This document shows positions 1 to 33,979 of a DNA stretch of 33,979 nucleotides, one piece after another. This stretch comes from Sphaerobacter sp. GTDB lineage: Bacteria; Chloroflexota; Chloroflexia; Thermomicrobiales; Thermomicrobiaceae. The stretch covers positions 1 through 33,979 of the forward strand of contig NZ_JADGHZ010000023.1 in the NCBI RefSeq assembly GCF_019683595.1, in the 5' to 3' direction. Every line of letters begins with the position of its first letter. Positions within the stretch are counted from its first letter, which is position 1. The notes beneath the pieces were generated by a model. It ran no database searches. It had not been told where the DNA came from and saw nothing but the letters and a program-made list of their open reading frames with translations. The position numbers were made by a program, and so were the translations under genes.

Positions 1-10
1 CCACCGCGTT

Positions 11-57
11 TTGTTTTTTTTTTTGGGGGGGGCGGGGGGGGGGGGGGCGCGGGGCGG
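11..57. repeat. T/G homopolymer block
   Basis: There is a run of 11 T (14-24), then 8 G (25-32), a C, then 14 G (34-47) and a GC-only tail. It codes for nothing credible. Such runs are rare in this GC-rich but otherwise complex sequence. It may be genuine low-complexity intergenic DNA or a sequencing/assembly artefact near a contig edge. Confidence 0.8.
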
Positions 58-62
58 CGGCT

Positions 63-170
63 CCGTCCGAGCCGAAGGATCTCACGTCGGACCTTCCTCG
101 CACGTGGGAGATCCTTCGCTGCGCCGGGTGCGGCTGGCCGCCGCCCCCGGCTCCGCTCAGGATGACACAC
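63..170. repeat. Interspersed palindromic repeat, copy 1
   Basis: Arms CGAAGGATCTC (73-83) and GAGATCCTTCG (108-118) form a perfect 11-bp inverted repeat. The distal part (150-169) reads CGGCTCCGCTCAGGATGACA and matches 6753-6772 with one difference, so this is a member of a dispersed intergenic repeat family. It lies downstream of sbcC and could also act as a transcript 3' end, but no T-run follows the stem in the sbcC direction. Confidence 0.6.
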
Positions 171-294
171 GGGAAGCGGGCTGCTGGCGGGTATACGGGG
201 TGTATTCGTCAAACTCCATCGGCCCCGGGCACGTGCCGCCCACGTTGCGCCTCTTCACCACACCGAACACGGCCAACACCCGCCCCCGCGGCCG

Positions 295-2847
295 CTACGC
301 CACGCGGACCTGGGAGCCGGTGGGGGTTTTTCGGACCTCGATGCGGGTGGGGAACATCTCCTTGAGCTCCGAAAGATGGGTGATAACCAGGATCGTCTGG
401 AAGTCGCGCTCGATGGCGCGGATGGCCTCGATTAGTCCGTCGCGACCCTGGCTGTCCTGGGTGCCGAAGCCCTCGTCGATGACCAGTGTCTGGAGGCGGG
501 TGCCGGCGCGGCGGGCGAGCAGGGTGCTGAGTGCGACCCGGATGGCGAAGTTGGCGCGGAAGGCCTCGCCGCCGCTGTAGAGCTCGTAGGGACGGCGTCC
601 GGCCTCGTCGCCGATCACGATGTCGAGGGTTTCGATCGTGTTGTCGCCCCGCACCGTCTGCTTTTGGGTGCGGAACTCCACGCGCATGGTGTTGCCGGGC
701 ATCTTGTCGAGGATGGCGTTGGCCTCGTCTTGGAGCTCCGGGATGACGTTCTCGATGATCATCGCCTGGATGCCGCGCTTGCCGAACGCCAGGGTCAGCT
801 CGTCGTAGATCATCTTCTCTTCGGCCACCTGGCGGCGCTCGGCGATGCGCTCCTCGCGGAGGTCCTGCAGGCGCAGGCAGTCGTCGAGCCGCTGCTGAGC
901 GGCGCCGAGCCGTGCCTGCGTCTCGCCACGACACGCCTCCAGCGCTTCCAGTTCCGCCTGGAGCGCGTCGCGCTCGGCGCGCAAGGGATTCAGTTGGGTG
1001 AGCTGCTCGCTGAGTTCGGCTTCCTCCGCCTCGGCGGCGGCTCGCTCCGCCTGGTGCTGGGTGATCTGGAGCGTGAGCGTTTCGATCTGGGCCTCGTCGC
1101 GTTCGAGCGCGGTCTGTGCCACGTCGAGCTGGCGCCGCTCCTCCTCGATGCCGCGCAGCGCGGCGATGCGTGCCCTGATTGCTTGGTGCTCCTCGCGGTC
1201 GTAGGGGAGGTCGGCGAGTGCCTGTTCCACCTCGGCGAGGGCAGGGCGGTGCTCGGCGCCGGGGGCACCGCGGGCCAGCCGGTCGCGGAGCCCGGCGAGC
1301 AGGGCTTCGAGTTGCTCCGTTTCCGCCTGAGCGCGGGTGAGACGCTCGTGCCGCTCGCGGAGCGCGGCGGCGGTGCGCTCCAGCTTGTCGGCGCGCGCTC
1401 GCTGGCGTTCCAGGTGCTCGATTCTCGCGGCCGCTTCGGCGGCTTCGGCCTGGAGTTGCTTGATGGCCGCGGCGTTGGCGCGGAACTGGTCGCCGAGCGC
1501 TTTGCCTTCCGCGGTGTACTCGGCGCGCAGTCGCTCGCGCTCGTCCTCGCCTAGCTCGCGGCGGCAGACGGGGCAGAGCGCACCGGCGCCTTCGATCTGG
1601 TCGAGCCGGGCCTTGATCTCCTCCATATCGGCCCGTAAGCGCTTGTTTTCGGCCTGGAGCTCACCGCGTCGCGCCTCGCGGGCGGCCTGCGCCGCGTGCT
1701 CCTGGGCGATCGCGTCGGCGACGCCGGCCAGTTCTGCAAGTTCGGCGTTGACGGCGTCCAGCCGGGCGACGACGTCCGGCAGCTCCTTGAGTTGCAGGCG
1801 GCGCTCGTCGATCTGGCAGGTGACCGAGTGGATCTCCGTCTCGAGCCGGTGGGTGGCCTGCTGGATCGCCTGCTCGATGGCGCGGCGGCGCTCGATCAGC
1901 TCCTGGCGGGCCGACAGCCGGTCGGTCAGTTCCGCCTCGCGCTGGCGCAGCTCGGTCAGTTCGCGGTATCCGGCCTCGATCGCATCCCTGCGGGCGAGCA
2001 CGGCGCGGTGGGCGGCGATCTGCTCGTGAAGTGCGGCGCGGCGGCGCTCGAGATCGGCGATAGCGACATCCAATTCGACCTTGCGCCGCCTTACGCTCTC
2101 GCGTTGACTCGCGGTAAACTCTAGTGACCGGACGCGCTCCTGCACGGCGTTGAGCCGCTGCCGGAGATCGTCGGCCTGGTCGGTCAGCTTCAGGAGTTCC
2201 TGACCGAGCGACTCGACCTCTTCCCGGTAGCGGGGCAGGTCGGCGAGCCGCTTGTCGAGTTCGGCCAGGTGCAGGTCGATCTCGCGCAGGCGCCGGTCGC
2301 GCTCGCGGAATGCCTGGCGCGCGGCCTCTTCGTAGCGGTCGTAGTCGTTCAGGTTGAGGATTTCCGCGAGGACCTGTTTGCGCTGCTGGGGGGTCTTGGT
2401 GGTGAACTCGTCGGCCCGGCCCTGCAGGATGAAGGCCGAGTTGATGAACGTCTCGTAGTCCATCCGCAGCAGGCGGTCGATCGTCTGCTGGGTCTCGCGG
2501 AGACTGGCGCCGGTGAGAGACCGGCAGCGGTCGCCCTCGATGGCTTCGAGCTCCAGGGTGGCCGAGCTGGTCGCGCGGGCGCGACGGCGCCGGGTGACAC
2601 GGAACTCCTGTTCACCCAGGATGAAGCCGAAGGTGACCTCCATGTCCGGGGCACCGATGGAGATGAGGTCCCGGTCGCTGTTGACGCGCGCCTTGCCCCA
2701 GAGCGCCCAAGTGATGGCGTCGAGCAGGGCGGACTTACCGGCGCCGTTGTCGCCTGACAGGCAGGCGACGCGGATGCCGCGGAAGTCGATTTCGACCGGC
2801 TCGCGATAGGACATGAAGTTTCGGATGGCGAGGTGAGTTGGTATCAT
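295..2847 (-). CDS. sbcC: SbcC/Rad50-type exonuclease ATPase subunit
   Basis: This 850-residue SMC-like ATPase forms the MRN/SbcCD-type complex with the SbcD nuclease and processes DNA hairpins and double-strand ends in the cytoplasm. The N-terminus carries the Walker A motif GDNGAGKSALLDAITWALWG (about residues 33-52). Two long coiled-coil stretches rich in E, R, Q, A and L flank a zinc hook, CPVC at residues 425-428. The C-terminal lobe has the ABC signature YSGGEAFRANFA and a Walker B/D-loop, LVIDEGFGTQD. Length is within the family range. The ATG at 2847 fits the conserved opening (MIPTHLAIRNFMSY), with AGGAG about 13 nt upstream, so initiation looks weak. No sbcD is visible beside it. 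It is transcribed divergently from rpoD. Confidence 0.95.
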   Translation of the reverse strand: MIPTHLAIRNFMSYREPVEIDFRGIRVACLSGDNGAGKSALLDAITWALWGKARVNSDRDLISIGAPDMEVTFGFILGEQEFRVTRRRRARATSSATLELEAIEGDRCRSLTGASLRETQQTIDRLLRMDYETFINSAFILQGRADEFTTKTPQQRKQVLAEILNLNDYDRYEEAARQAFRERDRRLREIDLHLAELDKRLADLPRYREEVESLGQELLKLTDQADDLRQRLNAVQERVRSLEFTASQRESVRRRKVELDVAIADLERRRAALHEQIAAHRAVLARRDAIEAGYRELTELRQREAELTDRLSARQELIERRRAIEQAIQQATHRLETEIHSVTCQIDERRLQLKELPDVVARLDAVNAELAELAGVADAIAQEHAAQAAREARRGELQAENKRLRADMEEIKARLDQIEGAGALCPVCRRELGEDERERLRAEYTAEGKALGDQFRANAAAIKQLQAEAAEAAARIEHLERQRARADKLERTAAALRERHERLTRAQAETEQLEALLAGLRDRLARGAPGAEHRPALAEVEQALADLPYDREEHQAIRARIAALRGIEEERRQLDVAQTALERDEAQIETLTLQITQHQAERAAAEAEEAELSEQLTQLNPLRAERDALQAELEALEACRGETQARLGAAQQRLDDCLRLQDLREERIAERRQVAEEKMIYDELTLAFGKRGIQAMIIENVIPELQDEANAILDKMPGNTMRVEFRTQKQTVRGDNTIETLDIVIGDEAGRRPYELYSGGEAFRANFAIRVALSTLLARRAGTRLQTLVIDEGFGTQDSQGRDGLIEAIRAIERDFQTILVITHLSELKEMFPTRIEVRKTPTGSQVRVA

Positions 2848-2913
2848 GGGACGCTGCCGCTCCTGGCACCGCCACGGACCCGCGGCGATGCATCCATGCT
2901 GACCTGATGGTCA

Positions 2914-2919
2914 AGTATA
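2914..2919 (-). promoter_or_regulatory. Candidate -10 (TATACT) for sbcC
   Basis: TATACT on the minus strand lies about 67 nt upstream of the sbcC ATG. No good -35 is found at 15-18 nt spacing, so support rests on the -10 hexamer alone. Confidence 0.3.
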
Positions 2920-3019
2920 CCGGGGCAGGCGGGTTCGACGCCGGAGTTGGAATTGTTCTTGCGTGCCGACGATTGCATGCGCCGACGGGTGGAGCCACGG
3001 AGGGGGCGAGCGGCGCAAT

Positions 3020-3096
3020 GTCAGGGAAGCCGACTGTGACCCGCAGGCAGAGTGTACCGCATCGTATGCGGCAGTCGGTCCAGTGTCTTCCCTGAC
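3020..3096 (+). promoter_or_regulatory. Folded 5' leader of rpoD/sigA
   Basis: Nested perfect inverted repeats precede rpoD. GTCAGGGAAG (3020-3029) pairs with CTTCCCTGAC (3087-3096), CCGACTG (3030-3036) pairs with CAGTCGG (3072-3078), and an internal hairpin CCGCAT/ATGCGG spans 3057-3071 around a 3-nt loop. Together they can form a branched or extended stem ending 7 nt before the AGAAGGA ribosome-binding site (3104-3110). It is not followed by a T-run, so a leader regulating stability or translation is more likely than a terminator. It does not match a riboswitch class I recognise. Confidence 0.6.
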
Positions 3097-3118
3097 TGCT
3101 TCTAGAAGGACGTAGCGG

Positions 3119-4144
<1,026 letters not shown>

Positions 4145-4159
4145 TCAGAGAAGGGCAAA

Positions 4160-4225
4160 CCACGTAGACTGACGCTGCGGATACATGCGGATACATATGT
4201 ATGGATGTAGCGTGAGACTACGTGG
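4160..4225 (+). other. Long imperfect stem-loop after rpoD
   Basis: CCACGTAG (4160-4167) pairs with CTACGTGG (4218-4225), ACGCT (4172-4176) with AGCGT (4209-4213), and ATACAT (4181-4186) with ATGTAT (4197-4202). A direct repeat GCGGATACAT occurs twice at 4177-4196. The structure fills the gap between rpoD and the next gene and ends at the next start codon. No T-run follows, so it may be a processing or attenuation element rather than an intrinsic terminator. Confidence 0.5.
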
Positions 4226-4228
4226 GGA

Positions 4229-5578
4229 GTGTCAGTAGGCGTGCTCGGTCTGGAGCAGTGGCTCCTCCTTGGCTCTGTCTTCCTCCTGATCCTCGCGAAT
4301 GGCATCTTCGTCGCGGCGGAGTTCGCGCTGGTTTCGGCCCGCCGTACCCGCATCGAACAGATGGCAGCGGAGGGGAACCGGCTGGCCCGCGCGGTGCTGC
4401 GGGCCATGGACGACCCCAACCGGTTCATCTCCGCAGCCCAGATCGGGATTACGGTCGCCAGCCTGGGGCTCGGTTGGCTGGGTGAGCCGGCGTTCGCGCG
4501 GCTCTTCGCCCGTCTCTTCGCCATGTTGCCCGGTAGCTGGCAAGGCATCGCCTCGCACAGTGCCGCGGTGGCGACCGCGTTTATCCTGATCACCTTCCTC
4601 CACATCATCCTGGGGGAGCAGGTGCCCAAGATGATCGCCATCCAGCGCGCCGAAGGCACCATCCTGCTCACCGCCCAGATCACCCAGTTCATGTCGTCCA
4701 TCTTCCGTCCGGCGATTGCGGTGATCTACTGGGCGACCGAGTGGCTGCTTCGCCCGTTCGGCCTGCGCTACCAGAGCGAGAGCCACCTGGTCTACACGGT
4801 GGAGGAGCTGGAGATGCTCGTTGAGGCGAGCGCCCGCGGCGGGCAGCTCGAAACGAGCGAGCAGGAGATGATCCACCGGCTCCTCACCTTTGCCGACCTG
4901 GACGCCGGGCAGGTGATGGTGCCGCGGACAGAGATGGTCGCGGTGCCGGTCGATATCACGCTGCCGGAGTTGATCGAGGTCATCGCGCGGGAACGCCGGT
5001 CGCGTTACCCGGTCTACGATCAGACGCTCGACGACATCGTCGGCATCGTCCACAGCAAGGATCTCTTCCCGATCCTCGCCGCCGGGAAGACGGACGGGTT
5101 CTCCATCCGCGCGATCACCCGCGAGGCGATGACGGTGCCGGACAGCCTGCCGATCGATCAGGTGCTGGCGCTGATGAAGCAGCGGCGGACACACATCGCC
5201 ATCGTCATCGACGAATACGGCGGCACCGCGGGGTTGATCACGATGGAGGACCTGGTCGAGCGCATCGTCGGCGAGTTGCAGGACGAGTTCGAGCGGCCGG
5301 AGCAGGAGGTCGAGGTGCTGCCGGACGGGTCGGTGCGCATCAACGGGCTCATGCTGATCGAGGAGGTCAACGAGCGCTTCGGCCTCGACATCCACGACCC
5401 GAACTTCGACACCATCGGCGGGTACGTCTTCGGCCAGCTCGGCCGCAAGCCGGAGGTCGGCGACACGGTGCGGGTGGGCGATGCGACCTTCCGTGTGGAT
5501 GTGCTCGACGGCCTTCGTATCGCCCGGCTGTGCCTCACCCGCGACAACGTCGTGGCCGAGGAGCAGGCAGGGGCGTAG
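4229..5578 (+). CDS. CNNM/CorC-HlyC family membrane protein (DUF21 + CBS pair)
   Basis: This is a membrane protein of the CNNM/CorC/hemolysin-C family, whose studied members take part in Mg2+ or other divalent-cation efflux. The N-terminal DUF21 region has the classic LLLGSVFLLILANGIFVAAEFAL helix and further hydrophobic segments to about residue 180. Two CBS domains follow (about 205-325, with VMVPRTEMVAVP, SRYPVYDQTLDDIVGIVHSKDL and HIAIVIDEYGGTAGLITMEDLVE). The C-terminal transporter-associated domain (about 345-430) contains DGSVRINGLMLIEEVNERF. The 449-residue length is typical. The GTG at 4229 directly abuts GGGGAG, which is unusually close; GTG 4241 is an alternative start with wider spacing. 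The substrate cannot be told from sequence. Confidence 0.9.
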   Translation: MSVGVLGLEQWLLLGSVFLLILANGIFVAAEFALVSARRTRIEQMAAEGNRLARAVLRAMDDPNRFISAAQIGITVASLGLGWLGEPAFARLFARLFAMLPGSWQGIASHSAAVATAFILITFLHIILGEQVPKMIAIQRAEGTILLTAQITQFMSSIFRPAIAVIYWATEWLLRPFGLRYQSESHLVYTVEELEMLVEASARGGQLETSEQEMIHRLLTFADLDAGQVMVPRTEMVAVPVDITLPELIEVIARERRSRYPVYDQTLDDIVGIVHSKDLFPILAAGKTDGFSIRAITREAMTVPDSLPIDQVLALMKQRRTHIAIVIDEYGGTAGLITMEDLVERIVGELQDEFERPEQEVEVLPDGSVRINGLMLIEEVNERFGLDIHDPNFDTIGGYVFGQLGRKPEVGDTVRVGDATFRVDVLDGLRIARLCLTRDNVVAEEQAGA

Positions 5579-5653
5579 CGCGTCGGGCGGGGCGCGGATC
5601 GCGCTCTCGCGGCCGGGTTGCGCGCATGGGAGTCGCGTAATCCGCGCTGTCAG

Positions 5654-6583
5654 CTACCCCAACAGCATGTCGAGCAGGGCCATGCGGATATAGACGCCGT
5701 TCTGCGCCTGCCGGAAGTAGGCGGCGCGCGGGTCGCGATCGACCTCGGGGGCGATCTCGTCCACGCGGGGCAGCGGGTGCATCAGGATCGCGTTCGGTTG
5801 CATCAGGCCGAGGCTTGCCGTGTCGATGATGTAGAGGCCTCGCGCGGCCTCGTACTCTTCCTCCGACGTGAAGCGCTCGTGCTGGATGCGGGTCTGGTAG
5901 ACGACGTCGACGTCGGGCAGGACCCGTGACAGGTCGCTTTCCTCGCGGAAGCGGACTCCGGCGGCCGCCAGCGCGGCGGTGACGTCCTCGCCCATGCGGA
6001 CGTTCGGCGGAGAGACGAAGGTCAACTCAATCCCCTGGCACTGCGCCAGGATGAGCGCGAGCGAGCGGGCGGCGCGGCCGTACTTGAGATCGCCGACAAG
6101 GGCGATGCGCAGATTGTCGATCCGGCCGAGCTCCGAGCGGATGGTGTAGAGGTCGAGCAGCGCCTGGGTCGGGTGCTCGTGCGGCCCATCGCCGGCGTTA
6201 ATGACCGGGATGTTGATCACGGACGCTGCGCGGGCCGCGGAGCCGGCCTCGGGGTGGCGGATGACGATGACGTCGGCATACGACTCGACGATGCGCGCGG
6301 TGTCTTCGATGGTCTCCCCCTTGGCCGCGGAGGAGGTCTCCCGCGCGTACTCGGCCGAGAGCACCTGCCCGCCGAGCCGGATCATCGCCGACTCGAAGCT
6401 CAGGCGCGTGCGCGTGCTCGGCTCGAAGAAAAGGGTCGCCATGATCCGGCCGCTGAGCCGGTTGGAGCCGCCGGCGGCCACAATCACGCGCATCTCGTCG
6501 GCGCGCGCGAAGAGCTGTTCGAGGAAGGGTCGGTCAAACTGCTCGACGGCGAGGATACTGCGCGCATTTGGCGACCCGGACAT
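5654..6583 (-). CDS. pyrB: Aspartate carbamoyltransferase catalytic subunit
   Basis: PyrB catalyses carbamoyl phosphate + L-aspartate to N-carbamoyl-L-aspartate, the committed step of pyrimidine synthesis. The carbamoyl-phosphate signature FFEPSTRTRLSFE (STRTR at 56-60) is present, as are GDGPHEHPTQALLDLYT, the domain hinge region, GDLKYGRAARSLA in the aspartate domain, YQTRIQHERF and the C-terminal HPLPRVDEI. The 309 residues match the family. The ATG at 6583 has AAGGAG (minus strand) 6 nt upstream. No pyrI, pyrC or pyrR neighbour is present, so it stands alone here. It converges with the CNNM gene across a 75-bp gap. Confidence 0.96.
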   Translation of the reverse strand: MSGSPNARSILAVEQFDRPFLEQLFARADEMRVIVAAGGSNRLSGRIMATLFFEPSTRTRLSFESAMIRLGGQVLSAEYARETSSAAKGETIEDTARIVESYADVIVIRHPEAGSAARAASVINIPVINAGDGPHEHPTQALLDLYTIRSELGRIDNLRIALVGDLKYGRAARSLALILAQCQGIELTFVSPPNVRMGEDVTAALAAAGVRFREESDLSRVLPDVDVVYQTRIQHERFTSEEEYEAARGLYIIDTASLGLMQPNAILMHPLPRVDEIAPEVDRDPRAAYFRQAQNGVYIRMALLDMLLG

Positions 6584-6624
6584 CGTCTCTCCTTCCCTGC
6601 TCGGCCGGAAACGGGCCGTCCCAG

Positions 6625-6630
6625 AGTATA
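6625..6630 (-). promoter_or_regulatory. Candidate -10 (TATACT) for pyrB
   Basis: TATACT on the minus strand lies 41 nt upstream of the pyrB start. No convincing -35 is found at 16-18 nt, so this is a weak call. Confidence 0.35.
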
Positions 6631-6707
6631 CCCGGATTACGGCGTTCTCACCGTCTCATGAACGCTGGCGAATGAACCCGGTAGTTCCGCCAGCAGTGCG
6701 CTCCCCT

Positions 6708-6777
6708 CGCGCTGTCATCCTGAGCGAAGCCGGCCGGCGCCCTCGCGTCGAACGGCTCCGCTCAGAATGACAGCGCG
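6708..6777. repeat. Interspersed palindromic repeat, copy 2
   Basis: The outer arms CGCGCTGTCATCCTGAGCG (6708-6726) and CGCTCAGAATGACAGCGCG (6759-6777) are complementary except for one position. The segment 6753-6772 matches 150-169 near the left end. This is a short intergenic palindrome, probably a non-autonomous repeat family, not a gene. Confidence 0.7.
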
Positions 6778-6831
6778 CGGACTACGGTGGTGGCTGGGAG
6801 TACCCAAGCTCTGTGCTCCAGTGCCATCTGA

Positions 6832-6944
6832 CGGCCATCATGCGGCCAGGATTGACGGTCAGGGTTTCGCTGAGTCCGTGATGGCCGGGCCGATGGGTTG
6901 TCCCACGCCCCGCACGCTCCAGCATCCTCTCGGGAACCGAGAGG
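6832..6944. other. Inverted repeats upstream of the met promoter
   Basis: CGGCCATCA (6832-6840) is complementary to TGATGGCCG (6879-6887). CCTCTCGG (6926-6933) and CCGAGAGG (6937-6944) form a perfect hairpin around a 3-nt loop. Both lie between pyrB and the riboswitch promoter. No gene is seen here, and the function is unknown. Confidence 0.4.
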
Positions 6945-6972
6945 CACGATGTGGGAACGCACCCCACGCCTA

Positions 6973-7001
6973 TTGACATCCGCGACGGACGAGCGTAGTA
7001 T
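6973..7001 (+). promoter_or_regulatory. Sigma-70 promoter for the SAM/T-box leader
   Basis: TTGACA (6973-6978) and TAGTAT (6996-7001) are separated by 17 nt, close to the sigma-A consensus. The expected start near 7008 falls just before the SAM-I aptamer, so the leader transcript would be about 560 nt before the start codon at 7569. Confidence 0.8.
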
Positions 7002-7020
7002 CCGACCCACAACTGAATAA

Positions 7021-7168
7021 CGCTCTGCTCATCCAGAGTGGTGGAGGGAACGGCCCTGCGAAGCCCGGCAACCAGCGCGTACCGCGCCAGGTGCCAATGC
7101 CGGCGGACAGCGTCCGCACGATGAGCGAACAGTCTGTGATCCTCCACCGATGCCGTGGAGGTTTTTTG
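7021..7168 (+). promoter_or_regulatory. SAM-I (S-box) riboswitch with expression platform
   Basis: The sequence follows the S-box consensus. The P1 strand GCTCAT (7027-7032) pairs with ATGAGC (7121-7126). The conserved core CAGAGTGGTGGAGGGA runs from 7034, followed by GGCCCTGCGAAGCCCGGCAACC (7052-7073, the P2/kink-turn and pseudoknot region) and GGTGCCAAT (7090-7098). The aptamer binds S-adenosylmethionine, and SAM normally stabilises P1 and allows the downstream terminator (7141-7167) to form. The core segment GGTGGAGG (7040-7047) is perfectly complementary to CCTCCACC (7141-7148), the terminator's 5' arm, which gives a possible antiterminator pairing. Confidence 0.93.
7141..7167 (+). terminator. 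Intrinsic terminator of the SAM-I riboswitch
   Basis: The stem is CCTCCAC (7141-7147) with GTGGAGG (7155-7161), followed immediately by TTTTTT (7162-7167). It lies 15 nt after the aptamer's closing P1 strand, as expected for a transcriptional OFF switch. Confidence 0.9.
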
Positions 7169-7170
7169 TT

Positions 7171-7458
7171 GCCCCACGGCCGAGCGCACAGGCGATGACG
7201 AGGAGAGTACGCGAGGCGCCACGGTCTCAGCGAGCCGCGCCGGTGGAAGGCGGCACACGGGCCCTCGCCGAAGATGACCTCCGAGCCGCGGGCTGAACCG
7301 GGCATGCGCCCGCAGTAGGTTCCGCCGGGTTGACCGCCGTTATCCAGGTCGGGGTGCATGTGCACCCACCGAGGTCCGCGTCGCGAGGCGCGGGCGAAGC
7401 GGGGTGGTACCACGGGTTGGCGAGCCCGTCCCCAGCAATCGGGGACGGGCTCTTCTCG
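7171..7458 (+). promoter_or_regulatory. T-box leader, probable Met specifier (AUG)
   Basis: The hallmarks appear in order. The Stem I 5' side has GACGAGGAGAGTAC (7198-7211). The distal AG-bulge/loop region reads CAGCGAGCCG and CCGGTGGAAGGCGG (7228-7253). The specifier region is GAAGATGACCTCCGAGCC (7270-7287); by the usual NNN-ACCTC layout the specifier is ATG at 7274-7276. The T-box antiterminator GGGGTGGTACCACGGG (7401-7416) follows, then a terminator. The UGGU bulge would pair with an ACCA tRNA end, which suits the A discriminator common in tRNA-Met. Known T-boxes bind uncharged tRNA and then antiterminate. The specifier call is by alignment from memory; GAT, one frame earlier, is the less likely alternative. 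Confidence 0.85.
7422..7458 (+). terminator. T-box terminator
   Basis: GAGCCCGTCCCC (7422-7433) and GGGGACGGGCTC (7441-7452) form a perfect 12-bp stem with a 7-nt loop, followed by TTCTCG. The T-tract is poor, but the stem is strong. Its 5' arm is the strand that would be sequestered by the T-box antiterminator. Confidence 0.8.
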
Positions 7459-7568
7459 TCCCCGGCCAATCGCACCGGATCAGTCACAAGCAGTGGAGTG
7501 GGAAGGCGAGCGTGCCGCCCGCACGGTGCGGGGCGGATCGCCTGACGACCGTATGGAAGGAGCGGATC

Positions 7569-8615
7569 ATGACCGGTCAAGACGGGGCACCACGGGGAGC
7601 ACTGCTTGTCGGGAGCGTCCCGCTGGCCAATGCCACCGAGGTTTTCCAGACTGCCGCGGACATCCTCGGTGACCGCCTGCGCCGCATCCCGGACGGGGAA
7701 ACCGGCGTGCGCAGCAACTGGATCGGGTGGCAGTACGACGTGCTGGCCAGGGTGCCGCAACTCGAGGTGGTCCCACCGAACCCTGACGCCTACTTGCCCG
7801 TGCCGAAGTTCCGACTCCGGGACGGGGCGGACACGTCTGCGATCCGGTTCGACAACCTGGGCTACGCCGACGCGGCGAGGGCGTCGTACGAGACCTTCAC
7901 GCAGCTCAAGGCGGCCGGGACGATCCCGGCGCACGTTCGCTTCCAGGTGTCGCTGCCGACGCCCCTGGCGTCGGTCGCCGCCTACGTGCAGCCCGAGTCG
8001 CAGGCCGCAATCGAGCCGGCCTACGAGGCACGGCTGCTGGCCGAAGTCGACGAGATCCTCGAGGCGATCCCGCGCGATGACCTGGCGATCCAGTGGGATG
8101 TGGCCGTCGAAGTCGGCATCCTGGAGCAGACGTTTCCGTCCGCCTTCGATAACCCGCGCGAGGCGATCGTCGAGCGGCTGGTCCGTATCGGTGACTACAT
8201 CCCGACCGACGTCGAGCTGGGCTACCACCTCTGCTACGGCGATGCCGGTCACCGGCACTTCAAGCAGCCGGAAGACACCCGGCTCCTGACCGACCTCGCC
8301 AATCGCATCGCCGCCGGGGTGCAGCGGCCGATCACCTGGCTTCACCTGCCGGTGCCGGCCGACCGTAGCGACGACGCCTACTTCGCCCCGCTGCGCGACT
8401 TGCAGCTCGACCCCGAGACGGAGCTGTATCTGGGCCTGGTCCACGACACCGACGGTGTCGAGGGAACCCGGCACCGCATCGAGGCGGCCCGGCGCGCGGT
8501 TCCCGCCTTCGGTGTCGCCACGGAGTGCGGCCTGGGGCGCCGCCCGCCCGAGACCATCCCGGCGCTGCTCCGGCTGCATGCCGAGGTGAGCGGGCCGGTG
8601 GTGTCGGTAGTCTAG
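7569..8615 (+). CDS. MetE-like (UROD/MetE fold) zinc methyltransferase, single domain
   Basis: This 348-residue protein resembles the catalytic half of cobalamin-independent methionine synthase, which methylates homocysteine using zinc. The N-terminus has GALLVGSVPLANATEVF and RIPDGETGVRSNWI. A His-x-Cys pair occurs at 220-222 (GYHLCYGDAGH), and a late cysteine at 320 sits in ATECGLGRR. These resemble the MetE zinc ligands (HxC and the cysteine of PDCGLKTR). Canonical MetE is about 750 residues with two barrels; only one is present here. The ATG at 7569 has GGAAGGAG 6 nt upstream; in-frame codons further upstream lie inside the T-box terminator. Control by SAM-I and a Met-type T-box strongly suggests a role in methionine supply, but the methyl donor (folate or methylcobamide) is unknown. 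Some annotation would call it hypothetical. Confidence 0.8.
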   Translation: MTGQDGAPRGALLVGSVPLANATEVFQTAADILGDRLRRIPDGETGVRSNWIGWQYDVLARVPQLEVVPPNPDAYLPVPKFRLRDGADTSAIRFDNLGYADAARASYETFTQLKAAGTIPAHVRFQVSLPTPLASVAAYVQPESQAAIEPAYEARLLAEVDEILEAIPRDDLAIQWDVAVEVGILEQTFPSAFDNPREAIVERLVRIGDYIPTDVELGYHLCYGDAGHRHFKQPEDTRLLTDLANRIAAGVQRPITWLHLPVPADRSDDAYFAPLRDLQLDPETELYLGLVHDTDGVEGTRHRIEAARRAVPAFGVATECGLGRRPPETIPALLRLHAEVSGPVVSVV

Positions 8616-8675
8616 GGGTCGGGCCGTCACGCCCGGCTATGCCTGGCCTGACGGGCGCCGGCCGGACACATCGAC

Positions 8676-8710
8676 GAGCCCCCTCTCCCGCGATCGGGGA
8701 GAGGGGGCTC
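8676..8710. terminator. Bidirectional stem-loop terminator
   Basis: GAGCCCCCTCTCCC (8676-8689) pairs with GGGAGAGGGGGCTC (8697-8710) over 14 bp. It lies between the convergent MetE-like gene and rpoN. On the plus strand it is followed by GGCTCTTTCG, so the T-run is weak. The CCCCTCTCCC core is shared with the stems at 23987 and 29025. Confidence 0.75.
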
Positions 8711-8721
8711 GGCTCTTTCGC

Positions 8722-10140
8722 TTACCGCATGGTGCTTGGGAGGATGCCCAGCTCGGCGCGGTACTTGGCGACGGTGCGGCGGGCGATGCGGATGCCCTGC
8801 TTGCTCAACAGGTCGCAGATGCGCCGGTCGGTCAGCGGCTGGTTCTCCCGCTCGATCATCTCCTTGATGATGTCCTTGACGCTCAGCGACGGCGTGAAGA
8901 AGTCGCTGAACGGGATCACCTTGCGGTTGGGGAGCATGACGAACTTGTTGGCGGTGGCCCGGCTGACGGTCGACTCGTGTACCCCGACCTGCTGGGCGAC
9001 GACGGCCCGGGTCAGCGGGCGCAGTTCGCGCACGCCGCCGCGCAGGAAGTCCTCCTGCAGCTCGACGATGCACCGGGAGATCTTGTAGAGCGTCTCCCGG
9101 CGCTGGTTGATGTTGGAGATGAAGAGCTTGGCACGGTTGACGAACTCGCGGACGTGCTGGCGCTCGGTGTCGTTGTAGTCCCCGCGGGTGCGGCTGCGAC
9201 CGATCTCGCGAGCGATCTGGGCATACATCGGGTTCATCCGCAGGTGGAAGTGCCGCGTGTCCACGACCTCCACCGCCAGCTCGCCGTCGCGCAGGCTGAC
9301 AACGACATCGGGCGCGACGTAAGGGGAGCGGAGCGGCGTCTTCCAGTAGCGCGCCTCCTGGCTCTGCAGCGGGTAGGGGTTGAGGTGGGCGCGGATGAAG
9401 TCCCGCGCTTCCTCGACCTGCTCGTTGGTGATCCCCAGCTCCTTGGCGATGAAGCCGAACTTGTGGGCGCCAAACTGCTCCAGGTAGTCACGCAGGATCG
9501 GCTCGACATACGGGGGCACCTCGACCCCGATGTCCTTGAGATAGCGCAGTTGGATGAGCAGGCACTCGCGCAGGTCGCGTGCACCGACCCCGATCGGTGC
9601 CACCGACTGGATGTACCCGATCACCCGATCGACATACTCCCGCGGGCGGCCGAAGCGAGCGGCGACGTCATCCAGGTCGACATCGATGAACCCGCGCTCG
9701 TCAAGGGAGTTGATCAGGTACTCGGCGACGCTCAGATCCCCGTTCTGGCAGAGGGTGGCGACGTCGGAGAGGATCTGCTCCTGGAGGGTTTGCTCCGAGG
9801 CCACCAGCGTCATAGGGTCGAAGTCGTCCGAGTCATCCCGCTCGCGCGAGACCGCGGTGTAGAGCTGCTCGGGATAGTCCTCGAACGGCTCCTCGGGGTG
9901 CTGCTCCCGCTGGTCGATGAGGCAGGTGGGGCAAAAGCCGCCCTCGATCACGCCGCCGCAAATGGGGCAGATCTCCCGTTCCTCCATCTCCAGTGCCGGG
10001 TTGGCCTCCAGCTCCTGCTTGATGACTTCCTGAAGCTCCATTCGTGAGAGGCTGAGGATGTAGTTGGCCTCGATGAGGCTGGGGGAGATCCAGACCCGCA
10101 TTTCGGGGCTGAGATCCATCGAGACATCCATACCCGGCAT
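8722..10140 (-). CDS. rpoN: RNA polymerase sigma-54 factor with a zinc-ribbon-like insert
   Basis: Sigma-54 directs polymerase to -24/-12 promoters that need AAA+ activators. The 472-residue protein has region I (LIEANYILSLSRMELQEVIKQELEANPALE), then an acidic linker, the core-binding domain (SVAEYLINSLDERGFID, VAPIGVGARDLRECLLIQL), the DNA-binding domain with VHESTVSRATANKFV, and the diagnostic RpoN box ARRTVAKYR at 453-461. Between region I and the acidic linker sits CPIC...CPTC (C58, C61, C70, C73), a zinc-ribbon-like insert absent from classical RpoN. The ATG at 10140 has AAGGAGGG 5 nt upstream; the longer reading frame to 10416 lacks family similarity. No activator is encoded nearby. Confidence 0.93.
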   Translation of the reverse strand: MPGMDVSMDLSPEMRVWISPSLIEANYILSLSRMELQEVIKQELEANPALEMEEREICPICGGVIEGGFCPTCLIDQREQHPEEPFEDYPEQLYTAVSRERDDSDDFDPMTLVASEQTLQEQILSDVATLCQNGDLSVAEYLINSLDERGFIDVDLDDVAARFGRPREYVDRVIGYIQSVAPIGVGARDLRECLLIQLRYLKDIGVEVPPYVEPILRDYLEQFGAHKFGFIAKELGITNEQVEEARDFIRAHLNPYPLQSQEARYWKTPLRSPYVAPDVVVSLRDGELAVEVVDTRHFHLRMNPMYAQIAREIGRSRTRGDYNDTERQHVREFVNRAKLFISNINQRRETLYKISRCIVELQEDFLRGGVRELRPLTRAVVAQQVGVHESTVSRATANKFVMLPNRKVIPFSDFFTPSLSVKDIIKEMIERENQPLTDRRICDLLSKQGIRIARRTVAKYRAELGILPSTMR

Positions 10141-10275
10141 GCATACCCTCCTTGACCTTCGTAGGTCTCCCGTACCGTGCGTCTGGCGGGACGGCCGGGT
10201 CGTACAACGTTGAGGCGGGACTCCGGAGAACCACCGACGCCGGTGGACACGAGGGCGTGCCCGTCCTGTCACCCC

Positions 10276-10304
10276 AGTATAGGGGGCGGTTGAAGCGTTG
10301 GCAA
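10276..10304 (-). promoter_or_regulatory. Sigma-70 promoter for rpoN
   Basis: On the minus strand TTGCCA (10304-10299) and TATACT (10281-10276) are 17 nt apart. This gives an expected leader of about 130 nt before the rpoN start at 10140. Confidence 0.65.
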
Positions 10305-10573
10305 GGATCTTGCGAGAAAAACGCACTCCGCGGTCGCGCCGGGGACAAACCGAGGGGCTGGTGGTTGGTGCGACCTGACGGGGTTGATACCCCGCTTTAC
10401 GCAGGCACCGTGCCACAGCAGGTCGCGCTGGAAGGCCGGATGGTGCACTAGAGCCGCCTTCCTGCTATTATCGTGCGTGGCTCGTGCCGGTCGGCTCATA
10501 CACGGTAGCGCGTGTCACCAGGACGCCGCAGGCTGCTCCGAGCCGCAGGGTACCGGTTAGGGAGTGGAAAACC
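10305..10573. other. Intergenic region upstream of the site-2 protease
   Basis: No gene is seen. TATTAT at 10466-10471 is a possible -10 for the protease gene but lacks a matching -35. An in-frame extension of the protease to GTG 10484 exists but has no ribosome-binding site and no family similarity. Confidence 0.4.
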
Positions 10574-11716
10574 GTGGGGAGAGGGCTGCGGATCGCTACG
10601 ATCCGGGGCATCGAGATCAAGGTGCACCCAAGCTTCCTCCTCGCGCTGCTCTGGGTGACCTACTACTGGGGAATCGCCCCCGACAACGGGCTGCTGGGTG
10701 TCCTCTTCGGCGTGTTCATCCTGACCGCGATCTTCGTCTGCGTCGTCGGTCACGAGCTGGCCCACAGCTTCGTTGCGCTCCGCTATGGCCTGACGGTGCA
10801 CGACATCACCCTGCTGCCCATCGGCGGGGTGGCGCGCATCGAGCAGGTGCCGATGACGCCCCGGCGCGAAGCGACCGTGGCGCTGGCGGGCCCGATCCTC
10901 AACCTGATCGTCGCAGCCGGGCTGCTGCCGCTGGTGCTGGCGATCGCGCTCGCGAGTGGCGTCCGCGACGCCTACGGATTCCTCCTCTTGATCCAGGGGA
11001 TCGACGGCGCGAGCTTCGTGATTCACCTCTGGATCGCCAACCTGATGCTGGCGGCTTTCAACCTGCTGCCGGCCTTCCCGATGGATGGCGGCCGGATCTT
11101 CCGCGCGCTACTCACCGGGGTATCTAACCGGGTGCTGGCCACGCGCGTCGCCGTGTTCTTGGGCCAGTTCCTGGCGCTGGCACTGATCGTCGCCGGGTTC
11201 TACACCCGTGATGTTGCCCTCCCGCTGGTTTCCATCTTCATCATGTTGGCGGCCTTCGTGGAGTCCCGCATGATCTACGTCGAGGCGGCGCTGCGCTCAC
11301 TCCCGGTGGGGCAGTTCGCCCTTTGGGACTCCGGCGGCGTCTCGCCCGATTCGCCGCTGAGCCATGCCGTCCTGGGCGGGCCGCGCGACCTGGCGGTAAC
11401 CGACGGGGGCGTCGTGGTCGGGATGCTCTGGCGCGATGAGGTGCTGGCCCGCCTCCACCAGGGCAACAGCCTCCGCGTGGCCGATGTGATGGACCGCGAC
11501 GTTACCGCCATGGACGTGGACAGCTCCGTCTACGACGTCCACCGCCGCATGCTCGCCACGGGCCGGACAGCCATCCCCATCGTCGAGGGGGGCCTCTATC
11601 GCGGCATCTTCACCTCGGACCGCCTGGTCCACGTCCACCGCTACCTCCAGGAACGCTTCGGCACGCGCGATCGCTACCGCGGGCTCATCGAGGCACTCGG
11701 CCTGATCGGCCGCTGA
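10574..11716 (+). CDS. Site-2 protease family zinc metalloprotease (M50) with C-terminal CBS region
   Basis: This intramembrane metalloprotease cuts membrane-anchored substrates; relatives process anti-sigma factors or transcription factors. Zinc ligands are HELAH at residues 60-64 and Asp171 in FPMDGGRIF, both in hydrophobic segments. Several transmembrane helices fill about residues 15-235, including FLLALLWVTYYWG and LGVLFGVFILTAIFVCVV. The C-terminus has one clear CBS-type unit (VADVMDRDVTAMDVDSSVYDVHRRMLATGRTAIPIVE), with a degenerate partner before it, giving the M50B S2P-CBS arrangement. The GTG at 10574 is chosen because AGGGAG (10559-10564) lies 9 nt upstream and GRGLRIATIRGIEIKVHPSF is the usual family opening. 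It is divergent from rpoN; the substrate is unknown. Confidence 0.9.
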   Translation: MGRGLRIATIRGIEIKVHPSFLLALLWVTYYWGIAPDNGLLGVLFGVFILTAIFVCVVGHELAHSFVALRYGLTVHDITLLPIGGVARIEQVPMTPRREATVALAGPILNLIVAAGLLPLVLAIALASGVRDAYGFLLLIQGIDGASFVIHLWIANLMLAAFNLLPAFPMDGGRIFRALLTGVSNRVLATRVAVFLGQFLALALIVAGFYTRDVALPLVSIFIMLAAFVESRMIYVEAALRSLPVGQFALWDSGGVSPDSPLSHAVLGGPRDLAVTDGGVVVGMLWRDEVLARLHQGNSLRVADVMDRDVTAMDVDSSVYDVHRRMLATGRTAIPIVEGGLYRGIFTSDRLVHVHRYLQERFGTRDRYRGLIEALGLIGR

Positions 11717-11744
11717 CCGCGCCGATCGCCCCCACTCAGCCTCC

Positions 11745-11792
11745 CGACACCGGCATGGACATTGCGTGCTGACCGGTCTTACGCCGGTGCCG
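11745..11792 (+). other. Inverted repeat in the Hsp20 leader
   Basis: CGACACCGGC (11745-11754) and GCCGGTGCCG (11783-11792) are complementary at 9 of 10 positions, upstream of the Hsp20 gene. It does not match CIRCE. It could be the end of the previous transcript or part of a heat-responsive leader; the sequence does not decide. Confidence 0.35.
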
Positions 11793-11841
11793 TCTCGCGC
11801 CGACTCGATGCGACGGTTTTCCTAGGGAGGGAGACGGTGGA

Positions 11842-12357
11842 ATGAGCATCACCCGATGGGATCCGTGGAGTGAGATGATGTCGCTCCGCGAGGCGATGGA
11901 CCAGCTCCTCCGTGAGAGCTTCGTGCGGCCGGCGACGTCGATGCTGCGCTCGGGCAGCATGGGGATGGGGATGCCGCTCGATGTGCGTGAGACCGACGAC
12001 GCGTACATCGTGAAGGCGACGATGCCGGGTGTGCGGCCCGACGACGTCTCCATCCAGATCACCGGCAACACCCTCCAGATCAGCGGCGAGACGCGAGAAG
12101 AGTACGAGCAGGAAGAAGGTCCGGAAGAGAGCCGCGACCGCGGCACCTGGCTGGTGCGCGAGCGCCGCTACGGGAGGTTCGAGCGCACGATCACGCTGCC
12201 GACCGACGTCAAGGCCGATCAGGCTCAGGCCACGCTGGAGCATGGGGTACTGACCCTGCGCCTGCCCAAGGCCGAGGAGGCCCGCGCGCGCAGGATCCCC
12301 GTCCAGAGCGGCACGGGCGCGCAGCAGATCGAGGCCCAGGCTCGCCCGCGATCGTAG
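11842..12357 (+). CDS. Small heat-shock protein, Hsp20/alpha-crystallin family
   Basis: This is an ATP-independent holdase chaperone that binds unfolding proteins in large oligomers. The 171-residue protein has a short Met-rich N-terminal arm (DPWSEMMSLREAMDQLLRESFV). The alpha-crystallin domain spans about 48-150 and contains PLDVRETDDAYIVKATMPGVRPDDVSI and LQISGETREE. The late FERTITLP is followed by the consensus A-x-L-x-x-GVL (ATLEHGVLTLRLPK). The tail ends in RRIPVQ, an IxV/I-like anchor. The ATG at 11842 has GGGAGGGA about 9 nt upstream. It is monocistronic by context, with its own terminator downstream. Confidence 0.95.
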   Translation: MSITRWDPWSEMMSLREAMDQLLRESFVRPATSMLRSGSMGMGMPLDVRETDDAYIVKATMPGVRPDDVSIQITGNTLQISGETREEYEQEEGPEESRDRGTWLVRERRYGRFERTITLPTDVKADQAQATLEHGVLTLRLPKAEEARARRIPVQSGTGAQQIEAQARPRS

Positions 12358-12376
12358 CGACGCCTGACTGCACCCG

Positions 12377-12420
12377 CCCCCACGCCGGCCGGCGGCGCGC
12401 TCGGCGTGGGGGTGTGTTTG
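12377..12420 (+). terminator. Terminator after Hsp20
   Basis: CCCCCACGCCG (12377-12387) pairs with CGGCGTGGGGG (12402-12412) in a perfect 11-bp stem, followed by TGTGTTTGTGTG. This is an intrinsic terminator with an interrupted T-run. Confidence 0.75.
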
Positions 12421-12503
12421 TGTGAGCCGCTAGACGATGGCCGACGCGGTGCAAGCGTGGTACGCTGGCAAGAACGAACCGCCATGCTGAGCAGGGAGTG
12501 AGC

Positions 12504-13172
12504 ATGCAGGATTCGTCCGAGCTGCTGGGACATCGCTATCGCTTCGTGCCCGCGACAGGTGCGGGGCAGTCGGCGGCGAGCCGTCCGGCTCTGCTGCTGC
12601 TCCACGGGACGGGCGGCGACGAGGCGGATCTGCTCCCACTGGGTGAGCTGCTGCTCCCAGGTGCACCCCTGCTGAGCCCGCGTGGAACGGTGAGCGAGCA
12701 CGGCGCACCCCGGTTCTTCCGCCGGTTGGCGCCCGGCGTCTTCGACGTCGAGGATCTGGTCCAGCGAACCCACGCGCTGGCGGACTTCGTTCAGGCCGCC
12801 GTTGAACGCCACGGCGTCGCCGATCGCCCCGTCGTGGCCGTGGGTTACTCCAACGGCGCCAACATCGCGGCGAGCCTGCTCCTGTTGCGCCCCGGTCTGC
12901 TGGCGGGCGCGGTGCTGTGGCGGGCCATGGTCCCGCTGGAACCGGAACCGCTGCCGGACCTCACGGGCACACCGGTGTTGCTGGGTGCGGCCCGATTCGA
13001 TCCCCTGATCCCGAACGACGATGTCGAGCGGCTGGCCGCGCTGCTGCGCGAAAGCGGCGCGAGCGTCGCGCTGCGCTGGCACGACACCGGCCACGGGCTG
13101 ACGCAGGACGACGTGCGCGAGGCTGCCGCGTGGCTGGCAACCCGATGGACGGAAGAGGAGAGCACGCGATGA
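12504..13172 (+). CDS. Alpha/beta hydrolase, carboxylesterase/phospholipase type (MhqD-like)
   Basis: This 222-residue serine hydrolase belongs to the small carboxylesterase/phospholipase family. LLLLHGTGGDEADLLPL forms the oxyanion-hole region, the nucleophile is Ser116 in GYSNG, Asp lies in GAARFDPLIP and His197 in HDTGHGL. It resembles MhqD/YodD-type hydrolases of quinone-resistance operons. The ATG at 12504 is preferred because AGGGAG (12493-12498) lies 5 nt upstream; GTG 12498 would overlap that site. It overlaps the next gene by 4 bp (ATGA), so the two are translationally coupled. The substrate is unknown. Confidence 0.88.
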   Translation: MQDSSELLGHRYRFVPATGAGQSAASRPALLLLHGTGGDEADLLPLGELLLPGAPLLSPRGTVSEHGAPRFFRRLAPGVFDVEDLVQRTHALADFVQAAVERHGVADRPVVAVGYSNGANIAASLLLLRPGLLAGAVLWRAMVPLEPEPLPDLTGTPVLLGAARFDPLIPNDDVERLAALLRESGASVALRWHDTGHGLTQDDVREAAAWLATRWTEEESTR

Positions 13173-14167
13173 ACCTGGGCGGACTCCACCACGTCACGGC
13201 GGTCACGAGCCGCGCATCGGAGAACGTCGCCTTCTACACCGAGGTCCTTGGGCTCCGGCTGGTGAAGAAGACCGTCAACCAGGACGACGTCTCGGCCTAC
13301 CACCTCTTCTACGGTGACGAGCTGGGCCGGCCGGGGACGGAGATGACATTCTTCGACTGGGAAATGGTCGGCGCGAACCAGGAGGGCAGCGGCCAGATCT
13401 CGACCACCAGCTTCCGGGTCCCGGGGCGAGCCGCGATCGAGTGGTGGGCGCAGCGTCTCGATGCCTACGGCGTCCAGCGGGGGGAGATCGGCGAGCGACT
13501 GGGCCGGGCGGTCCTGCCGTTCCAGGACCCCGAGGGGCAGCGTCTGGAGCTGATGGACGACACCGCGGGCGAGGCGACTCCGCGAGTGGAGCCTGGGATC
13601 CCATGGGACCGGTCGCCGGTGCCTGCTGAATACGGCATCCGCGGGCTCGCGGAGGTGACCCTGACCGTGCGCGAGCTGGCGCCGACCGCCTTCATCCTGA
13701 CCGAGGTGCTCGGCTTCCGGCAGGTCGCCGACGAGCGGAACAGTGAGTTTCAGAGCGTGACCTATGAGACCGGGCCCGGTGGTCCCGGCGCACTGGTGCG
13801 CGTCGTCGTGCGGCCCGACCTTCGCTTCAGCCCGCGTGCCGGCGCGGGCGGGGTGCATCACGTGGCGTTCCGTACACCCAACGACGAGGAGCATGCCGCC
13901 TGGCAGCGGCGGCTCGCGCAGCTTGGCATCGGGGTGACGCCGGTCATCGACCGCTACTACTTCAAGTCGATCTACTTCCGGGAGCCGGGCGGGGTGCTCT
14001 TCGAGATCGCGACCGACGGCCCAGGGTTCGCCACCGATGAGGATCCGGAGCACCTCGGCGAGCGGCTGGCCCTGCCGCCGTTCCTTGAGCCGCACCGGGC
14101 GGACATCGAGGCCGGGCTCAAGCCGATCCGGCCGGTGACATTCGCCCCGCCGCGCGCGGGGGATTGA
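13169..14167 (+). CDS. VOC-family ring-cleaving dioxygenase (MhqO-like)
   Basis: This 332-residue protein has two vicinal-oxygen-chelate modules (about 1-150 and 155-300), as in MhqO and LinE/PcpA-type hydroquinone dioxygenases. Likely metal ligands are His in GLHHVTAV (7-8), His in GGVHHVAF (230-231) and Glu279 in GGVLFEIATD. YFKSIYFREPGGVLFE is characteristic of the family. The ATG at 13169 overlaps the hydrolase stop (ATGA). In Bacillus, MhqO and MhqD act in quinone and diamide resistance under MhqR; by analogy this pair may detoxify quinones. No MarR-type regulator is found beside it, so the role is inferred. Confidence 0.88.
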   Translation: MNLGGLHHVTAVTSRASENVAFYTEVLGLRLVKKTVNQDDVSAYHLFYGDELGRPGTEMTFFDWEMVGANQEGSGQISTTSFRVPGRAAIEWWAQRLDAYGVQRGEIGERLGRAVLPFQDPEGQRLELMDDTAGEATPRVEPGIPWDRSPVPAEYGIRGLAEVTLTVRELAPTAFILTEVLGFRQVADERNSEFQSVTYETGPGGPGALVRVVVRPDLRFSPRAGAGGVHHVAFRTPNDEEHAAWQRRLAQLGIGVTPVIDRYYFKSIYFREPGGVLFEIATDGPGFATDEDPEHLGERLALPPFLEPHRADIEAGLKPIRPVTFAPPRAGD

Positions 14168-14193
14168 CCCGGTCGACGCCCGGCTCTCGTGTC

Positions 14194-14232
14194 ACCGGAC
14201 GGCCTTCCCGTCGGTTCCGACGGGATGCCGGT
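14194..14232. terminator. Bidirectional terminator stem
   Basis: CCCGTCGG (14207-14214) and CCGACGGG (14217-14224) form a tight hairpin, extended by ACCGG/CCGGT (14194-14198 and 14228-14232). It sits between the convergent dioxygenase gene and accA. T-runs are absent on both sides. Confidence 0.6.
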
Positions 14233-14283
14233 CATTCGGATCGAACCGTGTCGGGAACGTCTGCGCGTCGTTGGCGAGTGGGA

Positions 14284-15151
14284 TTAGTCGGCAGTGTGGG
14301 ACGGGACCGGGCCGTTGGGGTGGCGGGTCGGGTCGGTCTCTTCGACCCAGCGGCCGATCCGGCGGTACTTCTGGTAGCGGGCGGCGAGGAGCGCGTCGAG
14401 GCCGGCGTCACCGTCCTGCACCATCGCCTCCAACTCGCTGAGGTGGCGTTCAATGGCGTCACCCACCCGCTGGATGGTCTGCGTCGGCTGCTCGTGAGCC
14501 GGGACCGGCTCGGGGATCACCTCATCGACGATACCGAAGCCGTACAGGTCGGCGGCGGTGACGCGCATGGTCGCAGCCGCCTCCGGGGCCTTGGTCGCGT
14601 CCTTCCAGAGGATCGCGGCGCAGGCCTCGGGCGAGGCGACGGCGTAGATCGCGTTCTCCAGCATCAGGATGCGGTCGGCCACGCTGATGGCGAGCGCGCC
14701 GCCGCTACCCCCTTCGCCGATCACGACGGCCACTGTCGGGACGCGCAGGGAAGCGAGCGCCAGTAGGTTCTCGGCGATGGCGACAGCCTGGCCTCGCTCC
14801 TCCGACCCGATCCCCGGCTCGGCGCCCGGTGTGTCGACGAAGGCGATGAGCGGCATGCCGAACTTCTCGGCGTGCTGCATCAGCCGCAGCGCCTTGCGGT
14901 AGCCCTCGGGCCGCGGCATGCCGAAGTTGTGCGTCAGGTTCTCCTGGGTATTGGATCCCTTGCGATGGCCGACGACGACGACCGCCCGGCCGCGGAACGT
15001 GCCAATGCCGCCGAGCAGGGCGGGATCGTCGCCGAAGCGCCGGTCGCCGTGCAGCTCCACGAACCCGGAGATCAGGTCCGCCACGTAGTCCTGGGTGTGC
15101 GGGCGGGCCGGGTTCCGGGCCAGGAGCACGCGCTCCCAGGCCGAGAGAGTC

Positions 15152-15159
<8 letters not shown>
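14284..15159 (-). CDS. accA: Acetyl-CoA carboxylase carboxyltransferase subunit alpha
   Basis: AccA, with AccD, moves the carboxyl group from biotin to acetyl-CoA to make malonyl-CoA for fatty-acid synthesis. The 291-residue protein has the crotonase-like carboxyltransferase fold: DYVADLISGFVELHGDR, GHRKGSNTQENLTHNFGMPRPEGYRKA, PLIAFVDTPGAEPGIGSEERGQ, VIGEGGSGGALAI and MLENAIYAVASPEACAAILWKD. The ATG at 15159 overlaps the accD stop by 8 bp, so the pair is coupled with accD first. Length is slightly below the 319 of E. coli, with a shorter N-terminal helix. Confidence 0.96.
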
Positions 15160-16072
<913 letters not shown>

Positions 16073-16127
16073 GACTTCCCCCCGGATTGGCGCGACGGTG
16101 GGCGGCGCGCCGTTTGCGATCCGGTGG

Positions 16128-16133
16128 AGTATA
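16128..16133 (-). promoter_or_regulatory. Candidate -10 (TATACT) for accDA
   Basis: TATACT on the minus strand lies 55 nt upstream of the accD start. No good -35 is seen at standard spacing. Confidence 0.35.
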
Positions 16134-16177
16134 GCACATGCAACGCGCGGCTCGAGGTGCGGGCCGTCCGGTGTTGC

Positions 16178-16207
16178 TTGACCGGCATGCAGCGTGCGCA
16201 CTACAGT
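16178..16207 (+). promoter_or_regulatory. Candidate promoter for glgC
   Basis: TTGACC (16178-16183), an 18-nt spacer and TACAGT (16202-16207) lie about 58 nt upstream of the glgC ATG. GGGGATAGGAGCGGG supplies the ribosome-binding site. Confidence 0.55.
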
Positions 16208-16265
16208 GGATGCGACTGGGACGGGCGGACGCACGCCGAAATCACCTGGGGGATAGGAGCGGGCC

Positions 16266-17549
16266 ATGGTAGATGTTGCCGTGATGATCCTCGCAGGCGG
16301 TCAGGGCGAGCGCCTGAGCATCCTGTCCCGCCAGCGCGCCAAGCCGGCTGTTCCCTTCGCGGGAAAGTACCGCATCATCGACTTCACGCTGAGCAACTGC
16401 GTCAACTCCGGCTACTTCGATGTCGCCGTCCTCACCCAGTACCGGCCTCACTCGCTCAACGAGCACATCGGCCACGGCCGCCCGTGGGATCTCGACCGCG
16501 AGCGCAACGGCGGCGTCGTCATCCTCCAGCCCTACCTGGGCCGCTCCCAGTCCGGTTGGTACCGTGGGACGGCCGACGCCATCTACCACAACCTCTTCTT
16601 CGTCACGCGCAAGCCGTACACGGATGTGCTGATCCTCTCCGGCGATCATGTCTACGCCATGGACTACCGCCCGATGGTGGCGCAGCACCGCCGCCTGGAT
16701 GCCGATGTGACCGTCGCGGTCCAGCCGGTTCCGTGGGAGGATGCCTCCCGCTTCGGGCTGATGACGATCGACGACGAGGGGCGGATCATCGACTTCGAGG
16801 AGAAGCCCGAGCAGCCGCGGAGCAACCTGGCCTCGATGGGCATCTACGTCTTCAAGCGGGACGTGCTGCTCGACCTGTTCCGCAGCCCGACCTACGCGGA
16901 GGAGATGACCGACTTCGGGCACCACTTCATCCCCTACCTGATCCATCACGGGCGGGCCTACGCGTATCGCTTCGAGGGCTACTGGCAGGATGTCGGGACG
17001 ATCCAGTCCTACTGGGAGGCGAACATGGCGCTCCTGGAGGACGTCCCGGCGCTGAACCTCTACGACCCCAACTGGCGCATCCACACCCGCAGCGAGGAGC
17101 GGCCGCCGGCCAAAATCATGGACGGGTCGGTCGTCTCGCGCTCGCTCATCTCCCACGGCGCCATCATCATCCGCGGCCGGGTGGAGCACTCGGTGCTCTC
17201 GCCCGGCGTGGTGGTGCACGAGGGAGCCGTCGTGCGCGACTCCATCATCATGACCGACGCGGTGATCGGGCCGGGTGCAGTCATCGACCGTTGCATCATC
17301 GACAAAGAGGTTCGGGTCGGAGCGGGCGCCTACCTCGGCTACGGCGACGACTACACGCCGAACTGGCTGGAACCGAAGCGGGTCAACACCGGGATCACCA
17401 TTGTCGGCCGGAACGCCATCGTGCCGTCCAACGTCCGCATCGGCCGCAACGTGCTGATCGGCACCGACGTGACCGAGGCCGACTTCCCCACGAACGAGAT
17501 CCCCAGCGGTGACACGATCGACCCCCGCGTCGCGGCGTTCTGGTCGTGA
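16266..17549 (+). CDS. glgC: Glucose-1-phosphate adenylyltransferase (ADP-glucose pyrophosphorylase)
   Basis: GlgC catalyses ATP + glucose-1-phosphate to ADP-glucose + PPi, the committed and allosterically controlled step of bacterial glycogen synthesis. The 427-residue protein has the nucleotidyltransferase loop [32 protein letters not shown], the catalytic Asp region [13 protein letters not shown], the substrate motif [22 protein letters not shown] and YWQDVGTI. The C-terminal left-handed beta-helix of hexapeptide repeats (about 300-400) contains [30 protein letters not shown]. The ATG at 16266 is preceded by TAGGAG. The next gene downstream is a GalT-like protein, which suggests a sugar-nucleotide neighbourhood. 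Confidence 0.95.
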
Positions 17550-18054
17550 GGATCCCCGCGCGTGGCGTGTGTCCGGCGACTCTAGCCCCGGGCACGGGCC
17601 GAGCGTCGAGCCCCTCGTATCACCCACCGCGGACGCAGGTCGCCAGCCAGCACCCTGCTTGTGGATGGTGAATGTCAGCCGTCCTCGGCCCGCCGTGAGC
17701 CATCCTGATATAGTTGGACGATGGGGGCGTCCCGGTCGGCAGAGGTCCGCGCTAGAGTTGCGCGCTTCGCAAACGAGGATGGGGGACGATGCCACCGACG
17801 CGGTGGCGCCTCGCGCCGGACCGGGCTGCATCTGTTCGCTACAATGAACAGACCCGGGTTGGCCAGATGATTGCGGTACGGTATTGGAGCACCCGGCCGT
17901 TCTGGGCATGGCGACCGTTGCGGCCGGTGTGTCGTGCTTAGCACGCGGTCAGGCGGATCGGACCGGGCGGAGGTCGGCACGCGTGTCACGTCCCCCCGGT
18001 TACGCAGCCGGTCCGGTCGACCGCGTGATGAAGATGAGGAAGCGAGAACAACAT
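17550..18054. other. 505-bp gap between glgC and the GalT-like gene
   Basis: No convincing gene is seen. A small hairpin GCCACC/GGTGGC lies at 17790-17806. TATAGT (17709-17714) and TACAAT (17840-17845) are possible -10 elements without matching -35 boxes. A palindromic CGTGCT/AGCACG lies near 17932. ORFs crossing the gap are frame extensions of the downstream gene or antisense shadows. Confidence 0.5.
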
Positions 18055-19170
18055 ATGGAGGCACATTCCGAGGGGCCCGTGCTGGCGCAGCGCAGCATCG
18101 TCGATCTGGTGGACATCGTCGCCGCGCTGCCCGAGGCGGAGCGTGAGCGGTTCGACCGCCTGTTCCGGGTGGTGTCGACCGTGGGTGAGCTCGACCCGCC
18201 GGCGCATATGAACCGCTGGATCGAGCGGTACTTCGGCTCGGTCGAGGCGGTGTTGCGTCAGAAGGTGGTCAAAGTCACCAACCGCCTGACGCTGGAGGAG
18301 ACGCTGTTCAACGACATCCGCGCGCGTCGCCCGCTGGAGGCGCGCATTCCGGCCGAGCTGGCGGATGAGATCGCCAAGACGGCGCCGGACCCGTTTTGCG
18401 AGCCGGAGCTGAACACGCCGGCCGATCCGTTCGGCCGCATCCGCGGCGAGCACACCATCACCGCGAGCAACATCGCCAAATACGACGGGCTCCACGGCGT
18501 GGTCATCTTCGACGAGCATGACCCGCTGGCATTCACCGAGGCGCTGGTGGTCGACGCGGTGCGCGTGGCTAAGCGGTGGTTCGAGGCCGCGCACCAGATC
18601 GACCCGAGCGCGGTCTATCCCTTCTTCATGTGGAACTGCCTTTGGAAGAGTGGGGCGTCCATCCCGCACGGCCACGCCCAGGTCAGCCTGACCCGCGGGG
18701 CACACTACGGCAAGGTGGAGAACACCCGGCGGGCGACGCTGGTGTACCGCGAGGAGTACGGCACGGAGTACTTCGACGACCTCTTCCTCGCCCACCAGTC
18801 CCTCGGGTTGGCGGCCGAGGTGGGCTCGGTGCGCGTCATGGCGAACCTGGTCCCGCTGAAGGAGAAGGAGGTCGTCTTGACCGCCAAGGCGGTCGACGAC
18901 GACCTCGTGCGTGTGGCCTATCAGGCGCTCCGCTGCCTGGTTGAGCGCCTCAACGTCGTGTCCTTCAACCTGGTCATCTGGATGCCGCCGCTCGTGGAAA
19001 CCGATGAGGACTGGAGCGGCATGCCGGTCGTGGTCCGCCTGGTCGACCGGGGCGATCCGCTGAACCGCACGTCCGACTTCGGCGCGATGGAGCTCTACGC
19101 GGCGAGCGTCGTGTCGAGCGATCCCTTCCGGGTGGCCGAGGTCTTGTGGGAGGATCTGGACCTCCGCTAG
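18055..19170 (+). CDS. GalT-like HIT-superfamily nucleotidyltransferase
   Basis: This 371-residue protein has the HIT-superfamily active-site pattern H205-G-H207-A-Q209 (IPHGHAQVSL), similar to the HPHGQ of galactose-1-phosphate uridylyltransferase. EHTITASNIAKYDGLHGVVIFDEHDPL resembles the substrate and hydrophobic core segment of GalT-type proteins, and MWNCLWKSGASIPHGHAQ is strongly family-like. It lacks the obvious zinc-binding cysteines of E. coli GalT. The ATG at 18055 is the likely start, with GAGGA about 14 nt upstream; an in-frame ATG at 18028 is the alternative. The neighbour glgC hints at hexose-phosphate metabolism, but the substrate pair (UDP- or ADP-sugar) cannot be told. Confidence 0.75.
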   Translation: MEAHSEGPVLAQRSIVDLVDIVAALPEAERERFDRLFRVVSTVGELDPPAHMNRWIERYFGSVEAVLRQKVVKVTNRLTLEETLFNDIRARRPLEARIPAELADEIAKTAPDPFCEPELNTPADPFGRIRGEHTITASNIAKYDGLHGVVIFDEHDPLAFTEALVVDAVRVAKRWFEAAHQIDPSAVYPFFMWNCLWKSGASIPHGHAQVSLTRGAHYGKVENTRRATLVYREEYGTEYFDDLFLAHQSLGLAAEVGSVRVMANLVPLKEKEVVLTAKAVDDDLVRVAYQALRCLVERLNVVSFNLVIWMPPLVETDEDWSGMPVVVRLVDRGDPLNRTSDFGAMELYAASVVSSDPFRVAEVLWEDLDLR

Positions 19171-19220
19171 CGTCGGGTCGCTCCGTACGGTCGTACCGGA
19201 GTATCTGTCCAGCAGACGAA

Positions 19221-19254
19221 GAACCGCCCGAGCCTCACGTGGCCCGGGCGGTTC
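19221..19254. terminator. Bidirectional terminator
   Basis: GAACCGCCCG (19221-19230) pairs with CGGGCGGTTC (19245-19254) in a perfect 10-bp stem between the convergent GalT-like gene and the oxidase operon. TTCGTCTGC follows on the minus strand. The symmetric position serves both transcripts. Confidence 0.8.
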
Positions 19255-19273
19255 CGTGCCGTTCGCGCGAGCG

Positions 19274-20938
19274 TCACCAGATTCCGGCGAAACCGGGCAC
19301 GGAGGAGATGTTGCGGAGCAGGTGGGTGAACACCGGCAGGTAGGCGATGGCGATTAGCACGACGGAGCCGATCAGCCACGGCCGCCAGCTATCGAGCAGC
19401 TTCGGCACCTGCTCGTGGCTGCCTTCCTCGCCCGGCCGCGCCAGCGGCACCTCCACCCGCGCCGGCTCGCGCGACGCGACCAGCGTCATGATGATGATCA
19501 CGAAGTAGAGGACGCCGGCCACGAACATGGTCGGGCCGCCGATGAGGAGCAGGATCCGGTTCAGGCCCCACTCGTTCTCGAACCAGGGAGCCTGGGACAG
19601 GTACGTGCGCCGGGGGATGGACTCGAGCCCGAGGCGGTGCATGGTTTCGGACCACATCGCCATGCCCACGAAGAAGATGATCGGCTGGGCGACCGCCAGG
19701 CGACGACCCCAGAGTGCCCGACCGGTCAAGTACGGGATCAGCCAGTAGGTGGTCGCCATGAAGGTCAGCGTGACGGCCCCGCCGACGGTCAGGTGGAAGT
19801 GCCCCACGACCCAGGTGGTGTTGTGGATCGCCTGATTGACGTTGTAGGACGCGTTCGTCAGGCCGCTGATCCCGCCCGGGACGAACAGGAACATGCCCAT
19901 CACCTGGCCGGTGAAGGCCGGGTTTCCCCAGGGTAGATTGCGAACCCACTTGACCCAGCCGGTTCCACCGTGCAGGCGGGCTGCGGTCTCGATGGAGGCG
20001 CTGACGTTGAAGTAGGTCAGCAGGCTGGGGAAGAAGACGGCGAAGGTCATGAACGTGTGAAGCAGCTTGATGCCGCCGCCGATGCCCGGGTCGCTGAACT
20101 GGTGGTGCAGCCCGACCGGGATCGAGTAGAGCACGAAGAAGAGGAAGGCCAGGCGTGCCATCGGCTCGCTGAACAGCCGGCCGCCGGCCAGACGCGGGAT
20201 CATGGCGTACCACGAGACATAAGCAGGCAGGAGCCAGAAGTAGACGATCGGGTGGCCGGTGAACCAGAAGAGCGTCCGGGCGAGCAGCGGGTCGACCGTG
20301 TCAACGATACCTAACGACCATGGGATCAGGAGGAACAGCATCTCGACCGCCAGTCCGATGCTGGCGATGGTCCACAGCGCGTAGGTGGCGAGCGTGCCGA
20401 AGACCGCCAGGGGCGTAACTCGGCCGGGATTCTCGCGGCGCCAGGCACGCCAGGTCAGCAGGATGTCCAATCCGATGAGCCACGTGCCGACGACGACCAG
20501 GGTCAAGCCGATGTAGTAGGCCGGCGAGGCCTGCAGCGGCGCGTAGAACGTGTAGAGAACCGTGGCGGTGTTCGCGAAGATCGGGATCGCAGCCAGCACC
20601 AGCCCGCCGAGCATGACCCAGAACGCGATCCAGCCGAGCCGCATGGAGGCCAGCGGCCGGCCCAGCGCGTAGACCGTGACGAAGGGGAAGAACCCGCTGA
20701 GGAAGAAAATCGTCCAGACCAGGACGTTCAGCACCCCGTGGATCGTCAACCCCTGATAGTAGGTGCGGATTACCGGGCGGGCATAGGGGTACAGGTTGAA
20801 ACCTGCGCGATCGAAGGCCTGGAAGAGGGCGGGCACATTGGCGATGGCCAGGCTGACGAGGGCGACCGCGATGAACGCGGCGGTCAGCCGATGGACGGTG
20901 CGGAGCTGTGGGTTGATCTCGGTACTGACGGTGGCCAT
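19274..20938 (-). CDS. cbaA: ba3-type cytochrome c oxidase subunit I
   Basis: This is the catalytic subunit of a B-family heme-copper oxidase, which reduces O2 to water and pumps protons. The 554-residue membrane protein has multiple hydrophobic helices. Ligand motifs are TIHGVLNVL (low-spin heme His), WFTGHPIVYFWLLPAY (CuB His and the cross-linked Tyr), GLHHQFSDPGIG (two CuB His) and WVVGHFHLTVGGAV (heme a3 and heme His). It lacks the K/D-channel residues of A-type enzymes, which suits the ba3 class. The ATG at 20938 shares its A with the TGA of subunit II, so the genes are coupled. High-affinity ba3 oxidases are usual in thermophiles. Confidence 0.93.
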   Translation of the reverse strand: MATVSTEINPQLRTVHRLTAAFIAVALVSLAIANVPALFQAFDRAGFNLYPYARPVIRTYYQGLTIHGVLNVLVWTIFFLSGFFPFVTVYALGRPLASMRLGWIAFWVMLGGLVLAAIPIFANTATVLYTFYAPLQASPAYYIGLTLVVVGTWLIGLDILLTWRAWRRENPGRVTPLAVFGTLATYALWTIASIGLAVEMLFLLIPWSLGIVDTVDPLLARTLFWFTGHPIVYFWLLPAYVSWYAMIPRLAGGRLFSEPMARLAFLFFVLYSIPVGLHHQFSDPGIGGGIKLLHTFMTFAVFFPSLLTYFNVSASIETAARLHGGTGWVKWVRNLPWGNPAFTGQVMGMFLFVPGGISGLTNASYNVNQAIHNTTWVVGHFHLTVGGAVTLTFMATTYWLIPYLTGRALWGRRLAVAQPIIFFVGMAMWSETMHRLGLESIPRRTYLSQAPWFENEWGLNRILLLIGGPTMFVAGVLYFVIIIMTLVASREPARVEVPLARPGEEGSHEQVPKLLDSWRPWLIGSVVLIAIAYLPVFTHLLRNISSVPGFAGIW

Positions 20939-21420
20939 CACGGCTCCTCCACGATGATCTGTCCGAACATCAGGTGGTGGCCTGCGCCGCAGTATTCATG
21001 GCAGACGAAGCGGTACACTCCGGGCTCCTTGAAGATCGCGTTCTGTCGCGTGATGCGGCCCGGAATCAGCATCACGTTGACGTTGGTTCCCTCGATGTCG
21101 AGGCCGTGGATGACATCCCGGCTGGTCGCCACGAACGTCACCTCGGCGCCGGCAGGCACGCGGATTTCGCGGGGATTGAACACCCAGATCTGGGCCACGA
21201 TGGCGACCTCGTACTGGTTGGGGCCGACCTGTCGCAGAACTCCGGGTTGGTCGAAGGGCGGTGTGCTGTCGATGGCCGCCGGCAGGATGGTGCCCTCATC
21301 GCTCGGGACGTGGATCATCATGCCGAACGCGCTGACGATCACCGCCACCAACATGCCGACCGGGATGGCGATGCTCGGGAGGATCCAGCCGAGTTCGAGC
21401 AGCGTCTTGCGGTTGATCAT
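20938..21420 (-). CDS. cbaB: ba3-type cytochrome c oxidase subunit II (CuA)
   Basis: This 160-residue subunit accepts electrons from cytochrome c through a binuclear CuA centre on the outer face of the membrane. One N-terminal anchor helix (about 10-35, WILPSIAIPVGMLVAVIVSAFGM) is followed by a cupredoxin domain. CuA ligands are His in SRDVIHGLDI, then C140, C144, H148 and M151 in CHEYCGAGHHLM, with Glu142 supplying its carbonyl. The short form with a single helix is typical of ba3 rather than aa3 enzymes. The gene starts within the upstream 71-residue ORF's stop (ATGA overlap) and ends overlapping cbaA. Confidence 0.94.
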   Translation of the reverse strand: MINRKTLLELGWILPSIAIPVGMLVAVIVSAFGMMIHVPSDEGTILPAAIDSTPPFDQPGVLRQVGPNQYEVAIVAQIWVFNPREIRVPAGAEVTFVATSRDVIHGLDIEGTNVNVMLIPGRITRQNAIFKEPGVYRFVCHEYCGAGHHLMFGQIIVEEP

Positions 21421-21632
21421 GAGACCCCCCGGTGAAACACAGCCAGATAGGCGTACAACCAGAGGAGGACGAGCACGACGAGGAACAGGCCAAGCAGGAT
21501 CAGCGTTCCCCGCGGGATCGGCTCGTCGATCGGCTCACCGAGGGGTCCCGTCTCATAGGGTCCGGCGTATGAACGCTCAGGCGCTTCTTGGCGTTGTTCG
21601 GCATCGGGGCGATCGGATGGTTGGTCGGACAT
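21417..21632 (-). CDS. Small oxidase subunit (ba3 subunit IIa-like)
   Basis: This 71-residue protein is encoded first in the oxidase operon. The N-terminal 40 residues are polar and rich in P, E, D and Q. A single transmembrane helix follows (about residues 43-65, GTLILLGLFLVVLVLLWLYAYLAVF). ba3 oxidases have a one-helix subunit IIa, which fits its size, topology and place. The ATG at 21632 has AAGGGAGC upstream; longer frames give no better start. The stop overlaps the subunit II start (ATGA). Identity with known IIa is inferred from context, not sequence motifs. Confidence 0.75.
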   Translation of the reverse strand: MSDQPSDRPDAEQRQEAPERSYAGPYETGPLGEPIDEPIPRGTLILLGLFLVVLVLLWLYAYLAVFHRGVS

Positions 21633-21919
21633 GGGATGCTCCCTTCCCCGGCGGGTATCCGGAGTACTCCCCGCCATGCCGCAAATCGTGGGTACCGGAA
21701 AGCCCCCGTGTGGTTACGCCCAACGAGGCAAACTGGTGGATCGGCCGATCTCTCCCTAATGGCGGCTCGACTGCCAGAATCGTGCCAGCGTTGCGATTTC
21801 TGCCCACCGTGTCGGGGGAAATAAGGGAGCAAGCGCTCGGCGGCGGACGATGGCGATGTGGCGCTGCTTCGGGCATGATAGGAGCCGCCGGTTGCGTCAT
21901 CCATCGGTCGGGGGAGGGC

Positions 21920-23182
21920 ATGTACGAGCGAGCGATCGTCTGGGTCCGGGGCACGGTGCGGCGCTTCCCGCGCTCGCTCTGGCTGCTCGCCGTGGTCAAC
22001 TTCATCCTCTTCACGGCCCGTGGCATGACCACGCCGTTCCTGGTCATCTTCTTCGGCCAGATCGTCGGCCTGGGTGAGGGGATGGTCGGCGCCGGGATCT
22101 TCGTGAACGCCATCGTCGGCGTCGTCTTCACGCTGGCGGTCGCCGGCCTGATCGACCGGCTCGGAGCGCGACTGGTCCTGATCGCCACCATCGTCGGGGT
22201 GGCGGTGATGACGGCGAGCTTCCCGCTGGCGACCACGCCCCCGCTCTTCTTCCTGGTCATGGTGCTGCACGGGTGCGCCAGCCAGCTCTACTGGCCCGCG
22301 TCGGACACCTTCGCGACCTCCATGGTCTCGATGGACCAGATGGGCGAGATGTTCGCGCTGCTGCGGGTGGCCAACGCGCTGGGCATCGGTGCCGGGGGCC
22401 TGCTGGGCGGGCTGATCGTCGCCGGGGGCACGTTGGCCCAGTATCGGGTGCTCTACCTGTTGAGCGGCGCGGGGATCGCAGTGGCGGCGCTCATGATCGT
22501 GACGCTCGTGCGCCGGCCCCGCACCGCCGCCCCGAGCCCACGGGCCGGATCGGCCAACGCCGGAAGCTGGCGCGAGGTGCTGGCCGACCGCCGCTACCTG
22601 CTCAGCCAGGTCGTCATGTTCATCCTGCTCGCCGCGTTCACCCAACTCCAGGTCAGCGCGCCGCCCTTCCTGCGCAAGGAAGCGGGTGTGAGCGAGGCCG
22701 TCATCGGGCTCCTCTTCGCCATCAACACGGTCATCGTCGTCGCGCTGCAGATCCCGGTCGCGTCGCGGATCAGCGGGTGGGGGCGCGGGACGACCTTCGC
22801 CGTGGCTGCGCTCTTCTGGGTCGTGGCCTACGCCATGATCGGTGCCAGCCCGTGGCTGAGCCTGCTCCCCTTCGCCGCGATCATCATCTACACCGTGGGC
22901 GAGATGCTCTTCATGCCGACCACCGGCGTGTTGGTGGTGGAGCTGGCACCGGAGCGCCTGCGCGGTCGCTACCTGGCGGGGAGCAGCGTCACCTGGGGGC
23001 TGGCCTGGGGCGTCGCTTCGTGGGGGAGCGGCGCCATCCTCGGGTCGAGTTCCCCGCTGCTGCTCTGGCCGGCGCTGATCGGCGTGCTCATTGTGGGTGG
23101 CCTCGGGGGACTGCTCTTCGACCGCATGGGCGGCACGATGCGCGCGAGCGCGCCCGCCGTCCAGCTCGGCGATGGCGACTGA
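21920..23182 (+). CDS. MFS transporter
   Basis: This 420-residue membrane protein has about 12 hydrophobic helices of the major facilitator superfamily. Loop 2-3 carries the family A-like motif AGLIDRLGARLVLI, with a G-x-x-x-D-R-x-G-x-R pattern. A central polar linker (RRPRTAAPSPRAGSANAG) separates the two six-helix halves. The second half has APPFLRKEAGVSEAVIGLLFAINT and PERLRGRYLAGSS, as in drug/sugar efflux MFS proteins. The ATG at 21920 follows GGGGAGGG closely; the much longer frame upstream is antisense to the oxidase genes. The substrate is unknown. It is followed 82 bp later by a TauE-type permease. Confidence 0.88.
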   Translation: MYERAIVWVRGTVRRFPRSLWLLAVVNFILFTARGMTTPFLVIFFGQIVGLGEGMVGAGIFVNAIVGVVFTLAVAGLIDRLGARLVLIATIVGVAVMTASFPLATTPPLFFLVMVLHGCASQLYWPASDTFATSMVSMDQMGEMFALLRVANALGIGAGGLLGGLIVAGGTLAQYRVLYLLSGAGIAVAALMIVTLVRRPRTAAPSPRAGSANAGSWREVLADRRYLLSQVVMFILLAAFTQLQVSAPPFLRKEAGVSEAVIGLLFAINTVIVVALQIPVASRISGWGRGTTFAVAALFWVVAYAMIGASPWLSLLPFAAIIIYTVGEMLFMPTTGVLVVELAPERLRGRYLAGSSVTWGLAWGVASWGSGAILGSSSPLLLWPALIGVLIVGGLGGLLFDRMGGTMRASAPAVQLGDGD

Positions 23183-23263
23183 TAGCGGCCGACGGTTATC
23201 ACGTGGGGAGGGAGGAGAGCCATCGCCGACGGGAACCTGCTGCTGGTCGGGTTCGGCGCGCTG

Positions 23264-23959
23264 GTGATGCTGCTCGCAGGATTCCTGTCGGGTGCCACCG
23301 GCTTCGGGTTCTCCCTGGTGAGCACCCCGTTGCTGCTGGCGGGCGGCTTCTCCCTGCCCTTCGTCGTGGCGATGAACCTCACCCTGGGCCTGCTGACCCG
23401 TATCTCCGTCGCCGTGCGCCTGCGCGCCCATCTGACGCCGCGCCGTGTCTGGCTGCTGACCCTGGGCAGCCTGCCGGGGTTGGCGCTGGGGACAATCGCG
23501 CTGACCCGGCTTGACCCTGCCTTCATCCGGCGAGGGGCCGGGCTCATCGTCATCCTGGCAGCGATGGGGCTGGCGCGCGGCGGGGCGCCGGTCTCCTCGC
23601 GGACGGGCGCCCCGCTGCTGGCCGGGGTGGCGGCGGGTTTCCTCGGCGCCACGACCTCGCTCAACGGCGTGCCGCCGGCGCTGCTGATGGCGCGCGAGCG
23701 TGCCGCGCCGATGAGCTTCCTGGCCGACCTCGCGCTCTTCTTCATCCTGTCGAACGGGATGACGCTCGTGCTGCTGCACAACCGGAATGCGGTGGAGCTG
23801 GCATCGCTCTTCCCCACTGGTGCCCTGTGGCTGCCGACCGCGCTGCTCGGCAATTACCTCGGCGTGCGGCTCGCCAGCCGCCTGCCGGAGCGGATCTTCC
23901 GCACCGTCGCGCTCAGCGTCATCGCCGTCTCCGGGTTCATCGCGCTGATCGGCGCGTGA
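23264..23959 (+). CDS. TauE/SafE-family sulfite exporter-like permease
   Basis: This is a membrane protein of the TauE/SafE (DUF81) family, some of whose members export sulfite or sulfonate-derived anions. LLAGFLSGATGFGFSLVSTPLLL at the N-terminus and LAGVAAGFLGATTSLNGVPPALL in the middle are the two inverted family repeats. About eight hydrophobic segments are present. GTG 23264 is the first standard start but would cut into the first helix. The frame is open back to ATC 23222, preceded at good spacing by a strong GGAGGAG (23211-23217), which would add NLLLVGFGALV and complete that helix. A 246-residue form starting at ATC is therefore possible. Confidence 0.85.
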   Translation: MMLLAGFLSGATGFGFSLVSTPLLLAGGFSLPFVVAMNLTLGLLTRISVAVRLRAHLTPRRVWLLTLGSLPGLALGTIALTRLDPAFIRRGAGLIVILAAMGLARGGAPVSSRTGAPLLAGVAAGFLGATTSLNGVPPALLMARERAAPMSFLADLALFFILSNGMTLVLLHNRNAVELASLFPTGALWLPTALLGNYLGVRLASRLPERIFRTVALSVIAVSGFIALIGA

Positions 23960-23986
23960 TCCGAGGGGAGCGGCCCTCACCTTCGA

Positions 23987-24012
23987 CCCCTCTCCCAACG
24001 TTGGGAGAGGGG
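23987..24012. terminator. 26-bp palindrome, repeat family A, copy 1
   Basis: CCCCTCTCCCAAC is followed directly by its complement GTTGGGAGAGGGG, a perfect palindrome with no spacer. It lies between the convergent permease gene and the amidase. The same palindrome, with one base changed at the centre, occurs at 29025-29050. It probably serves as a terminator, although no T-run follows. Confidence 0.75.
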
Positions 24013-24058
24013 GCTACGCATGGGGACGCGGCAAGTCGCCGGCGCTTCCACGGTCGTG

Positions 24059-25459
24059 TTAGTGGGACAGGCCCGCCGGTAACTCTTGCTGCGTCATGGC
24101 GATCGGGGCGTGGCGCGGCCAGGGGCGGGCCTCTTCGATGAGGCGGGCGGCCGAGAGGATGAGTGCTTCGCCGCCGGGTGGGGCGACGAGCTGGACGCTC
24201 AGCGGCAGGGCGCGGGAGTGGAGCCCCGCCGGGATGGTCGCGGCCGGGTAGCCCGCGAAGTTCCACGCCGCGGGGAAGGGGGCGTAGGTGGCGTTGCTGT
24301 ACACGTTGGCGAGCCATGAGCGCTCTCCCCACCCATCGGCGGCGATCGGCAGGCGTGCCAGGCTCGGTGTGAGCAGCAGGTCGAACGCCTGGAAGAACGG
24401 GGCGAGCCGCGCCCGCCACTGGTCGCGTGCCTCCTGGCGTACCCGGCCGAGGCGGCGCAGGAGCCGGCCGACCGCAGTGTGGCGGCGGGTGCGGGCGGAG
24501 AGCCGGCTCGCATCGACCCGCTCGGCCTCCTCCGACACGGCCGCACACCAAAACGCGGAGACGTCCAGCACGACGCCAAGGGTGTACGGCGGGTCGGCCG
24601 GTACGACGTCATGCCCGGCACGTGCCAGGATCTGCCCCACCTCCTCCGCCGCGGCGGCGAACTCCCGATCGACCCACACACCCGCCATCGGCGCACGGGT
24701 CGAGACGGCGACCCGCAACCGCCGATCCGGCGGCGCGACGGTGGCGAGGTTCCGGCGGTCGGCGAGGACCGATAGCATCAACGCCGCGTCCTCGACGGTC
24801 GTCGCGATCGGCCCGTGCTCGGCCATGCCGAGCCAACTGCTCACCCCGATGCCGGCCGGCACGACGCCGGTGCCGGGCTTGACGCCGACCACGCCGCAGG
24901 CTGCGGCCGGGATGCGGATCGAGCCGAGCCCGTCGCTCCCGAGTGCGAGCGGCGCCATCCCGGCGGCCACGGCGGCGGCGCTCCCGCCCGACGATCCGCC
25001 TGCGGTCCGTGACAGGTCCCACGGATTGCGGCAGGCGCCGAGTGGGCCGTCGGCCGTGCCCCAGGCGCTCAGTTCCGGCACGCGCGTCTTCCCGAGCACG
25101 ATGGCGCCCGCCGCGCGCAGGCGGCGGACCACTTCGTCGTCGCCCGGTCGCGGCTCGGCCGACATCAGCGGCGTTCCCCAGCGGCTCGGCTCACCGGCAA
25201 CATCGGTGTTGTCCTTGATCGCGACCGGCACACCTGCCAGGGGGAGGCGATCCAGGTCGTCGCGGGTGCCGAGCGCTTCCGCCTCGGCCAGTGCCCGCTC
25301 GCGCCGGACGACCTCGAATGCCCCGACGCGCGGATCGATGACCTCGATACGCTGCAGGAAGTGCTCGACCACGGCGGCCGGGGTTACGCGGCCGGCGCGC
25401 ACCGCGTGCGCCAGTTCGGAGGCGGTGAGATCGGCCAGGCTCAGATCGCCGCTCGTCAT
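24059..25459 (-). CDS. Amidase (amidase-signature family)
   Basis: This 466-residue Ser-cisSer-Lys hydrolase belongs to the GatA/AtzF-type family that hydrolyses amides. The catalytic Lys82 is in PVAIKDNTD, the cis-Ser lies in GGSSGGSAAAVAAG and the nucleophile Ser180 in GLGSIRIPAAACGVVGVKPG. The chain ends with the usual PATIPAGLHSRALPLSVQLVAPPGGEALIL. The ATG at 25459 has AGAGGA on the minus strand 6 nt upstream; frames to 25642 lack similarity. The real substrate is unknown; the absence of gatB/gatC argues against a tRNA amidotransferase subunit. It is divergent from a sugar kinase. Confidence 0.9.
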   Translation of the reverse strand: MTSGDLSLADLTASELAHAVRAGRVTPAAVVEHFLQRIEVIDPRVGAFEVVRRERALAEAEALGTRDDLDRLPLAGVPVAIKDNTDVAGEPSRWGTPLMSAEPRPGDDEVVRRLRAAGAIVLGKTRVPELSAWGTADGPLGACRNPWDLSRTAGGSSGGSAAAVAAGMAPLALGSDGLGSIRIPAAACGVVGVKPGTGVVPAGIGVSSWLGMAEHGPIATTVEDAALMLSVLADRRNLATVAPPDRRLRVAVSTRAPMAGVWVDREFAAAAEEVGQILARAGHDVVPADPPYTLGVVLDVSAFWCAAVSEEAERVDASRLSARTRRHTAVGRLLRRLGRVRQEARDQWRARLAPFFQAFDLLLTPSLARLPIAADGWGERSWLANVYSNATYAPFPAAWNFAGYPAATIPAGLHSRALPLSVQLVAPPGGEALILSAARLIEEARPWPRHAPIAMTQQELPAGLSH

Positions 25460-25556
25460 CGTGTATCCTCTCGAGATGGCACGATCCGCAGGGAGAGCAG
25501 CAGGGCGATTGTAGCACCGGCGCAGGGCGGTCGCGCCGGGTGTGGAGCAGGCTAGG

Positions 25557-27101
25557 ATGAGCGGCGTGATCGACTGGGCGGCGGGGCCGGGCGAGATCGA
25601 CGTGGCGCGGGCGGAGCCGCCGTTGGTGCTGGCGCTCGACATCGGCTCGTCGTCGACTCGCGCGGCGCTGTTCGATGCCCACGGCCGTCGCCTCGCCGGG
25701 ACGCTCCACCAGGTACCCTACCGTCTCGACACCACGCCTGACGGCGGGGCAACCCTCGACCCGACTCGGCTCGTTGACGCGGTCGCGGCGACGATTGACG
25801 GCGCGCTCGCCGCGGCACCGGACGCCTCGGTGCAGGCGGTCGGGGTCTCCACCTTCTGGCACAGCCTGATGGGCGTGGACCGGGACGGGCGCGCCCGAAC
25901 GCCGGTCTACACCTGGGCCGATACCCGCGCCGCCGGGGCCGCGGCACACCTGCGCCAGACGCTCGATGGCGAGGGCCACCATCGCCGCACCGGCACGGTC
26001 CTCCACTCGAGCTACCCCCTGGCCAAGCTGGTCTGGCTGCAGCGAGCGATGCCTGAACTTGCCGCCGGGGTGCATCGCTGGCTCTCCTTCGGCGAATACC
26101 TCTTCCTGACCCTCCTCGGTGAGGCGACCTGCTCGATCTCGATGGCGTCCGGCACCGGACTGTTCGACCAGGCCCGCCTGACGTGGGACCCGGACGCGCT
26201 CGACGCCGCCGGGATCACCTCGGACGACCTCTCGCCCATCAGCGACGAGCCGGTGGTGGGACTACGCCCGACGTTCGCGGCACGGTGGCCGGGGCTGGCG
26301 CGTGCCGCCTGGTTCCCCGCCCTGGGGGACGGTGCCTGCTCCAACCTGGGATCGGGAGCGATCGGCCGTGGGCGGCTGGCGATCACGATTGGAACGACTG
26401 CGGCGCTGCGTTTGCTGTGGGCGGGCGACCCGGTACCGCCCCCGCCGGGGCTGTGGCTCTACCGGCTCGACGCGCGGCACGTGCTCCTGGGCGGTGCGCT
26501 GAGCGAGGGCGGCAACCTCCACGATTGGGTGTGCACGCGCTTCCGCCTGCCCGACCCGCCGGAGCGGGATGCGGCGCTCGCGGCGATGCCGCCCGACAGC
26601 CACGGCCTCACCTGGCTCCCGCTCCTGGCGGGTGAGCGCAGCCCCGGCTGGGAGCCACACGCCCGTGGGGCGCTGGCCGGGCTCACACTCGACACGGATC
26701 CGGTCGCGGTTCTGCGCGCGGCCATGGAGGCGGTCGCCTACCGCGTCGCGCTGGTGGCGCGGCTGCTCGATGCCGCGGCTCCGGGGGAGCGGACCATCAT
26801 CGCCAGCGGCAGCGCGCTGCTGCGGAACCCGATCTGGCTCCAGATCCTGAGCGACGTGCTCGGCCGGCCGCTGTTGGCCGGAGCGGCGCCGGAAGCGTCG
26901 CTGACCGGCGCGGCGCTGATGGCTCTGGCGCGCCTGCCGCGGGAGGTCGGCGGCCAGCCCGACCTGCTGGATCGGATCGCGGCCGGGCCAGTTCCCGCTG
27001 CGGCCCGGTACGATCCCGACCCGGACCGGCATCACACCTACCAGTCCGCCATCGCACGCCAGGAACGCCTGTACCGCCGCCTCATCGCCGATGCCGGATG
27101 A
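25557..27101 (+). CDS. FGGY-family carbohydrate kinase (gluconokinase/xylulokinase-like)
   Basis: This 514-residue enzyme should phosphorylate a sugar or sugar acid with ATP. The N-terminal ATPase lobe opens with VLALDIGSSSTRAALFD (phosphate 1) and contains GVSTFWHSLMGVD and TWADTRAAGAA (sugar site). The second lobe has LGDGACSNLGSG and ITIGTTAALRL (phosphate 2, DGxxxNxG type), LGGALSEGGN and the adenosine-site motif IIASGSALLRNPIW. TWLPLLAGERSPGW matches gluconokinase-type members. The ATG at 25557 is chosen, with GGAG 9 nt upstream; GTG 25542 would add five residues. The substrate is undetermined, with gluconate the best guess. The neighbouring amidase does not obviously share a pathway. 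Confidence 0.88.
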   Translation: MSGVIDWAAGPGEIDVARAEPPLVLALDIGSSSTRAALFDAHGRRLAGTLHQVPYRLDTTPDGGATLDPTRLVDAVAATIDGALAAAPDASVQAVGVSTFWHSLMGVDRDGRARTPVYTWADTRAAGAAAHLRQTLDGEGHHRRTGTVLHSSYPLAKLVWLQRAMPELAAGVHRWLSFGEYLFLTLLGEATCSISMASGTGLFDQARLTWDPDALDAAGITSDDLSPISDEPVVGLRPTFAARWPGLARAAWFPALGDGACSNLGSGAIGRGRLAITIGTTAALRLLWAGDPVPPPPGLWLYRLDARHVLLGGALSEGGNLHDWVCTRFRLPDPPERDAALAAMPPDSHGLTWLPLLAGERSPGWEPHARGALAGLTLDTDPVAVLRAAMEAVAYRVALVARLLDAAAPGERTIIASGSALLRNPIWLQILSDVLGRPLLAGAAPEASLTGAALMALARLPREVGGQPDLLDRIAAGPVPAAARYDPDPDRHHTYQSAIARQERLYRRLIADAG

Positions 27102-27121
27102 GGTGAGAAGCAGGCGTTCCT
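27061..27121 (+). terminator. Stem structure over the kinase stop codon
   Basis: AGGAACGCCTG (27061-27071, inside the kinase gene) is perfectly complementary to CAGGCGTTCCT (27111-27121). An inner stem CCTCAT/ATGAGG (27080-27085 and 27097-27102) contains the stop codon. TCGCCCGTTTT follows. It may be an intrinsic terminator or mRNA-end structure. Confidence 0.6.
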
Positions 27122-27523
27122 TCGCCCGTTTTCAGTAGCCGGATGCGCCGCGCCATTCGCGGAGCGGTGACGCGCGCCCGGATACCTTGCGATTCATTAA
27201 CCATATTCGGTAGGCTATTCGCCCGGGGGGGGAGGAGACGCGGCCAGCCTGCGGCTCCGCGACCCGTAGTCCCGTACATCGTTGCAACAAGCGTTGACTT
27301 CCGCGTGGGCGAGAGGTCCCAATTACCGCTGACCGCTTGTCACCGACCGCCAACGGCGACTAAGCTCTGAGGTACCGCGCCGAGCGCCTGGGGACCCATC
27401 GCCGCCACAACGGGCATCGTGTCAGCCGGTGGGTGTGCTCGCGTGACCCGGCCGTGTTGAGTGCGCACCCGTGCCTTCCCGTGCGCTCGCGCGGAGGAGT
27501 ATGTTGAGGAGAGGAGACCACGT
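27122..27523. other. 402-bp gap upstream of the FtsH-like gene
   Basis: No gene is seen. The region includes an AT-richer patch (27186-27220), a short G-run near 27223 and TTGACT at 27294-27299 as a possible -35 with a poor -10. Reading frames here are short and random. Confidence 0.45.
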
Positions 27524-28993
27524 GTGAATCCGCGACCGGTGCGCCCCGGCGGCTCACTACAGCAGAGTTTGCTGGCTCTCGGGTCGCTCTCCGTGGCCGT
27601 CGGGCTGGCTGTGTGGCAGCAGCGATCGCTCGGGCGAGGCCGCAGCGACTCCGTCACCGCGGTCGAGCGGCCGGAGACGACCTTCAGCGACGTGGCGGGG
27701 CTGATCGAGGCCAAGGAGGAGCTCGCCGAGATCGTGACCTTTCTCCGCGATCCCGAGCGCTTCCGCCGCATGGGGGCGCGGATGCCGCGCGGGGTGCTCC
27801 TGGCCGGACCGCCCGGCACCGGCAAGACGCTGCTGGCGCGCGCCGTGGCCGGGGAGGCCGGCGTGCCGTTCTTCGCGATGTCGGCCTCGCAGTTCGTCGA
27901 GGTGTACGTCGGCGTCGGCGCAAAGCGTGTCCGGGACCTGTTCGCCGCCGCGCGCAAGGCATCGCCTGCCATCGTCTTCATCGACGAGATCGACGCGATC
28001 GGCCGCCGCCGGGGCGACAGTCAGAGCCACCAGGAGTATGAGCAGACGCTGAACCAAATCCTGGTCGAGCTGGACGGCTTCCAGCCGCGCCAGGCGGTCG
28101 TCGTGATCGCCGCCACCAACCGAAGCGACATCCTCGACCCGGCACTGCTTCGGCCGGGACGGTTCGACCGCCGCGTGGAGCTGTCGCTGCCGGACCGGGC
28201 CGAGCGGGCCGCGATCCTCCGGGTTCACGCGCAGGACAAGCCGCTGGCGGCCGATGTCGACCTGGACGCGTTGGCCGCGCGGACCGTGGGACTCTCCGGT
28301 GCCGATCTGGAGAACACCTTGAACGAAGCCGCGCTGCTGGCACTCCGCCGCGGCGGCGATGAGATCACCCAGGCCGACCTGGAGGAGGCGGTGGACCGGG
28401 TCATCGCTGGGCCGAGCCGCCGGAGCCGGGCTCTCAGTGCCCGCGAGCGGGAGACGATCGCCGTCCACGAGGCGGGCCACGCGCTGGTGGCTCACCAGCT
28501 CGCCTCGGCCGACGCGCCGCGGCGGGTGACGATTCTCGGGCGGGGCCAGATGGGCGGCGCCACGGTGCTGGCGCCCGATGAGGACCGGCGTCTCTGGACG
28601 CGCGGCCAGTTCCTCGACCGGCTGGCCGTCCTACTCGGCGGGTACGCCGCAGAGGAGCACCGCTACGGTGAAGTGACGACCGGATCGTCCGGCGACCTGA
28701 GCCAGGCGAGCGCGCTGGCGCAGGCGATGGTGACCACCTACGGCATGGGCAAGAGCCTGCGCGGGCGCGCCTTCGACGCGCACGGCCCCGTGTCGGAGGA
28801 GACGAGCCGGGCGATCGACGAGGAAGTCTCGGCGCTGGTGAGCGAGGCGCTGGAGCTGGCCAGCCGCACTATCGCCAACGCGTCGGATCGACTGGAAGCG
28901 CTGGTGACCGCGCTGCTGGCCGAGGAGACGCTGGACGAGGCCCGCCTCGCGGAGATCCTCGGCCCCCGCCCGGTTCGTGCGTCGCTGAACTGA
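27524..28993 (+). CDS. FtsH-like AAA+ zinc metalloprotease, short N-terminus
   Basis: This is an ATP-driven processive protease of the FtsH family, 489 residues. Walker A is GPPGTGKT (95-102), Walker B is [11 protein letters not shown], and the SRH is [22 protein letters not shown]. The zinc site is HEAGH (315-319), with the third-ligand region [12 protein letters not shown]. Canonical FtsH is 600-650 residues with two helices flanking a periplasmic domain. Here there is only one marginal hydrophobic stretch (about 15-31) before the AAA domain, so the periplasmic domain is missing. The start is GTG 27524, with GAGGAGA 7 nt upstream. A second full-length ftsH elsewhere is likely. Substrates are unknown. 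Confidence 0.9.
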
Positions 28994-29024
28994 CCCGCTC
29001 TCCTACAACGGCCCTCACCCTCGG

Positions 29025-29050
29025 CCCCTCTCCCAATGTTGGGAGAGGGG
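29025..29050. terminator. 26-bp palindrome, repeat family A, copy 2
   Basis: CCCCTCTCCCAAT is followed by GTTGGGAGAGGGG, with only the central pair mismatched. It matches the copy at 23987 and lies 32 bp after the FtsH-like stop. CGTTGTCTTG follows. The flanking CCCTCACC and CG-CCCCTC context is also shared by the two copies. Confidence 0.75.
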
Positions 29051-29486
29051 CGTTGTCTTGTGCACCGCGAGGCGTCCTCGGGCGCGGCGCGTTCTCGTCT
29101 CATGCGCCCGACGGGCACGAGGAAAGGCTGATAAGCCGCGGTGACGCATATCATGCTTCCCTACTATGACCGCCTTGCGCACTCGATCGCATTCACAAAC
29201 TAGATCTGCACGGGCAGAATGAGCGCCAACAACTTGCTTATTGTGTCTCGCTCTCTTGCACTCGATGTCGGTGGTTCATCGAGATAGACGAGGCCGCATC
29301 TCGGTCTGAAGGGCGCCGATTGTCAAGCGTCCCGACTTGGACTGGTTGCCGTTTAGGTCGGGCGGTGGCTCCGGGTTTCACGCGTCGCCGGCGGGGGTGC
29401 CGGCACGTCTGGCCAGGGGTGATGAGGGCTTTTCTCCTGCCCGCACGACGGAGATGCGCCTCGGCGAGGGGAAAGGGGGATGCCTG
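29051..29486. other. 436-bp gap before the tannase-like gene
   Basis: No gene is seen. The middle part (about 29130-29290) is visibly AT-richer than its surroundings and probably holds promoter or regulatory DNA, but no clear -35/-10 pair stands out. Confidence 0.4.
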
Positions 29487-31223
29487 ATGCAAGACGCCGG
29501 AAGCGTAGCGCGGTCCGCTCCGCAGCGTGGGGCGTTGCGGCGGCTTCGCCAATCGGGCCGGCGCCGTCGTTCCTCGCTGCTGATGGCCGTCGTCCTCCTG
29601 CTTGCGGCGAGTATCTTCCCGAGCGTGGGCGGTGTCTCGGGTGTGCAGGCGCAGGGGATTGTCTGCGAGGATCTCGCGGGCATGACGATTCCCGCCGAGG
29701 AGATCGGCCTGCCCACGACCGGCGCGACCGTGCAGCAGGCCGTCGCCGTGGAGGCGACCGGCAGCCTGCCTCCGTACTGCCGCGTCGAAGGTATCATCAG
29801 CCCGGTCGATCCCACGGCGCCGAACATCCGGTTCCGCGTCAACCTCCCGGTTGAGTGGAACGGCTCGGCGATGCACTTCGGTGGGGGCGGCTACAACGGC
29901 ACCGTCGTCTCGGGGACCGGCGCTGCGCCCGGTGCACCGCCCGGCACGCCGGTACCGCTGGCGCGCGGCTTCGCCACCTTCGGCAGCGACTCCGGGCATG
30001 AAGGGGGCAATGCGAGCTTCGCGCTGAATGAAGAAGCGATGGTCAACTTCGGCTACGCCGCGCTGAAGAAGACGCGCGACGTCGCCGTGACAATCATCAC
30101 TGCTCACTACGGCCGCGGACCGGCCTACACCTACTTTGTCGGCAGTTCGCAGGGCGGTCGCGAGGCGGTCACCGTCGCCCAGCGGTTCCCCGAGGACTAC
30201 GACGGTGTCCTGAGTGTCGTGCCCGTCCTCAGCTTCACCGGCTTGCAGATCGCCGGCAACCGCATGGGCGCACCGCTGATCAACGGCGGCTGGATGAATT
30301 CCGCGAAGATCTCGTTGCTAGCCAACGCCGTGCGCGCGCTGTGCGACGGCCGCGACGGCCTCGTCGATGGCTTGGTCGCGAAGTACGCCGACTGCGAGGA
30401 CTTCGACCCGGCGGTGCTCCGCTGCCCGGACGGTACCGACGCCGGGGACCACTGCCTCTCCGACGCGCAGATCGCCGCCGTCCGTACCCTGCGGTCGCCG
30501 CTCGAGTTCGACTTCCCGCTGGCGAACGGCGTGACGGCCTATCCGGCATGGACGATCGGCAACGAAGACATGCCCGGCGGCTGGCCGCAATGGGTGATGG
30601 GCAGTGCTCCCCCGCCCGCGGTCCAGAACCCTGGTCCCAACCCCGGCGGTCCCGGGATCGTCAACTACGGGGCGCAGTTCGTCCGGTTCTTCATCGCCCA
30701 GGATCCGGCCTTCCAGACCTACGACTTCGACCACAACGACCCGCGGTGGCGCGAGCGGATCGAGCACGTCTCGGCGATCGTGGACGCGACCGATCCGGAC
30801 CTGTCCGCCTTCCACGCCCGGGGCGGCAAGCTGATCCTGGTCGAGTACCTGGGCGACCACGGGCGGAACCCGTGGGCCGGGATCCAGTACTACGAGAGCG
30901 TCGTCGAGACGCTGGGCAAGGGGCAGACGGACAAGTTCATGCGGCTCTACGTGTCCCCCGGCGCCGACCACGGCGGCAACAACGGCCCCTCTCGGGTCGA
31001 TTGGGTCTCGGTGCTCACGGACTGGGTTGAGCACGGGAAGGCACCGGGCGAGGATCTGGTGATGGTCCAGAGCCAGGGCGACACCGTGGTGCGGACGATG
31101 CCGGCCTGCCTCTATCCCAACTGGCCGCGGTACATGAAGGGCGACCCGTACGACGCGGCGAGCTTCACGTGCACGAAGGCGCCCGGGTTCCGCGGCTTCG
31201 GCGCCGGCAAGGGCAGCAACTAA
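29487..31223 (+). CDS. Secreted tannase/feruloyl-esterase family hydrolase
   Basis: This 578-residue esterase of the tannase/feruloyl-esterase family would hydrolyse esters of phenolic acids. The N-terminus has many arginines and a hydrophobic core (about residues 32-48, LLMAVVLLLAASIFP), then VQAQG, so it is a secreted protein with signal peptide. Family marks are CEDLAGMTIP, YCRVEGIISP, GGGGYNGTV, FATFGSDSGHEG and DVAVTIITAHYG. The nucleophile is Ser221 in GSSQGG, with Asp457 in LGDHGRNPW and His495 in GADHGGNN. Fungal and most bacterial relatives have Cys beside Ser and His (the CS-D-HC disulfide); here both are replaced (Ser220, Gly496). The ATG at 29487 has AAAGGGGGA 6 nt upstream. The real substrate is not known. 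Confidence 0.88.
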   Translation: MQDAGSVARSAPQRGALRRLRQSGRRRRSSLLMAVVLLLAASIFPSVGGVSGVQAQGIVCEDLAGMTIPAEEIGLPTTGATVQQAVAVEATGSLPPYCRVEGIISPVDPTAPNIRFRVNLPVEWNGSAMHFGGGGYNGTVVSGTGAAPGAPPGTPVPLARGFATFGSDSGHEGGNASFALNEEAMVNFGYAALKKTRDVAVTIITAHYGRGPAYTYFVGSSQGGREAVTVAQRFPEDYDGVLSVVPVLSFTGLQIAGNRMGAPLINGGWMNSAKISLLANAVRALCDGRDGLVDGLVAKYADCEDFDPAVLRCPDGTDAGDHCLSDAQIAAVRTLRSPLEFDFPLANGVTAYPAWTIGNEDMPGGWPQWVMGSAPPPAVQNPGPNPGGPGIVNYGAQFVRFFIAQDPAFQTYDFDHNDPRWRERIEHVSAIVDATDPDLSAFHARGGKLILVEYLGDHGRNPWAGIQYYESVVETLGKGQTDKFMRLYVSPGADHGGNNGPSRVDWVSVLTDWVEHGKAPGEDLVMVQSQGDTVVRTMPACLYPNWPRYMKGDPYDAASFTCTKAPGFRGFGAGKGSN

Positions 31224-31304
31224 CCCGAGACCGTGATGACGTGCCCTCGGCAGCGACGGGGTGAGCCCCGCCTGATGCGGCCCAGTGGCAAGTCTGGCCA
31301 GGAC

Positions 31305-31324
31305 CCCCCGGCGCCTGCCGGGGG
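31305..31324 (+). terminator. Terminator-like hairpin after the tannase gene
   Basis: CCCCCGG (31305-31311) pairs with CCGGGGG (31318-31324) around a 6-nt loop, followed by CGTGTTCTTCT. It is a short GC stem with a weak T-run. Confidence 0.6.
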
Positions 31325-31406
31325 CGTGTTCTTCTGGGGGCACCGAGGCATCGGGCGCGGCCTCTCGGGTGCGAGACGTCCCCCGAGCACACAGCGAGAA
31401 ATGCAA

Positions 31407-31432
31407 GCGGGAGGGCATATGCCCTCCCTCGC
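31407..31432. repeat. 26-bp palindrome, repeat family B, copy 1
   Basis: GCGGGAGGGCAT is followed by ATGCCCTCCCTCGC, an almost perfect palindrome. A sister copy, GGCGGGAGGGCAT with ATGCCC-type arms, lies at 33723-33748. The pair brackets the DUF488 operon. Confidence 0.7.
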
Positions 31433-31836
31433 TGGACTCTGACGCTTTCGGCTGGACACTACCCAGGGGAGACCTCCGGGTATATCGTGACCGGTTAGTC
31501 GCCCTGTCGTTAGCACGGGAGTTCCCGCGTGTTGTAGCTTGCCACCGAGCTGACACCTCTGGGGGACTGTTTCTGTCATCGCCCCTGGTACTGTTGGCCG
31601 CCCATCATCCCGTCCTCCGCCGGGAGCAGCGATTCCAGCACTGCGTCGCACTCGCTTATGGGTCCCACGGCGCCTCCATCCACCACACTCAGACACCAAG
31701 CGCCCTGTCATCCAACCGGAGGTGCCACAGTCCATTCCTGGGCGCCGAACCGCCCTGGTGTCGTCCATCCCTGCGATGTGCTTGGAGCACACCCCGTGCG
31801 TGCTCTGACTTGGAGGCTGTGCTCTTCAGCGCATCT
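31433..31836. other. 404-bp region without a recognisable gene
   Basis: ORFs exist on both strands (for example 31220-31792 minus and 31285-31875 plus), but they run through the repeat and terminator, lack ribosome-binding sites and match no family I know. Composition shifts toward lower GC to the right. It may be a decayed gene or the upstream regulatory region of the DUF488 operon. Confidence 0.4.
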
Positions 31837-31854
31837 CACGTATACTGGTACGTG
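31837..31854 (+). promoter_or_regulatory. Candidate -10 with overlapping operator palindrome
   Basis: TATACT (31841-31846) is overlapped by CACGTA (31837-31842) and TACGTG (31849-31854), a perfect 6-bp inverted repeat with a 6-nt spacer. It is placed 18 nt before the first DUF488 ATG. A -35 is weak or absent, so a dimeric regulator may act here. Confidence 0.45.
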
Positions 31855-31871
31855 CGCAACAGGAGTGATAG

Positions 31872-32366
31872 ATGAGTCAACCTACGATCTATACAATCGG
31901 ACACAGCAATCAGAGCGCGTCGGCACTGATTGCGCTTCTCCGTCGGCATCGAATTGAAGTGCTCATCGATGTCCGAAGCGCGCCCTATAGCCGTTACTCT
32001 CCTCACTTCAACCGCGAGGCGTTACAAGAAACGCTGAGCGACGCCGGCATACGATACCGTTTTGCTGGTGAGTACCTCGGTGGGCGTCCTACTGACCCCG
32101 GCTGCTACGACGAGCTCGGAAAGGTCGATTACCAGAAGATCGCGGAAAAGGCGTGGTATCAGGCTGGGATCGAGCGGGTGATCGAGTATGCGTCCACCGC
32201 GCGCACGGCCATCATGTGCAGCGAAGAGGATCCCAATCACTGTCACCGGCACAAGCTCATCGCACAGACCCTTCTGGGCCGGGGACTCACCGTGCTGCAT
32301 ATCCGCGGGGACGGGCGCATTGAGCCCGCACACCCGCTAGCCGTCCAGGCGAGGTTGTTTGGATGA
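31872..32366 (+). CDS. DUF488 family protein (first of two)
   Basis: This 164-residue protein belongs to DUF488, a widespread family of unknown biochemical function. It opens with the family signature IYTIGHSNQSASALIALLRRHRIEVLIDVRSAPYSRYSPHFN. It ends in C116-S-E-E-D-P-N-H-C124-H-R-H, the conserved CxE...CHR pattern. FAGEYLGGRPTDPGCYDELGKVDY is also typical. The ATG at 31872 follows AGGAG at 8 nt spacing. It overlaps the next gene by 4 bp (ATGA). Codons are less GC-biased than in the rest of the window, which suggests transfer. No function should be assumed. Confidence 0.9.
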   Translation: MSQPTIYTIGHSNQSASALIALLRRHRIEVLIDVRSAPYSRYSPHFNREALQETLSDAGIRYRFAGEYLGGRPTDPGCYDELGKVDYQKIAEKAWYQAGIERVIEYASTARTAIMCSEEDPNHCHRHKLIAQTLLGRGLTVLHIRGDGRIEPAHPLAVQARLFG

Positions 32367-32818
32367 CGACTGAGACCGTGCCGCTATATACGATCGGATT
32401 CACCCGACGGAGCGCCGAATCGTTTTTCGAGACGCTCCGCGAGCATGGCGTGGCTCGTCTCATCGACGTGCGAGCCAACAACACCTCCCAGTTGGCTGGA
32501 TTTTCCAAGCGGGACGACCTTATTTACTTCCTCCGTCTGATCCTGGGTGCTGAGTACCATCACCTTGAAATCCTGGCTCCAACGCCAGAGATCCGAGCGA
32601 CGATGAAACCTGGCGGTGGTGGATGGGCGGCGTACGAGCCTCGGTTCCTGTCGCTGCTGGATGAGCGCCGGATCCTTGACCACCTCTCCCGATCGTTCTT
32701 CACGGACAAGATCTGTTGCCTGCTATGCAGCGAGGCGACCCCTGAGCACTGTCATCGCCGCCTGGTCGCTGAGTACCTGCAACGCGCATGGCCTGAACTT
32801 CGAGTCGTGCACCTATAG
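32363..32818 (+). CDS. DUF488 family protein (second of two)
   Basis: This 151-residue second DUF488 member is translationally coupled to the first. It shares LYTIGFTRRSAESFFETLREHGVARLIDVRANNTSQLAGFSKRDDL and the C-terminal C122-S-E-A-T-P-E-H-C130-H-R-R. It differs clearly from its neighbour in the middle (EYHHLEILAPTPEIRATMK, GGGGWAAYEPRFLSLL), so these are diverged paralogues rather than a recent duplication. The start is within the ATGA overlap at 32363. Side-by-side pairing suggests the two act together, perhaps as a heterodimer; this is inference. Confidence 0.9.
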   Translation: MTTETVPLYTIGFTRRSAESFFETLREHGVARLIDVRANNTSQLAGFSKRDDLIYFLRLILGAEYHHLEILAPTPEIRATMKPGGGGWAAYEPRFLSLLDERRILDHLSRSFFTDKICCLLCSEATPEHCHRRLVAEYLQRAWPELRVVHL

Positions 32819-32889
32819 GCACCGCGGCATTGGCATTTCTGTCAATGTCGCTCGCAACGAATCGCCCGCTATCGTGGGAGGGGAGGTCT

Positions 32890-33654
32890 ATGCGCGAGCG
32901 GCTGATTGTCACCGATGTGGCGGCGATGGACTCCGGCGTCTGTATCGCGGGCTACGTGGGAGCGCGGTCCACACGACCAGTGTTGCCGGAAGGCGGTGGA
33001 ATTCCTTGGGCGTACCTTCGTGACGAGTCGGGGAACTTCGTTGAACCTCTGACGGAGGTGGAAATCAACCTCCTTAAGCACACCCCTCGCCCACCGCATA
33101 CCGAGGATCGGCTGATCGACGGCACCGGACGGATCCGCATCGTTCGGCGTCTACCAGAACCTGAGGCGCAATCCTTCCTTCGACGGGTGTGCCGTGGTTC
33201 CGTCACCGATCTCTTTGGTGCAGAAATCGTCGATCGACGTTACATCCTGCCTGGGCAAGGACATTCCTCACTGGGTACGCTACGTGTGTCGAGGATCACC
33301 TGGCTCGATCTCGACCGGGACGAGGATCGTGGCCGCGATCAGTTCACACTCGGCTTTGCCGATTCGACCGGAATGAGTTATCGCCTGCGCGTTACCGACG
33401 TGGCATTTCGCGAGCACTGTCGTCGTACTTGGGAGCGCACGAGCGGCCGTCGCGATCTCGCAGCGATTCGCGTACGAGAGCGGTTGAACGATGCGGAGGA
33501 GATCTTCCTGCGGATTGGCTTGAGTCGGCCGTTTGAGCCAGGCCCCGGCGTCGGCCGTCGCTGCTATCTGATGGTCACCGGTGTCTACACGTTTCCAAGC
33601 TATTTGGACGCACCGTGGGCTGAGTACTACGCGGCGTTGAGCGAATTGGGCTGA
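32890..33654 (+). CDS. DUF488-linked protein, possibly dual-OB domain
   Basis: This 254-residue protein has no catalytic motif that I recognise and no signal or membrane segment. It opens MRERLIVTDVAAMDSGVCIAGYV. The region 20-130 contains GIPWAYLRDESGNFVEPLTEVEI and FLRRVCRGSVTDLFG; the region 130-250 contains GTLRVSRITWLDLD, LGFADSTGMSYRLRVTDVAFREHC, EIFLRIGLSRPF and CYLMVTGVYTFP, all rich in short beta-strand-like segments. Proteins annotated as dual OB-domain have this kind of sequence and occur beside DUF488, but I place it there from memory only. The ATG at 32890 follows GGGAGG; it lies 71 bp after DUF488-2 and is probably in the same operon. Confidence 0.65.
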   Translation: MRERLIVTDVAAMDSGVCIAGYVGARSTRPVLPEGGGIPWAYLRDESGNFVEPLTEVEINLLKHTPRPPHTEDRLIDGTGRIRIVRRLPEPEAQSFLRRVCRGSVTDLFGAEIVDRRYILPGQGHSSLGTLRVSRITWLDLDRDEDRGRDQFTLGFADSTGMSYRLRVTDVAFREHCRRTWERTSGRRDLAAIRVRERLNDAEEIFLRIGLSRPFEPGPGVGRRCYLMVTGVYTFPSYLDAPWAEYYAALSELG

Positions 33655-33722
33655 GCGCCGGAAAGTCATCCACATGCTGATGGACCGACTGGCGGGTGCG
33701 CTGGCCGCACTTCACGAAGGCA

Positions 33723-33748
33723 GGCGGGAGGGCATGTGCCCTCCCGCC
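33723..33748. terminator. 26-bp palindrome, repeat family B, copy 2
   Basis: GGCGGGAGGGCAT is followed by GTGCCCTCCCGCC, a palindrome with only the central pair mismatched. It lies between the convergent OB-like gene and the superoxide dismutase gene and could terminate both. It is related to 31407-31432. Confidence 0.7.
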
Positions 33749-33771
33749 GGTATTTGCGTGGGGTGGTGCGC

Positions 33772-33979
33772 CTAGCGCTTCGCGGTGGCGAAGCGCTTGG
33801 CGACCTCGTCCCAGTTGACCACGTTCCACCAGGCCTCGACGTAGGCCGGGCGGCGGTACTGGTACTTGAGGTAGTAGGCATGCTCCCAGACGTCCAGGCC
33901 CATGATCGGGTAGAGGCCGTCCATCAGGGGGCTGTCCTGGTTCGCCGTGCTCATGACCTCGAGCTTGCCGTTGCGCCAC
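33772..33979 (-). CDS. Fe/Mn superoxide dismutase, C-terminal part (5' end outside window)
   Basis: The visible 68 residues are the C-terminal end of an iron/manganese superoxide dismutase, which converts superoxide to O2 and H2O2. [37 protein letters not shown] includes the last two metal ligands, Asp and His of DVWEHAYY, followed by [12 protein letters not shown]. The stop is at 33772-33774. The start lies beyond base 33979, and metal preference cannot be judged from this part. Confidence 0.93.

Follow-up and report, generated by a model that had tools for sequence, protein, structure and literature searches.

Leaders in which a SAM-I riboswitch stands in series with a methionine-specific T-box are already known. 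A 2022 report (PMC9481103) lists nine SAM-I/T-box(Met) tandems, seven of them with SAM-I first (its text says two once), which sit before metX and metY and are predicted to work as 'NOT A AND B' gates, that is, NOT-SAM AND uncharged tRNA. In the literature that we searched, this tandem gate is known but only as a prediction. Tandem riboswitches show marginal enrichment in Thermomicrobiota, the phylum of Sphaerobacter (PMC12452182), and a SAM-I riboswitch of Xanthomonas campestris has been reported to sense uncharged initiator tRNA as well as SAM (PMC7270179).

Here we analyse a leader from a Sphaerobacter sp. genome (G000), found in a contiguous stretch of 33,979 nt that we refer to as the window. 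It is like the tandems of PMC9481103 in its RNA classes, their order, their separate attenuators and the logic predicted from them. It also recalls the Xanthomonas SAM-I riboswitch (PMC7270179), in that SAM and uncharged tRNA-Met would together control a met gene, but a single riboswitch is reported to take both inputs in Xanthomonas, whereas the window has two separate RNA elements in series. The original prediction held that this combination was undescribed, a claim of novelty that fails because PMC9481103 already reports it. What looks new is the target: in two relatives without the usual methionine synthases, a duplicated copy of the leader controls a gene that is uncharacterised and distantly MetE-like. 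The sister copy in the same genome stands before metX-metY, as do the tandems of PMC9481103, and the window copy stands before the MetE-like gene instead. Our preferred reading, to which we assign a probability of roughly three in four, is a two-step attenuator on one mRNA, duplicated from the metX-metY leader and placed before a MetE-like protein that probably makes methionine.

Architecture of the tandem leader

The features of the leader and its gene are as follows.

6973–7001, + strand: sigma-70-type promoter, TTGACA-17-TAGTAT, the sole promoter-like site that a scan found in 6880–7620
7026–7127, + strand: SAM-I (S-box) aptamer, matched by RF00162 at 83 bits, above the cut-off
7141–7167, + strand: SAM-I terminator, CCTCCAC...GTGGAGG followed by T6, from the terminator scan; its 5' arm may alternatively pair with the aptamer P2 strand GGTGGAGG
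7186–7436, + strand: Met T-box leader, from Stem I to the antiterminator, matched by RF00230 and with compensatory changes among nine related T-boxes
7274–7276, + strand: T-box specifier ATG (Met), from a placement rule and its invariance in relatives
7400–7433, + strand: antiterminator with the T-box bulge (GGTGGTACC), isolated fold −15.3 kcal/mol
7422–7459, + strand: T-box terminator GAGCCCGTCCCC...GGGGACGGGCTC with the weak U-tract TTCTCGTC, −28.6 kcal/mol
7569–8615, + strand: 348-aa gene with a predicted MetE catalytic-domain fold, candidate methionine synthase, with an AAGGAG Shine-Dalgarno sequence just upstream

The aptamer matches the full RF00162 model at 83.0 bits against a gathering cut-off of 44.4 bits (E 2.3e-18, or 4.4e-20 when the search is confined to 641 bases), and the terminator scan identifies the hairpin at 7141–7161 followed by TTTTTT as its intrinsic terminator, which bears out the proposed complete S-box aptamer with a T-run terminator of its own. 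In both parts the element resembles its class. The antiterminator of textbook SAM-I riboswitches uses the 3' strand of P1; here it appears to involve the 5' strand of P2. Pairing of the P2 strand GGUGGAGG with the terminator 5' arm CCUCCACC (computed duplex −17.8 kcal/mol, against −10.5 kcal/mol for the hairpin) is a plausible SAM-free antiterminator, and the anatomy of the region is consistent with the predicted SAM-driven termination.

The T-box follows the SAM-I terminator in the order that had been proposed, with a spacing between the two elements of ~20 nt rather than the few bases first supposed. It matches the full RF00230 model (positions 1–219) at 57.6 bits (E 6.2e-12), so that the covariance-model check suggested with the original prediction gave significant matches to both families, yet the T-box stays under the RF00230 gathering cut-off of 93, a curated score threshold that represents no structural feature. 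Because its score lies under that cut-off, it is absent from a default-settings Rfam scan. Ten of the 11 T-boxes in this genome score below 93, that of the window lowest, and scans at Rfam's default settings will overlook many T-boxes of this group.

In structure, the element is like the RF00230 class in its Stem I with specifier, its Stem II region, its T-box bulge and its competing terminator; it differs in a score below 93, as do most T-boxes of the genome, and in a weak U-tract. Every part originally claimed is present: the Stem I marks AGTA and AGCGAG...GGTG, the ATG, the T-box sequence CGGGGTGGTACCACGGG at 7400–7416 and a competing terminator hairpin at 7422–7451. This hairpin shares CCCGTCCCC with the UGGN-bulge antiterminator, so the two are mutually exclusive, and it is the more stable fold (−28.6 versus −15.3 kcal/mol). 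Alignment of nine related Met T-boxes revealed compensatory changes in 18 of the 67 predicted pairs, and these support the fold of the window T-box.

Placement of the specifier rests on a rule read off the genome's own T-boxes, which put it nine bases upstream of where the conserved ..GAG of Stem I ends. With genes named from our reading of the translations, the rule returns CTC for leuA, TGG for trpE, CTC for leuS, ATC for ileS, GTC for valS, AAG for lysX, TGG for trpS and ACC for thrS. The specifier thereby fits the downstream gene in eight of the nine T-boxes outside the two tandems; the ninth (L014) has the specifier TTC and no gene identified beside it. For the window T-box, the rule gives ATG, which matches the pathway. 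An alignment of nine tandem T-boxes shows no variation in this codon, whereas the preceding base can be G, A, C or T; the element is therefore a Met T-box. An AUG specifier fits uncharged tRNA-Met of both the initiator and the elongator kind. Reading GAT or GAC (Asp) directly after GAA was rejected, as the ileS, lysX and thrS T-boxes also have an extra base there and that base varies among relatives. A chance resemblance to a T-box is ruled out by the compensatory changes together with the specifier rule.

The U-tract of the second terminator has four T in eight, a weakness repeated in the orthologous leader of the sister species G001 (TCTTCGTC in G001a); the tract of the T-box terminator in the metX copy, TTTTCATT, is better. 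The terminator scan did not report 7422–7459, and the T-box step may leak because of the weak U-tract.

Related tandems and duplication of the leader

We sought the same order in related genomes, as had been proposed, by searching 61 genomes for both families and then looking for the T-box motif 3' of each fetched SAM-I element. This yielded ten SAM-I/T-box tandems, spread over three of the order's families, against ~0.016 pairs expected from chance adjacency (a rough estimate). Both elements were found by cmscan in nine of them, and in the tenth, from G024, the T-box was found by motif only. A strict pattern applied to 158 genomes of the class recovered nine of the ten, from seven genomes, and added none; because it is exact, it will miss divergent tandems. 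The G024 tandem (L127, G024:C588) is itself divergent: it lies before metX, its SAM-I scores 69.5 bits and cmscan at E 0.001 does not recover its T-box.

By our reading of the translations, metX lies downstream in eight of the ten, the exceptions being the window leader and its G001 orthologue, both of which precede the 348-aa gene. The second tandem of G000 (G000:C206:3685-4108, − strand; L010, L012), before metX and then metY, is a paralogue of the window leader. In a tree of the ten leaders, the window leader (W) pairs with G001a and the metX leader (G000b) with its G001 counterpart (G001b), as ((G000b,G001b),(W,G001a)) with support of 0.98–0.99, and the leader was therefore duplicated before the two species split. 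Within G000, the two copies are 97% identical in the SAM domain and 84% in the T-box against 44% in the spacer, which argues that selection continued to act on both sensors once the leader had been duplicated. A BLAST search of plasmids with the leader returned short matches only, over part of the S-box region. In this genus, a single genome has one copy before metX-metY and a paralogous one before the MetE-like gene, which allows a natural two-input gate to be compared on two genes.

Two readings of the leader compete with a two-step attenuator. Only the SAM-I element might regulate, with the T-box left over as a remnant from the duplication and its terminator decayed; the weak TTCTCGTC beside the TTTTCATT of the metX copy points that way, as does the lowest Rfam score among the genome's 11 T-boxes. 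A remnant would sit poorly, however, with a specifier, an antiterminator and both terminator-stem arms that are identical in W and G001a, or with a T-box domain that keeps 84% identity to the metX copy where the spacer has fallen to 44%, and we consider it unlikely. The two elements might instead act on separate transcripts through a promoter between them, as proposed for the adenine/T-box(Tyr) tandems of C. botulinum, an arrangement that PMC9481103 reports for that other tandem. A promoter so placed, which the original prediction had named as incompatible with joint action, was found by a scan for sigma-70-type sites in none of the ten tandem leaders, and all ten carry a near-consensus promoter just 5' of SAM-I (TTGACA or TTGACG, spacing 17–18 nt, 61–64 nt 5' of the SAM core); we regard separate transcripts as highly improbable. 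The predicted anatomy supports SAM-I and the Met T-box as two complete attenuators on one transcript before one gene.

Proposed mechanism

On the reading of a two-step attenuator, polymerase would start at the promoter at 6973–7001 and transcribe the SAM-I aptamer before the T-box. In the SAM-bound state, the P1/P2 fold would free CCUCCACC and the first terminator would form; without SAM, the P2 strand GGUGGAGG would pair with CCUCCACC and polymerase would read through. At the T-box that comes next, the strong GC hairpin at 7422–7451 would favour termination by default or with charged tRNA-Met, and uncharged tRNA-Met, held through the specifier AUG and the UGGU bulge, would stabilise the antiterminator. 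The output would be NOT-SAM AND uncharged tRNA-Met; we infer this low-SAM AND uncharged-tRNA-Met logic, and the switching behind it, from the anatomy of the leader. The window leader arose as a duplicate of the metX-metY leader, and the MetE-like gene that it now precedes probably serves methionine synthesis in a lineage that has neither MetE nor MetH.

The downstream gene and methionine synthesis

The start of the 348-aa gene was set at 7569 in preference to a longer frame from 7404 (403 aa), as AAGGAG precedes the ATG at 7569 and the orthologue begins at the same place with GTG. The protein has no Pfam or NCBIfam match, PF01717 membership included. Among 28 relatives, one matches PF01717 weakly (E 0.008), and a profile of all 28 finds the Listeria protein 1ypx, also weakly (E 0.0019). 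An AlphaFold2 model (pLDDT 92.4) gave its best structural match to 3rpd, the Shewanella MesD protein, with Z 22.8 over 290 residues; MetE structures follow at Z ~21, and UROD-type structures match less well than MetE, at Z ~17. The predicted fold is thus that of the MetE catalytic domain, a MetE-type barrel.

Residues H220, C222, H259 and C320 form invariant columns in the 28 relatives and occur in the same succession as the zinc ligands of MetE, which are His, Cys, Glu(Asp) and Cys, Glu665 among them (PMC7857596); H259 stands where Glu665 would be expected. Set beside the core methionine synthases MesA-MesD and the MetE catalytic domain (PMC7857596), the protein is alike in its predicted single-domain MetE-type barrel, its HxC...C pattern and its lack of a folate-binding N-domain, and differs in having no PF01717 match, His for Glu665 and a sequence identity of ~15% to 3rpd. 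Its relatives occur in Chloroflexota, Proteobacteria, Actinobacteria, Acidobacteria and Binatia. The genes flanking those relatives that lie outside the genus shed no light on function.

In the searched assemblies, G000 and G001 have no PF02574 (MetH-type) domain and no full-length MetE, whereas full-length MetE is present in all the other near-complete members of the family and PF02574 in nearly all. Across the near-complete family genomes, the 348-aa gene occurs only in G000 and G001 and full-length MetE is missing only there (Fisher p 0.011, 14 genomes, uncorrected for relatedness), an association that may reflect one event because the two are sister species. Outside the family the pattern is looser: G025 combines the gene with MetE and PF02574, G028 has the gene and PF02574 with no PF01717 match, and G024 has the gene and single-domain PF01717 frames. 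A short MTHFR-like protein remains in G000 and G001. A search for MesX (PF08908) found no match, and none in the control genomes either, which makes it uninformative. Both genomes also keep a YxjH-like PF01717 protein, a 381-aa MetE relative in G000 (G000:C158:13505-14491, + strand; L183) that is the genome's only PF01717 match and is found in most family members; it is a second candidate methionine synthase.

The predicted MetE fold and the absence of MetE and PF02574 from both genomes are the reasons why the leader suggests a methionine synthase, and we put the odds that the 348-aa gene fills this role in the lineage at about even. The protein could instead be another methyltransferase of the UROD/MetE superfamily, serving methyl or sulfur salvage and co-regulated with methionine genes. 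Its relatives in many bacteria without such leaders, the His in place of Glu665 and the match to UROD-type structures at Z ~17 would all suit that role, and the YxjH-like C158 protein could then be the synthase. Against it, both genomes that pair this leader with this gene are without MetE and MetH, SAM-I lies directly 5' of metE in relatives (G003, G004, G008 and G011), and C158-type genes are also found in relatives that keep MetE; we view a salvage methyltransferase as quite possible, at rather less than an even chance. Tentatively, and at only just under even chances, the metX-metY leader copy was recruited in the Sphaerobacter lineage to a MetE-like enzyme that replaced the lost MetE and HMT-MetF/MetH, which would make the 348-aa proteins a further core methionine synthase family beyond MesA-MesD. 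The leader points to a pathway for a protein family that has no annotation, and gives a possible answer to the question of how methionine is made in two organisms that have neither MetE nor MetH.

The genome contains a third SAM-I element (G000:C178:13033-13143, − strand; L015), which has no T-box match and precedes genes that we read as mtnA-like, adenosylhomocysteinase (ahcY) and metK.

What the first reader, a model, noticed from the sequence alone, without database searches (positions are those of the whole stretch)
31872..33654. DUF488-DUF488-OB-like operon, probable mobile accessory module
Two diverged DUF488 genes overlap by 4 bp and are followed by a possible dual-OB protein. Codon choice is clearly less GC-biased than in neighbours, and the module is bracketed by two copies of the same 26-bp palindrome (31407 and 33723). 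Paired DUF488 plus a nucleic-acid-binding-type fold suggests a nucleotide or nucleic-acid-directed system, perhaps defence or repair, of unknown mechanism.
Basis: partly seen in the sequence, partly recalled or inferred. Interest (0 to 1): 0.7.

Follow-up and report, generated by a model that had tools for sequence, protein, structure and literature searches.

The report
DUF488 pair plus tandem-OB DNA-binding trio
Three neighbouring genes, two related enzymes that look like cysteine phosphatases and a protein that looks like a DNA binder, form an old unit that moves between bacteria; gene neighbourhoods suggest that it processes damaged or foreign DNA, but nobody seems to have tested it and it is already listed as a candidate defence system.

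Summary
The trio is real: two DUF488 genes overlapping by 4 bp (D1, D2) and a dual-OB (DuOB) gene. It is not a new kind of system: PADLOC lists it as the untested candidate PDC-M45, and Pfam names the families. Among the best 80 D2 loci found in a collection of 84,980 species genomes, D1 and DuOB accompany D2 in 66. The three proteins diverge together (Mantel r 0.72-0.76). Natural fusions join DuOB to D1, D1 to D2, and DuOB to RecQ helicases. The mobile reading is partly right. The Sphaerobacter-like genus keeps the trio at one site, but alleles have been swapped: two relatives share D1-D2 at 99-100% where flanks are 57-93%, and the window's trio is 71-83% identical to a relative whose flanks are mostly 83-97%. 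The two palindromes are recurrent hairpins, not module ends; copy 1 belongs to a neighbouring tannase insert. New context: lone D2 homologues on plasmids sit beside uvrA or uvrB in formaldehyde-tolerance islands (7 of 12 regions read). I favour a DNA end- or lesion-processing module, with cysteine enzymes guided by a tandem-OB DNA binder, used in repair and sometimes in defence islands. No step of the chemistry has been shown.

The parts
31872..32366 (+). D1: DUF488 enzyme, 164 aa, PDC-M45B-like; motif CSEEDPNHCHR
   Evidence: PF04343 3.6e-24; PDC-M45B 6.1e-56; Cys116, Glu118, Cys124-His125-Arg126 invariant in 52 rows; dN/dS 0.11 against G001
32363..32818 (+). D2: DUF488 enzyme, 151 aa, PDC-M45C-like; motif CSEATPEHCHRR
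   Evidence: PF04343 1.6e-21 and DUF488-N3a 34.7 bits over a cut-off of 27; PDC-M45C 2.3e-56; Cys122-Ser123-Glu124 and Cys130-His131-Arg132-Arg133 invariant in 56 rows; model pLDDT 93.1
32890..33654 (+). DuOB: tandem OB-fold protein, 254 aa, presumed DNA binder
   Evidence: PF22557 6.2e-16; model pLDDT 93.9, pTM 0.91, best matches are DNA-binding multi-OB proteins; weak PDC-M45A 0.0034; dN/dS 0.15
31855..31871 (+). left limit of the block shared with G001 and G002; 5' leader of D1
   Evidence: blastn block begins at 31855 in both comparisons
29051..31855 (+). stretch absent from G001 and G002, holding the tannase gene (29337-31223, +) and palindrome copy 1; not part of the trio
   Evidence: PF07519 3.2e-120
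31409..31428 (.). palindrome copy 1 (perfect 20 bp), terminator-like hairpin in the tannase stretch
33723..33748 (.). palindrome copy 2, hairpin between DuOB and the convergent superoxide dismutase gene; a hairpin of the same stem stands there in G001 and G002
33772..33979 (-). C-terminal part of Fe/Mn superoxide dismutase gene, right flank
   Evidence: PF02777 4.9e-26

Best explanation
The locus is a D1-D2-DuOB module that processes DNA ends or lesions. Inferred mechanism: DuOB, two OB folds in tandem like RPA or LEF-3, holds single-stranded or distorted DNA exposed by a helicase (RecQ in some lineages) or by excision repair (UvrA/UvrB in the plasmid islands). D1 and D2, paired cysteine enzymes of a phosphatase-like Rossmannoid fold with an invariant C-[SA]-E-(x)5-C-H-R active loop, then remove or transfer a group at the sugar-phosphate end or adduct. 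Shown here: the families, the conserved motif, the predicted folds, the tight three-gene linkage with fusions, the co-divergence, the horizontal exchange and the repair and defence neighbours. Inferred: a physical complex, DNA as substrate, the chemistry, and use in repair first with phage defence as a second use.
For: Linkage: 65 of 80 D2-anchored loci have D1 and DuOB beside D2, and one more (L094) has DuOB fused to D1 (fusion by Pfam). Among Chloroflexota, 26 of the 30 loci held for 37 positive genomes have both partners. Nine of the 11 DuOB genes found in 61 relatives sit with D1 and D2. Order varies (DuOB upstream, downstream or divergent) while linkage is kept. Co-divergence: Mantel r 0.76, 0.72 and 0.72 over 59 loci, best of 1000 permutations 0.21. 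Fusions: D1-D2 in L107; DuOB with RecQ in L035, L041, L060, L083 and L095 (Pfam for L041, L060 and L083). Repair context: lone D2 next to uvrA or uvrB in 7 of 12 plasmid regions read, all 7 with a formaldehyde gene or regulator in view. Structure: tandem-OB matches to LEF-3 (Z 7.0), RPA70 (Z 5.5) and HIN-200; D2 matches to dual-specificity/PTP phosphatases and diphthine-synthase-type methylases (Z 6.4-7.8). Purifying selection: dN/dS 0.10-0.15 between window and G001.
Against: No activity is shown, and no PDB chain of D1, D2 or DuOB kind was found by sequence. Structural Z values are under 8, which the tool calls middling, and Foldseek gave no D2 match at E <= 0.001. Repair and defence neighbours are a minority: RecQ in 6 of 87 loci and BREX in 5 of 87; most neighbours are ordinary and variable. 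UvrA/UvrB neighbours go with lone D2, not with the full trio, so that context may be a special use. The 80 loci are the best of at least 574, so they lean towards close kin of D2. RNA as substrate is not excluded (RtcB lies next to the pair in L065 and L069).
Confidence: 0.5

Rival explanations
1. The trio is first of all an anti-phage defence system (PDC-M45): DuOB senses phage DNA and D1/D2 are effectors that damage phage DNA or a nucleotide pool.
For: PADLOC models PDC-M45B and PDC-M45C match D1 and D2 at 6e-56 and 2e-56. A paper says such candidates came from a guilt-by-embedding search and are mostly unvalidated (PMC12988326, passages seen). PglZ and BrxL of BREX lie by the trio in 5 of 87 loci, of which L071 and L108 look like near-copies. 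One plasmid trio lies in a type III CRISPR locus and one next to a CBASS cyclase. Patchy and horizontal distribution.
Against: PADLOC hits were not clearly enriched near the trio: 248 model families among 102 near genes against 110 among 102 far genes, a count swollen by overlapping models. Lone D2 sits with uvrA/uvrB and formaldehyde genes. No phage test of the trio was found in the library.
Confidence: 0.3
2. The trio acts on RNA or on free nucleotide/NAD-derived molecules, for instance removing terminal phosphates from ribose, with DuOB as an RNA-binding part.
For: DUF4326, which stands beside D2 where D1 would be in DuOB-D2-DUF4326 plasmid loci, is proposed to process terminal phosphates of ADP-ribose products (PMC9503650, passage seen). 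RtcB lies next to the pair in 2 of 80 loci. OB folds also bind RNA (general knowledge).
Against: Fusions are to RecQ DNA helicases and lone D2 neighbours are excision-repair genes. The structural matches are chiefly to DNA-binding OB proteins.
Confidence: 0.15
3. The palindromes bound a discrete mobile element that carried the trio into this genome.
For: Two copies of a similar palindrome flank the trio in the window; GC3 is lower than in neighbours.
Against: The trio holds the same site in G001 and, less DuOB, in G002; copy 1 lies in the tannase stretch that both lack; copy 2 has a counterpart in both; the stem recurs at 6 places in the genome.
Confidence: 0.03

Closest known systems
PADLOC PDC-M45 (phage defence candidate, models M45A, M45B, M45C)
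   Same: Same components: D1 = M45B, D2 = M45C. M45A is the DuOB component: M45A models match 2 of the 102 near-neighbour proteins scanned, and 2 of the 102 carry DuOB by Pfam.
   Different: The window's DuOB belongs to a second branch (OB1 type) that the M45A models barely see (0.0034).
Pfam DuOB PF22557 and DUF488 PF04343 / DUF488-N3a PF22751
   Same: All three proteins pass the curated DUF488 or DuOB cut-off; D2 also passes DUF488-N3a.
   Different: D1 does not reach the DUF488-N3a cut-off (17.4 against 27 bits).
Tandem-OB DNA-binding proteins (RPA70, baculovirus LEF-3, HIN-200 DNA sensors)
   Same: Two OB folds in one chain in the model; best structural matches.
   Different: No convincing sequence relation in the PDB; Z 7.0 or less; binding untested.
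PTP/dual-specificity phosphatases and rhodanese-like superfamily; diphthine-synthase-type methylases
   Same: The D2 model aligns over 103-124 residues with Z 6.4-7.8. From recall, a 2023 classification (10.1093/nargab/lqad029, not held) joins DUF488, DUF4326 and RapZ-C in one clade and predicts DNA-end processing.
   Different: The loop is C-[SA]-E-(x)5-C-H-R rather than the classical CX5R (classical motif recalled); no activity known.
Plasmid formaldehyde-tolerance islands with uvrA, uvrB, frmR and a lone DUF488
   Same: Their DUF488 is a D2 homologue (about 50% identical) with the same invariant residues.
   Different: No D1 and no DuOB beside it.

Membership tests
PADLOC PDC-M45 | M45B component | tested here: met
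   D1 6.1e-56
PADLOC PDC-M45 | M45C component | tested here: met
   D2 2.3e-56
PADLOC PDC-M45 | M45A component | tested here: inconclusive
   M45A models 0.0034 and 0.015 only, but the Pfam DuOB family is met at 6.2e-16
PADLOC PDC-M45 | components adjacent in one locus | tested here: met
   D1 and D2 overlap by 4 bp, DuOB starts 71 bp downstream
PADLOC PDC-M45 | anti-phage activity | not testable with these tools
   needs a phage assay; the name PDC-M45 was in 0 papers of the library
Pfam DUF488 (PF04343) | score over curated cut-off | tested here: met
   86.2 and 77.6 bits against 22.2
Pfam DUF488-N3a (PF22751), D2 | score over curated cut-off | tested here: met
   34.7 bits against 27
Pfam DUF488-N3a (PF22751), D1 | score over curated cut-off | tested here: not met
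   17.4 bits against 27
Pfam DuOB (PF22557) | score over curated cut-off | tested here: met
   59.5 bits against 27
Rhodanese-phosphatase superfamily | Rossmannoid PTP/rhodanese fold with active cysteine loop | tested here: inconclusive
   D2 model matches PTP folds at Z 6.4-7.7, below 8; cysteines invariant in 56 rows
Tandem-OB single-strand DNA-binding proteins | two OB folds | tested here: inconclusive
   Pfam DuOB met; model pLDDT 93.9, matches span residues 1-237, Z 7.0 or less
Tandem-OB single-strand DNA-binding proteins | binds DNA | not testable with these tools
   needs a binding assay
Autonomous mobile element | own integrase or transposase and defined ends | tested here: not met
   only tannase, trio and SOD among the genes scanned from 29.0 to 33.98 kb; palindromes are not ends

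The most novel reading that the evidence does not exclude
D1-D2-DuOB is an undescribed DNA-damage pathway: a cysteine-based two-enzyme machine that clears a blocked DNA end or a formaldehyde-type adduct or crosslink after RecQ unwinding or UvrAB action. D2 is the working core (it can stand alone beside uvrA/uvrB), and the listing as a phage-defence candidate reflects a second use of the same chemistry against phage DNA.
Probability: 0.28. Interest if true: 0.8.

Novelty: new member of a known kind. Interest (0 to 1): 0.5.

Why it matters
A three-gene unit found in archaea, cyanobacteria, Chloroflexota, Proteobacteria and others (with D2 alone on Enterobacteriaceae plasmids) has no tested function that I could find. 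The lone D2 beside uvrA/uvrB in formaldehyde islands, the RecQ fusions and the swap of D1 for DUF4326 turn a vague defence candidate into a testable proposal about DNA lesions, which can be put to laboratory E. coli with two cysteine mutants. If right, it would add a class of DNA-processing enzymes and link repair to mobile defence islands.

Tried and rejected
Palindromes as module ends: rejected. Trio as a recent insertion at this site: rejected, since the site is shared in the genus and it is the tannase stretch that is extra; what moves is the allele.

Defence enrichment by PADLOC of 102 near against 102 far neighbour genes: inconclusive; the tool shows only 25 families, models overlap, and defence islands are longer than the distance used. 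Of 123 near genes listed the first 102 were given; of 135 far genes 123 were sampled and the first 102 given, to stay under the residue limit. So the last loci of the list are under-represented in both.

Single window proteins were folded instead. No complex was predicted.

Sequence search of the PDB with the three profiles found no convincing relative. NCBIfam: nothing for the three proteins at E <= 1. tRNA in the window: none. Sigma-70 promoter scan of 31.2-33.98 kb: none found. Phages: only seven Gordonia records with a 30% match to D2.

Literature: searches for DUF488 (25 papers), PDC-M45 (0), DuOB (7 that look unrelated) and the word sets showed no experimental study of the trio. The classification paper I recall (10.1093/nargab/lqad029) is not held, so what I say of it is recall. 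Passages only were seen of PMC9503650, PMC7824862, PMC12988326, PMC11514479, PMC9674854 and PMC12704722; of other papers only search listings.

D2 tree: few columns (144 for 95 rows), so many forks are unresolved; that lone D2s arose more than once is not shown.

Rows dropped: in the 59-locus comparison, loci of L027-L105 without all three proteins or with short DuOB or D1 frames were left out. L083 gave no D2 frame in my calling and counts as 'noD2' among the 80.
Full report
What is there. The window is contig C239 of a 3.89-Mb genome. D1 (31872-32366) and D2 (32363-32818) overlap by 4 bp; DuOB follows at 32890-33654. Pfam gives DUF488 for D1 and D2 and DuOB for the third; D2 also passes DUF488-N3a. 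PADLOC's candidate system PDC-M45 has its B and C models in D1 and D2 at 6e-56 and 2e-56; the A model barely sees the third protein. NCBIfam gave nothing.

The site. In G001 and G002 the block from D1 on begins right after the gene that ends near 29051. The 2.8 kb from 29051 to 31855, with a tannase gene and palindrome copy 1, is missing in both. So the tannase stretch is the extra piece here. G001 has the whole trio before the same superoxide dismutase gene. G002 has D1 and D2 but only a remnant of DuOB. The hairpin next to the dismutase gene has a counterpart in G001 and G002, and the same stem is found at 6 places of the genome, with none for the reversed control. The palindromes are therefore recurrent hairpins, probably terminators (inference).

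Mobility. Between G001 and G002 a block of about 1.3 kb with the D1 leader, D1 and D2 is 99-100% identical, while flanking 150-column steps range from 57 to 93%. Between the window and G001 the left flank is 83-97% (one last step 76%), the dismutase end 96-97%, but the trio only 71-83%, and the spacer after it 62%. GC3 of the window's trio (0.65-0.68) is below that of its neighbours (0.88-0.99) and below that of G001's trio (0.77-0.89); dN/dS between window and G001 is 0.10-0.15. The simplest reading is replacement of alleles at a fixed site by horizontal exchange, with function kept. One caution: G002 is a metagenome bin, so a chimaeric contig is possible, though both flanks lie on the same contig. 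D2 of the strong kind is in 3 of 3 genomes of the genus, 0 of 18 others of the family, and 17 of 61 relatives in all. DuOB is in 11 of 61. D2 is in 37 of 400 Chloroflexota genomes.

Conservation of the unit. In these 80, D1 and a DuOB gene stand next to D2 in 65; one more has DuOB fused to D1 (L094, Pfam); five have D1 but no DuOB that I could call (L026 is G002; L045, L049 and L059 are at contig ends; L070 is open); eight have D2 alone; one (L083) gave no D2 frame. Of 30 Chloroflexota loci held, 26 have both partners, one has DuOB at a contig edge, three look alone within 1.5 kb; of 17 loci in relatives, 13 have both. In the viral collection 7 loci were found, of which 5 have all three as separate genes, L107 has D1-D2 fused plus DuOB, and L111 has D2 and DuOB. 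DuOB comes in two types. One stands mostly after D2 (or divergent from D1), the other mostly before D1; on a D1-D2 tree the type changes only twice. All 25 proteins of the second-type set that were scanned pass DuOB. Distances of D1, D2 and DuOB over 59 loci are strongly correlated (0.76, 0.72, 0.72; best permutation 0.21), and phyla are mixed on the tree (22 changes where 15 is least; shuffled mean 36). This correlation includes shared species history, which I could not remove.

Fusions and swaps. DuOB is joined to RecQ helicases in L041, L060 and L095 (RecQ first) and in L083 and L035 (DuOB first); L090 has a separate RecQ after the trio (Pfam domains for L041, L060 and L083). So RecQ is near in 6 of 87 loci. 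On two plasmids D2 is followed by DUF4326 where D1 would be expected: L179 reads DuOB-D2-DUF4326; L180 has a split D2 next to DUF4326, with a DuOB gene elsewhere on the 8.2-kb plasmid. [quoted passage not shown]

Neighbours. PglZ and BrxL of BREX are by the trio in L040, L061, L071, L108 and L109 (5 of 87, L071 and L108 near-copies). A trio lies by a CBASS cyclase on an Agrobacterium plasmid and in a type III CRISPR locus on an Allochromatium plasmid. D2 was found on 135 of 72,556 plasmid records, 83 of them typed as conjugative. I read 12 plasmid regions. In 7 a lone D2 stands beside uvrA or uvrB, with formaldehyde genes or a formaldehyde regulator in view (in the last the D2 gene is cut by an IS5). 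Of the other five, two hold trios, two hold D2-DUF4326 with DuOB and one holds a lone D2 with a formaldehyde-type repressor nearby. Two Pseudomonas contigs hold the same kind of D2 with fghA, one of them with uvrB. Seven of these lone D2s form one supported group; the Acinetobacter one falls elsewhere, but the tree is weak. Most other neighbours of the 80 loci are ordinary and differ from locus to locus; the PADLOC near/far comparison was inconclusive.

Structure and motif. D2 keeps Cys122-Ser123-Glu124 and Cys130-His131-Arg132-Arg133 with Asp35, Arg37, Tyr65 and His150 in all 56 rows, a lone plasmid D2 (L113) included. D1 keeps Cys116, Glu118, Pro121 and Cys124-His125-Arg126 in all 52 rows. 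So both look active. The D2 model (pLDDT 93.1) matches CbiL/diphthine-synthase-type methylases and PTP or dual-specificity phosphatases (Z 6.4-7.8; no Foldseek match at E <= 0.001). The DuOB model (pLDDT 93.9) matches multi-OB DNA-binding proteins: HIN-200, CST, RPA and POT1 by Foldseek, and LEF-3 (Z 7.0) and RPA70 (Z 5.5) by VIA-align. These Z values are middling and support only the fold.

How it most likely works. DNA is held by DuOB at a site opened by a helicase or by excision repair, and the two cysteine enzymes process an end or adduct there. The DNA link rests on fusions and neighbours, the enzyme link on the conserved loop and fold, the complex on linkage, fusions and co-divergence. 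Whether the main use is repair or defence cannot be settled here; I put repair-type DNA processing somewhat ahead because an enzyme of the trio is repeatedly found alone in uvrA/uvrB-formaldehyde islands.

Compared with what is known. The unit is a member, or a near member with a divergent DuOB, of PDC-M45. PDCs are said to come from a guilt-by-embedding search and to be mostly unvalidated (PMC12988326, passages). What I did not find in print in the library is the link of lone D2 with uvrA/uvrB-formaldehyde islands, the RecQ-DuOB fusions or the DUF4326 swap; some of this may be in the 2023 classification paper that I could not read.

Noticed in passing
window 29051-31855: A 2.8-kb stretch with a tannase/feruloyl esterase gene (29337-31223) is absent from both genus relatives; its ends were not examined for repeats.
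   Followed up: partly
L018 7040-7420 (G002): DuOB is deleted down to a C-terminal remnant while D1 and D2 are intact and 99-100% identical to G001's, in flanks of 57-93% identity: a recent exchange plus loss of the third gene.
   Followed up: yes
L113, L115, L176-L178, L182, L184: Lone D2-type DUF488 next to uvrA or uvrB in formaldehyde-tolerance islands of plasmids (IncC, IncHI2, IncF, IncP and others); this may be a separate finding worth its own study.
   Followed up: partly
L179 5350-7013; L180 132-698 and 4760-5820: D2 followed by DUF4326 in the place of D1 on small plasmids; L179 has DuOB directly upstream, in L180 DuOB lies apart and D2 is split.
   Followed up: partly
L097 3214-4836: DuOB reads in frame into a dihydrodipicolinate reductase (DapB) in a Chthonomonas-like bin; real fusion or sequencing error unknown.
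   Followed up: no
L157 1936-3432: DuOB frame runs on into NHL/PQQ-repeat-like sequence to the end of the held stretch.
   Followed up: no
L065 7567-9006 and L069 3618-5054: RtcB RNA ligase gene next to the D1-D2 pair on the opposite strand in two closely similar cyanobacterial loci.
   Followed up: no
G000:C159:11535-11936: A further, more distant DUF488 gene elsewhere in the genome; G001 and G002 also have a third DUF488 match.
   Followed up: no
L181 528-7631: A trio sits between cas1/csx16 and csm6 genes of a type III CRISPR region on an Allochromatium plasmid.
   Followed up: no
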